64,000 bases of DNA from Odoribacter sp. AF15-53 (GTDB lineage: Bacteria; Bacteroidota; Bacteroidia; Bacteroidales; Marinifilaceae): the NCBI RefSeq assembly GCF_003479425.1, contig NZ_QUHC01000009.1, forward strand, positions 79,731-143,730, in the 5' to 3' direction. Position numbers and translations under genes: made by a program. The notes under the pieces are model-generated. The model did not search any database, was not told the DNA's origin, and was given only the letters and a program-made list of their open reading frames with translations. Of the stretch, positions 1 to 64,000 are shown one piece after another. Within the stretch, counting starts at the first letter, position 1. Every line of letters begins with the position of its first letter.

Positions 1-2
1 AG

Positions 3-371
3 ATCGAAGCTACCGGTTCCGGTTTGATGGACGAGTACAAGGAAATCAAAAAAATGTACAAGGAGAGATTCGGTGAAGATATCGAGAAGGTTGACAAGCG
101 AATTGAGAGAATCAGCAAGAAAGAAAAACTTTCCAAAGATGATGAGGTGATGCTGGGTATCCACCAGTTACAGAAACAACGTTTCCTGAAAAAACAGGCT
201 AACTGGACAAAAGATTTGATCGTTGCTAATCCTCGTAAAGAAATTTCTTTATTTTTGCTTAAAGATCAGTTAGTGGATAGTTTGGATTTGCAAAAGAAAC
301 TTTTCAACAAGATGGCAATAGAAAATAAAGAGAGTAATATTTACAAAGTGTTGGAAAGTAAATTAAAATAA
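3..371 (+). CDS. C-terminal part of an unidentified, possibly DUF4369-like protein (5' end outside window)
   Basis: The reading frame is open from the window edge to a TAA at 369-371, so only the last 122 residues are visible. The sequence is highly charged and helix-rich (many Lys and Glu), with a stretch reading roughly ANPRKEISLFLLKDQL followed by a final helix ending in ESKLK. This layout resembles the helical part of DUF4369-type proteins that precede thioredoxin domains in Bacteroidota (pattern 'xANPxSxxSxxxL'), but no thioredoxin domain follows because the protein stops there. Met codons at 24 (TTG) and 27 (ATG) are probably internal. Two hairpins follow, so it seems to end a transcript. 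The family assignment is an inference from a weak resemblance. Confidence 0.55.
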   Translation: MEATGSGLMDEYKEIKKMYKERFGEDIEKVDKRIERISKKEKLSKDDEVMLGIHQLQKQRFLKKQANWTKDLIVANPRKEISLFLLKDQLVDSLDLQKKLFNKMAIENKESNIYKVLESKLK

Positions 372-376
372 AGCAT

Positions 377-396
377 AAAACCATAATAGTGGTTTT
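377..396 (+). terminator. Weak hairpin after the first gene
   Basis: AAAACCA (377-383) pairs with TGGTTTT (390-396) around a 6-nt loop, followed by a T-rich stretch. It is a plausible weak terminator for the partial gene, backed up by the stronger hairpin at 431. Confidence 0.4.
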
Positions 397-430
397 AATT
401 TTCCCGTTTTTATTACTTAGTTGTTTTTTA

Positions 431-458
431 GAGGTACCTTACCCGGGTACCTCTTTTT
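431..458 (+). terminator. Rho-independent terminator
   Basis: GAGGTACC (431-438) pairs perfectly with GGTACCTC (446-453) and is followed directly by TTTTT. It lies between the partial gene and the histidine kinase and should insulate them. It also argues against translation of the kinase starting at 421, because that start would lie upstream of the hairpin. Confidence 0.75.
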
Positions 459-478
459 CATGATATTTTTTTCCAAGT

Positions 479-511
479 CATTGCATTGTGACATAAAAAA
501 TGCTATTTTCG
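479..511 (+). promoter_or_regulatory. Candidate Bacteroidota-type promoter for the two-component operon
   Basis: CATTG (479-483) is separated by 20 nt from TATTTTCG (504-511). This is close to the TTTG / TAnnTTTG consensus, with one mismatch in each box. Transcription would start about 10-15 nt before the ATG at 532, giving a very short leader. Confidence 0.35.
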
Positions 512-531
512 CTGATTGTATATGGCAGCTT

Positions 532-2136
532 ATGATAAAAAAAATAATAATCAGAATATTATCTATCATTATGCTTATCGCTTTTATTGCGGTGGTAAGC
601 GTGCAATGGATTTGGATAAAATATAGTATGCGGGAGGGAGAAGCTCGTTTTACTTCCAAAGTATATGATGTTTTAGGGAAAGCTGTTAATCTGGTGGAGC
701 AAACCAATAATATCCGTCTTTTTAATGATGTGAAGGAGCAATACACGCAGGTAGAAGAGGTTATTTCTGCGATGAATCATCCTCAGGATTCGGTTGGCAT
801 GAATGAGGAGGAATTGAATAATAATATGGTATCTGTTTTTTCGTTCCAGTACACGTTAGGTAAAAATAATGAGGGACAAAAAAGTAGTAATATTTCCAAT
901 ACTTTCCGGATTCTGATGAACACGGGGGGACAGATGCTTCCGGGATATGTCGTGGAAAGAGATAAGGATATGCTCTACCAGGTGATGCGTTCGGCGACAA
1001 CAGAGGGGGAGAGGTTGGCGGATTCGGTGGAACGTCAGCGGATGACTGATTTGGTGAGAGATTTCGTGATCCGTTACCTGAAAGAGAAAGATCCCCAGAA
1101 CGCGCAAGTGGAAAAACGACTTGAAAATGTTGACTTGAATCCTTATTTAAAAGAGGAAATGATCAACACGGGAATCACGAACCCGTTCACGTGGAAGATT
1201 ATGACCCGTGAGCAAATTGTTCAATATATCCGAGAACACGGCAAAAAAGGTTTTTATTACGTGGAATTGTTCCCGAATGACCAGACCACGAAGGATGCAA
1301 ACCTGTGTGTCATGTTTAACGCAAAGGATTCGCTATTTTATAATAATATGGGGTGGATGTTCATCGCTTCCGGTTTTTGTATTATCGGTTTGATGAGTGT
1401 GTTGATTATCACGATCATCATTATCATGCGGCAACAGAAATTGTCGGTGATCAAGAATGATTTCATTAATAACATGACTCACGAGTTTAAAACTCCCTTG
1501 GCCACGATCTCTTTGGCTACGGCCGCTATCGAGAAAGAGAAGGTGTTGAATGACCGAACCCAGATATTGAAATTCAATTCAATGATTCGGAATGAGAATG
1601 AACGGATGAACAAGTACGTGGAGCGAATCTTGTTACAGGCAAAATTGGATCGCAGAGAGGTACATTTGAAGAAGGTTCCGGTGAATTTGAACGTGTTGGT
1701 GGACGAGAGCGTGGAGCATTTCCGTTTGCAGGTAGAAGAACGGGGAGGTGTTATCCGGGCGGAATTGGACCCGGAGGGATATGTGCTGTCGGCTGACGAA
1801 GTACACATGATGAATGTGGTTTGTAATTTGATTGATAACGCGATCAAATATTCGCATGATTCGTTGAATATATATATTTACACGAAGCGGGAAGGAAATC
1901 GCTTTATTATCGGAGTTCGGGATACCGGGATTGGGATTCCGAAAGAAGCACAGGATAAGGTGTTTAAACGATTTTACCGGGTTCCTAGCGGGAACGTGCA
2001 TAATGTGAAAGGATTCGGCCTGGGGTTGAGTTACGCGAAATCTATCGTGGAATTGCATGGAGGGGAAATTCGCCTGACTTCCAAGAAGAATAAAGGTACT
2101 TTGGTGGAGATTATTTTTAAAATGGAAGATGAGTGA
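532..2136 (+). CDS. Sensor histidine kinase (RprX-like)
   Basis: Membrane sensor kinase of 534 residues, expected to autophosphorylate and pass phosphate to the regulator encoded next. The ATG at 532 is preferred because the longer frame from 421 would begin upstream of a terminator hairpin. From here the protein opens with a membrane helix (about residues 5-27). A periplasmic region of roughly 240 residues follows, then a second helix (about 273-298). The HisKA H-box has the phospho-acceptor His317 (MTHEFKTP). The ATPase domain shows an N-box near 430 (NLIDNAIKYS), a G1 box near 464 (DTGIGIP) and a G2 box near 494 (GFGLGLS). The layout matches the Bacteroides RprX family. The stimulus cannot be read from the sequence. 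Confidence 0.93.
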   Translation: MIKKIIIRILSIIMLIAFIAVVSVQWIWIKYSMREGEARFTSKVYDVLGKAVNLVEQTNNIRLFNDVKEQYTQVEEVISAMNHPQDSVGMNEEELNNNMVSVFSFQYTLGKNNEGQKSSNISNTFRILMNTGGQMLPGYVVERDKDMLYQVMRSATTEGERLADSVERQRMTDLVRDFVIRYLKEKDPQNAQVEKRLENVDLNPYLKEEMINTGITNPFTWKIMTREQIVQYIREHGKKGFYYVELFPNDQTTKDANLCVMFNAKDSLFYNNMGWMFIASGFCIIGLMSVLIITIIIIMRQQKLSVIKNDFINNMTHEFKTPLATISLATAAIEKEKVLNDRTQILKFNSMIRNENERMNKYVERILLQAKLDRREVHLKKVPVNLNVLVDESVEHFRLQVEERGGVIRAELDPEGYVLSADEVHMMNVVCNLIDNAIKYSHDSLNIYIYTKREGNRFIIGVRDTGIGIPKEAQDKVFKRFYRVPSGNVHNVKGFGLGLSYAKSIVELHGGEIRLTSKKNKGTLVEIIFKMEDE

Positions 2137-2194
2137 GGGGACGGGTTGAAAAGTATAGAGTTGGAATGATAAATCTAAAATCTAAAATTAATAT

Positions 2195-2887
2195 ATGGGA
2201 CATAAAATACTTTTGGTAGAAGACGATCCCTGTTTTGGGTCGGTTCTGAAATCCTATTTGGAGTTATCTGATTATGATGTCGTGCATTGTACGAACGGGA
2301 TTGATGGATTTGAAGCCTTTCGTAAAGAAAAGTTTGATTTGTGTCTGTTAGATGTCATGATGCCCGAAATGGATGGATTCACGTTAGGGAAAAAAATCCG
2401 GGAATTGGATGTTACAGTGCCTTTTGTTTACATCACGGCTAAGAGCATGAAAGATGATATGAAACTCGGTTACGAGATTGGTGCGGATGATTATATTATC
2501 AAACCTTTTGATTCTGAGTTGTTGATCTTTAAGATCAAGGCTATTCTTAGTCGTTGCGAGCATGAGGAAACAGAAGTGAAGCCGAAATTGATCGAGTTGG
2601 GGGCTTACCTGTTTAACACGGAATTACGTACGATCACGAAAGATGACGAAGTAATCAAATTGACCCCGAAGGAATCCCGCTTGCTGGAATTGTTGTATTA
2701 TCACAAGGATGGTTTGTTGCAACGCGATAAAGCATTGAATGAGATATGGGGGGCCAGTGATTATTTCACAGCTCGTAGTATGGATGTTTACGTGACCAAG
2801 TTGAGAAAATATTTCAAAGATGATCCTGCAATCAAGATTGAAAATGTACACGGATCAGGTTTCCGGTTGATTCTGGAAGAGAATTAG
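2195..2887 (+). CDS. OmpR/PhoB-type response regulator (RprY-like)
   Basis: Response regulator of 230 residues, the likely partner of the kinase ending 58 nt upstream. The receiver domain has the acidic pair Asp10/Asp11, phospho-acceptor Asp53 (LCLLDVMMP), Thr81 and Lys103 (IIKPF). The C-terminal winged helix (about 130-230) has the usual 'LTPKESRLLELL' and 'VYVTKLRKYF' segments and should bind DNA as a dimer. No real Shine-Dalgarno is visible; the leader is A-rich, with repeated AAATCT before ATG, as seen again upstream of hutH. Sequence and gene order resemble RprY of Bacteroides. Target genes are unknown. Confidence 0.93.
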   Translation: MGHKILLVEDDPCFGSVLKSYLELSDYDVVHCTNGIDGFEAFRKEKFDLCLLDVMMPEMDGFTLGKKIRELDVTVPFVYITAKSMKDDMKLGYEIGADDYIIKPFDSELLIFKIKAILSRCEHEETEVKPKLIELGAYLFNTELRTITKDDEVIKLTPKESRLLELLYYHKDGLLQRDKALNEIWGASDYFTARSMDVYVTKLRKYFKDDPAIKIENVHGSGFRLILEEN

Positions 2888-2907
2888 AAAAGAAATCGTT
2901 ATGATAA

Positions 2908-2950
2908 GAGAGGTCGAAGTCGGGAATTCCCGTTTCGACCTCTCTCTATC
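2908..2950. terminator. Bidirectional terminator between converging genes
   Basis: GAGAGGTCGAA (2908-2918) pairs perfectly with TTCGACCTCTC (2934-2944). The inner segment CGGGAATTCCCG (2921-2932) is itself palindromic. T-rich sequence follows on the plus side and A-rich sequence lies on the other side. It should end both the two-component operon and the large minus-strand gene. Confidence 0.8.
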
Positions 2951-2959
2951 TTATTTTAT

Positions 2960-5900
2960 TTACTGAACAATAATGCTTCTCGCATCACTGTTTGCCGAAT
3001 ATTGCGGGGCATAGATACATTGTAACGTGGTGATGCCATCTTGATAGGTCCCGCTTTGTGCGATCCACACGGTGTATTCAAACACATGCGTTCCTTTGGG
3101 TAAGAAATCAAAGAAGAAGTTCGTGGCTACGTCCGTGGTTTCTTGGTAGTACAAGAGCAATTCCTGCCAGCGGTTACCGGAAAGTTGTTCCGTGGGTTCG
3201 AAACAACCGGCACGCAGGTCTTTCAGATGCACGTATTGCATATCCTGATCGGTGTTGACCGTGATCCGGATATTTATTTTATCCCCGACTTTCAGGGGTT
3301 GGTTGGCTAGGGGGATGAGTTTAGAATCTTTTTCAATGAAAAGTTGTTTCTGCACGGAGATTCCTCCTGAATGTTTCGTGATTTTATCCAGTTTTTCGAA
3401 ATATTGCAGGTATAACCCGCCCCAACTTGCCTGTTGCGTGTTTTTCGTGAGGGTGACGTTCAGCATCTTTTTCGTGATCTCTTTTTCGGAGAAACTTTGT
3501 TTGATATACCCCAGTTTTGATTCTTCGGGGGTAAGTTGAAGTTTTTGGTTCCCGACTTTCACGGATAGATTTTCTTGTACGGCTAGTTGATCATTACCCG
3601 TGAGTAATAATGCGTAAATGGCATCAACCGTGGTTGGAGTATTTCCCCAATTTAGAGTTTGTTTCTGGCGCAACAACCATTGTTTCATGAGTTCGGTGTC
3701 GTTCGAATCATCCTCGATCTCGTGGAATGCGCTCATGATTGCCACGTGAGTCTGGAGGGCCGAGTTGGTGAATAACGTGGGCCGATTGTTTGCCCAGAAC
3801 ATTCCCATTTCGGGTGTGGTTGTAGAGTATTCTTTTAATGACCGGATGATTTGTTTTGCGGTTTCTTGTTTCCCGTAACGGTACAAGGTGGTTGCTAGTA
3901 GAGCTTTTTCGTAAAGAGATAACGTCGTCCAAGATTGTTCCAGATCATTCAAGTAATACTTGTGGGCGGCTAGGGCATTGGTTAAAGGAATATCCCGGTA
4001 AGCACTTCTCGTGTACAAGTATAAGATTTCGGAATATCCGGCTTTCCCTTTATATTTCTCGAAAGAGGTTTGGATGTTACGATCCAAGAAGTTCAAGGCC
4101 TTGATCTGCATTTTTTTCGCTTGTTCCGAATGTTCGGTAACGCCTAGCTGGGTTAGGCGGGACATGGCTTCCAGTACGTTTTCGGTCATGAACGTGCTGG
4201 ATTGGAAACCTTTGAACCAAGACCAGCCACCGTCTTCATTCTGTAGTTCTGTCAGTTTGTTCAGGGATTGGCTAGTTATGTAGTTTTGACGGTTTACATC
4301 CAGTAGCTCGCCTAACGAGTGCATCCGTTCCGTTTCATTTTGAGCTTCGGTCATCCACGGGGAGAGTTGCAGGAGAACTGATTTCAACTCCTGATTCTTA
4401 GCCAACGGGGAAGTTAGGGTTGATTTCGGGTTTGTCAGCCAAGTTTTAATCGCACTTGTGATTTGCGGATTCGCGGTCGCGATGGCTGAGGCCACGGTAC
4501 TGACATAATAAGAAGCCGTGATATCCGTGACATTTTCCGTTTGCGGTGTATTGATGGTCGGCAAGGCCAGAACTGCATACCATATCGGGTTTGCTGTGAA
4601 TTCGAGCGTGAAACGATAGGGCGATACACCTTTAGGGGTATCCAGGGTAAAAGTTTGTGCTCCCTGTTTCATCGTGAATACCGGTAAGGTTTGAGTGACC
4701 AGCGTGGCATTCGGGACGATCGGAAGGACATGCTGTTCCCCGTCACTGAATTGCTGGGAATTAGCAACAATGCGACAACCTAGTAGATCAATATTTTCGG
4801 GAGCGGTAAATTCGAAACTAACCGTTTGATTCTGTCGTGCGGACACGTTGAACGGAACGTTTTGCTTGCTGAGAACGACTTCCGTGGAAGGGTTAAATAA
4901 CTCCAAGTAAGCGTTCCCCTGTTGTACTTTTTCTGTGAGATTATTTATAGTAGCTTGTAAAACTATTTTATCACCAGTGCGCACGAATCGGGGTAAGTTG
5001 GTACTGACCATGAATTCCTTGCTCGTGATAATGGATTTCTCGATTTGCCCGAAGTGCATGTCTTTCGTGTGGGCTAGGGCCATGAAACGCCAGGTTGTTG
5101 TGGCTTCGGGAACCGTGAATTTGATAACGATGTTACCCTGCGGGTCGGTTAAGAGTTGCGGGTAGAAAAATGCGGTCTCTTGGAAGTTTTGCCGGAGCGG
5201 AATGTTTTGAGGTGTTTCTTCCACTGCTTGTTGTTTGGCAACTCTTGCTTCCTGTTTTGCTCCGGGAGATAAGGATATTTTCTTTCCATCACTGAGCGAT
5301 AATGTATGGTCTGCCTCTGCCACTTCTTCTACAACTTGATCTGCAAGAATTATATTTTTTGTCGATCTGGTTGAACCGTATCCACAAATTACGATATTCC
5401 CCATCCCGTTAAAATAGAATGTGTTGAGTCCATAGAGGTTTAATCTGTCATACTCGAATCTGGGGACTTCGTTTGATTGGGGGTAGAAGTAGCGATATAG
5501 ATTGCGGGTTTGTCGGTTTGGCATGTAATTCCAGTCCGGGGTTATCGAACGATAATTGTAAACCGGATTGAAATACCATTCATTTTTCCCGAATTGATCC
5601 AAAGAGGCATCATACATGGTTGTCATCATTTCAGCCATGGCTGGTTTTTCCTGTGCGTTCTTGATGATAAATGACCATTCTTCCTGTTGGCCGGGAGTTA
5701 AGTGATCTCTGAATGTTTTTGTGATAATGTTCAGGTGATTACTTTCTTGCTTTTTAGAAAGCATGATCCTGTTCTGGAAGAACTCGCCGTTCTTGACATA
5801 ACTGATCAAGACGTCGGCTGTCTCCCCGTAACTGTTCAGATAAGGAATGGTAAGACGGGTATTTTCGTCATTCAGCATGAAGCGTTCTCTTGCGACAAAT

Positions 5901-8737
5901 TGCCCGTTCGCGTAAATCTCATAAAGGACGTAAACGTCTTTTGCCGAGGTCCCTAGGAGAATTTCCGCGTTTTCTCCGGGGTTACATTGTGTTTTCTCCT
6001 GAATAATCCAATTGTAGGTTAAATAAGGAGGGCGTTTATCTTGGAGTGAATACAGGTAAATGATTTGTCTCGTTGATATTTCCTTATTCTCTCCCTCCCC
6101 GGTGAAAGTTAGTAAATAGGCTCCGGAAGGATAATCGGATAGTTTTAATTCCAAATTTTCTTTTTCGCCCGTGGTGAATGTACCGGTTAGTATTTCTTTG
6201 TCAACGGGAGGATTCGAATAATCGTATTCGTCACCTAGTTTTTGCAGCGGTTTCAAGCTGGATAACGTGTAATGAATCTTTTGGTTTAATTTGTACCCGT
6301 TGGCGTTTTGTGCAATAACCGGAATCTCAACAGGTTGATCCTTGTTGATTTCTGGCGTGACGAGTGTCGTTAGTTGATAGTTTTGATTGTTGATGTTTAT
6401 TATAAACTCGGCTTCTTGCGTTTCTCCGTTAGGAGAGGTGATTGTCACGGTTACACGATACCGGTAAGATGGAAACATCCTGGGTTGAATTCCTTGTGCA
6501 AAATCCGAAGTTTTCGGGGTGTTGAATGAGAATTGAAATTCTCCTTTACTGTCTGTTTGGGTTGCCCCGGCTAGGATTGGAGTTTGTTGAAATGTACCCC
6601 AGCCGAATGTACTTTCCGAAATGCTGTAACTGACTTTCCCGTTTTCAATATTCACGCCGGAATAACTCTTGGCAATCCCTGTAATTGTCAGGTTATCTCC
6701 CAGTTTATAGGCTTGCTTCAAGGGATCAAAGGTGATTTCGAATTTCGGACGTTTGTATTCGGCTACGGTGATCATGTGGCTGGCATTTCCGGCGAGAATG
6801 GTAAATTCTCCGTTTAATACCTCTTGGGGAAGTACGAAACTGCCGGCAAAGGAGCCGAAAGAGTTGACCGCCAGTTCTTGTTTGGCTATCTCTTGTTGAT
6901 TGGCATCCCGAAGGATAACGGTATGTTTACAGTTGGTAATCGCTTTTGCCCCGCTGGAATCAGCTTCCCAGCATATTCCGCTGAAATAGACAGTTTGCCC
7001 CGGTCTGTAGACAGCTCTGTCCGTGAAAAGATTGATTTGTTCTTTTGTCGGTTGGGGATGGCTGAAGTATTGATATGGCATTTGATTGACAGGGCCGTGG
7101 TCATCGCTTCCCAGCGTCACCTGGTAGAAGCGATTTGCGTTTAGATTTTTGATGGTGGCAATCCCGTTGGCATCGGACGTAACTTCGGCCAGTAATTCGT
7201 AGTTCGGGTACGTTCTCTTGTAAAGTTTTACTTTTGCCCCTTGGATCGGTTTGCCACTTGTCAGGTCACAAACGAGTATGTTATATCCCTTTTCGCTTGT
7301 TTTGCGAGCGATCGAGGAAAGTTTGCTAGCGTTGAAATATAGGGAATCCGTTTTAAGGGATTGAGCGGAAGAATTTACGGATAGTTGGTACAAACCGGGT
7401 GCTTGTACGGGAATTTCCAGTAATGTGTCTTGCGTGACGAGGTGTTTTGGCAAGCGGAATGTATGTGAATATACTTTTTCCCGGTTCAGTTCTTTTTTGT
7501 CTGAATTTAGGAATTCCAACGTGCTTGCTTTTATTTGGTATACCGTAAATGTAACGTTGGAAACATTTTTGAATCTGAGTTGTATCTTTTGTTTGTCTCC
7601 CGGATATACATTGTTGTCAATCGTATAATTAAGGTTCGGTTGTTTAATGGTGGAAACCCAATTTTTCAGGATATTTATTCGGAAGTATTTTGGGAAACGT
7701 TGAATCCCGTCATTACATATTTTGAGAATCTTTTCGTAATCGGATAATAGTTTCGCTTGATTACTTCGAGTGTTTTCTCGTGGATTATAGTAACCGTATG
7801 ATGGGGTGTAATAGTATTGTGCGATTACGTTTAATATTTCGACAGAATAAGGATAGTCATGATATTTGCGGTTTAGGCGTTCCAAGGTGTTCAGATATAA
7901 TGAATCTTTGTTCGCGATATTTGCATTCTGGTTGATGAATGTCAGCCGGTCGAGATCGGAAATGATAAGGGCATCCGTGCGTTTGGCCGCGATCTGGGTT
8001 CGTAACAATTGTTGGTATAATTGCACGATGTTCGGGTTTATATCATAGGACGAAGCGTTTATTCTTACTTGTAGGAAATCTTCAATGGGGGCGAGTAATT
8101 GATTATTCGTGAGTTTGGTTTGTTTGAAATATTGTTGGCCCCAATAGAGTTGTTGTAATAAATCAATACTGCGATAGACTAAAAAGTCGTACATGGTCGG
8201 GCGAAGTGCTGGTGAATTTTTGCCTAAAATGAGTATTTCTTTGTATTGAAGGCAATTTACTGCGGACAACTGGGGTTGTGCTTTCACGGCATCCAAGCTG
8301 TGGCGTATGATTTTTTCCAGGTAAATGTTACCTGTCCATTCATTCATGTCTTTGGGGATATATCCCGTGATCGGGGTGCGGGTCTGAAGCTTGGGAGACT
8401 CGGCCTGATAGTACATATTATATAGTTCTGCAATTAGCGAATGAAGAATACTTTTCTCCACGATGTTGTTGTCTTTTTGGATGTAATCTTCCAATGAAAC
8501 CAGCATGGGAGGGATGCTATCCGAGTTGATCAGGCTTTGATATTTAATCTGCCGGATCAGGGATTGTATAAGCAAAGGTGAGTTCTTTTCTTTTACAGCT
8601 TTCTGGTAATCCTTTTGTGCTTGAAGTAATGCGGTCTTCGGGGCAGCTTCATTTGCCGCATCGGAGTTGCGGCTTTGGCCGAATGCCATGGTAACTCCGA
8701 ATAGTAAAACCGTGATTATAAAAAATCTCTTTATCAT
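2960..8737 (-). CDS. Alpha-2-macroglobulin family protein without thioester
   Basis: Secreted protein of 1925 residues. It has a Sec signal peptide (MIKRFFII...AFGQ) and no lipobox, so it is probably periplasmic or surface-exposed but not a lipoprotein. The N-terminal third is helical. An MG-type domain near 484-515 (DLTSGKPIQGAKVKLYKR) is followed by the MG2 hallmark TDRAVYRPGQTVYFSG near 575 and the A2M domain near 1212 (TTWRFMALAHTKDMHFGQ). A helical thioester-domain region lies near 1390-1750. Where relatives carry a CxEQ thioester, this protein reads PTINTPQTENVTDI, so no Cys is present. It would then act as a protease trap or scaffold without covalent capture. A SusC-like segment, ICGYGSTRST, sits near residue 1113. 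It is a single gene with no pbpC partner nearby. Confidence 0.9.
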   Translation of the reverse strand: MIKRFFIITVLLFGVTMAFGQSRNSDAANEAAPKTALLQAQKDYQKAVKEKNSPLLIQSLIRQIKYQSLINSDSIPPMLVSLEDYIQKDNNIVEKSILHSLIAELYNMYYQAESPKLQTRTPITGYIPKDMNEWTGNIYLEKIIRHSLDAVKAQPQLSAVNCLQYKEILILGKNSPALRPTMYDFLVYRSIDLLQQLYWGQQYFKQTKLTNNQLLAPIEDFLQVRINASSYDINPNIVQLYQQLLRTQIAAKRTDALIISDLDRLTFINQNANIANKDSLYLNTLERLNRKYHDYPYSVEILNVIAQYYYTPSYGYYNPRENTRSNQAKLLSDYEKILKICNDGIQRFPKYFRINILKNWVSTIKQPNLNYTIDNNVYPGDKQKIQLRFKNVSNVTFTVYQIKASTLEFLNSDKKELNREKVYSHTFRLPKHLVTQDTLLEIPVQAPGLYQLSVNSSAQSLKTDSLYFNASKLSSIARKTSEKGYNILVCDLTSGKPIQGAKVKLYKRTYPNYELLAEVTSDANGIATIKNLNANRFYQVTLGSDDHGPVNQMPYQYFSHPQPTKEQINLFTDRAVYRPGQTVYFSGICWEADSSGAKAITNCKHTVILRDANQQEIAKQELAVNSFGSFAGSFVLPQEVLNGEFTILAGNASHMITVAEYKRPKFEITFDPLKQAYKLGDNLTITGIAKSYSGVNIENGKVSYSISESTFGWGTFQQTPILAGATQTDSKGEFQFSFNTPKTSDFAQGIQPRMFPSYRYRVTVTITSPNGETQEAEFIININNQNYQLTTLVTPEINKDQPVEIPVIAQNANGYKLNQKIHYTLSSLKPLQKLGDEYDYSNPPVDKEILTGTFTTGEKENLELKLSDYPSGAYLLTFTGEGENKEISTRQIIYLYSLQDKRPPYLTYNWIIQEKTQCNPGENAEILLGTSAKDVYVLYEIYANGQFVARERFMLNDENTRLTIPYLNSYGETADVLISYVKNGEFFQNRIMLSKKQESNHLNIITKTFRDHLTPGQQEEWSFIIKNAQEKPAMAEMMTTMYDASLDQFGKNEWYFNPVYNYRSITPDWNYMPNRQTRNLYRYFYPQSNEVPRFEYDRLNLYGLNTFYFNGMGNIVICGYGSTRSTKNIILADQVVEEVAEADHTLSLSDGKKISLSPGAKQEARVAKQQAVEETPQNIPLRQNFQETAFFYPQLLTDPQGNIVIKFTVPEATTTWRFMALAHTKDMHFGQIEKSIITSKEFMVSTNLPRFVRTGDKIVLQATINNLTEKVQQGNAYLELFNPSTEVVLSKQNVPFNVSARQNQTVSFEFTAPENIDLLGCRIVANSQQFSDGEQHVLPIVPNATLVTQTLPVFTMKQGAQTFTLDTPKGVSPYRFTLEFTANPIWYAVLALPTINTPQTENVTDITASYYVSTVASAIATANPQITSAIKTWLTNPKSTLTSPLAKNQELKSVLLQLSPWMTEAQNETERMHSLGELLDVNRQNYITSQSLNKLTELQNEDGGWSWFKGFQSSTFMTENVLEAMSRLTQLGVTEHSEQAKKMQIKALNFLDRNIQTSFEKYKGKAGYSEILYLYTRSAYRDIPLTNALAAHKYYLNDLEQSWTTLSLYEKALLATTLYRYGKQETAKQIIRSLKEYSTTTPEMGMFWANNRPTLFTNSALQTHVAIMSAFHEIEDDSNDTELMKQWLLRQKQTLNWGNTPTTVDAIYALLLTGNDQLAVQENLSVKVGNQKLQLTPEESKLGYIKQSFSEKEITKKMLNVTLTKNTQQASWGGLYLQYFEKLDKITKHSGGISVQKQLFIEKDSKLIPLANQPLKVGDKINIRITVNTDQDMQYVHLKDLRAGCFEPTEQLSGNRWQELLLYYQETTDVATNFFFDFLPKGTHVFEYTVWIAQSGTYQDGITTLQCIYAPQYSANSDARSIIVQ

Positions 8738-8795
8738 ATCGTTTCTTTTTTAGTTATTCCTTTCATCATTTTGTATTATTCGCAATCCCCAAGGG

Positions 8796-8829
8796 GAAAG
8801 TTATAATATAGATGCAGACGGAATAGAAA
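8796..8829 (-). promoter_or_regulatory. Possible promoter for the alpha-2-macroglobulin gene
   Basis: Read on the minus strand, TTTC (8826-8829) is followed after 22 nt by TAACTTTC (8796-8803), one mismatch from TAnnTTTG. A perfect 10-bp palindrome CCCCAAGGGG (8787-8796) overlaps the end of the -7 box and could be an operator. Support is weak. Confidence 0.25.
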
Positions 8830-8899
8830 TTCCATAAAAATAAAATAAATAATTGACGTTTTAAGTATTGCGTGAAGGATGATGTGAAAATTTTAATTT

Positions 8900-8931
8900 T
8901 TTGGATATTGGTGAATTTTAATATATATTTG
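8900..8931 (+). promoter_or_regulatory. Consensus Bacteroidota promoter for locus A sigma factor
   Basis: TTTG (8900-8903), 20 nt, then TATATTTG (8924-8931): an exact match to both boxes of the primary sigma consensus at the preferred spacing. It lies 63 nt before the sigma gene, which suggests basal transcription of the regulator pair by the housekeeping polymerase. Confidence 0.75.
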
Positions 8932-8994
8932 AGGCAATGAAGGGGAGTGGGTGATCTATTGGTAATTGGTGGTCTATATATTATATTTTAGATA

Positions 8995-9573
8995 ATGGTA
9001 AATCGTTTTACTGAAAAAATTTTGTTTGAAAAATTGCAACAAGGAGATCAAAAGGTTCTGAAGAATTTCTTTGATGATACCTTTGCTTTGTTTGTTGCTT
9101 TCGCACAGGATTTTTTGGGGAGAGACGATGCTTGTGAGGATATTGTACAGGATACCTTTGTTACTTTCTGGGAACAGAAAGAATCCTTTGAAAATATCTA
9201 CTATGTAAAAGCATTTTTTTATAAGACAATACGTCATAAGTGTTTGAATCATATTCGTCATCAGAGAATTGCTTTGAAATATGTAAATTCCCTTCAAAAG
9301 GCTCAAGGAGAGCTTGAAAGTACAACTTATTATGTAGATGCCGTTATTCAAGAGGAAGCATCTCGAATGGTGTATGAAGAAATTTTAAAATTGTCTGAAG
9401 TCGGTCGACAAGTGATGTTGTTGGCATTGGAAGGATTTTCTAATGATGAGATTGCAGAAAAGTTGGGAATCTCGGTGAATACGGTCAGGACACACAAGGC
9501 ACGAGCTTATCAATATCTTCGGGGACGTCTGAATGAATTACGAATTTTACTTCTCTTGTTACAGCCATGGTAG
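8995..9573 (+). CDS. ECF RNA polymerase sigma factor (FecI-like), locus A
   Basis: Sigma-70 family factor of 192 residues with only regions 2 and 4. Region 2 includes the core-binding segment DACEDIVQDTFVTFWEQ (about 43-59). Region 4 holds a helix-turn-helix around GFSNDEIAEKLGISVNTVRTH. It should be held by the FecR encoded next and, when released, transcribe the downstream SusC/D operon. The ATG at 8995 follows a perfect promoter by 63 nt. It ends with a Leu-rich tail (ILLLLLQPW), common in this subfamily. The DNA is more A/T-rich than the preceding gene. Confidence 0.93.
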   Translation: MVNRFTEKILFEKLQQGDQKVLKNFFDDTFALFVAFAQDFLGRDDACEDIVQDTFVTFWEQKESFENIYYVKAFFYKTIRHKCLNHIRHQRIALKYVNSLQKAQGELESTTYYVDAVIQEEASRMVYEEILKLSEVGRQVMLLALEGFSNDEIAEKLGISVNTVRTHKARAYQYLRGRLNELRILLLLLQPW

Positions 9574-9739
9574 CGTAATGTCGTGGTGATTTTTAGAATA
9601 TTTTATATTTGAGTCGTTTGTAATCCATTGATAATTACTTCTATGTAAATAATTCTTTAAAAAAATGTCGTTTTTTTTAAGAAAGGTGTCGTCTTGTTTT
9701 TTCTTACGAGTGTTGTAGGCATTGAAAAGGAGAAATAAG

Positions 9740-10936
9740 ATGATGAAAAAGATTGTTGATGTAATTAAATTAGGAGAGAGTGTTGGAAGAAAACTGTCTG
9801 ATAATGCGACTGAAACAGATAAACGGAGAATTTCTGATTGGGATGAAACCGCATCTGATAAAGAGAAGGTGTTAGAAAAATTATCAGACCCGGATTATAT
9901 CCAAGAAAAAACATTGTATTATAAAAGTTTTGATATAGCGGGAGCCTGGAAACGGGCAAAAGTCCGGAAATTGGCTCAACAGAAGAGTATGCACTCTAAG
10001 ATGCGGAAATTGGTCTGGGGTGCTGCGGCAACAGTGGCCGTTTTGTTAAGTGTTACCGTTTATTTGTTTCAACAGGATGATATTGTAAAGGAAAATGTGG
10101 AGGTCCATCAAGCGATTGCCAATATATTACCGGGACGTGGAGTGCCTGTTTTATATCTTGATGATAATAGGCAGATTGCATTGAATGCAGATACGTTAGA
10201 TATTGAAGGAACAAGAGGTATAGAAGTTGGAAAGAAGATGATCACTTATTCAAAAGATCAGATCGGTAAAGAAGAAAAATACAATAAAATTGTTGTTCCC
10301 AAGGGAGGAGAATTTCATCTGGTATTGGCAGATGGTAGTGAAATCTGGTTAAATGCAGAATCTACATTGCAATATTTTGTACATGATATAGCAAAGGAAC
10401 GTGTTGTATATCTTCAAGGGGAAGCTTATTTTAAAATTGCTAAAAACGAGCAACGTCCTTTTAAGATTATTTCCGGCGAGCATGAGGTGAAAGTGTTAGG
10501 AACAGAGTTTAATGTTAATGCTTATTTAGGGGCTCCGATGATCTACACCACGTTAATTGAAGGGAAAGTAAACGTGGGTGTGGTTAATCGCCCGGATATA
10601 GGGCAAGTTTTACAAAAAAATGGTAGGCAGAGTGTTTATAACCAGAATAATAATAGTATCTCTTTACGGCATGTTGATCCCCGGATTTATACAGCTTGGA
10701 AAGATGGTTATTTTATTTTTAGATATTCGACGTTGAGGGAGGTTATGCAACAACTGTCTCGATGGTATGATTTTGAATATGAGGTGCCTGATATGCTTTT
10801 GGATAAATACCATTTCTCCGGAGAGTTTAAACGTTTTGATAATCTTGATCGAGTGCTTGAAATTATTCGCTCGACAGGTATTCCTTTCGTTTTAGACATT
10901 AAAAATGGTAAAGTAATTATCCGGGAAGAAGCATAA
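9740..10936 (+). CDS. FecR-family anti-sigma factor, locus A
   Basis: Single-pass inner-membrane regulator of 398 residues. The ATG at 9740 is chosen because AAGGAG lies 8-13 nt before it; a TTG at 9722 is in frame but would include that site. A cytoplasmic anti-sigma region (about 1-90) is followed by a membrane helix (WGAAATVAVLLSVTVYLF). The periplasmic FecR domain contains VVPKGGEFHLVLADGSEIWLN and VKVLGTEFNVNAY. The C-terminal DUF4974-type segment (YFIFRYSTLREVMQQLSRWYDFEYE) is expected to contact the STN domain of a SusC. Of the two receptors downstream only SusC2 has an STN, so that one is the likely signalling partner. Confidence 0.92.
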   Translation: MMKKIVDVIKLGESVGRKLSDNATETDKRRISDWDETASDKEKVLEKLSDPDYIQEKTLYYKSFDIAGAWKRAKVRKLAQQKSMHSKMRKLVWGAAATVAVLLSVTVYLFQQDDIVKENVEVHQAIANILPGRGVPVLYLDDNRQIALNADTLDIEGTRGIEVGKKMITYSKDQIGKEEKYNKIVVPKGGEFHLVLADGSEIWLNAESTLQYFVHDIAKERVVYLQGEAYFKIAKNEQRPFKIISGEHEVKVLGTEFNVNAYLGAPMIYTTLIEGKVNVGVVNRPDIGQVLQKNGRQSVYNQNNNSISLRHVDPRIYTAWKDGYFIFRYSTLREVMQQLSRWYDFEYEVPDMLLDKYHFSGEFKRFDNLDRVLEIIRSTGIPFVLDIKNGKVIIREEA

Positions 10937-10973
10937 TAACTGTTTATACTTAAATCAATTAATTCATTAACTT

Positions 10974-13760
10974 ATGATTAAACTTTTGCGAGGGAAAAAA
11001 AGAAAGTATCCTGGAAAAAGTCGAAGTAACATTTTTGTTTGGCGAGCTATTTTCGGGGTCATGATTCTGGTTGGAAGTTCTGTATTGGTGGCAGCACAGA
11101 CCGGAATAAAGAAAAATGTACAAACTCGTGATGAGAAGGCAATCCTTGGAAATAGTTTCAGTGGGAATCAATTGAAACGTTTTCATCCAACTAATCTTTT
11201 GAAAGCTTTGCAGGTAGTTGAACCCTCTATGATAATAGATAGGGCTGAGGAGTGGTATGGCTCTGATCCTAATTACGTACCGACTGAAATTACTTTTCGA
11301 GGTGTAAAAACAATTTTGGGAAAAGAGGGAGGAGTGTTACCATTGATTATTGTCGATGGCTATGAAATATCGATGGATCGCTTGGCTGATTTCGATATAA
11401 ATCGGGTGGAACGTGTAACCATTCTTAAAGATGCAACCGGAACTGCTATTTATGGTGTCCGGGCCGGGAATGGTGTAATCGCAATTACAACTAAAAAAAT
11501 GCAAGCAGGAAGCCTTCGCTTGTATTATCGTTTTGATGGAGGAATTGATGTTGCAGATCTGAGTAGTTACGATATAATGAATGCTTCTCAGAAACTGGCA
11601 TTAGAGAAAAGTATGGGTATGTATGATGGGAATGATGCTCTTTATCAAGAGCGGCTGAGAAATGGTAACACGAATTGGTTGAAAGTACCTCTACAAACAC
11701 CATTCCGGCATAAACATCAACTTGAAATAGAAGGAGGGGACAGTTCAATTTTGTATCGGGCCTATTTCTTGGCAACACCGGGTAATAAAGGTGTCATGAA
11801 GGGCTCTAAGCGGGATCATTATGCTATCGGAACTCGTTTAGATTATCGAAATAGTAAGTTATATGTTTCTGATGAGTTACGTATAGATGTGATTTATGGA
11901 AAAGAGTCTCCTTATGGTGTATTTCAGGATTACATGCTGATTAATCCGTATTATCGTAAGGGAAGTGGGGGACAACACTCTGCATCTGTTATGGGAGAGG
12001 GAACTTTTAGTGAACAAGTATCCCCGTATTATGAAGCCTCTTTATCCAGTTTTTCAAAATCGAGAGCTACAAGGGTTATGAATACCTTGAATATGACTTG
12101 GCAGATCATGGAACATCTGGAGTTATCCGGTAATTTCACTTTTACGAAAGATTTTAATAAGTTCGATCAGTATATTTCTTTTAAATCGGAATATTTTAGT
12201 GATCTACCTTTAGATAGTGCCGAGCTAGCCGGTCAATATAAAATCCGTCGGGAAAATACCACAATGTATGAAGAAGATTTGGTTTTAAATTATTCGAATC
12301 AGTTTGATCGTCACAATTTGAACGTGTCATTAGGGATTCACGGGTATGCGGCAAAAGATTATAGTGATAATTATATAGGTGTTGGCTTACCCAGTGATCA
12401 TATGGACTATATTTCTTTTGCAAAGACTTATGCGTTTAATACAAGACCGGGAGGCCGGGAGGCATTTGATCGTCTTTTTAGCGGATATTTAAGCGGTAGT
12501 TATAATTTTGATCAGCGTTATGGAGTGGATGTTAGCCTACGGGCGGACAAGTCATCTCGTTTAGCTCCAAAAAAACGAGTTACCATGGCTTGGTCCGTGG
12601 GGGGATATTGGAATGTTCGTAACGAGAAATTCCTGCAAGAGAGCAATATTCTAAATCAACTTGTATTGTCGGCAGGTATTGGTATGACTCCGGGATTCCA
12701 ATTCGATTACGATCAAGTGAATCCAATGTATGCTTATGATATTGATAATCCTTATTTGAATGCAACAAGTAGCTCTAATAAGCTGGGTTTAGTGACATTG
12801 AATCCGATCAACGATTATAATAAAAAATTGAAATGGAGAAGTGATCATAACTTCTACGTTGGAATCCGGTTTACTCTGTTCGACCACTTATCAGCAAACG
12901 TACGCTATTACAATACGTTGAGCAAGGATGTTATTACCCGAATAAAGGGTAATGTTGTAAATGGTTCTGCTTGGAAATGGAATAATGGAGGAGAGATTCG
13001 GAATAGCGGGTTAGAATTCGGGTTAAATGCAGACATCTTGAAAGATGTAAACGGGTTGTCTTTAGGCCTTTTATGGAATGGAACATTCAATAAAAATAAA
13101 TTAGAAACTTGCCCGAATGATTTTATGACTGAGTGGAATGAAAGTAATCAAACATCAACTCTTCAGCTGAAGGAAGGAAAAGCGGTCAATGCGATTTATG
13201 CCGTAGATTCAAAGGGGATTGATGCACAAACAGGTAAAGAAATTTTCATTACACAGAATGGAACCGAAACGAATCAATGGGAGGCGACTAACTTGGTTTA
13301 TCAAGGAGATCCGACTCCCAAGTTGGCAGGTAGTTTTGGTTTATTGGGAAGTCTGAAAAATTGGAGTTTTAATTGTATGTTCCGTTATTCTTTCGGATCT
13401 AAGATATACAATATAACGGCGGTGAGATACGTGGACGAGGCCTTTATTGGACAAAACGGACCGGTTGATATGATGGATAAATGGCAAAAGGCCGGGGATC
13501 AGACCGAATATTTAGGCTTTGATAATTCCACGACGTTACCGACATCTCGTTTTGTTGAATCGAGGAATGTGATTTCTTTAGCATCTTTACGGGTGGATTA
13601 TCAATTTGATAAAAATCTGGCAAATAAATTATATATGCAGGATTTGCATCTTGGATTAAGTTGTAATGATTTATTCCATTATTCATCGGTTAAAATGCCT
13701 AGAGGGTTGATTTATCCTTTTGCCCGCAGTTTCACGTTGTCACTTCAAGCTACCTTTTAA
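10974..13760 (+). CDS. SusC/RagA-type TonB-dependent receptor lacking STN and carboxypeptidase-like domains (SusC1, locus A)
   Basis: Outer-membrane receptor of 928 residues, about 240 shorter than its neighbour. After a long basic signal region ending VLVAAQ it goes almost straight into the plug (HPTNLLKALQVVEPS...GSDPNYVPTEITFRG), then VERVTILKDATGTAIYGVRAGNGVIAI and the beta barrel, ending in FARSFTLSLQATF with a terminal aromatic. The STN signalling domain and the carboxypeptidase-regulatory-like domain present in SusC2 are absent, and no clear TonB box is visible. It should therefore be able to transport but not signal. It is followed 12 nt later by its SusD. It could be the transport-only member of a two-receptor operon, or an eroded duplicate; the barrel appears intact. 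Confidence 0.9.
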   Translation: MIKLLRGKKRKYPGKSRSNIFVWRAIFGVMILVGSSVLVAAQTGIKKNVQTRDEKAILGNSFSGNQLKRFHPTNLLKALQVVEPSMIIDRAEEWYGSDPNYVPTEITFRGVKTILGKEGGVLPLIIVDGYEISMDRLADFDINRVERVTILKDATGTAIYGVRAGNGVIAITTKKMQAGSLRLYYRFDGGIDVADLSSYDIMNASQKLALEKSMGMYDGNDALYQERLRNGNTNWLKVPLQTPFRHKHQLEIEGGDSSILYRAYFLATPGNKGVMKGSKRDHYAIGTRLDYRNSKLYVSDELRIDVIYGKESPYGVFQDYMLINPYYRKGSGGQHSASVMGEGTFSEQVSPYYEASLSSFSKSRATRVMNTLNMTWQIMEHLELSGNFTFTKDFNKFDQYISFKSEYFSDLPLDSAELAGQYKIRRENTTMYEEDLVLNYSNQFDRHNLNVSLGIHGYAAKDYSDNYIGVGLPSDHMDYISFAKTYAFNTRPGGREAFDRLFSGYLSGSYNFDQRYGVDVSLRADKSSRLAPKKRVTMAWSVGGYWNVRNEKFLQESNILNQLVLSAGIGMTPGFQFDYDQVNPMYAYDIDNPYLNATSSSNKLGLVTLNPINDYNKKLKWRSDHNFYVGIRFTLFDHLSANVRYYNTLSKDVITRIKGNVVNGSAWKWNNGGEIRNSGLEFGLNADILKDVNGLSLGLLWNGTFNKNKLETCPNDFMTEWNESNQTSTLQLKEGKAVNAIYAVDSKGIDAQTGKEIFITQNGTETNQWEATNLVYQGDPTPKLAGSFGLLGSLKNWSFNCMFRYSFGSKIYNITAVRYVDEAFIGQNGPVDMMDKWQKAGDQTEYLGFDNSTTLPTSRFVESRNVISLASLRVDYQFDKNLANKLYMQDLHLGLSCNDLFHYSSVKMPRGLIYPFARSFTLSLQATF

Positions 13761-13772
13761 AAAGAAATAATT

Positions 13773-15155
13773 ATGAAGAAATTACTATATATGGTAGTGG
13801 CGGTATTGGCACTAAGTTCATGTAACAATTGGTTTGATGTCGCCCCGAAAGAGGAATACATAGATGAGGACGCTTTGTTCAGTAGTGAATCTGCATTTCG
13901 TAATGCACTGAATGGGATTTACACGGAATTACGTTCATCTGAGTTGTTTGGTTCAAATTTAGGTTTGGGGGGAATAGAGTTTATGGGACAAACTCTTGTG
14001 CCTGATTCCGAATTGAAACCGATAGCAGAATTTGATTATGATTCTGAGATCATGAAAGAAAAAATAGATCAAGTTTGGGCATCCATGTACCGTGCGATCT
14101 ATTCATGTAATAATTTGCTCCGGTTATTTGATAAGAATCAAGATGTGATTTTCATAAAAGGAGCTAGAGAAGTGATGCTGGCAGAGTTAAAAGTGTTGCG
14201 GGTAGCAATGCATTATGATTTGGTCCGCTTGTTCCATCCGGCATATACCTCTGAGCCTTCTTTTAAAGGCATATATTGGAAAGAGAGTACGGGGGATGAA
14301 CTACAACAATTGTCTACGCAAGAATTGTGTACGAAAATGTTAGCTCAATTGACAGAGGCGATTGCAATTCTGAAAAAATATGATCCTATTTATACAGGTG
14401 AATCTTTGAATTCAGATGGGTTGTTCGGAATGGCGCCTTCTAATCGGGTGTGGAAAATGAATTATTATGCGGCTTTAGGATTAAAAGCACGTATTGCATT
14501 AGCATTAGGAACGGAAACCGGATACCTTGATGCCCGGGCTTGTGTGGATGAAATTCTTGAAGGCGGATATTTTTCTTTTGCCACTTCTGCCGGGACTGAT
14601 TTTGCATTTTCCAGAGAACATTTGTTGGGGTTACCTTCTCCGAAAGAGGGATTACAGGCATTAGGATACACCTTATTCCGAGACAAGGGAGTCGTTTTAT
14701 CTCCTATTGTGCAGGTTGAGGAATGGAAACAGGAAGCTCCTGATGATATTCGTTTCAGGTCAATGAACAATACCTTACAAAACTTACTTCCTAAATACGA
14801 TAGTTTAAGTATTGCCGTGTTTAGTGGTGCTCCGCAACAGATACCCTATATCAAGTTAGGAGAGATTTATTTAATAGGTGCGGAGTCAGCTTTAAAATTG
14901 AATGACATCTCCGGGGCGTATTCTTACTTGAGTTCGTTTGTAGATAAGCGTTTTTCCAAGACTTCTATCGTGGAAACTTCGACAGCCACGGAACTTATGG
15001 AAGAGATTGAAAGACAGTATGTACGGGAATTTTTGGGAGAAGGGCAGTTGTTCTATTGCTATAAACGTTGGAATTTATCCTCTATTCCGTCTTATAATGG
15101 TCGGAGTATAGAGATGACAAAGGCTAAGTATGTGTGGCCGATTCCTGTGAATTAA
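13773..15155 (+). CDS. SusD/RagB-type lipoprotein (SusD1, locus A)
   Basis: Surface lipoprotein of 460 residues that should cap SusC1 and bind its ligand. The signal peptide ends in a lipobox (LALSSC) followed by NNWFDVAPKEEYIDEDALF, the usual SusD start. The middle has the TPR-like helices (ELKVLRVAMHYDLVRLFHP) and the C-terminus the RagB segment (YVREFLGEGQLFYCYKRWN). It starts 12 nt after SusC1, so they are translated together. The ligand cannot be inferred from sequence. Confidence 0.93.
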   Translation: MKKLLYMVVAVLALSSCNNWFDVAPKEEYIDEDALFSSESAFRNALNGIYTELRSSELFGSNLGLGGIEFMGQTLVPDSELKPIAEFDYDSEIMKEKIDQVWASMYRAIYSCNNLLRLFDKNQDVIFIKGAREVMLAELKVLRVAMHYDLVRLFHPAYTSEPSFKGIYWKESTGDELQQLSTQELCTKMLAQLTEAIAILKKYDPIYTGESLNSDGLFGMAPSNRVWKMNYYAALGLKARIALALGTETGYLDARACVDEILEGGYFSFATSAGTDFAFSREHLLGLPSPKEGLQALGYTLFRDKGVVLSPIVQVEEWKQEAPDDIRFRSMNNTLQNLLPKYDSLSIAVFSGAPQQIPYIKLGEIYLIGAESALKLNDISGAYSYLSSFVDKRFSKTSIVETSTATELMEEIERQYVREFLGEGQLFYCYKRWNLSSIPSYNGRSIEMTKAKYVWPIPVN

Positions 15156-15185
15156 CTCTATTTATGGAATTGTAAATGGAATAAG

Positions 15186-18100
15186 ATGATGAAGGAAAAA
15201 TTAGATAATTTGATCAAGATCAGGAATAGAGAGGGATATATCCTGAAAGTTATTTTGGGTGTCTGCTTGTTCCTCTTTTTGCAGGGAACAATGGTAACCC
15301 GAAGTTATGCCCAAACGACAAAGGTGAATCTGAATGTACAAAATGTGGAATTGGAATCTGTGTTTATGATGATTCAGCAACAAGTCGGATATAAAGTATT
15401 TTATAATAATGAATTGGTGGATGCCAAACAAAAAGTGTCAATACAGGTGACGGATGTATCGCTGGATAGTGCATTACATACATTACTTACCCCTTTGGAT
15501 ATGACTTACAAGCTTGTAAATAAAACAATCGTCGTATCCAATTTAAAACCGGTTACGGCTAAAACTCAGCCGGAACTTTTAGAAATTACAGGTTTTGTAA
15601 AAGATAAGAAGGGTATGCCAATACCGGGGGTAACTGTGATTTATAAGAGTACGCCTACGCTAGGGCGGGCTACTGACGAAAAAGGTTTCTACCGGATTTT
15701 AGTTCCTTCTTTGGATGGAGAATTGGTTTTCTCTTTTATCGGAATGAAAACACAAGCAGTAGCAATAAAAAAACGGGTAAAGATAGATGTTACGATGGTG
15801 GAGGAAGCGACAGAGATGGATGAGGTTATCGTAACTGGGTATGTTCCGAAAGCAAAAAATAGTTTTACGGGAACAGCCGTACAAGTGAAAGGAGATGATT
15901 TACGTAAGGTTAATCCGACAAATCTATTTGCCGCTCTGAAAGTATTTGACCCGTCTTTTGCCGTTTTGGATGACGAAGGAATGTTTGGGTCTGACCCTAA
16001 TAGAGTTCCGGACAAAATAGAAATTCGGGGCCAGAATAGTATGCCTGACATTTCACAGGGGAATTTGCAGACTTATACTTCTTTGCCGATTTTTATTATG
16101 GATGGTTTTCAGATTACTGTTCAACAAGTATTTGACTTGGATATGAATCGGGTACAATCCGTGACGATCTTGAAGGATGCAGCGGCAGCATCTATCTATG
16201 GTTCCCGTGCTGCTAATGGTGTCATTGTGATTGAAACGAAAGTTCCGGAAGGTGGAAAATTACGTTTTTCCTACACCTTCAACGGAAGTATTCAGGTGCC
16301 TGACTTGACTTCTTATAATTTAATGAATGCGTCTGAATTATTGGAGTATTTTGAAAAAGCCCAGCTTTTCAATAATGGAAATAAAGGAGATAATACCTCT
16401 ACGAATATTTATGAAGATTTGGTCGGGGGAAATCCGGGGCGTCAGAACTTGTACACCTTGCTATCTAAAGAAGTCGAGAATGGTGTGGATTCCTATTGGT
16501 TGTCTCAGCCACTTCAGACATCTGTTCAACATTCCCATTCTTTGATGTTGGAAGGTGGTGTGCGGTTTGGTGAGAAAGACCGGAGAAGTATGCGTTATCA
16601 AGTAAATTTGTCGGCAGCTCCGAGTAATGGTGTTATGAAAGGCTCAAAGCGAGATCGTTATGGAGCCGGCTTGAAGTTATTGTACAATGATCTTCATGTG
16701 CAAATAACAAGTGACATACAAGTCGCTTTAGTGAAAAATACAGATTCTCCGTATGGAAGTTTCTCAACGTATTCAAATTTGTTACCTATCTATCGGATGA
16801 AAGATGAGAATGGGAAATACTTCCCCAGACTTTCTTACGAGAATATTCCGGCTTACGAGGGACTGCCTGCCCCGGATTTTACGGGAAGTACTTTTTCTGC
16901 CCAATTGAATCCGCTTTATGAGGCGAAATATCTGAATAGTTTCAGTAGAGGGGAGACAACAAATCTGACTTACAATCTGGGCTTAAACTGGGAAGTCATA
17001 GAAGGATTGCGAGTAAGAAGTACTTTCTCTATTACTAATGTACAGGATAAAGCCGAAGTGTATCGTTCTCCTCTTTCTGCGGATTTTTTTGACTATACAT
17101 CTGTGACGGACGGGGAGGAAACGAATGACGGGTATAATTTGGAGAATATCTACAAACGGGGAACTTATATGATGACAAATTCATCCCAGTTTGATTATTA
17201 TGGTAGCATCAATGTTTCGTATACCAAGTCATTCGGGAGACATTTGGTACAAGGAATCGTGGGGGGAGAACTGAAAGAGACGAATTCTGAGAGTGATGCA
17301 TATAAGACCGTTGGTTTCTTGGATGATCCTTTAGGATACCCTTCTTACGCCGTGCAATTTGATTCCTATACAGGGCCTTCGGGGAGTAGTTCTATTTCTC
17401 GTTCAGCCGGAATGTTTGCGAATTTCAATTATTCATGGGATAATCGTTACTTGATAGATTTGACGGGGCGTATCGACGGTTCATCTAATTTCGCAAGTAA
17501 ACAACGCTCTGCACCTTTCTGGTCGGCCGGAGTTCGTTGGAATATTTATAATGAGAAATTTATGAAAACTCATGGTTGGTTTGAAAATCTGGCTGTTCGG
17601 GCAAATATTGGTACCGTAGGGAATCAGAATTTCCAGTTGAGTCAGATCATGACACTTTATAATTTCTTGAAAATGTATGATGGGGTTATGGGAGCTGAGA
17701 TTATGTCTATTGCGAACCCGGAATTGAAATGGCAAACAACTTTAAATCGTAACATCGGATTGGAATTTAGTTTATTACAAGGTCTAGTGAACTTGGATTT
17801 CAATTACTACTCAAATATAACCAAAAACAATTTGACGGATATTGCGATTTTACCTTCTACCGGTTTCTCTACTTATAAAGCGAATATGGGTAAAGTACGT
17901 AACCAAGGATATGAATTTAGTTTGAGTATAACCCCAATCAAGAAGAATGGTTGGATTGTCAATGCTTTTGTGAATGGAGCTCATAACAAGAACAAATTGT
18001 TGAATATTTCTGATGCTTTAAGAGATTATAATGAGGTGATTAAAGAAAATCAGACAGCTCATTTGAATTATGCAGGGTATACTCAATTAGAACGGATATT

Positions 18101-18704
18101 CTTATTTGAAGAAGGGCAATCTTTAAATTCGATTTTTGCCGTGCGTTCAATGGGAATTGATCCGGGAACAGGGCAGGAGATTTTTGTAACGGCAGATGGT
18201 GTTCAGACATTCCAATGGAATGCGGCAGATCAAGTTGTCGTCGGGAACACGGAGCCGACTTTGAAAGGGTATTTTGGTCTTAATATTGACTATAAGCGCT
18301 GGAGTTTCGGGGCTAATTTCCAGTATTCTTTCGGGGCGGATCGTTACAATAAGACCTTATACGAGAAGATCGAAGGAGGTAATTTTGCTCAAAATGCTGA
18401 TCGCCGGGCTTTAACCCAGCGTTGGACAAAACCAGGAGATGTTGCGAAGTATCGCGGGTATGGAAATACAAGTCAATTAAAACCCACGTCTCGTTTTGTT
18501 CAAAAAGACGATTTTTTGTCCATGACATCGGCCAGATTGAGTTATACGTTAAATGCGAATGATTTGCAGGCACTTGGCATTTCGTTGTTAAAGTTCACAC
18601 TTTCAACAAATGATCTGTTCTATGTTTCAACGATTAAACAAGAACGAGGATTGTCTTACCCGTTTGCCCGTACCTTCTATTTTTCATTACAAGCTAATTT
18701 TTAA
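15186..18704 (+). CDS. SusC/RagA-type TonB-dependent receptor with STN domain (SusC2, locus A)
   Basis: Outer-membrane receptor and signal transducer of 1172 residues. Order: signal peptide (ends RSYAQ near 43), STN domain (about 48-115: VNLNVQNVELESVFMMIQQQ), carboxypeptidase-like domain (about 132-205: ITGFVKDKKGMPIPGVTV), TonB-box-like MDEVIVTGY, plug (KVNPTNLFAALKVFDPSF...GSDPNRVPDKIEIRG), then SVTILKDAAAASIYGSRAANGVIVIET and a barrel ending FARTFYFSLQANF. The STN should contact the locus A FecR. The plug is of the GSDPN variant shared with SusC1 and the locus C SusC, and unlike the usual RGSSS-type plug. ATG at 15186 or 15189 fits equally well. Confidence 0.94.
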   Translation: MMKEKLDNLIKIRNREGYILKVILGVCLFLFLQGTMVTRSYAQTTKVNLNVQNVELESVFMMIQQQVGYKVFYNNELVDAKQKVSIQVTDVSLDSALHTLLTPLDMTYKLVNKTIVVSNLKPVTAKTQPELLEITGFVKDKKGMPIPGVTVIYKSTPTLGRATDEKGFYRILVPSLDGELVFSFIGMKTQAVAIKKRVKIDVTMVEEATEMDEVIVTGYVPKAKNSFTGTAVQVKGDDLRKVNPTNLFAALKVFDPSFAVLDDEGMFGSDPNRVPDKIEIRGQNSMPDISQGNLQTYTSLPIFIMDGFQITVQQVFDLDMNRVQSVTILKDAAAASIYGSRAANGVIVIETKVPEGGKLRFSYTFNGSIQVPDLTSYNLMNASELLEYFEKAQLFNNGNKGDNTSTNIYEDLVGGNPGRQNLYTLLSKEVENGVDSYWLSQPLQTSVQHSHSLMLEGGVRFGEKDRRSMRYQVNLSAAPSNGVMKGSKRDRYGAGLKLLYNDLHVQITSDIQVALVKNTDSPYGSFSTYSNLLPIYRMKDENGKYFPRLSYENIPAYEGLPAPDFTGSTFSAQLNPLYEAKYLNSFSRGETTNLTYNLGLNWEVIEGLRVRSTFSITNVQDKAEVYRSPLSADFFDYTSVTDGEETNDGYNLENIYKRGTYMMTNSSQFDYYGSINVSYTKSFGRHLVQGIVGGELKETNSESDAYKTVGFLDDPLGYPSYAVQFDSYTGPSGSSSISRSAGMFANFNYSWDNRYLIDLTGRIDGSSNFASKQRSAPFWSAGVRWNIYNEKFMKTHGWFENLAVRANIGTVGNQNFQLSQIMTLYNFLKMYDGVMGAEIMSIANPELKWQTTLNRNIGLEFSLLQGLVNLDFNYYSNITKNNLTDIAILPSTGFSTYKANMGKVRNQGYEFSLSITPIKKNGWIVNAFVNGAHNKNKLLNISDALRDYNEVIKENQTAHLNYAGYTQLERIFLFEEGQSLNSIFAVRSMGIDPGTGQEIFVTADGVQTFQWNAADQVVVGNTEPTLKGYFGLNIDYKRWSFGANFQYSFGADRYNKTLYEKIEGGNFAQNADRRALTQRWTKPGDVAKYRGYGNTSQLKPTSRFVQKDDFLSMTSARLSYTLNANDLQALGISLLKFTLSTNDLFYVSTIKQERGLSYPFARTFYFSLQANF

Positions 18705-18716
18705 AAGAGAAAGCGT

Positions 18717-20216
18717 ATGAAGAAAATATGTGTTTTACTAACTATAACATTCGGACTTCTTCTGTTTAGTTCTTGTGGAGATTGGCTGGATGTACTTCCG
18801 AAGTCTCAAATGACAGAAGAGGGGATTTTTGATAATGAAGACGGTTATTATTCAGCATTAGCCGGTATATACGTGAAGATGGCAGATAAAAGCGCCTATG
18901 GAAAACATATGACGGTTAGTTCAGTTGAAATTATGGGACAGACATTGTCTATGTTTCAAGCTTCATTTATTGAGCCTTATTATGATCAGGGGTGGTTTAA
19001 TGGGTTGGCAACTTATTACTATGAACGGACAACTCGTTATAATCAAGTGGAAGATGCAATAACAGGGATGTGGAAAGCTTCCTATAATGCTATCGCAAAT
19101 GCTAATGAATTGATTGCTAATTTGGAAAAGCAAGATCCTTCGATTTTTGAGGAGGGGGCGAGAGATGTCGTGTTGGGAGAAGCTCTTGCTTTGCGAGCCT
19201 ATATCCATTTTGATATGTTGCGTCTGTTCCAGCCTCCTTATCTGACGGAGGAAGGAAAAACACAGAAACGGATTCCTTACAAAACGGATTTTGGAATGGA
19301 ATTTACCCCTTCCTCCTCCTCTGATGAAATATTAGGTTATTTGATAGGAGACTTGGAGCGTGCAGAAAAACTATTGAAAGATACCGACCCGATTTCTTCT
19401 GGAAAAACTTACAATACAACCGTTTTAAAAAGTGAACGAAAATACAAGATGAACTATTATGCCGTAAGAGCATTACAAGCACGGGTTTACCTTTTTAAAG
19501 GGGAGTATAAAGCTGCTTATGATGCGGCCGTGGAAGTTATTGGAGCGGCAGAAAATCTAGGTATTCGATTTTTGACAAATGAAGATTTGGGGACTACGGA
19601 TTCCGGTAATAATTACGTGAATAGAAGTTGTCCCATGGAAAATATCTTTGGTTTACTTGTCGATGAGTTGGGGGATTATATCGAAGAGGATCACACGACA
19701 GGGAATTCTTATTATGAACGTTTCCGGTTACAATCAACCCGTTATCCGAAATTCTATTCTTCCACGGGCGACATCCGTATTACGGCTTGGAAAAAAGGTT
19801 CCGGTTCAAGTATGTATTTGGCAAAATATGAACGTCCTACATTGAAGAAAGATTTGGCTCTTTTCCCGAGACCTGTTGTTTCAATGTTGAAACTAGGAGA
19901 AATGTACTTGATTGCGGCAGAAGGGGCGGTGGAATCTGTTTCTACGGGAGAGGCGATTCGTTTGTTGAATATTTTACAACAGTCTCGTAACGGAGGAATA
20001 TTCACAAGTGATGATAAAGAGGCGATTATCTCGGAAATATTGAAAGAATATCGACGTGAAATGATCGGGGATGGGCAGGTATTTTATGCGTATAAACGGC
20101 GTAATGTGCCGGAAATTGAAAAGGGGTATGCTACAAGTGGCGTGATTACTATGTCGGTTGAAAAATATACTCCGGATATTCCGACGACAGAGTTTGATGG
20201 TGGAAGAACGTATTAA
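18717..20216 (+). CDS. SusD/RagB-type lipoprotein (SusD2, locus A)
   Basis: Lipoprotein of 499 residues, 12 nt after SusC2 and its expected partner. The lipobox region LLLFSSC is followed by GDWLDVLPKSQMTEEGIF. The helical core includes GEALALRAYIHFDMLRLFQPP, and the end has YRREMIGDGQVFYAYKRRN, both typical of the family. Compared with SusD1 it shares the overall plan but is clearly diverged, so the two pairs are probably not a recent duplication and may bind different ligands. Confidence 0.93.
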   Translation: MKKICVLLTITFGLLLFSSCGDWLDVLPKSQMTEEGIFDNEDGYYSALAGIYVKMADKSAYGKHMTVSSVEIMGQTLSMFQASFIEPYYDQGWFNGLATYYYERTTRYNQVEDAITGMWKASYNAIANANELIANLEKQDPSIFEEGARDVVLGEALALRAYIHFDMLRLFQPPYLTEEGKTQKRIPYKTDFGMEFTPSSSSDEILGYLIGDLERAEKLLKDTDPISSGKTYNTTVLKSERKYKMNYYAVRALQARVYLFKGEYKAAYDAAVEVIGAAENLGIRFLTNEDLGTTDSGNNYVNRSCPMENIFGLLVDELGDYIEEDHTTGNSYYERFRLQSTRYPKFYSSTGDIRITAWKKGSGSSMYLAKYERPTLKKDLALFPRPVVSMLKLGEMYLIAAEGAVESVSTGEAIRLLNILQQSRNGGIFTSDDKEAIISEILKEYRREMIGDGQVFYAYKRRNVPEIEKGYATSGVITMSVEKYTPDIPTTEFDGGRTY

Positions 20217-20230
20217 CTTAAAAACGAGAA

Positions 20231-20965
20231 ATGATGGAGACTATAAAACTATTGATTTTTTGTTTGTTACTCGGTATCTGTATAAATGCCTGCAGTAGAG
20301 ATGAGATCATGATTTTTAAGGAGGAGCAAAATAGTTTGAATTTCCCTAAATACCAGAATCTTTCCACGACTTACAAGTATGATAGCCTTCAATTTTCTTC
20401 CGTATTCAGTGGGGGAAAAGAAGTGGCTGATTTTTATATTCCAATTCGTGTTGCAGGATCGGTTTCTGATCAAGATCGTGAATATAAATTGCGGGTGAAT
20501 CCGGAAGAAACGTATGGTATTACGGAGAATACTCATTATACTTTGGAAACTACACAATTATTCCGAGCTGGACGGTATATCGATTCAACGGTGTTGAAAA
20601 TCAATGTGCAAGCGGTAAAAGACGATGCAGTTGAAGGAAGAATATACATAGAATTGGTTCCTAACGAGAACTTTGTACGTGGTTTGGATTTTTATCAGTA
20701 CATGATTGTAAACGTATCCGGTGTGGGATTAAGTAGTCAGCCCACGCTCTGGCGGACAAATTCTTTAGATACTTACGGTGGGACTTATTCATCCGTGAAA
20801 GCGGAAAAGTTCATTGAACTGAATGGTATATTAGAAGAAAACTGGAAAGCTCCTAATAAGGCAATACTCTACGCCTATGCGAAGAAAACTTACGAATGGT
20901 TTGAGAATAACCCGACGTATGACAATGGCGAATTGGTAGTATTTAAAGGAACGATAGAATATTGA
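20231..20965 (+). CDS. DUF4843-type lipoprotein, locus A
   Basis: Lipoprotein of 244 residues (lipobox CINAC) with a beta-rich body. The order 'F...LNFP', 'YDSLQFSSVF', then 'F.IPIRVAGSVSDQDREYKLRVNPE' and 'HYTLE' matches the DUF4843 family, which sits directly after SusD in many Bacteroidota loci of this type. It is probably a surface-exposed accessory protein of the SusC/D complex; its biochemical role is not known to me. A homologue occupies the same place in locus C (49105), which supports a functional link to this receptor subtype. Confidence 0.8.
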   Translation: MMETIKLLIFCLLLGICINACSRDEIMIFKEEQNSLNFPKYQNLSTTYKYDSLQFSSVFSGGKEVADFYIPIRVAGSVSDQDREYKLRVNPEETYGITENTHYTLETTQLFRAGRYIDSTVLKINVQAVKDDAVEGRIYIELVPNENFVRGLDFYQYMIVNVSGVGLSSQPTLWRTNSLDTYGGTYSSVKAEKFIELNGILEENWKAPNKAILYAYAKKTYEWFENNPTYDNGELVVFKGTIEY

Positions 20966-20977
20966 AAAAACAGGTCT

Positions 20978-22558
20978 ATGAAAGTGATAAAAGATTTTAT
21001 ATGTATGTCCTTTGTCTTGATGCTGATCATTACAGGATGCTACGAGGACAAGGGGAGTTATAACTATTCCGAGTGGACGGGTATCGATTCCGTGACCGGA
21101 GTAGAAATTCCGGGAAGTTCTTACGGACGTATCTCTTTGTCCGAGGGAGAACTTTTAGAGATAGATCCTAAAATTACCTTTAAAGAGGGGACGAATCCTA
21201 ATGATTATGAGTATGCGTGGGTTATGGGAGGTGATACTATTGGAACTAGTCTGAAACTTTCTTGGGAAGTTGCTTTTGAAAATATTGAATTCTTGAGTGG
21301 AGAGGCTTATTTCTGGCTGGCCATTCGTAATAAAGTGACCGGGGAAAGCTGGAAACATTATGCTACTTCCAATAATGGAGCTTATATGGTAAAGGTTAAG
21401 ATTGTGCCTACAGCCATTCCGTTGATTGGAGTAATGATTTATGAGAAAGCTGACGGAACCCTTGAGTGGGGATCCATTAAGGGTAGCAACCGAGCTACGC
21501 CGCAACAGTTTACGACGATTTTTACTGAAATGTTTAAACGTTATAATTCGGATAAAGTAATTAAAGGTCCGTTTGTAGGAGCAACGTTTGATACAAAACA
21601 ATTAAGTATTTACACGCAAGATCCGGATGGATATGGTACGATGATTCAGGCTGCGGATGGACAGACATATCCGTTTGGCCAGATAATGGGTTCTGTTCAA
21701 AGTCTTACTTTCACGGAAAAACCGACAGCAATTGTAAAAGCTAAAAATGCTTATTTCAACCATATGCAGGAAATATTGATCGGAAACGAATTGTTCCTTT
21801 CCACCATGAACAGTGATTATCCTTATCAGTTAATCAATCCGAATTCTCCGGGTGAAGAGACAGGAGTGGAGCAAGTGATCGGTGCCTTACCATATAATCG
21901 TAATGCTCCCGTAACCTTACAACGTTTGACAGATGGTAGTATTTATTATTATTTCTATAATGCCAATAAAGGATATAGTCGTCAGCCTTTGTTTGATGCC
22001 AATGGAGAAGTGGTGAAATTGGATAAAATGCTTGGGTTGTACCATGAACCAACAGGATTGTCTAATACTAAATTGAAATTCTTCCTCGTGGGCAAGAAAG
22101 ACAATGAGTATAAAATGTATATTTACGAATACCAGCAATTTGCGGGTGCAACAGATATTATCTCTTATTTATCAGAAAAAGATGTGACCCAATGGGCTGG
22201 TGGAATGTCTGATAATGCGATCTGGTTCACCACGGTTCTGCCTGTTGGTTGGAACTATGCTTATATTGCCAAGGGGAAAGATTTGTGGCGGTATAGTTAT
22301 GAAGGGTTGGAAACTCCCACAATAGTCAAGAGTTTCCCGGATGATATTGTTACGGTTGTACCGACACCGAATGCTTCCCTTTTTGGAAATGATGAAAGTA
22401 ATGAATTATATACGGCAGTATTTACTTATAATTCAACAACACAGACAGGATCAATGTACATTATCAACCCTCGTACAACGGTTGTGGAAGAATTTGCGTC
22501 TAGCGAGAATTCCATACCGGGTAAAGTGTTGATGTATTTGCCCTATTTTTCAAATTAA
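20978..22558 (+). CDS. PKD-like family lipoprotein, locus A
   Basis: Lipoprotein of 526 residues (lipobox IITGC, then YEDKGSYNYSEW). The N-terminal 150 residues form PKD/Ig-like beta folds (EYAWVMGGDTIG). The rest resembles a propeller-like repeat region (SLTFTEKPTAIVK..., TEEAFLST-like strands). The start CYEDKGxYNY is identical in the locus C protein (49817), and both sit last in the DUF4843 block. Probably a surface glycan- or protein-binding lipoprotein; function inferred from position only. It ends the locus A operon before a terminator-like hairpin. Confidence 0.82.
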   Translation: MKVIKDFICMSFVLMLIITGCYEDKGSYNYSEWTGIDSVTGVEIPGSSYGRISLSEGELLEIDPKITFKEGTNPNDYEYAWVMGGDTIGTSLKLSWEVAFENIEFLSGEAYFWLAIRNKVTGESWKHYATSNNGAYMVKVKIVPTAIPLIGVMIYEKADGTLEWGSIKGSNRATPQQFTTIFTEMFKRYNSDKVIKGPFVGATFDTKQLSIYTQDPDGYGTMIQAADGQTYPFGQIMGSVQSLTFTEKPTAIVKAKNAYFNHMQEILIGNELFLSTMNSDYPYQLINPNSPGEETGVEQVIGALPYNRNAPVTLQRLTDGSIYYYFYNANKGYSRQPLFDANGEVVKLDKMLGLYHEPTGLSNTKLKFFLVGKKDNEYKMYIYEYQQFAGATDIISYLSEKDVTQWAGGMSDNAIWFTTVLPVGWNYAYIAKGKDLWRYSYEGLETPTIVKSFPDDIVTVVPTPNASLFGNDESNELYTAVFTYNSTTQTGSMYIINPRTTVVEEFASSENSIPGKVLMYLPYFSN

Positions 22559-22608
22559 ATTATTCGTGTTATTGAAGTTTATTACGTTTTGGAAATGAAT
22601 TGAGAGAG

Positions 22609-22660
22609 ACAAGCTCTTGGAGATGAAGCTGTCAAAGAGAGCTTGTTCGCTTCTAATCTT
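22609..22660 (+). terminator. Probable terminator of locus A operon
   Basis: ACAAGCTCT (22609-22617) pairs perfectly with AGAGCTTGT (22638-22646) across a 20-nt loop, with a T-rich stretch (to TCTTTTTC) shortly after. It separates locus A from the ABC cassettes. The long loop and imperfect U tract lower confidence. Confidence 0.5.
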
Positions 22661-22729
22661 TTTCTTATGGGTATTCTATGGCCTAAAATAGATGTTTGTA
22701 TGTAAATTATATATGTTAAAAAATGAATT

Positions 22730-23620
22730 ATGGAAGAAAATGTGATTGAGTGTAAAAACCTAACTCATTACTATGGTTCCCGATTGATCTATGAAAATTT
22801 GAATTTTTCAGTGAAGAAAGGGCATATCATGGGATTGTTGGGGAAAAATGGGTGTGGTAAAACAACCACGATTAATATTTTGAATGGTTTCCTTCAACCT
22901 CGTTCCGGAGAGTGTTTAATCTATGGGGAAAGTACACAGAATCTGAGTCCGGAAACTAAACGTCGTTTAGGCTACTTGATAGAAGGGCATATTCAGTATT
23001 CGTTTATGAATATCTATCAGATTGAGAAGTTTTATTCCGGTTTTTATAAAAATTGGAATCGAGATGCTTATTTCGAACTTATGAACCGGATGAAAATATT
23101 GCCTTCTCAGAAAGTATCAAGTATGTCTTGCGGGCAACGGGCTCAAGTTGCGTTGGGCTTAATTCTGGCTCAGGATCCTGATCTGTTGATTTTGGATGAT
23201 TTCTCGTTAGGACTGGATCCCGGTTATCGCCGTTTATTTGTTGATCACATGCGGGAGTATGCAAAATCCGGAAATAAAACCGTATTCTTGACCTCTCATA
23301 TTATTCAGGATATGGAACGTCTGATAGATGATGTTTTAATTATGGATTATAACCGGGTGTTGATGCGGGGATCTGCATCCGAATTTATGGAAAAATTTCA
23401 TCAGTTTACTTTTGATCTGGACAGGGATGATCTGGATTTTAAGTCAGACCCATTGATTGTTGAGGCAGATCGTATTAAAAATCACTATGAAATTTATACC
23501 TATGCTTCTGATAATGAAGTAAAGGCAATGTTAGAAACAAAAGGATTGGCGTATCGAAATTTTGCATCAGTAAAGATGACATTGGAAGATGCATTTATTG
23601 GTTTAACTGGAAAATATTAA
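22730..23620 (+). CDS. ABC transporter ATPase, cassette copy 1
   Basis: Cytoplasmic ATPase of 296 residues powering the membrane protein encoded next. Walker A GKNGCGKT (38-45, Lys44), signature MSCGQ (132-136, in place of LSGGQ), Walker B DLLILDD (151-157) and H-loop His190. The usual catalytic Glu after the Walker B Asp is Asp157, which normally slows hydrolysis. Residues 221-296 form a small C-terminal extension. Against the second copy (25551) I count five differences in the first 220 residues, whereas the codons differ at many silent sites. The resemblance is to BcrA/YtrB-type exporters; the substrate is unknown. Confidence 0.93.
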   Translation: MEENVIECKNLTHYYGSRLIYENLNFSVKKGHIMGLLGKNGCGKTTTINILNGFLQPRSGECLIYGESTQNLSPETKRRLGYLIEGHIQYSFMNIYQIEKFYSGFYKNWNRDAYFELMNRMKILPSQKVSSMSCGQRAQVALGLILAQDPDLLILDDFSLGLDPGYRRLFVDHMREYAKSGNKTVFLTSHIIQDMERLIDDVLIMDYNRVLMRGSASEFMEKFHQFTFDLDRDDLDFKSDPLIVEADRIKNHYEIYTYASDNEVKAMLETKGLAYRNFASVKMTLEDAFIGLTGKY

Positions 23621-23624
23621 AAAT

Positions 23625-24302
23625 ATGATATTACACCTTTTTTATAAGGAATGGCTAAAGACCCGTTGGGCGGCTTTTTTCGTTTCCCTTGTGGGTTTAG
23701 CGATAGTTGTCTACATATTTTTGGATGTGGATAACAATGTACGAATGAAAGGTTCATTCAATTATTTAATGAGTGTTTTTTATGGAATACCTCAGGCGAA
23801 CTATTATAATTCTCTGATTAAATATGTACCTCTGTTAATTGGGATTTGTATCGGTTTGTCACAATATGTGCCGGAAGTATTGGATAAACGAATCAAGTTG
23901 ACCCTCCATCTTCCTTTGCGTAACACGATAGCTTTGTATACGATGCTTTGCTACGGATTTCTTTTGTTAATCTTGTCATATGGTGTTGTGTTTGGGACAT
24001 TCTTTTATTTGAATAACAGCTATTTCCCATTCGAGGAAAGTTTGGCGGTACTTACTTCTATGATGCCTTGGCTTTTGGGCGGAATTGCAGCTTATTTCAT
24101 GATCGCCATGATTGCTATGGAACCTAATTTATTCTATCAATTTATTTATGCACTTGTGGCTTATTATCTAGTGAAGCAATTCTATATCGGAGTAGAACAT
24201 GCAGATACGCGCCATATTATTCCGGCCTTGGCCATCATGGCTTTTGTGCCGTGTACGGCATTATTGTATACATCATATCGGTTCATGAAAGGAGAGAGAT
24301 AA
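23625..24302 (+). CDS. ABC-2-like membrane protein, cassette copy 1
   Basis: Integral membrane protein of 225 residues with about six hydrophobic helices, starting 4 nt after the ATPase. It begins MILHLFYKEWLKTRW, an amphipathic entry helix typical of ABC-2 permeases. The cytoplasmic loop QYVPEVLDKRIKLTLHLPL is nearly unchanged in copy 2 and is a good candidate for the ATPase contact, because most of the rest has diverged. MIAMEPN is a second conserved patch. Likely the transmembrane half of an exporter or of a peptide-sensing or resistance complex. Confidence 0.85.
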   Translation: MILHLFYKEWLKTRWAAFFVSLVGLAIVVYIFLDVDNNVRMKGSFNYLMSVFYGIPQANYYNSLIKYVPLLIGICIGLSQYVPEVLDKRIKLTLHLPLRNTIALYTMLCYGFLLLILSYGVVFGTFFYLNNSYFPFEESLAVLTSMMPWLLGGIAAYFMIAMIAMEPNLFYQFIYALVAYYLVKQFYIGVEHADTRHIIPALAIMAFVPCTALLYTSYRFMKGER

Positions 24303-24304
24303 TT

Positions 24305-25534
24305 ATGACAGCAAAAGTAGTACGAATCATAATGATACTATTGACGGTTTTTATTGCGTCAATTGTTCTACCGGATTTTTATAAAACCTCGTTTAAACGG
24401 AATGTAAAATATGTCTCGTTGAATTATAGTGAGGTGACCAAACAGTTTGTGATATGGGGATTAAAAGATGGTGTCTTGTTAGATACTTTGGGGAATGAAT
24501 ATTCTCGTCAGGAATATGAACGGATGGTACCTTTCTCCAGTATGCCGCAATTACTAAAACGAAATGAATTTCCGGATACAGTGGCGGGAGTACCGGTGAC
24601 TCCTCAGCTTGTGGCAGAAAATAATTATCGGCATATCGTGAATTTAACAGAGCGGGGGCGGTATTACGCCATGTCTCCGCTTGTTCACGGGGGAACGGAT
24701 CGTGTCGGCTATATTTATACAAACGATATGATGCGGGTAAACCGGAATGGAATTGAATTTTATAATTGCGAGGATGGACGGGTTGATAAAGAAAAAAGTG
24801 CCCTTTTTGATCAAGAATTACGGAAATTGGGTTATTGTCCCCCGGCAAAAAAAATATATGGTCGATCTGCTACCGGGTATAAACGGGATGATGGTTTATT
24901 CTTTATAGATAGTAAAGACCAGTTGTTTCAAGTACGTTATCATGCTTACAAACCGGATTGTCGTAAAATCGAACTCCCCGATCAGATCAAATTGCGAAGA
25001 GTTGAATGGGAACCTGATCATCCGGAAGTTGTTGCCTATCTTTTTGGAGATAATAATGGTGTATATATCCTGACCGTGGACAATCAGATTATCAAACTGG
25101 ATCTGGATGAGTTTAACTATGACCAATTTAAAGTTTTTGACGTGATGGGTAATCTCTTCTATCACATGATCTCCATTCAGAAAGACGGTTACGAGAAACT
25201 ATATGTTTTTGATCGGAATTATAAATTATTGGATAAATACGGGGTGCATTCCGACGTGTATGAAGAATCGGCAGCGGGAGTGGTTGAAGGTTTTCTCTTC
25301 CCGTTTGTAACTTCCACCTACTCTTATATTAATGGATATTATATAAGTTCTGAGGGACAACCATTTGTGAAGTTCATTTGGTTAAATCTCGTGTTAGCTG
25401 GAGTTCTATTGTATATAAAACGACGTAAAGGCTTGAATGTGAAAAATCCGTTCCATATCATTGATCTATTCATGGTCGTGGCGTTTGGAGTCTTTGGATT
25501 TATAAGCGTGTTGATTTATCCGATTCGAAAATAA
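24305..25534 (+). CDS. DUF4857-like membrane-anchored protein, cassette copy 1
   Basis: Protein of 409 residues; ATG at 24305 is preferred over an in-frame ATG at 24251 that overlaps the permease. One N-terminal helix (IIMILLTVFIASIVLP) is followed by a large extracytoplasmic region of about 310 residues, then two C-terminal helices (about 355-400, ending GVFGFISVLIYPIRK). Such proteins sit beside this ABC pair in Bacteroidales and match what I recall as DUF4857; the function is not known to me. The soluble part has propeller-like strands (VYILTVDNQIIKLDLDEFNYDQF). The conserved end GFIxVLIxPxRK is shared with copy 2. It probably forms the outer part of the transporter complex. Confidence 0.75.
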   Translation: MTAKVVRIIMILLTVFIASIVLPDFYKTSFKRNVKYVSLNYSEVTKQFVIWGLKDGVLLDTLGNEYSRQEYERMVPFSSMPQLLKRNEFPDTVAGVPVTPQLVAENNYRHIVNLTERGRYYAMSPLVHGGTDRVGYIYTNDMMRVNRNGIEFYNCEDGRVDKEKSALFDQELRKLGYCPPAKKIYGRSATGYKRDDGLFFIDSKDQLFQVRYHAYKPDCRKIELPDQIKLRRVEWEPDHPEVVAYLFGDNNGVYILTVDNQIIKLDLDEFNYDQFKVFDVMGNLFYHMISIQKDGYEKLYVFDRNYKLLDKYGVHSDVYEESAAGVVEGFLFPFVTSTYSYINGYYISSEGQPFVKFIWLNLVLAGVLLYIKRRKGLNVKNPFHIIDLFMVVAFGVFGFISVLIYPIRK

Positions 25535-25550
25535 ATTAATCTAGACAACA

Positions 25551-26441
25551 ATGGAAGAAAATATAATAGAGTGTAAGAATCTGACCCATTATTATGGGAA
25601 ACGGTTAATCTATGAAAATCTCAACTTTTCTGTGAAGAAAGGGCACATCATGGGATTATTGGGGAAAAATGGATGTGGCAAAACGACCACGATTAATATA
25701 TTGAATGGTTTTCTGCAACCTCGTTCCGGAGAATGTTTGATCTATGGCGAATCAACCCAGAATTTGAGCCCGGAAACAAAACGGCGTTTAGGGTATTTGA
25801 TCGAGGGACATATTCAGTACTCGTTTATGAATATTTATCAGATCGAGAAATTTTATTCCGGTTTTTATAAAAACTGGAATCGGGATGCCTATTTTGATTT
25901 GATGAAAAGGATGAAAATACTTCCTTCTCAAAAAGTTTCCAGTATGTCATGCGGCCAGCGGGCTCAAGTGGCTTTAGGGCTGATTCTTGCTCAAGATCCT
26001 GATTTATTGATCTTGGATGACTTTTCTTTGGGATTGGACCCCGGCTATCGTCGCTTGTTCGTGGATCACATGCGTGAATATGCCAAGGCCGGAAATAAAA
26101 CCGTATTCTTGACCTCCCATATTATTCAGGATATGGAACGATTGATCGACGATGTGTTGATCATGGATTATAACCGGGTATTAATGCGGGGATCGGCATC
26201 CGAATTTATGGAAAAGTTCCACCAGTTTACATTTGATCTGAACCGGGATGATGTGAATCTTAAAGCAGAATCACTGACTGTTGAGATGGATCGAATTAAA
26301 AATCATTACGAACTTTACACGTATGCATCGGCAGAAGAAGTTCAGGCCATGTTGCAGGCAAAAGGGTTGGAATATTCTGATTTTAAACCTGTAAAGATGA
26401 CTTTAGAAGATGCTTTTATTGGTTTAACAGGTAAATATTAA
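25551..26441 (+). CDS. ABC transporter ATPase, cassette copy 2
   Basis: ATPase of 296 residues, near-identical to that at 22730 over residues 1-220 (differences at 5, 17, 116, 119 and 180). Walker A Lys44, signature MSCGQ, Walker B with Asp156-Asp157 and His190 are all conserved, including the Glu-to-Asp change. The last 75 residues diverge more. It starts 16 nt after the first cassette, so all six genes are probably one transcript. The two ATPases could form a heterodimer or be interchangeable between the two membrane partners. Confidence 0.93.
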   Translation: MEENIIECKNLTHYYGKRLIYENLNFSVKKGHIMGLLGKNGCGKTTTINILNGFLQPRSGECLIYGESTQNLSPETKRRLGYLIEGHIQYSFMNIYQIEKFYSGFYKNWNRDAYFDLMKRMKILPSQKVSSMSCGQRAQVALGLILAQDPDLLILDDFSLGLDPGYRRLFVDHMREYAKAGNKTVFLTSHIIQDMERLIDDVLIMDYNRVLMRGSASEFMEKFHQFTFDLNRDDVNLKAESLTVEMDRIKNHYELYTYASAEEVQAMLQAKGLEYSDFKPVKMTLEDAFIGLTGKY

Positions 26442-26445
26442 GATT

Positions 26446-27111
26446 ATGGCATTACATCTTTTTTATAAAGAATGGTTAAAAACGAAATGGTTTGTACTTG
26501 CTTCTCTGGTGTTGGGAGTGGGAACAATATTATATGCATTCATTGGCTTGAACAGCAATATTATAAATGCTGATGGGGGATCGAATTATGTTTTTGAATG
26601 GTTTACACAAGCCGGACGGCCGCATTATGGGATTTTCAAGAATATCCCTTTTATCATTGCCTTGTTGATTGGCGGATCGCAGTATTTGCCGGAGGTCTTG
26701 CAAAAAAAAATAAAATTGACCTTACACTTACCGTTAAATGAAATTGTGATGCTTTACACGATGGTTTTGTATGGATTTCTAATGATTCTTTCATTGATGG
26801 TTATCTTCATGATACTGTTTTTCACGATAGACCTTTATTTCTTCCCGGTGGAGATGCATATTATGGCTATAAATGCGTTCTTGCCTTGGATATTAGGCGG
26901 GTTCACGACTTATTTCTTCGTGGCAATGATTGCCATGGAACCCAGTTGGAAATTCCGGTGTTTATATGCGATCGTGGTGTATGAATTATTGGATATTTAC
27001 CTGTTGGGAGGTAATGTGTCGAATCTCTATGTACTAATGATTATAGTACTGGTCATCGCGAGTCTTGGAATGATATATACGGCTAATCGTTTTAAAATAG
27101 GAGAAAAATAA
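26446..27111 (+). CDS. ABC-2-like membrane protein, cassette copy 2
   Basis: Membrane protein of 221 residues with about six helices, 4 nt after its ATPase. It keeps the start (HLFYKEWLKTKW), the loop QYLPEVLQKKIKLTLHLPL and FFVAMIAMEPS of copy 1 but differs across most helices. This is the expected pattern if the ATPase contact is fixed while the transported substrate, or sensed ligand, differs. Confidence 0.85.
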   Translation: MALHLFYKEWLKTKWFVLASLVLGVGTILYAFIGLNSNIINADGGSNYVFEWFTQAGRPHYGIFKNIPFIIALLIGGSQYLPEVLQKKIKLTLHLPLNEIVMLYTMVLYGFLMILSLMVIFMILFFTIDLYFFPVEMHIMAINAFLPWILGGFTTYFFVAMIAMEPSWKFRCLYAIVVYELLDIYLLGGNVSNLYVLMIIVLVIASLGMIYTANRFKIGEK

Positions 27112-27112
27112 T

Positions 27113-28366
27113 ATGATACCAAAGATGATAAGATTAGCTCTAGTGCTATTGGCTGTATTGGTAATGGCGTTGGAGTTCCCTAAAATATATAAGAAAACAT
27201 TCGAACAAAGGGAAAGACGTACTCAGCTCGTATTTAGCGAAATGTTGAATGATTTTGTTACCTTGAAATATGAATATGACACGGTGCAGTTACGTGAAAT
27301 TCAGGTCGGAAGAGATCGGGCAGGGAATACATATGACACGAAAGCGTTGATGGATATATTCCCGATGAGAAATTGTCGGCAATTAATGTACGAGAATCGG
27401 TTTCCTGACACGATTCGTGGGCAACACGTGACATTACAGATGATACAGGATGCGGCACGTTTCCCCTTGTTCCTTGGGGCAGGCCCCGGACGAAAATCTT
27501 TATTGTGGATGTTCGAATCCCATACAGATCAGATAAAAATGGAACTTCCGGAAGATATGTTTCGCCTAACGGATGAGGGAATTGAGTTTATTGAAACGGA
27601 TATTAACCGGGTTAAAGGCGTGAATAAGGAAAAGAGTGAGCGTTTTACCCAGGCCATGAAGAATGAGGGAATACAATTTCCGATAAAGAACATTTATGGA
27701 CTTCCTTCCACCTCCAAATCAAAGGATGATGGCTATTTTATGGTGGACAATAAAGATGATTTCTTTCATTTAAAAATGTATGATGGAGAACCTCAATGCC
27801 ATAAAATTCCTCTTCCAGTCGGTATGCAGGTAAATGGAATGAATTGTCTGGTGGATGATGTAAATTATGGATACGTGTACGATCAGAACTATAACATCTA
27901 TTTGATGCGTATCAAAGATTATAGTTTTTTCCAGCTCCCGATATATGACTACAAGGACTATGGAAGTCTGATTACGATGAGTGAAGATCTTTTCTTCTAT
28001 ACCTATCAATTGTATGGTTTGGATCGTGTCAAGATTTACGTGGTGGATAAGGAACATAATTTACTAGCTTCCGAGACGCTGGTTTATCCTCTTTATGAAA
28101 ATTCGAAAGTGGGACAGAGAGAGAATTATGTATTCCCTTTTAAAGCTCGTTTCACCCGTGATGGAGCCAAAAAGTTGAAAGTGGAGGCTTATGACATGCA
28201 ACGGTTTATTTACTTGAATATAGCGTTAACATTGTTATTGCTCTGTATCAAATTGTATCATAGACGGAGTATGCGGAATCTGTTTAATTATTTGGATTTG
28301 GTCGTGACATTGGCATGTGGTATATATGGCTTTATTGCCGTGCTTATTTTCCCGAACCGTAAATAA
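27113..28366 (+). CDS. DUF4857-like membrane-anchored protein, cassette copy 2
   Basis: Protein of 417 residues, 1 nt after the permease stop. Same plan as the copy at 24305: one N-terminal helix (LALVLLAVLVMALEFP), a large soluble domain, then paired C-terminal helices ending GFIAVLIFPNRK. Shared motifs include NRFPDT, VTLQMI, KEKSERFT and IYGLPSTSKSKDDGYFMVDNKD. The soluble domain is considerably diverged from copy 1, suggesting a different ligand or substrate. Role unknown. Confidence 0.75.
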   Translation: MIPKMIRLALVLLAVLVMALEFPKIYKKTFEQRERRTQLVFSEMLNDFVTLKYEYDTVQLREIQVGRDRAGNTYDTKALMDIFPMRNCRQLMYENRFPDTIRGQHVTLQMIQDAARFPLFLGAGPGRKSLLWMFESHTDQIKMELPEDMFRLTDEGIEFIETDINRVKGVNKEKSERFTQAMKNEGIQFPIKNIYGLPSTSKSKDDGYFMVDNKDDFFHLKMYDGEPQCHKIPLPVGMQVNGMNCLVDDVNYGYVYDQNYNIYLMRIKDYSFFQLPIYDYKDYGSLITMSEDLFFYTYQLYGLDRVKIYVVDKEHNLLASETLVYPLYENSKVGQRENYVFPFKARFTRDGAKKLKVEAYDMQRFIYLNIALTLLLLCIKLYHRRSMRNLFNYLDLVVTLACGIYGFIAVLIFPNRK

Positions 28367-28373
28367 TGGTAGC

Positions 28374-29021
28374 ATGATAAAGAAGATTATTTTAAGCTTG
28401 GGCGTTTTATTACTAACGATAGCTCTTTCCGCCCAAAAAACTTTTGATCTGAAAACAGGAGACATCCTGTTTCAGACCAATAAGGCTCGCACCTCTTTCG
28501 TGAAAGCAATCGAGAACGTGACAACCAGTTTGGATGATTTGAACTTCTCCCACGTAGGTGTCGTGTTGGTTGAGGATGGACAGGTTTTCGTGTTGGAGGC
28601 CACTCAACCGAATGTTTGTAAAACCCCATTAGCGAAATTTCTTAAACAGGCTAAATCCGTGGATGGAAATCCGGTCGTTGTCGTCGGAAGGCTGAAACCG
28701 AAATATCAAAAGTCCATTCCCCGGGCGATAGAAATATTGAAATCATTTTTAGGGAAACCTTATGATTACGTGTTTTTACCGGATAATGATAAATATTATT
28801 GCAGTGAGATCATTTACTTGGCTTTTTTACGTCCTAACGGGAAATCGATTTTCAAGGCAACTCCGATGTCATTTAAAGATAAGGAGACGGGAAAAACCAG
28901 TCCCTTATGGGAAAAGCATTTCGAACGTCATAAAACCCCAATCCCGGAGGGTGTTCTTGGAACAAGCCCCGGAGAGATGTCTCGTTCCAAAGCGATAAAA
29001 ATTGTACACCGTTATTTTTAA
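28374..29021 (+). CDS. YiiX/YebB-like permuted NlpC/P60 cysteine peptidase
   Basis: Secreted protein of 215 residues with a Sec signal peptide (LLLTIALSAQ). The permuted papain-like fold is recognised from the order of catalytic residues: His60 in NFSHVGVVL comes first and Cys143 in YYCSEIIYLAF second, with DILFQT before them. Family members cleave or deacylate cell-wall peptides or lipids; the exact substrate cannot be told. ATG at 28374 lies 8 nt after the ABC cassette, so it is probably co-transcribed and may act on cell envelope stress with the transporter. A longer in-frame start at 28317 overlaps the previous gene and is less likely. Confidence 0.88.
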   Translation: MIKKIILSLGVLLLTIALSAQKTFDLKTGDILFQTNKARTSFVKAIENVTTSLDDLNFSHVGVVLVEDGQVFVLEATQPNVCKTPLAKFLKQAKSVDGNPVVVVGRLKPKYQKSIPRAIEILKSFLGKPYDYVFLPDNDKYYCSEIIYLAFLRPNGKSIFKATPMSFKDKETGKTSPLWEKHFERHKTPIPEGVLGTSPGEMSRSKAIKIVHRYF

Positions 29022-29073
29022 ACAGAGGCCAATTCACTCCTTGTATTTGAATTTCAATTAAAACCAATAGAGT

Positions 29074-29439
29074 ATGGCACTTGATAAGATTCGATTAATT
29101 GCGAGTTATGAGAGAAAGATCATTCGGCGACATTTATTGTTTTGGATTTCAACTTACTTGGGGTCCTTCTTGAAAAATGCAAGGTTGTATTATCAAGTAT
29201 TTTCGGAGGAAGGGGATACCTATGTAGAACTGGATTTGAACGAGGAAGCTCCGGGATGGATTGAGTTGGGAACGTATGAGTTTAGTGAGGGAAACTACTT
29301 TGTACGATTAAGTGATAAAGGTGGAACTGATTTACAACCGGTAATAAAAACGAGAATGCTAAAAGTAAAAGGGAATTCAAATATTACTTGTTCCCAGATG
29401 ATCATTGCGGATGCTGTGAAATGGGTTAAAGTCGAATAA
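29074..29439 (+). CDS. Small protein with golvesin/xanthan-lyase C-terminal-like domain
   Basis: Protein of 121 residues without a signal peptide. Residues about 40-121 (NARLYYQVFSEEGDTYVELD..., WIELGTYEFSEGNYFVRLSDKGG, MIIADAVKWVKVE) match the pattern of golvesin C-terminal-like domains: a beta-sandwich with 'W..LGTY.F..G....V.LSD' and '..ADAV.....'. These are normally found at the end of large secreted enzymes. The N-terminal 40 residues are basic and partly hydrophobic (RRHLLFWISTYLGSFL). It may be a stand-alone domain or the stub of a larger gene. It follows the YiiX gene by 52 nt and ends at a strong terminator. Confidence 0.6.
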   Translation: MALDKIRLIASYERKIIRRHLLFWISTYLGSFLKNARLYYQVFSEEGDTYVELDLNEEAPGWIELGTYEFSEGNYFVRLSDKGGTDLQPVIKTRMLKVKGNSNITCSQMIIADAVKWVKVE

Positions 29440-29441
29440 TG

Positions 29442-29479
29442 ATATGAAAAAAGCCGGTTTTCACCGGCTTTTTTCATAT
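29442..29479. terminator. Strong bidirectional terminator
   Basis: A perfect 17-bp stem (29442-29458 with 29463-29479) with a TTTC loop, containing AAAAAAGCCGGT / ACCGGCTTTTTT. It lies between convergent transcripts (small golvesin-like gene, plus; hutH, minus) and has T tracts on both strands. Confidence 0.9.
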
Positions 29480-29492
29480 TATTATATTGAAT

Positions 29493-30989
29493 TTATTCGA
29501 AGTTAGCGAACTCCCCTTGTTTCAAAAATTCAACGGCAGCCTCGATGTCCTGGTACATCACCCGGTCTTGGCTGTTGAATGGTACGATCGTGCGGAATTC
29601 GGCCAAGAAGTTTTCCAAATATGCTGATGTTTTCGTCGGCCGTTGCATATCAATGGCTTGTGCGGCATTCATTAATTCGATAGCCAGCACTCTTTCCACG
29701 TTCTCGATCACTTTCACTGTTTTGGTTGCGGCGTTACCACCCATGCTGACATGATCCTCCTGCTCGTTGGATGACGGGATGGAGTCCACGGAACACGGAG
29801 AGCACAACTGCTTGTTCTTGCTGACGATAGCAGCAGCGGCGTATTGCGGGATCATGAAACCGGAATTCAAGCCGGAATTGGCAACGAGGAATTCAGGAGT
29901 TTTACGATCTCCGGCAATCAAACGGTATACCCGTCTTTCAGAGATGCTACCCAATTCGGAGATAGCGATGCTCAAGAAATCTAATACCAGAGCTAGCGGT
30001 TCGCCGTGGAAGTTACCACCGGAAATAATCAAATCATCTTCCATGAAAATAGTCGGGTTGTCGGTTACCGAGTTGATTTCCCGTTCAACGACAGATGCCA
30101 CGTAAGCCACGGTATCTTTCACAGCCCCGTGTACTTGAGGCATACAACGGAAAGAGTACGGGTCTTGCACGTGAGTCTTTTCCATTTTCTGGAATTCTGA
30201 ACCTTCCAGTAAGGTGCGGATATTACGAGCCGTTTCAATTTGTCCCGGATGAGGACGAGCTTCGTGGATTTGCGGTAAAAACGGATCAATGCGTCCGTCG
30301 TATGCTTCCAGTGATAAAGCCCCGATAATATCAGCATATTTTACCACTTTGAAGGCATTCAATAAAGCGTAAACAGCGTGAGAACTCATGAATTGAGTAC
30401 CATTCAACAAAGCCAATCCTTCTTTAGCTCCCAGTTGGATGGGTTCCCAGCCGAATTTGGCATTAATTTCTTTTGCCGGATAGATTTTATCCTTGTAGAA
30501 TACCTCTCCCTCACCGATCAATGGCAAGAACAAGTTTGCCAACGGGGCCAAGTCCCCGGATGCGCCCAAAGAGCCTAATTCTTTTACCACGGGAAGAACG
30601 TCATGGTTGAACATATCGATAATACGTTCCACGGTCACTTGTTGTACCCCGGATTTTCCCAAAGAAAGAGCGTGAGCTTTGAGCAACAACATCAAACGGA
30701 TAATATCTTTGTGTACGGGTTCTCCCAAGCTACAAGCGTGAGACATGACCAGATTAGCTTGTAACTGGCTTAAATCTTCTTGTGAGATGGAAATCTTACA
30801 CAAAGAACCGAACCCGGTTGTGATTCCATACAAAGGCTTGTCAGAAGTTGCGATTTTATGATCCAAGTAAGCCTTGCAATCATTGATCAGTTTCTTGCTC
30901 TCGTCTGATAAAGCTAATTTATACTTCTTAGTTAAAATTTTTTCGATCTGCTCGAAAGTTAATTTCTCTGGGGTTATATAATGAGTCAT
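29493..30989 (-). CDS. hutH: Histidine ammonia-lyase
   Basis: Cytoplasmic enzyme of 498 residues that deaminates L-histidine to trans-urocanate, the first step of histidine breakdown. The Ala143-Ser144-Gly145 triad in GSLGASGDLAPLA forms the MIO electrophile. Other family marks are the N-terminal YGITTGFG (54-61), the DNPT segment after SVVEREINSVT, and the EQEDHVSMG region. Length is normal. No hutU, hutI or ftcD lies in this window, so the rest of the pathway must be elsewhere. It lies 188 nt downstream of hisS on the same strand. The leader is A/T-rich with a duplicated 14-bp unit and no Shine-Dalgarno. Confidence 0.97.
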   Translation of the reverse strand: MTHYITPEKLTFEQIEKILTKKYKLALSDESKKLINDCKAYLDHKIATSDKPLYGITTGFGSLCKISISQEDLSQLQANLVMSHACSLGEPVHKDIIRLMLLLKAHALSLGKSGVQQVTVERIIDMFNHDVLPVVKELGSLGASGDLAPLANLFLPLIGEGEVFYKDKIYPAKEINAKFGWEPIQLGAKEGLALLNGTQFMSSHAVYALLNAFKVVKYADIIGALSLEAYDGRIDPFLPQIHEARPHPGQIETARNIRTLLEGSEFQKMEKTHVQDPYSFRCMPQVHGAVKDTVAYVASVVEREINSVTDNPTIFMEDDLIISGGNFHGEPLALVLDFLSIAISELGSISERRVYRLIAGDRKTPEFLVANSGLNSGFMIPQYAAAAIVSKNKQLCSPCSVDSIPSSNEQEDHVSMGGNAATKTVKVIENVERVLAIELMNAAQAIDMQRPTKTSAYLENFLAEFRTIVPFNSQDRVMYQDIEAAVEFLKQGEFANFE

Positions 30990-30992
30990 TGG

Positions 30993-31020
30993 ATTTTAGA
31001 TTTTAAATTTTAGATTTTAA
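30993..31020. repeat. Perfect 14-bp tandem duplication in the hutH leader
   Basis: ATTTTAGATTTTAA occurs twice in a row (30993-31006, 31007-31020) immediately upstream of the hutH start codon. On the coding strand this gives an A-rich leader (AATCTAAAAT units). A similar AAATCTAAAATCT leader precedes the response regulator at 2195. It probably serves translation initiation without a Shine-Dalgarno. Confidence 0.7.
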
Positions 31021-31177
31021 ATTGCATACACACGAGTGAGGCTTTTGCCTTGCGAGTTTGTAAGGTTCAACTTTATGAATCTTACAAATTTTATAAACCA
31101 CTTCCCGGTCACGGGAATCTAACATCAAATCCGTGGCTTTTCAGCGGGCGTTGTTCTTTGCGGTATAGTTGCATACT

Positions 31178-32548
31178 TTAATTCTCGCTTTTAAGTTTGT
31201 CTACTAGGCTGGAAATAGCTACACTTTCTTGTTCTCCGGTGAGCATATTTTTCAGCGTGACCACGTTATTGTTTATCTCGTTTTCACCGACTAAGGCCAC
31301 ATAGGGGATACTCTTTTTATCGGCGTAAGTCATTTGTTTCTTCATCTTGGCGGCTTCCGGGTATATCTCGGAATTGATTCCTGCGTTCCGTAAGGTTTTC
31401 AGTACGGGAAGACAGAAAGCCTCTTCTTTTTCCCCGAAGTTCACGAAAAGTACACGGGTGGTTGCCGTGGAATCTTTGGGGAAGATGTCCAGTTGGTTCA
31501 TCACGTCGAAGATGCGGTCGGCCCCGAAGGATATACCGACACCCGACATATTTTTCATCCCGAAAATTCCCGTCAAATCGTCATAACGTCCTCCCCCGGT
31601 GATGCTCCCGATCTCCACGTCCTTGGCTTTTACCTCGAAGATGGCTCCGGTGTAGTAACTCAAACCGCGGGCAAGTGTCAAGTCGAGTTTTATTTCTGTT
31701 TGGATATCCAGTTGATTCAAATAACGGAATACGGTAGAAAGTTCTGCAACTCCTTTTAATCCGGTTTCGCTGTCTTTTAAAATTTCTTGCAAGCGGGTCA
31801 CCTTCTCTTCGTTGGAGCCTTCTAAGCGTAATATGGGTTGCAATTTTTCAATAGCCTCTTCTGACACTCCTTTTTCCCGGAGTTCGGCATTCACGTTTTC
31901 GGCACCGATCTTGTCCATTTTGTCAATGGCAACGGTGATGTCAACCAGCTTGTCGGGGTGGCCGATCGTTTCGGCAATTCCGGCCAGCACTTTTCGGTTG
32001 TTGATCAACAGGCGTACATTTATTTTCAGTCGTTTGTACACCTCGTCCACGATTTGTACCAATTCCACCTCGTTCAGTAAAGAATCACTTCCCACGACAT
32101 CCACGTCACACTGGTAGAACTCGCGATAGCGTCCCTTCTGCGGACGGTCGGCTCGCCACACGGGTTGAATCTGGTAGCGTTTGAACGGGAATGATATTTC
32201 ATTTTGGTGTTGTACCACGAATCGGGCGAAAGGCACGGTTAAGTCATAACGTAGTCCCTTCTCGCAAATTTTGTTGGTCAGCCGGGGAATATTACGTTCC
32301 TCTACTTCGCTATTGGTAACAGACGCCAGGAAATCTCCGGAGTTCAGAATCTTGAAAAGTAATTTATCCCCTTCCTCGCCGTATTTTCCCATGAGGGTGG
32401 AAAGATTTTCCATTGCCGGAGTTTCCAGCGGCAAGTAACCATAGAGTTTGAATACGGACTTGATCGTATCGAATATATAATTTCTTTTCACCATAACTTC
32501 CGGTGAATAGTCTCTTGTTCCTTTCGGAATAGATGGTGTCTGTGCCAT
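31178..32548 (-). CDS. hisS: Histidine--tRNA ligase
   Basis: Class II aminoacyl-tRNA synthetase of 456 residues charging tRNA-His. It begins [12 protein letters not shown]. It shows motif 2 ([13 protein letters not shown]), the histidine-binding segments [15 protein letters not shown] and [11 protein letters not shown], motif 3 ([15 protein letters not shown]) and a C-terminal anticodon-binding domain (about 360-456). Length is normal for Bacteroidota, which have a longer insertion domain than E. coli. It has a good minus-strand promoter 34 nt upstream and lies in the same direction as hutH. Confidence 0.97.
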
Positions 32549-32581
32549 GTCTTCTTTTTTAGCTTTTATCTTAATAGTGAT

Positions 32582-32739
32582 GCAAATATAAACGATTCTG
32601 ATTTCTTTTGAAACTCTTCGGTGGAATAAATATTGGGTACTGATGGCGAGTCTATGTATTTTTAAGGTAAACCCATTGAAATACTTGGTATATATATAGG
32701 TAATAATCTTCCGTAATACTTATCTCAGGCTTTTCTCCT
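32582..32739 (+). repeat. Interspersed non-coding repeat, copy A
   Basis: Aligns without gaps to 53484-53640 at a constant offset of 20,902 nt. The first 53 positions differ at about six sites. The block from 32674 (CCATTGAAATACTTGG) to 32712 is also about 90 percent identical, with a more diverged middle and a weak tail. It overlaps the hisS promoter at its left end. No coding potential is evident on either strand. Confidence 0.8.
32583..32613 (-). promoter_or_regulatory. hisS promoter
   Basis: On the minus strand TTTC (32610-32613), 19 nt, TATATTTG (32583-32590): a perfect -7 box and one mismatch at -33. It would start transcription about 30 nt before the hisS ATG. Confidence 0.6.
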
Positions 32740-32815
32740 CCTTTCTCGGGTATGGTGGAAGGGCTATGAAAGGGGGATGAAAGGGTGTGGAATGGGACAT
32801 GGGAGATTATTACCT
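32698..32815. repeat. Long-range inverted repeat enclosing an 11-bp array
   Basis: AGGTAATAATCTTCC (32698-32712) and GGGAGATTATTACCT (32801-32815) are reverse complements except for one position that would be a G-U pair in RNA. The 88-nt loop contains almost the whole 11-bp repeat array. Confidence 0.6.
32760..32803 (+). repeat. Four 11-bp tandem units, AGGGnnATGAA
   Basis: Units AGGGCTATGAA, AGGGGGATGAA, AGGGTGTGGAA and TGGGACATGGG follow each other without gaps. The 11-bp period places each unit on the same face of the helix, as in iterated protein-binding sites. Confidence 0.6.
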
Positions 32816-32903
32816 TGTGAAATGACGGGTACTGCTATGGCATTAAGCTATCTTTGCTCGTGATTTCATAGAGATTCGATTATAAGTTCATTTAGACCAC
32901 GGA

Positions 32904-32936
32904 GCATTCATCCTGCATTCATCCAGCATTCACCTT
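32904..32936 (+). repeat. Three 11-bp tandem units, GCATTCAtCCt
   Basis: GCATTCATCCT, GCATTCATCCA, GCATTCACCTT in direct succession. Read on the other strand they contain GGATGAA, which also occurs in the array at 32760. Confidence 0.65.
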
Positions 32937-33120
32937 CGATTAAATTGATTTTTAATACGGTTATGTTTGAAATATGGGTGTGTCGTGTAGTATATTTGTT
33001 ATATGGAGAAATAGGTTCGGATGTCCCGAGAGGAGGGAGAAGGCATAGTTGAAAACTGGCGGAGATTAAAGCAAATGCGATCGGAATCTTGTATTTCATA
33101 TTGCGCTTGTTATTAAGATA

Positions 33121-33187
33121 AACGAGTGATTTTATATTTTTGTTTAAATTGTAGTGATTGTTTTTTTTACATTTGTTTTCACTCGTT
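33121..33187 (+). promoter_or_regulatory. Promoter region of first GH92 gene with flanking inverted repeat
   Basis: TTTA (33143-33146), 21 nt, TACATTTG (33168-33175) gives a perfect -7 box. It is enclosed by a perfect 9-bp inverted repeat, AACGAGTGA (33121-33129) and TCACTCGTT (33179-33187), the right arm falling at the expected start of transcription. This arrangement would suit a repressor or looping operator; no regulator gene is adjacent. Confidence 0.45.
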
Positions 33188-33242
33188 GAGAGAATCAAGG
33201 TGTCATTATATATAGTGTTGATATATTTAAATAAATAAGTGT

Positions 33243-35570
33243 ATGAATTTGAGTGTACTGTTATTATGTTTGAGTGCAGTGTTTCCCGGAAAGGATGGAA
33301 AAAAGAATCCTGCAGATTACGTTAATCCTTTTATTGGAACAAAGAGCATGGGACACACGTTTCCTGGGGCCTGCGTGCCGTTTGGGGCTGTTCAATTGAG
33401 CCCTGATACAGAGAATGTTCCGCATAACATTGATGGCGTTTATCAAAAAGAGGCTTATCGTTATTGTGCTGGATACCAGTATGATGATCCAACAATTATT
33501 GGGTTTAGCCACACGCATTTGAGTGGAACCGGACATTCGGATTTAGGGGATATTCTTTTAATGCCAACGGTTGGGGATTTGAAATTGGTACCTGGTACAG
33601 CAGAAAAGCCAGAAGAAGGGTATCGTTCTCGTTTTTCACATGAAATGGAAAAAGCTTCGCCCGGATACTATGAAGTGAAGTTGCAAGATTACAATGTAAA
33701 AGTGCAGTTGACGGCAACGGAACGTGTTGGTGTACATAAATATACCTATCCGATGGGAACAAAAGAGGGGCATGTGATTGTGGATTTATTACATGGTATA
33801 TACAATTATGATGGCAAGGTGCTTTGGGCCAATTTGAGGGTGGAGAATGATACTTTGTTGACCGGTTATCGAATAACCCGGGGGTGGGCAAGAACGAATT
33901 ACACGTATTTTGTTATAACCTTTTCCAAACCGATTCGAAATTACGGGCATGAGAACTTTGAGGATGTAAAATATCAAGGTTTTTGGAGACGTTTTAATGT
34001 GAAAGATAATTTTCCGGAAATGGGAGGCCGTGGAATTGTGGCGTTCTTTGATTTTGATTTAGCGGAAGATCCGGAATTGGAAGTGAAAGTGGCTCTTTCG
34101 TGTGTGAGTACGGAGGGTGCTTTAAAAAACCTGGAGGTAGAAACGTCTGGAAAGAATTTTGATGTACTTGTTGCAGAGGCAAAAGACAAATGGAATAAAG
34201 AATTGTCAGTAATTGAGGCGCAAGGAAATGATAATCAATTGGCGATGTTGTATACGTCATTGTATCACACGATGATAAACCCTTCTGTTTACATGGATGT
34301 GGATGGTCGCTACCGGGGCGTGGATCATATGATTCATCAAGCGGATGGTTTTACAAATTATACGGTATTCTCATTGTGGGATACATTTCGTGCCTTACAC
34401 CCGTTGTTTAATGTGCTGAACCGAGATCGGAATCAAGATATGGTGAAATCCATGTTGGAACATTACCAACAGAGTGTGCATAAAGCTTTGCCTGTCTGGT
34501 CGCATATGGGAAATGAGAATTGGTGTATGATTGCTTATCATGGTGTTGCGGTGGTTGCTGATGCTTTGGCAAAAGGAATAGATGTGGATAATGCGTTGGC
34601 TTTGGAGGCTATGAGAAATAGTGCGAATGTGTTGTATTATCAAGATACTAAAGATTACGTGGAGAAAGGATATGTGCCTGTTGATAAGGATGGTAGTGGA
34701 GCATCAATTACCTTGGAAAATGCTTATGACGATTGGACCATTTATCAGACGGCCAAAAGGCTTGGAAAACAAAAAGTGATGGTAGAATACGAGAAACGGG
34801 CATTGAATTATCGGAATTTATTTGACGAACGTTTGGGATTTGTACATCCTCGTTTATCTGATGGAAGTTGGAAGGAGCCGTTTGATCCGTTGAATACACA
34901 CGGGGAAGGGTTTATCGAAGGAAATTCATGGAACTATTCATTTCATGTCCCGCATGATGTGAATGGTTTGATTCACCAAATGGGAGGAGAGAAGCGCTTT
35001 ACAGAGAGGTTGGATAGCTTGTTCACGATGCTCCTTCCTGAGAAGTATTATGCTGATACCGAAGATATAACGGAGGAAGGATTGATGGGAAATTATGTCC
35101 ATGGTAATGAACCGAGCCACCATGTGTTATATTTATATGCGTGGACCTCTCAACCGTGGAAAACCCAGTATCGAGTTCGAGAGGTGATGAATCGTATGTA
35201 TCGGAACAAAATTGACGGATTGTGTGGAAATGATGATTGTGGGCAAATGTCTGCTTGGTATATATTTTCAGCTTTAGGCTTTTATCCCGTATGTCCCGGA
35301 ACAGATCAATACGTGTTGGGTGCCCCTTACCTGCCTTACATGAAAGTGCGTTTAGAAAACGGAAATTTGTTTGAGGTGCGTGCCGCGAAGGTAAGCGATA
35401 AGAATCGTTATGTGAAGTCTGTAAAATTGAATGGGAAACCCTACGAGAAGGCCTATATTACGCAACAAGATATTCAAGCCGGTGGAGTGTTGGAATTTGA
35501 AATGGATAGCAAGCCTAATCGTAACAGGATTTATAAAGAAGATAACAAACCTTATTCTTTGACACGATGA
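33243..35570 (+). CDS. GH92 family glycosidase (probable alpha-mannosidase), first copy
   Basis: Glycoside hydrolase of 775 residues; known family members are calcium-dependent exo-alpha-mannosidases releasing mannose from N-glycans or mannans. The N-terminal sandwich starts DYVNPFIGTKSMGHTFPGA. The catalytic (alpha/alpha)6 barrel has ENWCMIAYHGVAVVAD, Glu559 in FIEGNSWNYSF (general acid position) and Asp664/Asp665 in CGNDDCGQMSAWYIF (base position). The signal peptide is short (MNLSVLLLCLSAVF) and lacks a basic start, so export is likely but less clear. It heads locus B and overlaps the metallopeptidase gene by 4 nt (ATGA), so both are translated together. Confidence 0.93.
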   Translation: MNLSVLLLCLSAVFPGKDGKKNPADYVNPFIGTKSMGHTFPGACVPFGAVQLSPDTENVPHNIDGVYQKEAYRYCAGYQYDDPTIIGFSHTHLSGTGHSDLGDILLMPTVGDLKLVPGTAEKPEEGYRSRFSHEMEKASPGYYEVKLQDYNVKVQLTATERVGVHKYTYPMGTKEGHVIVDLLHGIYNYDGKVLWANLRVENDTLLTGYRITRGWARTNYTYFVITFSKPIRNYGHENFEDVKYQGFWRRFNVKDNFPEMGGRGIVAFFDFDLAEDPELEVKVALSCVSTEGALKNLEVETSGKNFDVLVAEAKDKWNKELSVIEAQGNDNQLAMLYTSLYHTMINPSVYMDVDGRYRGVDHMIHQADGFTNYTVFSLWDTFRALHPLFNVLNRDRNQDMVKSMLEHYQQSVHKALPVWSHMGNENWCMIAYHGVAVVADALAKGIDVDNALALEAMRNSANVLYYQDTKDYVEKGYVPVDKDGSGASITLENAYDDWTIYQTAKRLGKQKVMVEYEKRALNYRNLFDERLGFVHPRLSDGSWKEPFDPLNTHGEGFIEGNSWNYSFHVPHDVNGLIHQMGGEKRFTERLDSLFTMLLPEKYYADTEDITEEGLMGNYVHGNEPSHHVLYLYAWTSQPWKTQYRVREVMNRMYRNKIDGLCGNDDCGQMSAWYIFSALGFYPVCPGTDQYVLGAPYLPYMKVRLENGNLFEVRAAKVSDKNRYVKSVKLNGKPYEKAYITQQDIQAGGVLEFEMDSKPNRNRIYKEDNKPYSLTR

Positions 35571-36340
35571 ACGAGAAAATAATAGTATGGTTATGTGTTT
35601 TGGGAATCATGTATTCCTGTGGTTCTCATAAAGGAAAGCGAGTAGAAGGAAACCCTTGGTCTAGTTATGACGTGGGACGAGTTGAATTTAAAAATCTTTC
35701 TCCGGAAACAGATGGAGCAAAATTGTATGCGAAAATTGTATCGAATCCGGAACAATTTATTCAAGAGTGTGCGAGACAAGTGTTGAATACATTGTATTTT
35801 TCGCCGAAAGACAGTATTCCTAAAATAGAATTAATAACCTATATATTGAAATCGTATAATGGAATATCTGAAAAAAGCGGGACCCCTCCGGCAATAACAA
35901 TTGCTTACAGTACGGATTGGATTGAAAAGAGTTATAAGGATGATATGGAGGCATTGATTTTAGAAAATCGAGGAGTACTTTGGCATGAATTGACTCATGG
36001 TTTTCAATTGGAGCCTCAAGGTATTGGAACTTATGGTACAAACAAAACGTTCTGGGCTTTTATAGAAGGGATGGCTGATGCCGTTCGTTATGTGAATGGA
36101 GGGTTTACTTTAGCAGATAGACCGAAAGGTGGACATTATATGGATGGCTATCGTACCACAGGTTTTTTCTTGGCGTGGTTGATGCAAACGAAAGATTCGG
36201 ATTTCTTGCGTAAATTCAATAATAGTACGTTGCATGTTATTCCATGGTCATTTAAAGAGGCAATCCGCTATTCTCTGGGGGAAGAGTATGATATAGACAC
36301 GTTATGGGAAGAGTATTTGGTTGCTATGGGAGATAAGTAA
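35567..36340 (+). CDS. Basic secretory protein-type zinc metallopeptidase, lipoprotein
   Basis: Lipoprotein of 257 residues (lipobox LGIMYSC). A zinc-binding HELTH motif (His140-Glu141-Leu-Thr-His144) followed by GFQLEP and by AFIEGMADAVRYVNG matches the basic secretory protein family of putative peptidases, whose third ligand lies in the EGxAD segment. The middle part (SPKDSIPKIELITYILKSYNGISEK, ITIAYSTDWIEK) is also family-typical. It is expected on the outer membrane, where it could cut protein carrying the glycans trimmed by its GH92 neighbours. Translationally coupled to the first GH92. Confidence 0.85.
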   Translation: MNEKIIVWLCVLGIMYSCGSHKGKRVEGNPWSSYDVGRVEFKNLSPETDGAKLYAKIVSNPEQFIQECARQVLNTLYFSPKDSIPKIELITYILKSYNGISEKSGTPPAITIAYSTDWIEKSYKDDMEALILENRGVLWHELTHGFQLEPQGIGTYGTNKTFWAFIEGMADAVRYVNGGFTLADRPKGGHYMDGYRTTGFFLAWLMQTKDSDFLRKFNNSTLHVIPWSFKEAIRYSLGEEYDIDTLWEEYLVAMGDK

Positions 36341-36413
36341 ATTTTTATTTTGAACGGAATTGAAAACGTAAAATTGTAATTTGATAGATAATGAAACATC
36401 ATGTATTAGTTGT

Positions 36414-38690
36414 ATGTGTTTTTGTGTTTTTGTGTTTTTGTGTCTCGTGGCAGGATATCCTGCACGAGCACAATCTCTTTTTGAGCCGGAGGAGTATGTT
36501 AACCCGTTGATGGGAACAGAATCTTCGTTCGAATTGTCGACAGGAAATACTTATCCGGCAATAGCTCGTCCGTGGGGGATGAATTTTTGGATGCCACAAA
36601 CAGGTAAGATGGGAGACGGTTGGGCCTACGTGTACACGGCAAATAAAATACGTGGTTTTAAACAAACACACCAGCCGAGTCCGTGGATTAATGACTATGG
36701 TCAGTTTTCATTGATGCCTGTTGTTGGACATCCTGAATTTGATCAAGACAAGCGAGCCAGTTGGTTTTCTCACAAAGGAGAGCTTGCCAAACCTTATTAT
36801 TATAAAGTTTATTTGGCCGATTATGATGTGGTTACGGAGTTTACAACGACCGAACGGGCGGCTCTTTTTTGTTTTACGTTTCCAGAGAGCGATCGCTCTT
36901 ACGTGGTTGTGGATGCTTTTGATAGAGGGTCGTTCGTGAAGATTGTAGGCAATAATCGGATTGAAGGCTACACGACTCGAAATAGTGGAGGAGTTCCTGG
37001 TAATTTTAAAAATTATTTTGTTATAGAATTTGATAAACCTTTTGATTACAAACACACTTTTGCTGACGGGAAATTAAGCGATGATTTGGAGCAACTGTCT
37101 CAACATGTTGGAGGTGTAATCGGATTTCGTACAAAGAAAGGTGAAAAAGTACATGCTCGAGTGGCCTCCTCTTTTATTAGTTTGGAACAAGCGGAACGTA
37201 ATTTGAAAGAATTGGGAAACGATGATTTTCAAACGTTAGTTGCTAAAGGGAAGAAAGAATGGAACCGTGTGTTGAGTGTCATACAAGTGGAAGGAGGTAC
37301 TCTAGATCAGTATCGGGTATTCTATTCTTGTTTATATCGATCTGTACTCTTCCCTCGGAAATTTTATGAATTGGATGCTGACGGTAATGTCATGCACTAC
37401 AGTCCTCATAATGGTCAAGTGCTACCCGGATATTTCTATACGGATACCGGTTTTTGGGATACATTCCGTTGTTTGTTTCCCCTATTGAATTTGGTCTACC
37501 CGTCCCAGAATAAAGAGATGCAGGAGGGGTTGATTAATACGTATAAAGAGAGCGGCTTCTTTCCGGAATGGGCGAGTCCTGGTCACCGGGGATGCATGGT
37601 GGGTAATAATTCGGCCTCAGTTCTAGTGGATGCCTATTTGAAAGGAGTCCGTGTGGACGACGTGGAGACCTTGTTCGAAGGGTTGTTACATGGCACGAAT
37701 CACGTACATCCAAAAGCATCTTCAACGGGTCGTTTGGGATATGAATATTATAACCGTTTAGGATATGTACCTTACAATGTGGGTATTAATGAAAGTGCCG
37801 CTCGAACGTTAGAGTATGCCTACGATGATTGGTGTATTTATCGCTTGGCGAAAGAGTTGGGACGTCCGGAGAAGGAAATGAAACTTTTTGCAGAACGGGC
37901 AATGAATTATAAAAATTTGTTCGATCCTGAAACCAAATTGATGCGAGGGAAAAATCAAGATGGTACGTTCATGGCACCTTTCTCTCCGTTAAAGTGGGGT
38001 GATGCTTTTACAGAGGGGAATAGTTGGCATTATACGTGGTCGGTATTCCACGATCCTCAAGGATTGATTGACCTGATGGGGGGAAAAGAGATTTTTGTTC
38101 AAATGTTGGATTCTGTATTTGCCGTACCACCCTTGTTTGATGAAAGCTATTATGGAGGAGTGATTCATGAAATTCGTGAAATGACGGTGATGAATATGGG
38201 AAACTATGCTCACGGGAACCAGCCGATACAGCATATGATCTATTTGTATAATTATGCGAGGCAACCATGGAAAGCTCAATACTGGCTTCGTGAGGTGATG
38301 AATCGGATGTACACTCCGGGACCGGATGGTTATTGCGGGGATGAGGATAATGGGCAAACATCTGCTTGGTATGTATTCTCTGCTATGGGTTTTTATCCCG
38401 TTTGTCCGGGGACAGATCAATATGTGTTGGGAACACCACTTTTCCCGAAAGTGACACTTTCATTAGAGAATGGAAAAGAGGTGGTGATTTCTGCACCTCG
38501 GGTAAGCGACACATATCGTTACGTGGATCAAATTAAATTGAATGGTCGAAAATACACGAAAAACTATCTTACACATAAAGATTTGCTGCGAGGTGGTCGA
38601 CTTGACATACAGATGAGCGATCAACCCAATAAACAACGAGGAACAAGAGATGATGATCTTCCGTATTCTTTTTCTTTAGAGAGAGAATAG
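36414..38690 (+). CDS. GH92 family glycosidase (probable alpha-mannosidase), second copy, with repeat tract in signal peptide
   Basis: Enzyme of 758 residues if started at the ATG at 36414. Family marks include EYVNPLMGTESSF, FTEGNSWHYTW (acid) and CGDEDNGQTSAWYVF (base), all intact. The start is uncertain. The best signal peptide start, ATG 36391 (MKHHVLVV...), is out of frame. The in-frame choices are ATG 36414, which gives MCFCVFVFLCLVAGYPARAQ without basic residues, or a TTG at 36381. Three perfect TGTTTTTG units (36417-36440) lie just after the ATG; losing one unit would put ATG 36391 in frame. So the gene may be phase-variable, or simply mutated. It differs clearly from the first GH92, so linkage specificity may differ too. 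Confidence 0.88.
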   Translation: MCFCVFVFLCLVAGYPARAQSLFEPEEYVNPLMGTESSFELSTGNTYPAIARPWGMNFWMPQTGKMGDGWAYVYTANKIRGFKQTHQPSPWINDYGQFSLMPVVGHPEFDQDKRASWFSHKGELAKPYYYKVYLADYDVVTEFTTTERAALFCFTFPESDRSYVVVDAFDRGSFVKIVGNNRIEGYTTRNSGGVPGNFKNYFVIEFDKPFDYKHTFADGKLSDDLEQLSQHVGGVIGFRTKKGEKVHARVASSFISLEQAERNLKELGNDDFQTLVAKGKKEWNRVLSVIQVEGGTLDQYRVFYSCLYRSVLFPRKFYELDADGNVMHYSPHNGQVLPGYFYTDTGFWDTFRCLFPLLNLVYPSQNKEMQEGLINTYKESGFFPEWASPGHRGCMVGNNSASVLVDAYLKGVRVDDVETLFEGLLHGTNHVHPKASSTGRLGYEYYNRLGYVPYNVGINESAARTLEYAYDDWCIYRLAKELGRPEKEMKLFAERAMNYKNLFDPETKLMRGKNQDGTFMAPFSPLKWGDAFTEGNSWHYTWSVFHDPQGLIDLMGGKEIFVQMLDSVFAVPPLFDESYYGGVIHEIREMTVMNMGNYAHGNQPIQHMIYLYNYARQPWKAQYWLREVMNRMYTPGPDGYCGDEDNGQTSAWYVFSAMGFYPVCPGTDQYVLGTPLFPKVTLSLENGKEVVISAPRVSDTYRYVDQIKLNGRKYTKNYLTHKDLLRGGRLDIQMSDQPNKQRGTRDDDLPYSFSLERE
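36417..36440 (+). repeat. 8-bp simple sequence repeat, TGTTTTTG x3
   Basis: Three perfect units plus a partial fourth (TGT) inside signal-peptide codons of the second GH92. The unit length is not a multiple of three, so each gain or loss changes the frame. Confidence 0.9.
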
Positions 38691-38707
38691 TTCTAAAAAT
38701 GATATAG

Positions 38708-38756
38708 ATTACCCGGGGATGCTTGTTTAAGGAGCGTTTCCGGGTAATTTATTTTT
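38708..38756 (+). terminator. Terminator of locus B
   Basis: ATTACCCGG (38708-38716) pairs perfectly with CCGGGTAAT (38740-38748), followed by TTATTTTT. It ends the GH92 operon ahead of the ABC genes. Confidence 0.75.
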
Positions 38757-38855
38757 AACAATAATCTTAAATTTTTCATAAAATCGATTTTGGAATAACA
38801 CAAATTAAATATTGATCCACCTTATCTGTGAAATCGCAAATTTGTTACAAAGATT

Positions 38856-39803
38856 ATGAATGTTAATGATAAATTTATGGAAGAACCTATTTTAAGAATT
38901 GAACATTTGTCTCATCGTTATAATATTCAATGGGCGGTAAGAGATATTAGTTTTGAGATTCCCAAACGGGGCATCTATGGTTTGTTGGGTTCCAATGGAG
39001 CGGGGAAATCGACCACAATGAATATTATTAGTGGGGTGATAAAACAAACAGAAGGCTCTGTTTTCATCAAAGGTATTGATGCTCGAAAACGACCTGTTGA
39101 TGCAAAGCGACACATTGGCTTTTTACCGCAGAAACCGCCGTTGTATGGTGATTTGACTGTAGAAGAATTTTTATATTATTCAGCCCGGTTGCGTTGGGTT
39201 CCTGCTAATATGTTGAAATCTGCTGTCGAGGATGTTTTAGTTCGCTGTGGAATTGCACATTTCCGGAAACGTCTGATAAAAAATCTTTCCGGTGGCTACC
39301 AACAGCGTGTTGGTATTGCGCAAGCCATCATACATAAACCTGAAATCGTAATATTTGATGAACCCACCAATGGATTGGACCCGAATCAAATCATGGAAGT
39401 TCGTCACTTGATAAAGGATATTGCTCAAGAGCGAACAATTATTCTTTCTACACATATATTGACGGAAGTGCAAGCAACTTGTGATAATATTATGATGATC
39501 GAGCAAGGTAAACTTGTTTTTATGGGAACTGTGGATGAATTTGATAATTACATCGCACCCAACACCATTTATCTTAGAATGGGAAATCCTCCAACCGTAG
39601 AAGAGTTGGCTAAAGTGGAAAACGTACAAGGAGTAGAAGATCTTGGCGATAGAAAATTTCGTGTACGCTTTGAGAATGCCCAAGAAGCAATGGATAGCAT
39701 TGTAAAACAGAGTGTGGTTCATGATTGGCATTTGTCAGAAATTCGAGTAGAAAAAACTTCTTTGGATAAAATATTTTCAGAATTGTCTAAAAAAATACAA
39801 TAA
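38856..39803 (+). CDS. ABC transporter ATPase, GldA-like
   Basis: ATPase of 315 residues; ATG 38877 (MEEPILRIEHLSHRY) is an equally good start. Walker A GSNGAGKST, signature LSGGYQQR, Walker B VIFDEPTNGLD with the normal catalytic Glu, and H-loop LSTHIL. A C-terminal extension of about 80 residues (VEELAKVENVQGVEDLGDRKFRV) is typical of the GldA/CcmA-type exporters. It lies 8 nt before the fused membrane component. Such Gld-type ABC sets occur in many non-gliding Bacteroidales, where the substrate is unknown. Confidence 0.92.
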   Translation: MNVNDKFMEEPILRIEHLSHRYNIQWAVRDISFEIPKRGIYGLLGSNGAGKSTTMNIISGVIKQTEGSVFIKGIDARKRPVDAKRHIGFLPQKPPLYGDLTVEEFLYYSARLRWVPANMLKSAVEDVLVRCGIAHFRKRLIKNLSGGYQQRVGIAQAIIHKPEIVIFDEPTNGLDPNQIMEVRHLIKDIAQERTIILSTHILTEVQATCDNIMMIEQGKLVFMGTVDEFDNYIAPNTIYLRMGNPPTVEELAKVENVQGVEDLGDRKFRVRFENAQEAMDSIVKQSVVHDWHLSEIRVEKTSLDKIFSELSKKIQ

Positions 39804-39811
39804 GTTGAGTT

Positions 39812-42118
39812 ATGTTTAAAATGATATGGAATATAGCGAAAACGGAGATGCAAATGTTGTTCTATTCTCCTGTCGCGTGGTTTATTTTGGTCGCTTTTGG
39901 CATACAAGCCGGAATGCAATTTGTCGATCAGCTTCAAAATACAGTACATTCCCAAGAGATGGGGTATATACCTTACGGGTGTACTCAACGCCTTTTTTCT
40001 GTTTATTGGGGAGGAGTTTTTGTGATTATGCAAAAATATCTTTATTTCTACATTCCACTTTTAACGATGGGATTAGTTAGTAAGGATATAAGCAGTGGAG
40101 CGATTCGATTGTTGTATTCGTCTCCGATTACCAATTTCCAGATTATTGTGGGTAAATTCTTCTCCATGATGATCTATGGTCTTTTAATGATAGGTCTTCT
40201 TTTCTTGTTCGTTTTATGTAGCTGGGGATTTGTAAAAGATTTTGATTTGCCTTTGGTTTTGACCGGATTGTTAGGATTGTATTTATTGATTTGTGCCTAT
40301 GCTGCGATTGGTGTTTTTATGTCCTCGCTGACCTCCTATCCTATCGTTGCAGCCATTGGAACATTGGCTGTTTTGATGATTTTAAACATGATTGGAGGAT
40401 GGTGGCAAGAATATGATTTGGTACGTGACGTAACTTATTGGTTGGCCATCTCCGGGCGATGTGATGAGTTCGTGAGAGGATTGATATGTAGTGAGGATTT
40501 GCTTTATTTTATTATTGTGATTGTGTTGTTTTTGGCACTGACAATTATTAGACTAAATGCTGTACGTCAAAAAGTAAGATTCTCTATCACGTTAAGTAAA
40601 AATTTAGGAGTGATATTTTTAAGTTGTTTTTTGGGGTATCTTTCTTCTCTTCCTTCTTTGAAAGTGTACTCGGATGTAACGGCAACAAAGCAGAATACAT
40701 TGACACCGAATAGCCAGGAAATTGTGGCAAAGTTGGATGGAGGAGTAACTATTACTACTTATATCAATGTACTTGAACCGAGTGGTTCTTGGTTTGCTGC
40801 CTATAATTTTTTGAAACCGGACATGGAACGTTTTGAGCAATATATGCGTTTTAAACCGGATATGAAATTGAAGTACGTATATTATTATGACACAACGGCA
40901 AATTCAAATTTGGATCGCCAATTCCCGGGCAAGTCTTTGCGGGAAAAGATGTGTGAGGTATGTAAAATATACGGTTTGGATTCAAATCGATTTATGAGTC
41001 CGGAAGAAATTCGAGCTAAAATTGATTTATCTGGAGAAAATAATACTTTTGTACGCCAAATTGTACGAGAAAACGGAGAAAAAGCATGGTTGCGAATTTA
41101 TAACGATATGCAACGTTTTCCGAGTGAACGAGAAATTTCGGCAGCTTTTAAACGGATGGTTATGAAACTTCCAATTGTGGGGATGTTGGGAGGACATGGA
41201 GAACGTAGTTTGATTGGAGGAAAAGATAGAGATTACAGTTTATTTGCAAATGAAAAAACATTCCGTAGTGCTTTAATGAATCAAGGATTTGATGTACAAT
41301 CAGTCTCGTTGACGCATGCTGTTCCTGAAGATATCAATATTATCGTGATATCCGATATGCGTGAGTGGCTGACTTCAGAAGAAGAGGCTAATTTGCAACA
41401 ATATATCGATCGCGGGGGAAATTTATTTATTTTAGGAGAACCGAAGCGTAGAGAAATTATGAATCCTCTTTTTGCAAAATTTGGTTTTGAACTGACGAAC
41501 GGATTATTGGTTAAGCGAGATTCAAACCTACAAGCGGATGTCATTCTTTCTCGTGTAACCCGAGAGGCAGTTGATAACATTTCTTATGAATTCGAAGTAA
41601 TGGCAAGTCGCCATTGGGTGTTATCAACTCCAAGCGTTGCCGGTTTAGAACAAATTGCTGATAAAGGTTATAAAGTAATACCCATGTTTAAAACAGATTC
41701 CACTGGTGTGTGGAATGAGTTGGAAACAACAGATTTTGTTGATGATGTTGTTCGTTTGAATCCGGAGGTAGGAGAACAAGAAAAGCAATATGCGACAGTG
41801 GTTGCTTTGTCGAGAAAACAGAATGGTAAAGAACAAAAAATCATTTTGACTGGAGATGCGGATTGTATCAGTAACGGAGAATTCGGACGAAGAATACTTC
41901 GAGCACAGGCATCTAATTACACCTTAATAACAGGAGGTTTCTATTGGTTGTCAGATGGAGAAGTTCCTATTGATATCAGGCGTCCAGACTTACCTGATGA
42001 TCATGTATATGTGAGTGGAAGCTGTTTCAAAATGATAAAATGGTTATTTGTGGCATTGTTGCCGATACTGTTGGTTTTTGGTGGTATGTTTGTTTGGATT
42101 CGTCGCAAGGGAAGATAA
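39812..42118 (+). CDS. Fused GldF-GldG-like ABC membrane protein
   Basis: Protein of 768 residues joining two functions. Residues 1-245 form an ABC-2 permease with about six helices (AWFILVAFGIQAGMQFVDQ, SGAIRLLYSSPITNFQIIVGKFFSMMIYG). After a further helix near 270 comes an extracytoplasmic region of about 460 residues with the ABC-transport-auxiliary fold of GldG (LTPNSQEIVAKLDGGVTITTYIN..., ILGEPKRREIMNPLFAKFGFELTNGLLV). A final helix ends FVWIRRKGR. In gliding species GldF and GldG are separate; fusion is common outside them. Partner of the ATPase just upstream. Confidence 0.88.
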   Translation: MFKMIWNIAKTEMQMLFYSPVAWFILVAFGIQAGMQFVDQLQNTVHSQEMGYIPYGCTQRLFSVYWGGVFVIMQKYLYFYIPLLTMGLVSKDISSGAIRLLYSSPITNFQIIVGKFFSMMIYGLLMIGLLFLFVLCSWGFVKDFDLPLVLTGLLGLYLLICAYAAIGVFMSSLTSYPIVAAIGTLAVLMILNMIGGWWQEYDLVRDVTYWLAISGRCDEFVRGLICSEDLLYFIIVIVLFLALTIIRLNAVRQKVRFSITLSKNLGVIFLSCFLGYLSSLPSLKVYSDVTATKQNTLTPNSQEIVAKLDGGVTITTYINVLEPSGSWFAAYNFLKPDMERFEQYMRFKPDMKLKYVYYYDTTANSNLDRQFPGKSLREKMCEVCKIYGLDSNRFMSPEEIRAKIDLSGENNTFVRQIVRENGEKAWLRIYNDMQRFPSEREISAAFKRMVMKLPIVGMLGGHGERSLIGGKDRDYSLFANEKTFRSALMNQGFDVQSVSLTHAVPEDINIIVISDMREWLTSEEEANLQQYIDRGGNLFILGEPKRREIMNPLFAKFGFELTNGLLVKRDSNLQADVILSRVTREAVDNISYEFEVMASRHWVLSTPSVAGLEQIADKGYKVIPMFKTDSTGVWNELETTDFVDDVVRLNPEVGEQEKQYATVVALSRKQNGKEQKIILTGDADCISNGEFGRRILRAQASNYTLITGGFYWLSDGEVPIDIRRPDLPDDHVYVSGSCFKMIKWLFVALLPILLVFGGMFVWIRRKGR

Positions 42119-42137
42119 AACATCATTTTTGTGAATG

Positions 42138-42170
42138 AAACAAGTGGTCGAAAACTCCGATCACTTGTTT
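42138..42170 (+). terminator. Terminator after the Gld-like ABC genes
   Basis: AAACAAGTGGTCG (42138-42150) pairs with CGATCACTTGTTT (42158-42170) with one G-U pair and a 7-nt loop, ending in TTTT. Confidence 0.75.
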
Positions 42171-42208
42171 TGCTATATACCATTTTATATCTTTAATGAG
42201 TTGATTTC

Positions 42209-42239
42209 TTTAGCTTTTCTTTTTTTTTTCCTACATTTG
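42209..42239 (+). promoter_or_regulatory. Promoter of locus C sigma factor
   Basis: TTTA (42209-42212), 19 nt, TACATTTG (42232-42239): a perfect -7 box and one mismatch at -33, ending 21 nt before the sigma ATG. Confidence 0.65.
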
Positions 42240-42260
42240 CTCGCCTCTAATTGAATTAAT

Positions 42261-42842
42261 ATGGACGAACAGAATGTGATAAAAGAGTTTATTGCTGGGG
42301 ATGTCAAGGCGTTCGAGAAGATATTTTATAATTATTCTCGCGAATTATATTTTGTAGCTTTGGGATTATGTCGAGATCAAGCACTTGCTGAAGATGCCGT
42401 GCAGGAGTGTTTTGTTTATTTGTGGTCTCATCGAACTCAACTCAACATCACAAAGTCGTTTGAAAATTATTTGGTAACAATGGTTAAAAATTTGATACTT
42501 AATCATTTGAGGCATTTACGAGTGGCGGCTGATAGAGAGGAAGATATTGTTCGGGAAATTGTATTTGCAAACACAGAAGAAGAAGAAGATTTTTCATCAA
42601 AACTGGATGTGGTTAGAGAATTAATAGATTCGTTACCGGAGTCTTGCCGAAAGGTTTTTGTAATGACGGTTATTGAGGGAAGCAGTTATGCTGATACGGC
42701 TAAAAATTTAGGAATAGCTGTCAATACAGTGAAATCACAGGTACGAATTGCTTACAAGAAAATTCGGGATGCGGTGAAAAATGGAACCGATAATGATGCG
42801 TTAGTCATATTATTTTTGCTTTTGTTGAAAAAAATGTTGTAA
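42261..42842 (+). CDS. ECF RNA polymerase sigma factor (FecI-like), locus C
   Basis: Sigma factor of 193 residues. Region 2 has RDQALAEDAVQECFVYLWSHR and region 4 ends with GSSYADTAKNLGIAVNTVKSQVRIAYKKIRDAV. It should direct transcription of the SusC/D operon at 44115 once released by the FecR encoded 62 nt downstream. Sequence differs enough from the locus A and D factors that each pair is likely private to its own locus. Tail is Leu-rich as in locus A. Confidence 0.93.
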   Translation: MDEQNVIKEFIAGDVKAFEKIFYNYSRELYFVALGLCRDQALAEDAVQECFVYLWSHRTQLNITKSFENYLVTMVKNLILNHLRHLRVAADREEDIVREIVFANTEEEEDFSSKLDVVRELIDSLPESCRKVFVMTVIEGSSYADTAKNLGIAVNTVKSQVRIAYKKIRDAVKNGTDNDALVILFLLLLKKML

Positions 42843-42904
42843 TCTTTTGCACTCTTTCATTGCTCATGCGTGTCTATATAATAGAATAATGACATGGATT
42901 TCTT

Positions 42905-44014
42905 ATGAAAACAAATAAAGAATTATTTGATGAGTTATGGAATATATTATATTCGAAGGATAAAAAATTATCGCAAGATATTGATCCGCAAGTAAAAAAG
43001 ACGTTGGATTGTTTGTATAGTTTTGCCACTCATCCGGAACCGGACTATAAGATGATGTTTCATGAGATAGAAAAAACTTGTGCCTCTCGAAAAGGGTATC
43101 GAATTTTACATCTTCTGAAATATGCGGCGATTATAGTTCTCCCCCTATTGTTATGTCTCGGTGGAATCTTTTTCTTGAAAAAAGAGCCCGTAGAGATAGC
43201 GATGTCATCGGAAAAACAGCGGGATGCTATTTTCTTGACACTTTCTGATGGTAATGAAATTAATTTGAGCGAAAAACACCAAGAAGGGTGGATTACGGAC
43301 GACATGGTGAACATTCGTCAGGATAGTGTAGAAGGTTTGGTGTATGAAGAGGGGGAAATTAGAGATACCGTACAGCGTTATAATGTGCTTGAGATTCCCG
43401 TTGCAGCAGATTTTCGGTTGAAGTTGTCCGATGGAACAGTGGTTTACTTAAATTCCGGTAGTAAGTTGAAATATCCGGAGGTGTTTAAAGGAACAGAGAG
43501 AAACGTGATGTTGGAAGGTGAGGCTTATTTCGAGGTGGTGAGAGACGAGAAGCATCCTTTTAAAGTGACAGTGCATAATGTTGAGGTTGAAGTCTTGGGA
43601 ACAAGTTTTAACATAAACGCTTACCCGGAGAGGAAAGAGATTCAAACTACTTTGGCACAAGGAAAGGTAAGTGTAACAAATGGTAAAAAGCAAGTGGTGT
43701 TGACACCGGGAGAGCAAGCGATATGTACAGATGGAGACATTCGTGTTCGTGAGGTGGATGTGGGGGAGTTTATAAGTTGGAAAAACGGCTTATTTATGTT
43801 TAATCGTATGACGTTAAAAGAAATCATGATGCAAATGGAACGTTGGTATGGATTACATGTTATATTCTTTTCTCCGGATATCGAGACGTATACATTTACC
43901 GGTGTAATAGATAAAAACTTACCGGCAGAAGAGACTTTTAAAGTAATTGAAAAGGTTGTGGACGTGCATTTTACTTTAAAAGATAAAAATGTTGTTATAA
44001 CAAAATTGAAATAA
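42905..44014 (+). CDS. FecR-family anti-sigma factor, locus C
   Basis: Single-pass regulator of 369 residues. The cytoplasmic part (about 1-75) is followed by a membrane helix (YAAIIVLPLLLCLGGIFFL). The periplasmic FecR domain has IPVAADFRLKLSDGTVVYLNSGSKLKYP and VEVLGTSFNINAYPE. The C-terminal part (LFMFNRMTLKEIMMQMERWYGLHVIF) is the STN-contact region. Together with SusC at 44115, which carries an STN, this makes a complete three-part signalling chain. Confidence 0.92.
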   Translation: MKTNKELFDELWNILYSKDKKLSQDIDPQVKKTLDCLYSFATHPEPDYKMMFHEIEKTCASRKGYRILHLLKYAAIIVLPLLLCLGGIFFLKKEPVEIAMSSEKQRDAIFLTLSDGNEINLSEKHQEGWITDDMVNIRQDSVEGLVYEEGEIRDTVQRYNVLEIPVAADFRLKLSDGTVVYLNSGSKLKYPEVFKGTERNVMLEGEAYFEVVRDEKHPFKVTVHNVEVEVLGTSFNINAYPERKEIQTTLAQGKVSVTNGKKQVVLTPGEQAICTDGDIRVREVDVGEFISWKNGLFMFNRMTLKEIMMQMERWYGLHVIFFSPDIETYTFTGVIDKNLPAEETFKVIEKVVDVHFTLKDKNVVITKLK

Positions 44015-44016
44015 AA

Positions 44017-44085
44017 AATACCGATATCAATTGGTAGCTGCTATCGGTATTGATTTTACAATCCGGCATTACGACAACAATGCCG
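44017..44085 (+). terminator. Two hairpins between FecR and SusC, possible attenuator (locus C)
   Basis: AATACCGATA (44017-44026) pairs with TATCGGTATT (44042-44051), then CGGCATT (44064-44070) pairs with AATGCCG (44079-44085). Only a weak T-run follows the first. They may partly separate regulator transcripts from the highly expressed SusC/D operon. Confidence 0.5.
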
Positions 44086-44114
44086 AAGTTTGTCTAATTT
44101 AAAAATTCAAATTT

Positions 44115-47100
44115 ATGAAAAAAAAGCAATTACACGTTGCTCGATCAGGTTTTTTGTTAATAAAAATGCTTCGTGTCATGAAATTAACATTTTTTATTTT
44201 GTGTGCGTGTTTGGTACACGTAAGTGCGACAAGTTTTTCGCAGCAGCAAAAAGTGTCGTTAACATGTGAAAATGAATTACTTTCTAGCGTGTTGAAAGAT
44301 TTGGAAAAACAAACTAGCTTGTACTTCTTTTTTAATGACAATGCGCTAGATGTTGGACGTCGAGTGTCTCTTTCTGTAAAAAATAAGGAATTGGAAGACG
44401 TGTTGGGAATGTTGCTGGGAGAAGACTATCAGTGGGAAATTGTAAATAACTTAATTGTTGTTACACGTGCTTCTGTTGAACAAAAAAAGAAAGAGATTCG
44501 AATTTGTGGAAAAGTAACAGATGAAAAGAAACAACCTATACCCGGTGTAACGATTTTAGTAAAAGGGTTAACCATAGGAACGGCAACCGATATGGATGGT
44601 AAATATGCCTTGACATTGCCGGAAATGAAAGATTTTTCATTGCTTTTTTCATTTTTGGGGATGGAAACTCAAGAGGTTAAATATGCTGGTAGGGATACGA
44701 TAAATGTTGTAATGCGGGAAGACGTCAAGAAAGTAGAGGAAGTCGTTGTTACGGGATATGCCAATATTCGGAAATCAAGTTTTACGGGGTCGGCTACAAC
44801 GGTAACACGTGATGAGATTTTAAAAGTGTCTTCTTCTAACCTAATTGGAGCGTTGTCAGTATTTGATCCATCATTAAGATTAGTAAAAAATAATGAAATG
44901 GGATCAGACCCGAACACGTTGCCGGAGTTTTACGTTCGTGGACGTTCTGGTATTACAAGTGTAAAAGAGTTGGATGAAATGCAATCGTCTTCTTCCAACG
45001 TAACAAGATTCGCTTTGACAAATAATCCGAATACTCCGATTTTCATTTTGGATGGTTTTGAAGTTAGTGTTGAAAAAGTATACGATTATGATATCAACCG
45101 AATTGCTAGTATCACCATATTAAAAGATGCGGCAGCTACAGCAATTTATGGTTCTCGTGCTTCAAACGGTGTAATTGTGATAGAGACTGTTGCTCCCTCT
45201 CCTGGAGAACTGAAAATAAATTATAATGGAAATTTGTCAATTACCGCCCCGGATCTATCTTCTTATGATTTGATGAATGCAAAGGAGGCTTTAGAGGCTG
45301 AAGTCGCCGCGGGATTATTTGATTATGATCCCAATGATACTAGCACTGATGCTCTGTGGCAAATTATGACTAAAAATACGTACTATCTACAAAAATCTAA
45401 TCTTGTTTCGAAAGGGGTTGATAACTATTGGCTATCGCAACCTTTGCGTACGGAAGTGAATCATAGTCACAGTCTTTATGTAGAAGGGGGAAGTGAAAGC
45501 GTTCGTTTTGGAATTGACTTGCGCTACAACAGCCAAAACGGTGTAATGAAAAAATCTTACCGTGATCGAATGGGGGCAGGAATTTCGTTGGATTATCGGT
45601 ATAAAGGATTTCAAGTGAGAAATCAAGTCTCTTTTGATTTGAATAAATCACAAGATTCTCCATATGGTTCTTTTTCCGACTATGCTCGTCGTCACCCGTA
45701 TGATAATTGGAAAGATGATGATGGACAATATGTACAAACTCTGCCAACGTATGGATTGACAGGAACAATAGAAAAGAACCCTTTATATGAAGCTCAAATG
45801 GGAAGTTTTTCTAGGTCGGGTTATAAAGATTTTACCAACAACTTAACAATCAATTGGTATTTCAACAACTTTTGGCAAATAAAAGGACAGTTGGCATTGA
45901 ATTATAATATCTCTGATACCGATAAGTTTACCGATCCGGCTTCTGGAATCTATGGTGTGACAGCATCTGCCTTTACTAAAGGAGAACGTAACTTGAGCGA
46001 AACGAAAAAATTTGGTTGGAATGTGAATGTATTCACGTCATACAATCAATCCATTCGGAAACATAATATTAATCTTTCCGTGGGACTTAACTTGAAAGAA
46101 GATAAGAGTTCGTATGAGTCATCTGCCTATAAAGGGTTTCCAAATGCAAAACGTAATGCAATCTCCTATGCTTACGAAATTGTAGAGAAACCTTCCGTGA
46201 CAGATAATAAGACTCGTTTGCTTGGATTTTTTACCACGTTGAACTATAGTTATAATGATATTTACCTGTTTGATCTTTCTTTCCGTGCAGATGGTTCTTC
46301 TGAATTCGGAAGCGATAAAAAATGGGGGCCCTTCTGGTCTTCCGGTTTTGGAATTAATGTCCACAATTATACTTTTGCTAAAGATTGGAAATTTTTAGAT
46401 CAGTTGAAAGTAAAAGCTACTTATGGACAAACCGGTAAATTAAATTTTCCGCCCTATGCAGCACGCCATTCATTTGAAATCAAGTTGGATCAGTGGTATC
46501 CGACAGGAATCGGTGCAAGCTTGATGGCGATGGGAAATGATCAATTGACTTGGGAAAAAACGCTTTCTTGGGATTTAGGTTTGGAAGCTGGAGTTTTGGG
46601 TGGAATATTATACGGACGCATTGGCTGGTATAATAGAAAAACAATAGACGGGATCACGGATGTATCTTTGCCCGCTTCTGCCGGTTTTCCTAGTTACAAA
46701 GATAATGCCGGAGAAATCCAAAACCGGGGAATGGAATTTTACTTAAATGTAAAACCCTACACTTCAAAGAACTTAGATGTAGTCTTGTTCGCCTCTCTTT
46801 CGCATAATAAGAACAAGATATTGAAATTATCCAAAGCTTTAGAAGAATATAATGATCGTGTAGATGAGCATTTTAGAAAATATGTAAATGCAAACCCGAA
46901 CTCACAATTGACAAGTATGTTGGGAACGTTGGATAATAATAAGAAATACTCTAAACCGGTCATGAAATACGAGGTAGGAAACTCTACGACCTCTATTTAT
47001 GGAATGAAATCATTGGGTATAAATCCTGCGGATGGACAAGAAATTTATTTGATGCGTGATGGAACAATTACCTATAATTGGGATACTTATGAACAGCAAA

Positions 47101-47573
47101 AAATTGGTGATACAGAACCTTGGGGAAATGGGTCTTTGGGATTAAACGTGCGTTTTTTGAATTTTACTCTTTACACCACATTTACTTTTGAATTTGGTGG
47201 TGATCAATACAATCAAACCTTGGTAGACAACGTCGAGAATGTAAATTTGTGGAGATACAATGCTGATCGACGCGTGCTCTCTCAACGTTGGCAAAACCCG
47301 GGTGATGTAACTTCTTTGAAATCATTGAAAGATCGTTACTACGTTACTCGCCCGACATCTCGATTCGTTCAAAAAAATAATACCTTGACATTTAATTCAT
47401 TGAATGTCGGATATGATTTTAACCGTGATCTAGTTCGACGTATTGGTTTCGATATGTTAAGGCTTCAATTTAGTATGAATGATATTACCACTATTTCCTC
47501 TATTAAACGAGAAATGGGGTTAAGTTATCCGTTTGCCAGAACTTTCACATTCACGTTAAACGCAAGTTTCTAA
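44115..47573 (+). CDS. SusC/RagA-type TonB-dependent receptor with STN domain, locus C
   Basis: Receptor of 1152 residues. Signal peptide ends near 46 (HVSATSFSQ), followed by STN (about 50-120: VSLTCENELLSSVLKDLEKQT), the carboxypeptidase-like domain (about 131-200: ICGKVTDEKKQPIPGVTI) and the TonB-box region VEEVVVTGY. The plug is of the GSDPN variant (SSNLIGALSVFDPS...MGSDPNTLPEFYVRG), then ASITILKDAAATAIYGSRASNGVIVIET and a barrel ending FARTFTFTLNASF. It is closest in plan to SusC2 of locus A. The STN should relay ligand binding to the locus C FecR. Confidence 0.94.
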   Translation: MKKKQLHVARSGFLLIKMLRVMKLTFFILCACLVHVSATSFSQQQKVSLTCENELLSSVLKDLEKQTSLYFFFNDNALDVGRRVSLSVKNKELEDVLGMLLGEDYQWEIVNNLIVVTRASVEQKKKEIRICGKVTDEKKQPIPGVTILVKGLTIGTATDMDGKYALTLPEMKDFSLLFSFLGMETQEVKYAGRDTINVVMREDVKKVEEVVVTGYANIRKSSFTGSATTVTRDEILKVSSSNLIGALSVFDPSLRLVKNNEMGSDPNTLPEFYVRGRSGITSVKELDEMQSSSSNVTRFALTNNPNTPIFILDGFEVSVEKVYDYDINRIASITILKDAAATAIYGSRASNGVIVIETVAPSPGELKINYNGNLSITAPDLSSYDLMNAKEALEAEVAAGLFDYDPNDTSTDALWQIMTKNTYYLQKSNLVSKGVDNYWLSQPLRTEVNHSHSLYVEGGSESVRFGIDLRYNSQNGVMKKSYRDRMGAGISLDYRYKGFQVRNQVSFDLNKSQDSPYGSFSDYARRHPYDNWKDDDGQYVQTLPTYGLTGTIEKNPLYEAQMGSFSRSGYKDFTNNLTINWYFNNFWQIKGQLALNYNISDTDKFTDPASGIYGVTASAFTKGERNLSETKKFGWNVNVFTSYNQSIRKHNINLSVGLNLKEDKSSYESSAYKGFPNAKRNAISYAYEIVEKPSVTDNKTRLLGFFTTLNYSYNDIYLFDLSFRADGSSEFGSDKKWGPFWSSGFGINVHNYTFAKDWKFLDQLKVKATYGQTGKLNFPPYAARHSFEIKLDQWYPTGIGASLMAMGNDQLTWEKTLSWDLGLEAGVLGGILYGRIGWYNRKTIDGITDVSLPASAGFPSYKDNAGEIQNRGMEFYLNVKPYTSKNLDVVLFASLSHNKNKILKLSKALEEYNDRVDEHFRKYVNANPNSQLTSMLGTLDNNKKYSKPVMKYEVGNSTTSIYGMKSLGINPADGQEIYLMRDGTITYNWDTYEQQKIGDTEPWGNGSLGLNVRFLNFTLYTTFTFEFGGDQYNQTLVDNVENVNLWRYNADRRVLSQRWQNPGDVTSLKSLKDRYYVTRPTSRFVQKNNTLTFNSLNVGYDFNRDLVRRIGFDMLRLQFSMNDITTISSIKREMGLSYPFARTFTFTLNASF

Positions 47574-47590
47574 TCTAAATATAATATGAA

Positions 47591-49087
47591 ATGAAAACAA
47601 AAATATCAATAGCGTGTTTGTTATCCATAAGTATTTTAACTTCATGCAATGACTGGTTGGACATAAAATCCGACAACGTGTTGCTTCAAGAAGAAATCTT
47701 TGGAGATTATACGGGAGTACAAATGGCTGTAAATGGCGTCTATGAAGATATCGCTGTAACAGGTTTGTACGGTCAAAATCTAACGTGGGGATTTGCAAGT
47801 GCTTTAGCCGGAAATTATCGACAAGATGGATTGCCTACAGAATTGGCAGAGGCCGCTAAATACAATTGGAAGAACTCGAGTGTCCAAAGTGTAACAGAAA
47901 ATATCTGGGCGAAAGCGTATAATGTAATTGCTAGCTGCAACAATATTATTCAAGAAGTAGAGAAAAAAGATAGTACTTTTTTCAATAATAAAGACATTGA
48001 AAAGCAACTGATTTTAGCTGAAATGCACGGCTTGCGAGCTTTGTTACATTTTGATATGTTGCGATTGTTTTGTCCGGTTCCCAGTAATGGAAATATGGAA
48101 TCGCTAGCGATTCCTTATGTAACCCAATATCCAGATCACCAACCGACTCGGATGACGATGAGTCAAGTACTTGAGAATATCGTCTCGGATATGGAATTTG
48201 CTCAACGAGTATTAGGACCTCTAGATACGTTAAAATTTGAATCTTGGACAAAACAACGTCAGCACCGCTTTCCGTGGTCATCTCATGCCATATCTTTGGG
48301 AGATGATTTCTTAAACTATCGGGGGACTCGGATGAATTATTGGGGAGCAACTGCGTTGTTAGCTCGTATATATATGTGGATAGGAAATGAGGAGAAAGCC
48401 TATAAAAATGCAAATAATATAAAACAATTCGTTGATGCAGGGTGGTTTAAGTGGACTACGGCTAACGGCCATGGAAATCTAGATGCCACTCCGGAATATT
48501 CGGATCCGAAACGTTGGGAAGAACTTTGTTTAGGCTTTTATAATCGGGAAAATTTAAACAATTTCGAGTCTGCAGCTACCTATGACTCTTATTTTAAAAT
48601 GAAAGAGATGGGAAAACTTTTTGGAATGGAAACGAGCGATTATCGTTATAAGGGTTTCTACAATCGTTATAATGGAAATGAACGCTATATTGTGTGGGAA
48701 CGTCCTATCGCTTCTTCAAATAACACAACGTCACAGGTGACCAATGTTATTAATTATCAATGTCCGGTGATTCCAATAATTCGTTTTACAGAAATGTATC
48801 ATATTTTGATTGAATGCTTGATCAACCAAAATCATTTGGATGAAGCGAAAACTCTATTTGAGACCTTGCGTATTCAGCGTGGAATCATAGAACGTGCGTT
48901 GCCTGATGATGCTGCAAGCTTGAAAGAAAAATTGGTAAATGAAATGATTCGGGAAGGATTGACAGAAGGGCAAACATTTTTTATGTACAAGAGATTGAAT
49001 CACGATGTCTTTAATGGTGATCGCGATATTCCGATGTCAGCTGAAAAATTCACTGCGGAATATCCCAATAATGAAATATCTTATTAA
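47591..49087 (+). CDS. SusD/RagB-type lipoprotein, locus C
   Basis: Lipoprotein of 498 residues, 17 nt after SusC. Lipobox ISILTSC then NDWLDIKSDNVLLQEEIF. Core helices include LILAEMHGLRALLHFDMLRLFCP and the end has MIREGLTEGQTFFMYKRLN. Expected to cap the SusC barrel on the cell surface and to bind the ligand. Confidence 0.93.
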   Translation: MKTKISIACLLSISILTSCNDWLDIKSDNVLLQEEIFGDYTGVQMAVNGVYEDIAVTGLYGQNLTWGFASALAGNYRQDGLPTELAEAAKYNWKNSSVQSVTENIWAKAYNVIASCNNIIQEVEKKDSTFFNNKDIEKQLILAEMHGLRALLHFDMLRLFCPVPSNGNMESLAIPYVTQYPDHQPTRMTMSQVLENIVSDMEFAQRVLGPLDTLKFESWTKQRQHRFPWSSHAISLGDDFLNYRGTRMNYWGATALLARIYMWIGNEEKAYKNANNIKQFVDAGWFKWTTANGHGNLDATPEYSDPKRWEELCLGFYNRENLNNFESAATYDSYFKMKEMGKLFGMETSDYRYKGFYNRYNGNERYIVWERPIASSNNTTSQVTNVINYQCPVIPIIRFTEMYHILIECLINQNHLDEAKTLFETLRIQRGIIERALPDDAASLKEKLVNEMIREGLTEGQTFFMYKRLNHDVFNGDRDIPMSAEKFTAEYPNNEISY

Positions 49088-49104
49088 TTGATAGCAAAAG
49101 AACT

Positions 49105-49800
49105 ATGAAACGAATATTATTGATATTAGGAATTTTTTGTTTCTTTTCGGCTTGTGAACGAGATCATATCATGAAATATAGTGATAAAGCTTATATCCAA
49201 TTCACTCGGAGCATGGTTGATTCTGTTGAATTTTCGTTTACATTCCACCCGAATAAAGATACCGTAGAATATGCACTGGGTGTAAAACTAGTTGGCGATC
49301 CGGTAGAGTGGGATCGAGAATATCGGGTAACTGTGATTGATGATTATACCACGGCAACTTCTAATCACTACATTTTACCGGAGCGTTGGATTTTGGAGAA
49401 AAATGAAATAAGTAGCAACGTGAACATAAAATTCATCCGTACCCCGGACTTGCAAACCACGCCGGTTCGCTTGGCCGTTCGCTTGGAGCCGACCGATGAT
49501 TTGGCTCTTGGGCAAACTTCTTGTCGTGCTAGAATCCTTTGGATAAACGATATAATTTCAAAACCGGGTTGGTGGAATTCTACAATTGTAAACTCTTATC
49601 TGGGTTCCTATTCGGATAAAAAATATCGTCTATTTATTCAGGTTACTGGAATTGGCGAGCTCGATTCGGATGATGCTATAACTTGTCGTTATAACGCATT
49701 ACTCTTGAGAAAATACCTGAATGAGCAAGAAGAATTGGGTAACACGGTGTACGAGGATGATGACTATACCAAGATGACTGTTTCTGTAATTGGTGGTTAA
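49105..49800 (+). CDS. DUF4843-type lipoprotein, locus C
   Basis: Lipoprotein of 231 residues (lipobox FFSAC, then ERDHIMKYSDKAYIQF). It shares with the locus A protein the order 'VEFSFTFHPNKDTVEYALGVKLVGDPVEWDREYRVTV', 'HYILPE' and 'PVRLAVRLEPTDDLALG'. Same position behind SusD and before the PKD-like gene. Accessory surface protein; function unknown. Confidence 0.8.
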   Translation: MKRILLILGIFCFFSACERDHIMKYSDKAYIQFTRSMVDSVEFSFTFHPNKDTVEYALGVKLVGDPVEWDREYRVTVIDDYTTATSNHYILPERWILEKNEISSNVNIKFIRTPDLQTTPVRLAVRLEPTDDLALGQTSCRARILWINDIISKPGWWNSTIVNSYLGSYSDKKYRLFIQVTGIGELDSDDAITCRYNALLLRKYLNEQEELGNTVYEDDDYTKMTVSVIGG

Positions 49801-49816
49801 TAAATAGATACAAAAG

Positions 49817-51400
49817 ATGAAAATTGCAACTATATTCTTAGGAATCCTTTTTTTATGGCTGTTAAACGGCTGTTACGAAGATAAAGGAAATTATAATTAT
49901 GCGGATGTTCGTGAGGTCAAAGTGGACATAAAACCTGAAAACTCGTATACGATATTTGCTTATCTCGGTGAAGAGGTGGAAGTTGAACCTAAATTGACTT
50001 TTGAATATTCGACAGATACTCTAGATTATGAATATACCTGGAAGTTAGATACAACAACAATATCTCATGATCGTGTGTTAAAATATACACACCAAGGAGT
50101 ATGTAAATCATTTACTTTGTATTTGTATGTGACAGATATTCGTTCTGGACAAGTGTATTTCAATAGCACAGCGTTGCAGGTCGATTCTCCATATAAATAT
50201 GGGTATCTTATTTTGGCAGAAAAAAGAGATGGATCAACCGATTTACACTATTTGAGATTGGAAAAACCAAATGACAAACCCTATTATTATACACCATTCT
50301 TAAACCTCTATTCGTCTCTGTTTGCTAATGATCCGTTAGGGAAACGACCTTATTTTATAGCGGAAAACTACACGATAGACAATAGAGGAGGGGATGAATT
50401 ATTGATCTTTCAGCAAGAGGGAGGATGCATATCTTTGGATGGTAGATTGTTCAATAAAGTGGTATCCTTGGATGAAGAATTTTATGGTGGTTATCCGGCA
50501 GGTGTGACACCCCAATATATGGTGTTTGGAAATGTCGTAGATTTGATGGTTGGGAATGATGGAAATGTTTATACTCGCTACATACATCCTCAATCAACAC
50601 AAGGTAACGGATTTCATTTGACTCGTTTCTTGAACTTGCCGTTCGATTTTGATAAGAAAAATACATATATTGACCAAGTTTTTCAAGTACCTTATTTTTG
50701 GAGTGGATTACAATTGATGCATGACAAAACAAACAACCGCTTCGTTGCATTTGCGACGAATACGGATGCAGCTGCCGGAAAGCAAGGTGTTATTGATGAT
50801 AATTCCTCTGATTACGAAAAATTTATAAATTTGAATAACTTTGGAGAGTTCTCTTTGGTATGGGCAACTTGTGAAGCAACCGCTTATGGTTCTGCAACCT
50901 TCAGATGTATTTTCAAAAAAGATTGCGAATATTATGTCCAGAAATTTACTTTGGCAAAGGACTATAATTCTACAACAGTTCGAGTCTCAAATCAAAGTAA
51001 ATGGAAATTTGACGCATCGGACATCGTTTCAGAGCAAACCGTATACGCCATGTTAGGGAATGGAAATTTTATGTATTTTGCCGAAGGAAAATCGTTGTAT
51101 TATTGCGAATTTAGAAATGAAGGTAATCGCATACGACAAATTGTGAAAAAAATCCATGATTTTGATCATAACGTCACTCATTTGAGACCGGATTATAACG
51201 GAGATCGATTGTTGATTGCCTTGGAAAGTGGAAAATTCTATATCTTCTACACGGTAAATGAAGTGTTAGGATCAGAAAACCCTTGGACTACAGGAAAAAT
51301 GTACGAATCTCCTGATGACATCGAAATCGGAGAAATTAAACAAGTCATATTTAAATATGGTAATTTTAGCAATGCAGGCGGAAGTGGAGCTCCGTGGTAG
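49817..51400 (+). CDS. PKD-like family lipoprotein, locus C
   Basis: Lipoprotein of 527 residues (lipobox LLNGC, then YEDKGNYNYADV). N-terminal PKD/Ig-like strands (YEYTWKLDTTTISHDRVLKY) precede a long region with repeated beta strands, as in the locus A homologue. Likely a surface binding protein for the SusC/D ligand, by position. It is followed by a hairpin with a UUCG loop before the fucosidase-like gene. Confidence 0.82.
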   Translation: MKIATIFLGILFLWLLNGCYEDKGNYNYADVREVKVDIKPENSYTIFAYLGEEVEVEPKLTFEYSTDTLDYEYTWKLDTTTISHDRVLKYTHQGVCKSFTLYLYVTDIRSGQVYFNSTALQVDSPYKYGYLILAEKRDGSTDLHYLRLEKPNDKPYYYTPFLNLYSSLFANDPLGKRPYFIAENYTIDNRGGDELLIFQQEGGCISLDGRLFNKVVSLDEEFYGGYPAGVTPQYMVFGNVVDLMVGNDGNVYTRYIHPQSTQGNGFHLTRFLNLPFDFDKKNTYIDQVFQVPYFWSGLQLMHDKTNNRFVAFATNTDAAAGKQGVIDDNSSDYEKFINLNNFGEFSLVWATCEATAYGSATFRCIFKKDCEYYVQKFTLAKDYNSTTVRVSNQSKWKFDASDIVSEQTVYAMLGNGNFMYFAEGKSLYYCEFRNEGNRIRQIVKKIHDFDHNVTHLRPDYNGDRLLIALESGKFYIFYTVNEVLGSENPWTTGKMYESPDDIEIGEIKQVIFKYGNFSNAGGSGAPW

Positions 51401-51445
51401 TAAAATTGCCGACTTCCAATAAAAATTATTTAATAAAACAAAACG

Positions 51446-51476
51446 GAGAAGGTGTGTTTCGACACACTTTCTCTTT
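51446..51476 (+). terminator. UUCG-loop hairpin between PKD-like and GH29 genes
   Basis: GAGAAGGTGTGT (51446-51457) pairs with ACACACTTTCTC (51462-51473) with one G-U pair around a TTCG loop, followed by a short T-run. It probably reduces, rather than stops, transcription into the fucosidase-like gene. Confidence 0.65.
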
Positions 51477-51498
51477 AAATGTTTGGATTGTAAACATT

Positions 51499-52890
51499 AT
51501 GATGAAAAAAATATTTATAATATTTATTGAGCTGATTTCAGTCGTGTATGTAACAGCTCAAAACAAATCGTTATATCAATTGCAACAAGAGTTCGTGAAT
51601 TTGCGTTTCGGAATGTTTATCCATTTCAACATGCCGACTTATTTTAATGAAGATTGGCCAGATCCCGATGCGGATCCGATGCTTTTTAACCCTGTAAAAT
51701 TGGATTGTCGGCAGTGGGCGATAGCGGCAAAGACCGCTAAAATGAGTTACGGCTGCTTAACGACAAAACACCATAGCGGTTTTTGTATTTGGAACACGCA
51801 AACAACGGACTATAGCGTTATGAGGAGTCCGCTTAAACGAGACGTGGTGAAAGAATTCGTGGAGGCATTTCGAGCAGAAGGGCTTCAAGTGATGCTTTAT
51901 TATTCGATCCTTGACATGCATGCTCACTTGCGTCCACATCACATTGTTCCGGCACATGTGGAGATGATCAAGCAACAACTTCGTGAACTGCTTACAAATT
52001 ACGGTGAGATCTCGGCCTTAATTATAGATGGATGGGATGCTCCGTGGTCTCGTATTTCATACGATGAAATCCCTTTTGAAGATATTTATCGTTTTGTAAA
52101 ATCCATTCAACCTAATTGCTTGGTTATGGATTTGAATGCTGCCAAATATCCTGCCGAAGCGTTGTTCTATACCGACATAAAGTCATATGAACAAGGTGCA
52201 GGGCAACATATTTCAAAAGAATCAAATCGATTGCCGGCATTATCTTGTTTCCCTCTGCAGGCTAACTGGTTTTGGAAAGAGAGTTTCCCGACAACGGAAG
52301 TGAAAAAAGCTGAACAAATCGTGTATGACAACATCATTCCGATGGGAAACGTGTATTGTAATTTTATATTGAATGTCGCTCCAAACCGGGAAGGACTCAT
52401 TGACAAAAATGCCTTGAAAGCATTAAAAGAGATTGGAAAACTTTGGAAAAATAATGATCAACAACCTCTATTACCGGAGACAGAAAAACCGATCATTTCT
52501 TCTAATATCGCAAAAAATCAACCGACTGAAAGTTCTTGGAGTAGCGATTATGCTATTATGGATTTTGCCAATGACGATAATTTTAATACATGCTGGAACT
52601 CGAATGTTAACGTGAAAATACCTTGGTACACTGTAACCTTTGAACGTGAAAAACCTTTTAATATGATTGTTATAACCGATAGAATGAATGATGGTTTGCA
52701 AGAATATCGTTTGGAATATCGTGTAAATGGCACATGGAAAACTATTTATGAGGGGAAAGCTCCAGTAGAACATCGTGTAAAGATTCATCGTTTCAAAGAG
52801 GTGTGGGGAGATGCTGTACGAATCACGATATTGGAAGCAAGTACGACTCCGTCAATTGCTGAATTTGGCGTTTATTGTGAAAGAGAATAG
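51499..52890 (+). CDS. GH29-like alpha-L-fucosidase with C-terminal F5/8-type domain
   Basis: Secreted enzyme of 463 residues; ATG 51499 or 51502 gives a signal peptide (KKIFIIFIELISVVYVTAQ), whereas the longer frame from 51394 overlaps the PKD-like gene and lacks one. The N-terminal barrel has FGMFIHFNMPTYFNEDW and LTTKHHSGFCIWNTQTTDYSV. Asp177 in ALIIDGWDAPW sits in the place of the GH29 nucleophile (WFDG). Family members release alpha-linked fucose. The last 130 residues (SSWSSDYAIMDFANDDNFNTCWNS...) look like an F5/8-type (CBM32-like) sandwich. Last gene of locus C. Substrate linkage cannot be predicted. Confidence 0.87.
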   Translation: MMKKIFIIFIELISVVYVTAQNKSLYQLQQEFVNLRFGMFIHFNMPTYFNEDWPDPDADPMLFNPVKLDCRQWAIAAKTAKMSYGCLTTKHHSGFCIWNTQTTDYSVMRSPLKRDVVKEFVEAFRAEGLQVMLYYSILDMHAHLRPHHIVPAHVEMIKQQLRELLTNYGEISALIIDGWDAPWSRISYDEIPFEDIYRFVKSIQPNCLVMDLNAAKYPAEALFYTDIKSYEQGAGQHISKESNRLPALSCFPLQANWFWKESFPTTEVKKAEQIVYDNIIPMGNVYCNFILNVAPNREGLIDKNALKALKEIGKLWKNNDQQPLLPETEKPIISSNIAKNQPTESSWSSDYAIMDFANDDNFNTCWNSNVNVKIPWYTVTFEREKPFNMIVITDRMNDGLQEYRLEYRVNGTWKTIYEGKAPVEHRVKIHRFKEVWGDAVRITILEASTTPSIAEFGVYCERE

Positions 52891-53089
52891 TTTTTATTGT
52901 TGATTATCAAGTACAACTTGAACCCAAAGAATCATCCCATGGAACCTTTTCCATGGGTGGCAAGTCCTTCAAAGGTCTTGTAGATCAGTATCCGTTGGTT
53001 ACGGCAGACATGAAGCGGGGGCGAATTCGGGAAACTGATCCCTGTCCATTCAAATGTGTCAGATGCTGGCATTTTTATAATAAAACTAA

Positions 53090-53214
53090 GGGAAATCCTA
53101 CAGAAATCCTAGGGAAATAATCCCCCTTATTCGAAGCTCATTCGAAGCTTATTCAGAGCTTAGGCATCCCGTAATGCGTGAGCCTCGAATAAACTTTGAA
53201 TGAGTTCTGTGGGA
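53090..53214 (+). repeat. Phased 11-bp repeat array with long hairpin
   Basis: From 53090 the sequence can be cut into consecutive 11-mers with internal similarity: GGGAAATCCTA, CAGAAATCCTA, GGGAAATAATC, then CCCCTTATTCG, AAGCTCATTCG, AAGCTTATTCA; later GCCTCGAATAA, ACTTTGAATGA. The segments 53137-53167 and 53174-53204 are imperfect reverse complements (31 nt each, 6-nt loop). Confidence 0.65.
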
Positions 53215-53483
53215 GTGAGATTATTTGGATTAAATTACTCCTTTATTTCGGTTAGATTTGAGTAATATCACGAAAGTAAATTTCTTAGTCTTTCCGTTAG
53301 ATATGAGTTCGGGTTACCCCCAAAAAAATGATGATATATCATTTAACACATTATATATCATTGATATTACAAAAAAAGGTATTTTTATTTAGACTGCGAT
53401 TCTACTTGAAAAGAGATTCTCTTATCCCGAACTTACGTTATTCAGTTTAACAAATTTATTAACGAACGATAGTCAATAAAAAT

Positions 53484-53640
53484 GTGAATATAAAAGATTC
53501 TGATTCCTTTTGAAACTTTTCGATGGAATAAATATTAATTGTTGGCAGAGTGTTGCAGAATTTTCAAGGTAGAGCCATTGAAATACTTGGGATATATTCA
53601 GGTAATGATCTCCCGTTGGCCTTATTTCCGACTTTTCCCT
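53484..53640 (+). repeat. Interspersed non-coding repeat, copy B
   Basis: Second copy of the element at 32582, same orientation, aligned without gaps at offset 20,902. Best-conserved blocks are 53484-53536 and 53576-53614. It ends about 70 nt before the locus D sigma gene. Confidence 0.8.
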
Positions 53641-53681
53641 ATTTTTCCGGACACGAGAGTATAAAATATAAAGAGAATCAT

Positions 53682-53689
53682 TATTTTTG
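53682..53689 (+). promoter_or_regulatory. -7 box for locus D sigma factor
   Basis: TATTTTTG matches TAnnTTTG exactly, 23 nt before the ATG. No good TTTG is found at the expected -33 position, so the promoter may be weak or activator-dependent. Confidence 0.4.
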
Positions 53690-53712
53690 CTTTCAATAAG
53701 GAAAGGTGGCCT

Positions 53713-54297
53713 ATGCAGGATGAGTTAATTTTGTTTCGGAAAATGCAGGAGGGGGATTGGTGTGCATTCAATTCTTTTTTCGAGTCTTACTCGGAACGGT
53801 TATACCTTTACGCGTTAGGTTTTGTCGGGAATCGGGCGGAGGCGGAAGACATCGTGCAGGACACGTTCATTTATTTGTGGGTGAATCGGGCGAAGATTAC
53901 CCATTCCGGTTCTCTTTACGCTTATCTGAGTCGTTCTGTCAAGAATTCCTGTATTGATCGTAAGCTTCACGCAGAGGTGGAGCAGCGATACCTGCGAGAA
54001 ATGATGGCTTCCGGGGAGGAATCAAGCGAGGATTCCGAGAATCTTGAAGAATTGTATAGGCGACTGCAAGTTGTGATGGCTAGCTTGCCCCCCAAGTGCA
54101 AGGAAATTTTTATTCTAGGATGTGTCGAGGGGTTGAGTTACAAAGATGTGGCCGAACAGTTAGGGGTATCCGTGAATACGGTGAAGACCCAAGTAAAGGT
54201 GGCTTACAAGAAAATCAAATCCGAATTCGGTGATCAGCATAAGAATTTCATGTTGATATTATGTAATTCTTTTTTCAGGGAAGATGTAGAGCGTTAG
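53713..54297 (+). CDS. ECF RNA polymerase sigma factor (FecI-like), locus D
   Basis: Sigma factor of 194 residues. Region 2: GNRAEAEDIVQDTFIYLWVNR; region 4: GLSYKDVAEQLGVSVNTVKTQVKVAYKKIKSEF. An AAGGAAAGG stretch precedes the ATG, stronger than in most genes here. Unlike loci A and C, its anti-sigma gene does not follow directly: two unrelated genes lie between, and the FecR is 2.2 kb downstream. It should control the SusC/D operon at 57756. Confidence 0.93.
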   Translation: MQDELILFRKMQEGDWCAFNSFFESYSERLYLYALGFVGNRAEAEDIVQDTFIYLWVNRAKITHSGSLYAYLSRSVKNSCIDRKLHAEVEQRYLREMMASGEESSEDSENLEELYRRLQVVMASLPPKCKEIFILGCVEGLSYKDVAEQLGVSVNTVKTQVKVAYKKIKSEFGDQHKNFMLILCNSFFREDVER

Positions 54298-54348
54298 GTT
54301 GAAACTTTTCTTCCGGGAGAACGGTAAAAAAGAGTAAATCTGGCTTTT

Positions 54349-54867
54349 ATGAAGTTCAATTTGAAAAAGATATTTCATCCCGTAGATCCTTTAATGGCCT
54401 TGGCTAAAGGGGTGGCTGTACTCCTATCTTACCTGGTAGGGGCTTATCTTACCGGCCATTTTCACATGGAATCCCGATGGATGGGAGCTATGTTGGCCAC
54501 GATTTCAGCCGTGGTTGTGTTGCAAGAGGATGTGAAGACTTCCATCCATCAAGGATGGTTGCGGGTGTTGGGAACATTTATTGGGGCCGTGATCGCTTAC
54601 ATCTATTTGGTTTGTTTCCCTTTCACGCTTTTAGGCATGATTGTTACCGTGTTTTTGTTAGATATCTTATGTATGTTGTTCGGGATTCCGGATAATGGTC
54701 GAATGGCTACCATTACTTTGGTTATTATCCTGATTATTTCGCAAATGTCACCTTCGCTCTCGCCTCTTGAAAATGGAGTGCTGCGTTTTAGCGAGGCTAC
54801 GGTGGGAGCATTGATCGGCATTGCTTTGGCTTGGCTGGTGGAGTTGAAGACGAAGAGGGCCAAGTGA
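54349..54867 (+). CDS. FUSC/aromatic acid exporter-like membrane protein
   Basis: Membrane protein of 172 residues with about five hydrophobic helices. The pattern LAKGVAVLLSYLVGAYLTGHFHMESRWMGAMLATISAVVVLQEDVKTSIHQGWLRVLGTFIGAVIAYIY, here quoted in part only by position (residues 18-85), with GT.IGA.IAY and a C-terminal EATVGALIGIALAWLVE, matches the N-terminal half of FUSC/ArAE-type proteins. Those export small aromatic or toxic compounds; the present protein has only the membrane part. It sits between the sigma factor and the AraC-type regulator. Transport role is inferred. Confidence 0.75.
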   Translation: MKFNLKKIFHPVDPLMALAKGVAVLLSYLVGAYLTGHFHMESRWMGAMLATISAVVVLQEDVKTSIHQGWLRVLGTFIGAVIAYIYLVCFPFTLLGMIVTVFLLDILCMLFGIPDNGRMATITLVIILIISQMSPSLSPLENGVLRFSEATVGALIGIALAWLVELKTKRAK

Positions 54868-55143
54868 ATTTATTTTTCATTTGGTTGTTGTGGGGGCGTG
54901 TTTTTCTCTCTCTCTTTTTCTTCTTTTTTCAGTTGTGGTTTATGACCTTTTTGGTGGAGCGGGAGGGCCCAGAAATCAATAATATCCCATTTCCAGAGTA
55001 ATTCGTCAAGGTTTAATTCGAATAAATTATTGTTCTTCATGTGCGTAAATTTTAGCGTGGTGTTTATTGTTCATTGTTTGTCGATAAAGTTAGAATAAAG
55101 ATGAACGAATCGGCGTGTAAATGATATAAATCGAACGTGCAAA

Positions 55144-55219
55144 TCGTACAAAATGAATAAAAATAGATATCCCAAATCGTACGAAATGGGCTTGCTGGAT
55201 GAGTTTTTCGTACGAAATG
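55144..55219 (+). promoter_or_regulatory. Three direct repeats TCGTACRAAATG, candidate operator
   Basis: TCGTACAAAATG (55144-55155), TCGTACGAAATG (55177-55188) and TCGTACGAAATG (55208-55219), spaced 33 and 31 nt, i.e. about three helical turns. Related CGAACG and CGAATCG words lie just upstream. Placement before an AraC-type gene suggests binding by that regulator. Confidence 0.5.
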
Positions 55220-55278
55220 CACGAACGTGGTGAAATTAATGTAGTTGTATTTCAGGATGTTGTTGTTTATTTTTTTGA

Positions 55279-55286
55279 TATATTTG
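55279..55286 (+). promoter_or_regulatory. -7 box immediately before the AraC-type gene
   Basis: TATATTTG, an exact TAnnTTTG, 8 nt before the ATG at 55295. Transcription from it would begin at or beside the start codon, giving a leaderless message. No matching -33 box at normal spacing. Confidence 0.35.
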
Positions 55287-55294
55287 TGATACGT

Positions 55295-56389
55295 ATGAGT
55301 ATGCAAACATTGATATCGGTTCTTACGTATCTGTTTCCGGTAATTTCAGCGTTTACTTGTTGCTTGTTGATGATCTTTACGTATAAGGATAGCGTGCGGC
55401 GGGAGGAACGTTACTTGAAACGGGTTTTGTGCTTTTTATATCTTTCAGCCGCTTTCGGGTGGCTTTGCGTGATTATTTACGCTTGGTCTCCCAGTTTTTT
55501 TGTTTACCTTAACGCGTTATGTTATTTTTCATTTATTGTTTTTTCGGTGATTTTTTATCACGTTGTTTTTTGCTTGACACGGATTGATCGTTCCGAGCGA
55601 TTTCCTATGCTTCATTACCTGTTGCCCGTCTTGATCCCGGCGGTTCTTCTGGTGTGGAGTTTTTTTATACCTTTTGATGTTCAGGTTGCTATTGTTGCGG
55701 AGGATAGCCCGTTGGAAGATAGTTACTTTTGTTTTGCTCGTTTCTTTACTTCCAAGTTGCCGGTTTCTTTCTTGTTTTGTCTTTGTTATACGTTGTTGGG
55801 ATTATTTCGGCTTTCGCGTTACCAAAAGCGATTGAATGACGAGAAACCTTTCGTTTTGCGTTGGTTGGGAGTGGTGTTGTTTTTGTTTCTGGTTTCATTG
55901 TGCATGCCTCTGTTGGCCCCCTTGTTTGCCGAGAGTTACTGGCTTGATTTTATTCCTGTCTTGATTCTTCTGGCGCAATACACGATATTGTCTTATCATA
56001 TTATTGCCGGGAATTATTCTTTATACCTGATGGAAGATGTTTCATCGGAATTTGTTACGGGTGTTTCTAGGAAGTCGTCTATTTTAGATCGAGGAAAGTT
56101 TGAGAAATATATCCAGGAGGAAAAACCTTATTTGAATCCGGACTTGAAAATAACTGATCTGGCGAAATGCCTGCACACGAACCGGACCTATCTGTCGACC
56201 TTTATTAATCGTACTTATGGTATGAATTTCAATTGTTATATAAATACATGTCGCCTTCAGGAGTTGAGTGGCCTCTTGAGGAATCCCTTGAATGTAGGAA
56301 GTAACATCTCCGACTTGGTGATAGGCGTCGGTTTTGGTTGCTATCATAGTTACCGGCGGGCTAAAAAGCGGTGTGGGGATAGAAAATAA
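55295..56389 (+). CDS. Membrane-anchored AraC-type transcription regulator
   Basis: Protein of 364 residues if started at ATG 55295; an in-frame ATG at 55199 would add 32 residues lying over the direct repeats. About 215 N-terminal residues make up roughly seven membrane helices (YLFPVISAFTCCLLMIF, VLCFLYLSAAFGWLCVIIY, YLLPVLIPAVLLVWSFF). The C-terminal part has the two-helix-turn-helix AraC domain: LKITDLAKCLHTNRTYLSTFINRTYGMNF and NISDLVIGVGFGCYHSYRRAKK. Such proteins sense a signal at the membrane and bind DNA in cis. Its place inside an ECF sigma/FecR unit suggests a second layer of control on locus D. Confidence 0.85.
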   Translation: MSMQTLISVLTYLFPVISAFTCCLLMIFTYKDSVRREERYLKRVLCFLYLSAAFGWLCVIIYAWSPSFFVYLNALCYFSFIVFSVIFYHVVFCLTRIDRSERFPMLHYLLPVLIPAVLLVWSFFIPFDVQVAIVAEDSPLEDSYFCFARFFTSKLPVSFLFCLCYTLLGLFRLSRYQKRLNDEKPFVLRWLGVVLFLFLVSLCMPLLAPLFAESYWLDFIPVLILLAQYTILSYHIIAGNYSLYLMEDVSSEFVTGVSRKSSILDRGKFEKYIQEEKPYLNPDLKITDLAKCLHTNRTYLSTFINRTYGMNFNCYINTCRLQELSGLLRNPLNVGSNISDLVIGVGFGCYHSYRRAKKRCGDRK

Positions 56390-56496
56390 TGAGTTTTTGA
56401 AAAAAAACTTTTCTTTTTTCACCCTAATTCATGTTCTTCTCGCTTTACGAATAGAAAAATGAAAACAATAACGATGATGCCATTAAAAGAGAGCGT

Positions 56497-57654
56497 ATGA
56501 GTACAAAAGACGAGAAAGAATGGTTGAGAGCAATACTGGAAGGAAAAATAAAACCGGGTGATGCGGAATGGGAAAAGGTGTGGAAGGAAGAAGATTTTGC
56601 CGGAGTAAGGCGGGTGTTGCGGGATGTCGGGATGATGAAACAGGATGATTTGGTTATGAATCGGGCAAAGATGTGGCGGGTGGTCGAGGGATACCGGGGA
56701 CAGGGGGAGAGTCGGAAACGTGTTCCCGTGTGGCGTTGGGTGGCGGCGGTGGTTTTACCCTTGATGGTATGTGGAATTTTGTGGTTGATCTCGCGGGAAT
56801 ATCCGGAAGTCGTTTTGGCAGATCGTATTCCCATCATAGAAGCGGGAACACCTCGTGCCGTGTTGATCATGGACAAGGGTGAAAAGATAGACTTGTCGTT
56901 GCTTGTAGGCGATACCACGTTGGATAAGGGGAATGTACGAATCCGGCTTGATTCCTCTAAAAGCGTGAGGTACGAACAGGTGATGACAAATTCAACAACG
57001 GTTGAATTTAACACGATTGTGGTTCCCCGGAAAGGAGAGTATCAATTGATACTGGCTGATGGGTCGAAAGTGTATCTGAATTCGGAGTCGAGGCTTCGTT
57101 TCCCGACTCGTTTTGTCGGGACTGAACGACGGGTGTATTTGGAAGGAGAGGGGTATTTCGAGATCGCAAAGGATGCTTTGATGCCTTTTATCGTGGAAAC
57201 GGGAGAGTTGGACGTGCGGGTGTTGGGTACGAGCTTTAATGTGAATGCTTATGCCTCGGAAAAGTCTATCCGGACAACGCTTGCAAGTGGACGGGTTCAA
57301 GTGAGCGATCGGCTGACCGGACTGGGTGAAATTATTGCGCCGGGAGAACAGGCGGAATGGAGGGACGGATATTTCACCACGAGAGAGGTCGACGTGTCAA
57401 TTTATACTTCTTGGATCAACGGAAAATTCTATTTTGAAGGGGCCACGCTTGAGGAGATTGCCGCCCAGTTGCAGCGGTGGTATGATATTGAATTTTTCTT
57501 TACTTCCGAGAAGTTGAAACATTACGCTTTCGCCGGGGTGATTAATAAAGAATACACGGCAAATAAAATATTCTCGATTATCGAGAAGACGACCCGTGTT
57601 AAATTTGATTTGAGCGGTCGAGTGGTGACGGTTCGGGAATCGGCTAGTAGATAA
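56497..57654 (+). CDS. FecR-family anti-sigma factor, locus D
   Basis: Single-pass regulator of 385 residues. Cytoplasmic region about 1-75, membrane helix WVAAVVLPLMVCGILWLI, periplasmic FecR domain with VVPRKGEYQLILADGSKVYLNSESRLRFP and VRVLGTSFNVNAY, and a C-terminal STN-contact region (KFYFEGATLEEIAAQLQRWYDIEFFF). It pairs functionally with the sigma factor at 53713 despite the 2.2-kb gap. A 13-codon frame (56459-56500) overlaps its start codon and may couple translation. Confidence 0.92.
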   Translation: MSTKDEKEWLRAILEGKIKPGDAEWEKVWKEEDFAGVRRVLRDVGMMKQDDLVMNRAKMWRVVEGYRGQGESRKRVPVWRWVAAVVLPLMVCGILWLISREYPEVVLADRIPIIEAGTPRAVLIMDKGEKIDLSLLVGDTTLDKGNVRIRLDSSKSVRYEQVMTNSTTVEFNTIVVPRKGEYQLILADGSKVYLNSESRLRFPTRFVGTERRVYLEGEGYFEIAKDALMPFIVETGELDVRVLGTSFNVNAYASEKSIRTTLASGRVQVSDRLTGLGEIIAPGEQAEWRDGYFTTREVDVSIYTSWINGKFYFEGATLEEIAAQLQRWYDIEFFFTSEKLKHYAFAGVINKEYTANKIFSIIEKTTRVKFDLSGRVVTVRESASR

Positions 57655-57657
57655 AAG

Positions 57658-57700
57658 ACACCGGGAATTGTGGCAACAATCCCCGGTGTAAAAAGTTTTT
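57658..57700 (+). terminator. Hairpin between FecR and SusC, possible attenuator (locus D)
   Basis: ACACCGGGAATTGT (57658-57671) pairs with ACAATCCCCGGTGT (57676-57689) with one mismatch, followed by AAAAAGTTTTT. As in locus C it separates the regulator genes from the SusC/D operon. Confidence 0.6.
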
Positions 57701-57755
57701 CCGAAAGGGACTCGCGATCCCTGAAGGAAGTTTGTTTAACTCTTATTGCAAAAGT

Positions 57756-60700
57756 ATGAAAAAAAATCGAACGGGTACGTGGATTCCGTTTAAAAATCAG
57801 CGTGCTAAAATTTTTCTAATCATGAAATTAACTTTATTGTTGGTATTCGGGTTCGTGTTCACGTTATCGGCATCCGTGCGGGCGCAAGAACAAACGGTGA
57901 CATTGAACGTGGAAAGAGTCTCTTTTGTTAAGGTGGTCTCCGAGTTGAAACGACAGACGCAACTTGATTTCTTTTACAGTTTCAATGAAGTGAATGTGAA
58001 TCGAGAGATCACTCTTAACGTGAAAAACGTGAAAATTGATGATGTACTCCGGCGTATTCTAGGAAAAGATTTCACGTGGGAATATATTGACGACATGGTG
58101 ATCATTAAGCCCGCGTATCGGGTGGTGGTAGACTCTGTCCGGAAAAATATCCGAATCGTCGGGAAAGTGACAGATAAGGCCGGGATTTCAATGCCGGGGG
58201 TGACGGTAAAGCTGGAGGGAACAAATTTGGGATCGGCAACTGATACGAAAGGGATTTTTATCCTGGCTTTGCCTTTAACGAAGGGCGTGTTGGAATTCTC
58301 TTTTGTGGGCTATAAATCCCAGAAAGTTAGTTTTTCAGCGGCCACGAGAGATACGATCCTGGTGGTGATGCAGGAGGACGTGCAGGCGTTGGATGAGGCC
58401 GTGGTAGTTGCTTACGGAACGACGACCCGTCGGGAGGCAACTGGGGCGATATCGGTGATTAAAGCTGATGAGCTAAGGGGAATACCCGCAACAAGTATAG
58501 CTAGTTTGTTACAGGGACGAGTGGCGGGAATGGACGTGACGAATATTACCGGCGCCCCGGGAGGTGGGGGGACGATCATCACGATCCGGGGATATAATTC
58601 GTTGGACGTGGAGCAGAAAAGTCGCCAGTTCTCGAATCCCTTGTGGGTGGTTGATGGCGTGCCTTTGAATTCTTTTACCTCGCCGATCACGGGAACCAAC
58701 CTGCTGGCGGAGATTAACCCCGATATGATAGAATCCGTGCAGGTGTTGAAAGATGCTTCCGCGGCTTCTATTTACGGCTCGCGGGCTGCTAACGGTGTGA
58801 TTATCGTGACAACTAAAAAGGGACGTGCAAATCAGGAAGCTACGTTTTCTGTGAACGTGTCGCAAACATGGAGCGTGTTGCCGAAATTGCCGACCATGAT
58901 GACCGGCCGGGAGGAACGGTGGTGGCGGCTGAAAGCATTGCGTAATATGCCGCAGGCTTATCTGGATTGGGAGAACCGACAATATAAATATCCGACTTCT
59001 TTGACCGAAATGGAACGGAACCGGTTGTCTGCGTTGGATTGGTTTTATCCTAAAAAAGATTCACAAGTAAGTGATGGTATCGTTTTGCAGGATAGTTTGA
59101 ACGCCTTTTATAATCATGCGACAAACTTTTTCCCGATGTATTTTGAGACGGGAAAGGTGACCAATGCGAATATCCAAACTTATGGCGGATCGGAAAGGAT
59201 GAATTATGGAATCGGCTTGGGGTATTATGACGAATCGGGTGTGTTGAAAGGTACGGGGTTCAATCGTATTGATTTAACGACAAATTTGAATGTCACCCCG
59301 GTTAATCGTTTGAACGTGGATTTACGTTTTTACCTTTCGTTGACGAACCGGAAAAGGAGTTCCGAGAACCAGATGGAAGGTTTTCAAACCAGCTCGAACG
59401 TAGATGTCATTCCCGGGGATCCTTTTGAATTGACCACTTTACTACCGGGTAAAGGGAGTGTCGTGTGGGATGAAGTCTTGAAATCTCTTCAGGGAGTAAA
59501 GGAAAAAAATCGTTCCGTGCGAGGACGGGCCAATATTAAGATCGGTTATGACGTATTGGAAGGTTTGAATGTATCTACTTCACTTGCTGCAGATTATTCT
59601 ATTCATCGTCGCCATTATTTTTCTCCTTCTTATTTGGATGTGGACGGGCATTCCGTGAGTATCGGGGAGACCGGAATTAACTTGATGGCCTTGAGTGAAA
59701 GCATGTTGAATTACACGAAGATGTTCAAAGAAGAACACACGTTTAGTTTCTTGGCGGGATTTTCTTACCAGTATGATCAGGAGGAATATAACGGGGGAAG
59801 CGGGAAAAATTCACCGAGTGACAAGATTCAGTATGTTCCCGATGGTTTCCCGACCTTGGCGGAAAAAGAGGTATATGGTTACAAGGAAATCCTTCCCATG
59901 CAAGCTTACCAATCGGATATGAAAGAAAAGTCTTTGTTGTCTTGGTTTGCCCGTTTGGAGTATGATTATCGGAAAAAGTATTTTATTTCCGCGAGCTTTC
60001 GCCGGGATGGAAGTTCTACTTTCGGGGCGAAAAATCGCTGGGGAACTTTTCCTTCCATTGCAGCGGGATGGAACTTTAGTGAAGAGAACTTTGTCAAAGA
60101 TAATTTGGGATGGTTGAGTTTCGGAAAATTCCGTGCTAGTTGGGGACGTTCCGGGATGCATTTCGAGGAATGTTATTTGGCATTAGGTACGTTGTATTCC
60201 GGACAGCCGTTTATGGGAGAAAGCACGTTGTCCTGGGGTAACGGACGGTACAATGAAGATTTGTCCTGGGAGAAGACAGATCAGTATGATTTCGGCTTGG
60301 ATATGGATATGTTTGATTACCGGTTGGGATTGACTTTGGATTATTACTATCGTTATTCAAGTGACAAATTGTGGCCGATTGATTTGCCGGGAGATTATAA
60401 CGGTTTTGCCATGCAATGGAGAAACGCGGCGGCGGTATCGAACGAGGGGATTGAGTTGTTGGTGCGGTACGAGATTTTCCGAAATGAGGATTTATACTGG
60501 AAAATATCGGTCAATGGGGCCAAGAACTGGAACCGATTTGAAAAATCGTATACCGGAGAGGATATTCGTCGGATCGGGATTATCGGAAAAGCATTGAACG
60601 GGATATACACGTTGGCGACGGATGGGTTCGTGAATGAACAAGAAGAATTACCTGTTACGTATAATAATGCGGGAATCAGTTCTTATTTGAATAATGGAAG

Positions 60701-61310
60701 TAAAAATGTATTTTATAAACCGGGGGATTACAAGTTTATTGACGTGAATGGAGATGGCGTGATAGATGGAAATGATCAGGTCTACCAGGGGAGTGCTTTA
60801 CCCGTGATGACGGGTGGAATCGTGAACGAGGTGCGTTGGAAGAATTTTGATTTGAATATGTCTGTTACTTTCCAAATTGGACGACATATCGTGAATAACC
60901 AGAGCAGTTCTTCTTTGAAGACAAGTTATCCTGATAACATCTTGCATCCTTTCCTGCTAAATATGAATAAACGGCATTTTTGGCAGCAACCGGGAGATTC
61001 TGGAGCGGAATATGCTCAATGGCAAACGGATCAGGATGTCGGGAATTACGGGATAACGGATCGGGACGTGGAAAAAGTGAATTGGTTAAAGCTGAAAACC
61101 TTGTCTATCGGGTATACTTTGCCTCGGGTTGTTTTGAAAAGCTGCAAGTTGGAACAAGTCCGTTTTTTCGTGAGCGGGGAGAATCTTTTATCATGGCATA
61201 ATTATTCCGGGCTTGATCCCGAGATTGTGGACGTGCGTACGGGAATGGATCAAGGTGATAATTATCCTTTGGCGCGTAAGTTTACTTTGGGTTTAACCAT
61301 TAAATTTTAG
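57756..61310 (+). CDS. SusC/RagA-type TonB-dependent receptor with STN domain, locus D
   Basis: Receptor of 1184 residues from ATG 57756 (the frame extends to a TTG at 57732). Signal peptide ends LSASVRAQ near 44. STN about 48-115 (VTLNVERVSFVKVVSELKRQ), carboxypeptidase-like domain about 130-205 (IRIVGKVTDKAGISMPGVTV), TonB-box region LDEAVVVAYG. The plug is the canonical type (SIASLLQGRVAGMDVTNITG then GGGGTIITIRG), followed by VQVLKDASAASIYGSRAANGVIIVTTKKG; the barrel ends FTLGLTIKF. It therefore belongs to a different subgroup from the three other receptors. The barrel carries a calcium-loop-like DVNGDGVIDGND. Confidence 0.95.
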   Translation: MKKNRTGTWIPFKNQRAKIFLIMKLTLLLVFGFVFTLSASVRAQEQTVTLNVERVSFVKVVSELKRQTQLDFFYSFNEVNVNREITLNVKNVKIDDVLRRILGKDFTWEYIDDMVIIKPAYRVVVDSVRKNIRIVGKVTDKAGISMPGVTVKLEGTNLGSATDTKGIFILALPLTKGVLEFSFVGYKSQKVSFSAATRDTILVVMQEDVQALDEAVVVAYGTTTRREATGAISVIKADELRGIPATSIASLLQGRVAGMDVTNITGAPGGGGTIITIRGYNSLDVEQKSRQFSNPLWVVDGVPLNSFTSPITGTNLLAEINPDMIESVQVLKDASAASIYGSRAANGVIIVTTKKGRANQEATFSVNVSQTWSVLPKLPTMMTGREERWWRLKALRNMPQAYLDWENRQYKYPTSLTEMERNRLSALDWFYPKKDSQVSDGIVLQDSLNAFYNHATNFFPMYFETGKVTNANIQTYGGSERMNYGIGLGYYDESGVLKGTGFNRIDLTTNLNVTPVNRLNVDLRFYLSLTNRKRSSENQMEGFQTSSNVDVIPGDPFELTTLLPGKGSVVWDEVLKSLQGVKEKNRSVRGRANIKIGYDVLEGLNVSTSLAADYSIHRRHYFSPSYLDVDGHSVSIGETGINLMALSESMLNYTKMFKEEHTFSFLAGFSYQYDQEEYNGGSGKNSPSDKIQYVPDGFPTLAEKEVYGYKEILPMQAYQSDMKEKSLLSWFARLEYDYRKKYFISASFRRDGSSTFGAKNRWGTFPSIAAGWNFSEENFVKDNLGWLSFGKFRASWGRSGMHFEECYLALGTLYSGQPFMGESTLSWGNGRYNEDLSWEKTDQYDFGLDMDMFDYRLGLTLDYYYRYSSDKLWPIDLPGDYNGFAMQWRNAAAVSNEGIELLVRYEIFRNEDLYWKISVNGAKNWNRFEKSYTGEDIRRIGIIGKALNGIYTLATDGFVNEQEELPVTYNNAGISSYLNNGSKNVFYKPGDYKFIDVNGDGVIDGNDQVYQGSALPVMTGGIVNEVRWKNFDLNMSVTFQIGRHIVNNQSSSSLKTSYPDNILHPFLLNMNKRHFWQQPGDSGAEYAQWQTDQDVGNYGITDRDVEKVNWLKLKTLSIGYTLPRVVLKSCKLEQVRFFVSGENLLSWHNYSGLDPEIVDVRTGMDQGDNYPLARKFTLGLTIKF

Positions 61311-61314
61311 ATCA

Positions 61315-62859
61315 ATGAAATACTTTATATTTTTAATCATAAGTGTTTGGTTTGTTGTTGGGTGTGAGGATCTGTTGGAAATGGAACCGAAGAATTCTCT
61401 GACTTATGGGAATAGCATGACGGAGAAAGAATTGGAAGCTTCAGTCCGGGGTGCTCAAGCGATTATCAGAACTTATTTGTTGATGCATTATAATAATGGC
61501 TCAAATTACGTGAATGGGGCTTATTCTGACGAGAGCGATTATGGCGTTTCGCTAAGACGAAATTTGGATCCGCAAGTGATTCCCGCAGGCGATTGGGGAC
61601 AACATTATAACGTGATTTCCATTGCAAACCGGACGATATACTTGGCTGAACATAGTGATCTGACAAGGGATCGGAAGGATTTTTATGCCGGGCAGGGGCA
61701 TTTTTTGAAAGCGTTTATGTATTATGACCTGCTGAAAGAATGGGGGGAGTGCGTGTTGATTAAAGACGAGGTCGAACCTAAACCTATCGCAAAATCTACA
61801 TGGACGGAGGTTGCTGATTACGCGATACTGACGGCCCAGCAAGCTGTGGATATGTTACCTGATTTTGCTAATGTCAAGGATTCAAAAGGGCAAGCGGCAC
61901 GTTATAAATCAACTCCCTGCAAAGGGGCTGCCAACGCTCTGTTAGCTCACTTGTGTGCTTGGAAAGCTGGAGGAAAATATTTTGCCCGGGAGAATCAGAG
62001 AGATTACGATGAGCGGGAATTGTGGTTGAGAGCGGAAAAGGCTTGCTCGTGGGTCATAGATTCTTCTGCATACGAGTTGGCAGCTTCCCCGGAGGAGGTT
62101 TGCACGGAGGTATTGGTTGGAGACAGTAAGGAGAGTATCTTCGAGACCGTATACAAGGATCAATGGGTGGAAATGGGTGGAATGTGGGAAATGTTGAAGT
62201 TTAACCCGGCGAAGGATTACGAGAATTGGCCGATAAATAATCTTGCTACATCGTCTGATTACGAGTATAATACTTTTAAAATCAAGACATCCACGGTTCG
62301 GGAAATGTTCCCAGGGGAAGATTCTCGTAAGGAAGCTTATTTTTATAAATTTGAAGAAATGGCGCATCCGGATAGCGTGGCAGTAACAGGAGGGTTTGCT
62401 TATCCTTATAAATGGAGATACGGGTATTACAAAGAAGATGGATGGGGAAAATGGTGGTCCAATATTAACCAGAATAAGATCTGGTGGCGATTGGCCGATA
62501 TAATTCTGTTGCGTGCCGAGTGTCGGGCTCGTTTGGGGGGAGAGTATATAGCCGGGGCGATAGAAGATTTGAACACGATACGTCGCCGGGCCAATGCCAG
62601 ATTATATTCCTCGTCAGAATATGACGGAGATTTGCGTTACGCTATTTTCAAGGAACGGGAGAAAGAATTGCTGATGGAGGGGTACCGGTATTATGACGTG
62701 ATCCGGAACGGGTACGTGCGCACGGAATTGGAAGAGGGTTTTCGGAAAGCTTCCGATCAGGATTTCATGGAGGGATGTTTCTTCAACGCCATAGGAAGTG
62801 GTGCGTTTAATAAGAATACGTTGATGCGCCAAAATTCATATTGGTTGCGATACATGTAA
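61315..62859 (+). CDS. SusD/RagB-type lipoprotein, locus D
   Basis: Lipoprotein of 514 residues, 4 nt after SusC. Lipobox WFVVGC then EDLLEMEPKNSLTYGN. Core helices HFLKAFMYYDLLKEWGECVL and LADIILLRAECRARLGG are family-typical, and REKELLMEGYRYYDVIRNG is the RagB C-terminal signature. Expected partner of the canonical SusC upstream. Confidence 0.94.
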   Translation: MKYFIFLIISVWFVVGCEDLLEMEPKNSLTYGNSMTEKELEASVRGAQAIIRTYLLMHYNNGSNYVNGAYSDESDYGVSLRRNLDPQVIPAGDWGQHYNVISIANRTIYLAEHSDLTRDRKDFYAGQGHFLKAFMYYDLLKEWGECVLIKDEVEPKPIAKSTWTEVADYAILTAQQAVDMLPDFANVKDSKGQAARYKSTPCKGAANALLAHLCAWKAGGKYFARENQRDYDERELWLRAEKACSWVIDSSAYELAASPEEVCTEVLVGDSKESIFETVYKDQWVEMGGMWEMLKFNPAKDYENWPINNLATSSDYEYNTFKIKTSTVREMFPGEDSRKEAYFYKFEEMAHPDSVAVTGGFAYPYKWRYGYYKEDGWGKWWSNINQNKIWWRLADIILLRAECRARLGGEYIAGAIEDLNTIRRRANARLYSSSEYDGDLRYAIFKEREKELLMEGYRYYDVIRNGYVRTELEEGFRKASDQDFMEGCFFNAIGSGAFNKNTLMRQNSYWLRYM

Positions 62860-62886
62860 TTTGAAGTGTGGAATTTAGAATTTAAA

Positions 62887-63531
62887 ATGATGAGAACTAT
62901 ATTGTTGATAATGTGTTTCGTGGGCATGCTTAGTGCTTGTACACAACAGAATGTGATAAATACGGGAGTATCGTCGCCCTACCACGATTGTAATATAATG
63001 GATTACCTGCGTTCGGATAAATATAATTGGGAACTAACGGTACAAATGATCGAACATGCGGGATTGACGGATTTATTCGAGGGAAGGGTGGATACTTTGC
63101 CCGAGATCACTTTTTGGGGAATTCCTTCCTATTCGATACAACGATTTATCTTTGATTCACAAGAAAATGAAGACATTGAAACGGTTTACACGCAGGTAAC
63201 GGAAATTCCGCAATCGTTATGCCGGGAATTCTTGTTGAAACATGTTACGAAAGGAAAAATCCTGAAAGCGGATATCGCTTATAAAAACAAGAAATATGAA
63301 ATCAATGAAGAGGGACAGGATGGGGGTACCTGGATTACTTGTCTGGCTGGGAATCGTTTTATTGCTTACCGGGAAGGCAGTGATTATGGAGGAGTGCCGG
63401 ATGCCGGGTCGGTATCTTTGAAATGCTGGTCTTTTAAATGGGGAAAGATTCCAATGGCTTCTCCGGATATCCAGCCGACAAATGGTGTGGTGCATGCATT
63501 GAATTATTCGTATAGATTAGGACATATTTAA
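62887..63531 (+). CDS. Fasciclin (FAS1)-domain lipoprotein
   Basis: Lipoprotein of 214 residues from ATG 62887 (or 62890); the in-frame ATG at 62866 adds seven residues before the signal peptide. Lipobox GMLSAC. The body has one FAS1-like domain: NIMDYLRSDKYNWELTVQMIEHAGLTDLFEG at the start, TFWGIPSYSIQRFI in the middle and SPDIQPTNGVVHALNYSYRLGHI at the end (the usual 'TNGVIHxLD' strand). FAS1 lipoproteins often follow SusC/D in Bacteroidota and probably mediate binding on the surface. Confidence 0.85.
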   Translation: MMRTILLIMCFVGMLSACTQQNVINTGVSSPYHDCNIMDYLRSDKYNWELTVQMIEHAGLTDLFEGRVDTLPEITFWGIPSYSIQRFIFDSQENEDIETVYTQVTEIPQSLCREFLLKHVTKGKILKADIAYKNKKYEINEEGQDGGTWITCLAGNRFIAYREGSDYGGVPDAGSVSLKCWSFKWGKIPMASPDIQPTNGVVHALNYSYRLGHI

Positions 63532-63541
63532 TTGAGAGGTT

Positions 63542-64000
63542 ATGAAAAATATTATAGGCATATTGTTAGTCTTTGGCTTGATTGGTTGTCAGGATGTGAC
63601 AATTGGTTTTTTAAACACGGGAGAAGCTGGTTACGAGATTGATTCTTTGGAAGTAAAATTGGTGCTGGATAATACAGTTCCCGATATAATACCGAATCCG
63701 GAATATGAAGAATATATAGATATGGGATTTAATCCGGAGTCATGTATTGAAATGGGGATTTATCCTACTCTTGAAATCGGGGGAGGCGAAGATTATACGC
63801 GAGATAAATATAGTATTCCATGGACAAGTACCCCGATCGAGGGAGTGGATGGGACAGCCCCAATTTATGTATCGATCAAGGACGTGACAAGTCGTGACGG
63901 GGATTCGGAGAAAATGAAAGCGGTGTTGACCGTGAAAGGTGACGGAATGTTGAGTGTTCCCTGTCATCATAATGTTCCGTTAGGTCGTTATATCGTGTCG
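63542..64000 (+). CDS. Lipoprotein of unknown function (3' end outside window)
   Basis: Frame open from ATG 63542 to the window edge, 153 codons visible. Starts MKNIIGILLVFGLIGC, a clear lipoprotein signal, 10 nt after the fasciclin gene. The visible body is acidic and beta-rich (SLEVKLVLDNTVPDIIP, PIYVSIKDVTSRDGD, MKAVLTVKGDGMLSVP), as in Ig-like surface modules. I do not recognise a family. By position it is a further surface component of locus D. Confidence 0.8.
   Translation, partial: MKNIIGILLVFGLIGCQDVTIGFLNTGEAGYEIDSLEVKLVLDNTVPDIIPNPEYEEYIDMGFNPESCIEMGIYPTLEIGGGEDYTRDKYSIPWTSTPIEGVDGTAPIYVSIKDVTSRDGDSEKMKAVLTVKGDGMLSVPCHHNVPLGRYIVS

What the first reader, a model, noticed from the sequence alone, without database searches (positions are those of the whole stretch)
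36391..36470. 8-bp repeat tract places the second GH92 under possible phase variation of its start and signal peptide
Seen: three perfect TGTTTTTG units at 36417-36440. ATG 36391 begins a textbook signal peptide (MKHHVLVVCVFVFLC) but is out of frame with the enzyme. Removing one 8-bp unit joins it to LVAGYPARAQ and the mature GH92. With three units the enzyme can start only from ATG 36414 (no basic residues) or a TTG. Known: short tandem repeats with unit lengths not divisible by three cause phase variation by slippage. Inferred: surface display of this mannosidase could switch on and off, or move between two start codons, with repeat number.
Basis: partly seen in the sequence, partly recalled or inferred. 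Interest (0 to 1): 0.75.

Follow-up and report, generated by a model that had tools for sequence, protein, structure and literature searches.

The report
Mutable 8-base repeat in mannosidase gene
A sugar-cutting enzyme gene of a gut bacterium carries a short 8-base repeat inside its export signal, apparently one copy longer than in its closest known relative, so that the usual start no longer fits and a second start must be used; copying slips could switch this back, but no switching has been seen.

Summary
Three perfect TGTTTTTG units (36417-36440; 29 bp, 3.6 copies at 36415-36443) lie in the signal-peptide codons of a GH92 gene of a Butyricimonas-like genome. It is the window's only exact tandem tract of period 4-12 with 2.5 or more copies; 0 of 200 shuffles gave one as long. 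With three units ATG 36391 is out of frame. The closest listed protein, P0002 (97% identical), begins MKHRVLVVCVFVFLCLVAGYPARAQ: the two-unit reading from ATG 36391 with one residue changed. So the in-frame form exists in nature. Three units put ATG 36414 in frame; its start context scores above 79% of 422 presumed starts, but it lacks a basic n-region. Four units would leave only TTG/GTG starts. The enzyme body shows no excess of changes, so the gene is not decaying. Best reading: a low-copy, slippage-prone tract that gained a unit and moved the start. An evolved phase-variation switch is possible but unshown: one other allele was seen, as a peptide; no strain DNA or reads were available. 'Surface display' is not supported; the signal looks like signal peptidase I type (inspection).

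The parts
36415..36443 (+). 8-bp tandem tract, 3.6 copies (three perfect TGTTTTTG units at 36417-36440)
36391..36510 (+). 39-codon reading frame from ATG 36391 (signal-peptide start), out of frame with the enzyme in this sequence, with its stop
36414..38690 (+). GH92 enzyme, 758 aa from ATG 36414
   Evidence: Pfam PF17678 and PF07971; start score
36381..36413 (+). upstream part of the same frame, from the alternative start TTG 36381
36341..36390 (+). 50-nt A/T-rich gap between the peptidase gene and ATG 36391
35567..36340 (+). PF04450 (BSP) peptidase-like gene, upstream neighbour kept in two related genomes
33243..35570 (+). first GH92 gene of the same gene row

Best explanation
The tract grew out of T-rich signal-peptide codons (V-C-V-F-V-F-L-C) and gained one 8-bp unit by replication slippage in this lineage. 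The likely ancestral design starts at ATG 36391 and makes a signal peptide of about 24 residues with a basic start. With the extra unit that start leads only to a 39-codon dead end, and the enzyme must be made from ATG 36414, with a shorter leader lacking the basic n-region, or from TTG 36381. Loss or gain of units at a low, unmeasured rate would move the gene between the two ATGs or to no ATG. Shown: the tract, the frames, a close relative with the two-unit type peptide, an intact enzyme body. Inferred: slippage as the cause, gain here rather than loss elsewhere, use of ATG 36414, altered export, reversibility. This is a mutable tract, not a demonstrated switch.
For: P0002 has the two-unit type peptide apart from H4R. 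Several Butyricimonas relatives start with a basic residue at the homologous place (P0007 MKCQVLIVC, P0076 MRYYVCVLV), and the DNA of two related genomes has an imperfect T-rich version (L086; L088; alignment). Start-context score of ATG 36414 is 7.44, above 79% of 422 presumed starts and reached by 0.2% of 4780 internal ATGs. Of 24 differences between the window protein and P0002, 9 fall on the window side (7 without residues 1 and 3, which differ because of the frame), 8 on the P0002 side, 7 unclear. In 800 kb of two related genomes no tract of this kind lies in a gene, so nothing points to a genus-wide set of coding repeat switches.
Against: The tract is far beyond shuffle expectation and sits where frame changes swap two well-placed ATGs, which would also fit a selected switch. 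The predicted fold around ATG 36414 (-10.3 kcal/mol) is stronger than the mean of 200 sampled starts (-5.6, sd 3.1), and ribosomes from ATG 36391 would cross it. Only 4 of 108 signal-like leaders lack K/R before the hydrophobic stretch, this one included. The unit number of P0002 is read from its peptide only.
Confidence: 0.6

Rival explanations
1. Evolved phase variation: the tract is a contingency locus that switches the enzyme between start ATG 36391 (basic signal peptide), start ATG 36414 (short leader) and off, at a rate high enough to keep mixed populations.
For: Non-triplet tract at the 5' end with start codons in different frames, the layout described as an exception with graded expression in passages of PMC4235727; excess over shuffles; a two-unit type peptide in a close relative; both ATGs have good start contexts.
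Against: Only three units; no strain or within-clone variation seen; no coding tract of this kind in the 800 kb sampled from two related genomes; relatives lack the perfect tract. The review lists 3 or more copies of one 5-bp unit as hypermutable but 3-12 copies of one 4-bp unit as only mutable, so the rate cannot be placed.
Confidence: 0.2
2. The third unit is a sequencing or assembly error and the real sequence has two units.
For: The closest relative reads as two units; the source and quality of the window's assembly are unknown.
Against: The array is 29 bp, shorter than ordinary reads, and gain of an exact 8-bp unit is not a usual error (inference). The ORFs that I checked elsewhere in the window, 19 of the 43 listed, gave no pair that looks like one split gene (inspection only).
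Confidence: 0.12
3. Recoding: ribosomes or RNA polymerase slip on the T5 runs, so that ATG 36391 still makes enzyme from the three-unit gene.
For: Three T5 runs inside the tract; a shift of minus one base would restore the frame (arithmetic).
Against: By inspection no perfect slippery heptamer lies in the frame of ATG 36391, and T5 is short for polymerase slippage (recalled knowledge). Not tested by any search.
Confidence: 0.04

Closest known systems
SSR-mediated translational phase variation (contingency loci, for example in Haemophilus and Neisseria), including loci with several start codons in different frames upstream of the repeat
   Same: Non-triplet tandem unit at the 5' end of a gene; unit number decides which start is in frame (passages of PMC4235727).
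   Different: Few units (3), 8-bp unit, inside signal-peptide codons, in a gut Bacteroidales glycosidase; no strain or within-clone variation measured.
Octanucleotide SSRs counted in the Haemophilus influenzae survey PMC2651432
   Same: Reaches that survey's threshold of 3 uninterrupted octamer units (passages).
   Different: In the Table 3 passage the octamer counts are 1, 0, 1 and 1 in four genomes with 0 in brackets each time; I read the brackets as the number inside ORFs (the legend was cut). This tract is inside a coding region.
GH92 enzymes of Butyricimonas (P0007 Butyricimonas virosa, P0076 Butyricimonas synergistica)
   Different: The signal-peptide DNA seen in those two genomes (L086, L088) has no perfect repeat and its start is in frame.
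Invertible-promoter phase variation in gut Bacteroidales
   Same: Same order of bacteria; affects surface and glycan functions.
   Different: Works by DNA inversion, not slippage (passages of PMC12632263); inversion was not looked for at this place.

Membership tests
SSR-mediated translational phase variation | uninterrupted tandem tract of a non-triplet unit near the 5' end of a coding sequence | tested here: met
   period 8, 3.6 copies, starting 24 bases after the A of ATG 36391
SSR-mediated translational phase variation | repeat number at or above a published SSR threshold (3 for octamers) | tested here: met
   (PMC2651432 passages): met at the lowest value only
SSR-mediated translational phase variation | unit number changes which start is in frame with the protein | tested here: met
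   frame arithmetic for 1-7 units
SSR-mediated translational phase variation | unit number differs between strains | tested here: inconclusive
   one relative (P0002, 97% aa identity, not shown to be the same species) reads as two units at peptide level; its DNA and the other members of its cluster of 31 were not seen
SSR-mediated translational phase variation | unit number varies within one clone at a raised rate | not testable with these tools
   no reads available
SSR-mediated translational phase variation | expression or phenotype switches with unit number | not testable with these tools
   needs bench work
Glycoside hydrolase family 92 | GH92 N-terminal and catalytic Pfam domains | tested here: met
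   PF17678 E 1.8e-66, PF07971 E 9.8e-175
Glycoside hydrolase family 92 | catalytic residues and alpha-mannosidase activity | not tested
   active-site residues were not mapped and no assay exists

The most novel reading that the evidence does not exclude
A three-state slippage switch in a gut Bacteroidales: an octamer tract inside the signal peptide toggles an exported mannosidase between two start codons with different export signals and an off state, so that unit number sets how much enzyme leaves the cytoplasm.
Probability: 0.18. Interest if true: 0.65.

Novelty: new member of a known kind. Interest (0 to 1): 0.38.

Why it matters
In the review passages seen here (PMC12632263), phase variation in gut Bacteroidales is told as DNA inversion. 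A coding repeat that swaps two starts and two export signals would add slippage to that list and tie it to glycan foraging. If it is only a mutable tract, it is still a clean example of a signal-peptide frameshift with a second start ready in the new frame, and a caution for gene callers. The prediction is cheap to check by counting units in existing metagenome reads.

Tried and rejected
Looked for the same species to count units: no whole genome is held for the window. A DNA search of the 56 genomes of one family found matches in 38, with a best identity of 78% among the long matches, so no same-species DNA. A viral-contig scan with a pattern covering two units found 0 stretches.

Looked for the same tract elsewhere: TGTTTTTGTGTTTTTG occurs 3 times in 2 of 56 family genomes, all three in one identical stretch unrelated to GH92. 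The reversed control pattern hit once, in G043, so three hits are not much above chance.

Rejected: internal ATG 36510 as main start (score -7.36); decay of the gene (no excess of changes); surface lipoprotein (no lipobox by inspection). Weakened, not settled: 'no basic residues means no export'. The counter-examples are GH92_1 and P0094/P0095, but GH92_1 is not among the signal-like leaders by my own rule, and its orthologues in G014 and G012 begin MK.

Limits of my own tests: start scores use presumed starts (first ATG of ORFs of at least 250 aa; the ATG 36414 ORF itself is among the 422). The count of 4 of 108 signal-like leaders (of 422 proteins) without K/R uses a crude hydrophobicity and cleavage-motif rule. 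One search aligned 21 of the 120 listed proteins (P0001 and P0003, those under 750 aa and near-identical ones dropped; P0002 was the compared row) and 27 of the 80 loci L001-L080 (the rest failed an ORF filter). Six of those 27 turned out to be another GH92 paralogue, so the conservation figures printed are blurred. In one search one relative (L088) was missed by my motif; one search found it.

Literature: 8 searches. In the listings shown I saw no paper on slippage phase variation in Butyricimonas or other gut Bacteroidales. The library holds open-licence papers only, several lists were cut (15 shown of 29, 306 and 13,557), and one search was too broad to settle it. Seen as passages only: PMC2651432, PMC12632263, PMC4235727. 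PMC3116884 was searched for start-codon terms with no hit. All other papers were seen as search listings only.

Full report
What is there. The tract is real: three perfect TGTTTTTG units at 36417-36440 within a 29-bp, 3.6-copy period-8 array at 36415-36443. It lies in the first codons of a GH92 gene (PF17678 and PF07971), the third gene of a row GH92 (33243-35570), PF04450 peptidase (35567-36340), GH92 (to 38690). The genus is inferred: named hits next to P0002 are Butyricimonas.

Is it chance? In the window it is the only exact tandem array of period 4-12 with at least 2.5 copies. 200 dinucleotide shuffles gave none with at least 3 copies and 24 bp. In 800 kb sampled from G014 and G012 there were seven such arrays, all with 7-bp units, lying between the main reading frames. 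So the tract is unusual both against shuffles and against real related sequence. Part of the excess comes from repeated V/F/C/L codons of a hydrophobic stretch, and relatives show an imperfect T-rich version (L086; L088; alignment).

Which frame is original? The closest listed protein, P0002 (763 aa, 97% identical), begins MKHRVLVVCVFVFLCLVAGYPARAQ. Apart from H4R this is what ATG 36391 would give with two units (frame arithmetic). Butyricimonas virosa-type proteins (P0007, MKCQVLIVCVLIFLWLGAGIPARAQ) and Butyricimonas synergistica-type proteins (P0076, MRYYVCVLVCLWLGVGIPAQAQ) have a similar layout; P0094 and P0095 do not (MNLCVFLL). So the in-frame form with a basic n-region is probably ancestral, and the window carries one unit more. 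P0002 is the only one of 120 listed proteins above 90% identity. Its cluster holds 31 members, of which only the representative could be seen, and its unit number is inferred from the peptide.

What the extra unit does. From ATG 36391 the present sequence gives 39 codons and stops at TGA 36508-36510. The enzyme frame can start at ATG 36414 or TTG 36381. A start-context score built from 422 presumed starts against 4780 internal ATGs gives 5.22 for ATG 36391, 7.44 for ATG 36414, 4.24 for TTG 36381 and -7.36 for the internal ATG 36510. ATG 36414 therefore looks usable, although the predicted RNA fold there is stronger than average (-10.3 against a mean of -5.6, sd 3.1, for 200 sampled starts). 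Its product MCFCVFVFLCLVAGYPARAQ keeps a hydrophobic core and a signal peptidase I-like end (inspection) but no basic residue before the core; 4 of 108 signal-like leaders in the sample share that, this one included. The neighbour GH92 (MNLSVLLLCLSAVFPGKDGKK) and P0094/P0095 also lack a basic residue there. But the neighbour is not signal-like by my rule, and its orthologues in G014 and G012 begin MK. So a K/R-free leader occurs but is not the rule, and its function is untested.

Is the gene decaying? Of 24 differences between the window and P0002, 9 were assigned to the window side (7 without residues 1 and 3, which differ because of the frame), 8 to P0002 and 7 were unclear. One window change, G616R, hits a site that is G in 41 of 48 aligned relatives, N in 6 (the other GH92 paralogue) and K in 1. 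This is no sign of general decay; the single change at a conserved site is noted against that.

How it most likely works. A short mutable octamer array in signal-peptide codons gained a unit by slippage and moved translation to a second, well-placed ATG. Unit numbers 2/5, 3/6 and 1/4/7 would give ATG 36391, ATG 36414 and no ATG. That is the logic of known SSR loci with several starts in different frames, as described in a passage of PMC4235727. The same review says the rate is proportional to repeat number; its table lists 3 or more copies of one 5-bp unit as hypermutable but 3-12 copies of one 4-bp unit as only mutable, so three octamers cannot be placed with confidence. A Haemophilus survey took three octamers as its threshold (PMC2651432 passages). 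Whether this tract switches at a useful rate, and whether the cell profits, is untested.

What could not be done. No reads, no same-species genome and no metagenome scan were available, so strain variation at DNA level is unknown.

Verdict. Interest is moderate.

Noticed in passing
window 30992-31023; L131 11680-11711, L139 3937-3962 and 8981-9019, L140 4136-4166, L141 15348-15379, L144 9826-9850, L150 1246-1276: Related genomes carry many arrays of 7-bp A/T-rich units (AATTGAA, GATTTTA, AAATCTA, GATTTAT) between genes, often touching a start codon: 5 of the 7 exact arrays in 800 kb lie within about 15 nt upstream of a presumed start and 2 of 7 directly after a stop. Three AATTGAA units match 16-64 times (overlaps counted) in each of G009-G014 and 0-4 times in each of the other 50 family genomes; the reversed control pattern matched 0 times in all 56. 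The window has a similar array 3 nt before the aromatic amino acid lyase gene (30989..29493, minus strand). Role unknown.
   Followed up: partly
P0061, P0083, P0105, P0106, P0107 (one search hits): A few Butyricimonas virosa-like GH92 proteins have changed N-termini: P0061 looks frame-changed inside the signal peptide, and P0105-P0107 are listed from the internal MGTQSTYEL. Signal-peptide changes or gene-caller artefacts occur there too; their DNA was not seen.
   Followed up: partly
window 36508-36512: The stop of the 39-codon ORF from ATG 36391 overlaps an in-frame ATG of the enzyme (TGATG), which could allow re-initiation of a leaderless enzyme; its start-context score is poor.
   Followed up: partly
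window 22730-28366: Two successive copies of a three-gene set: ABC ATPase, a protein without a Pfam match, and a DUF4857 protein, probably a tandem duplication.
   Followed up: no
window 33243: The first GH92 gene has an N-terminus without a basic residue (MNLSVLLLC), while its orthologues in two related genomes have MKLSVLLLC and MKLNVLLLC; so both GH92 leaders of this gene row lack a basic start in this sequence.
   Followed up: partly
L114, L115, L116: TGTTTTTGTGTTTTTG occurs in one identical stretch found twice in G009 and once in G019, perhaps a mobile or repeated element shared by two genomes.
   Followed up: no
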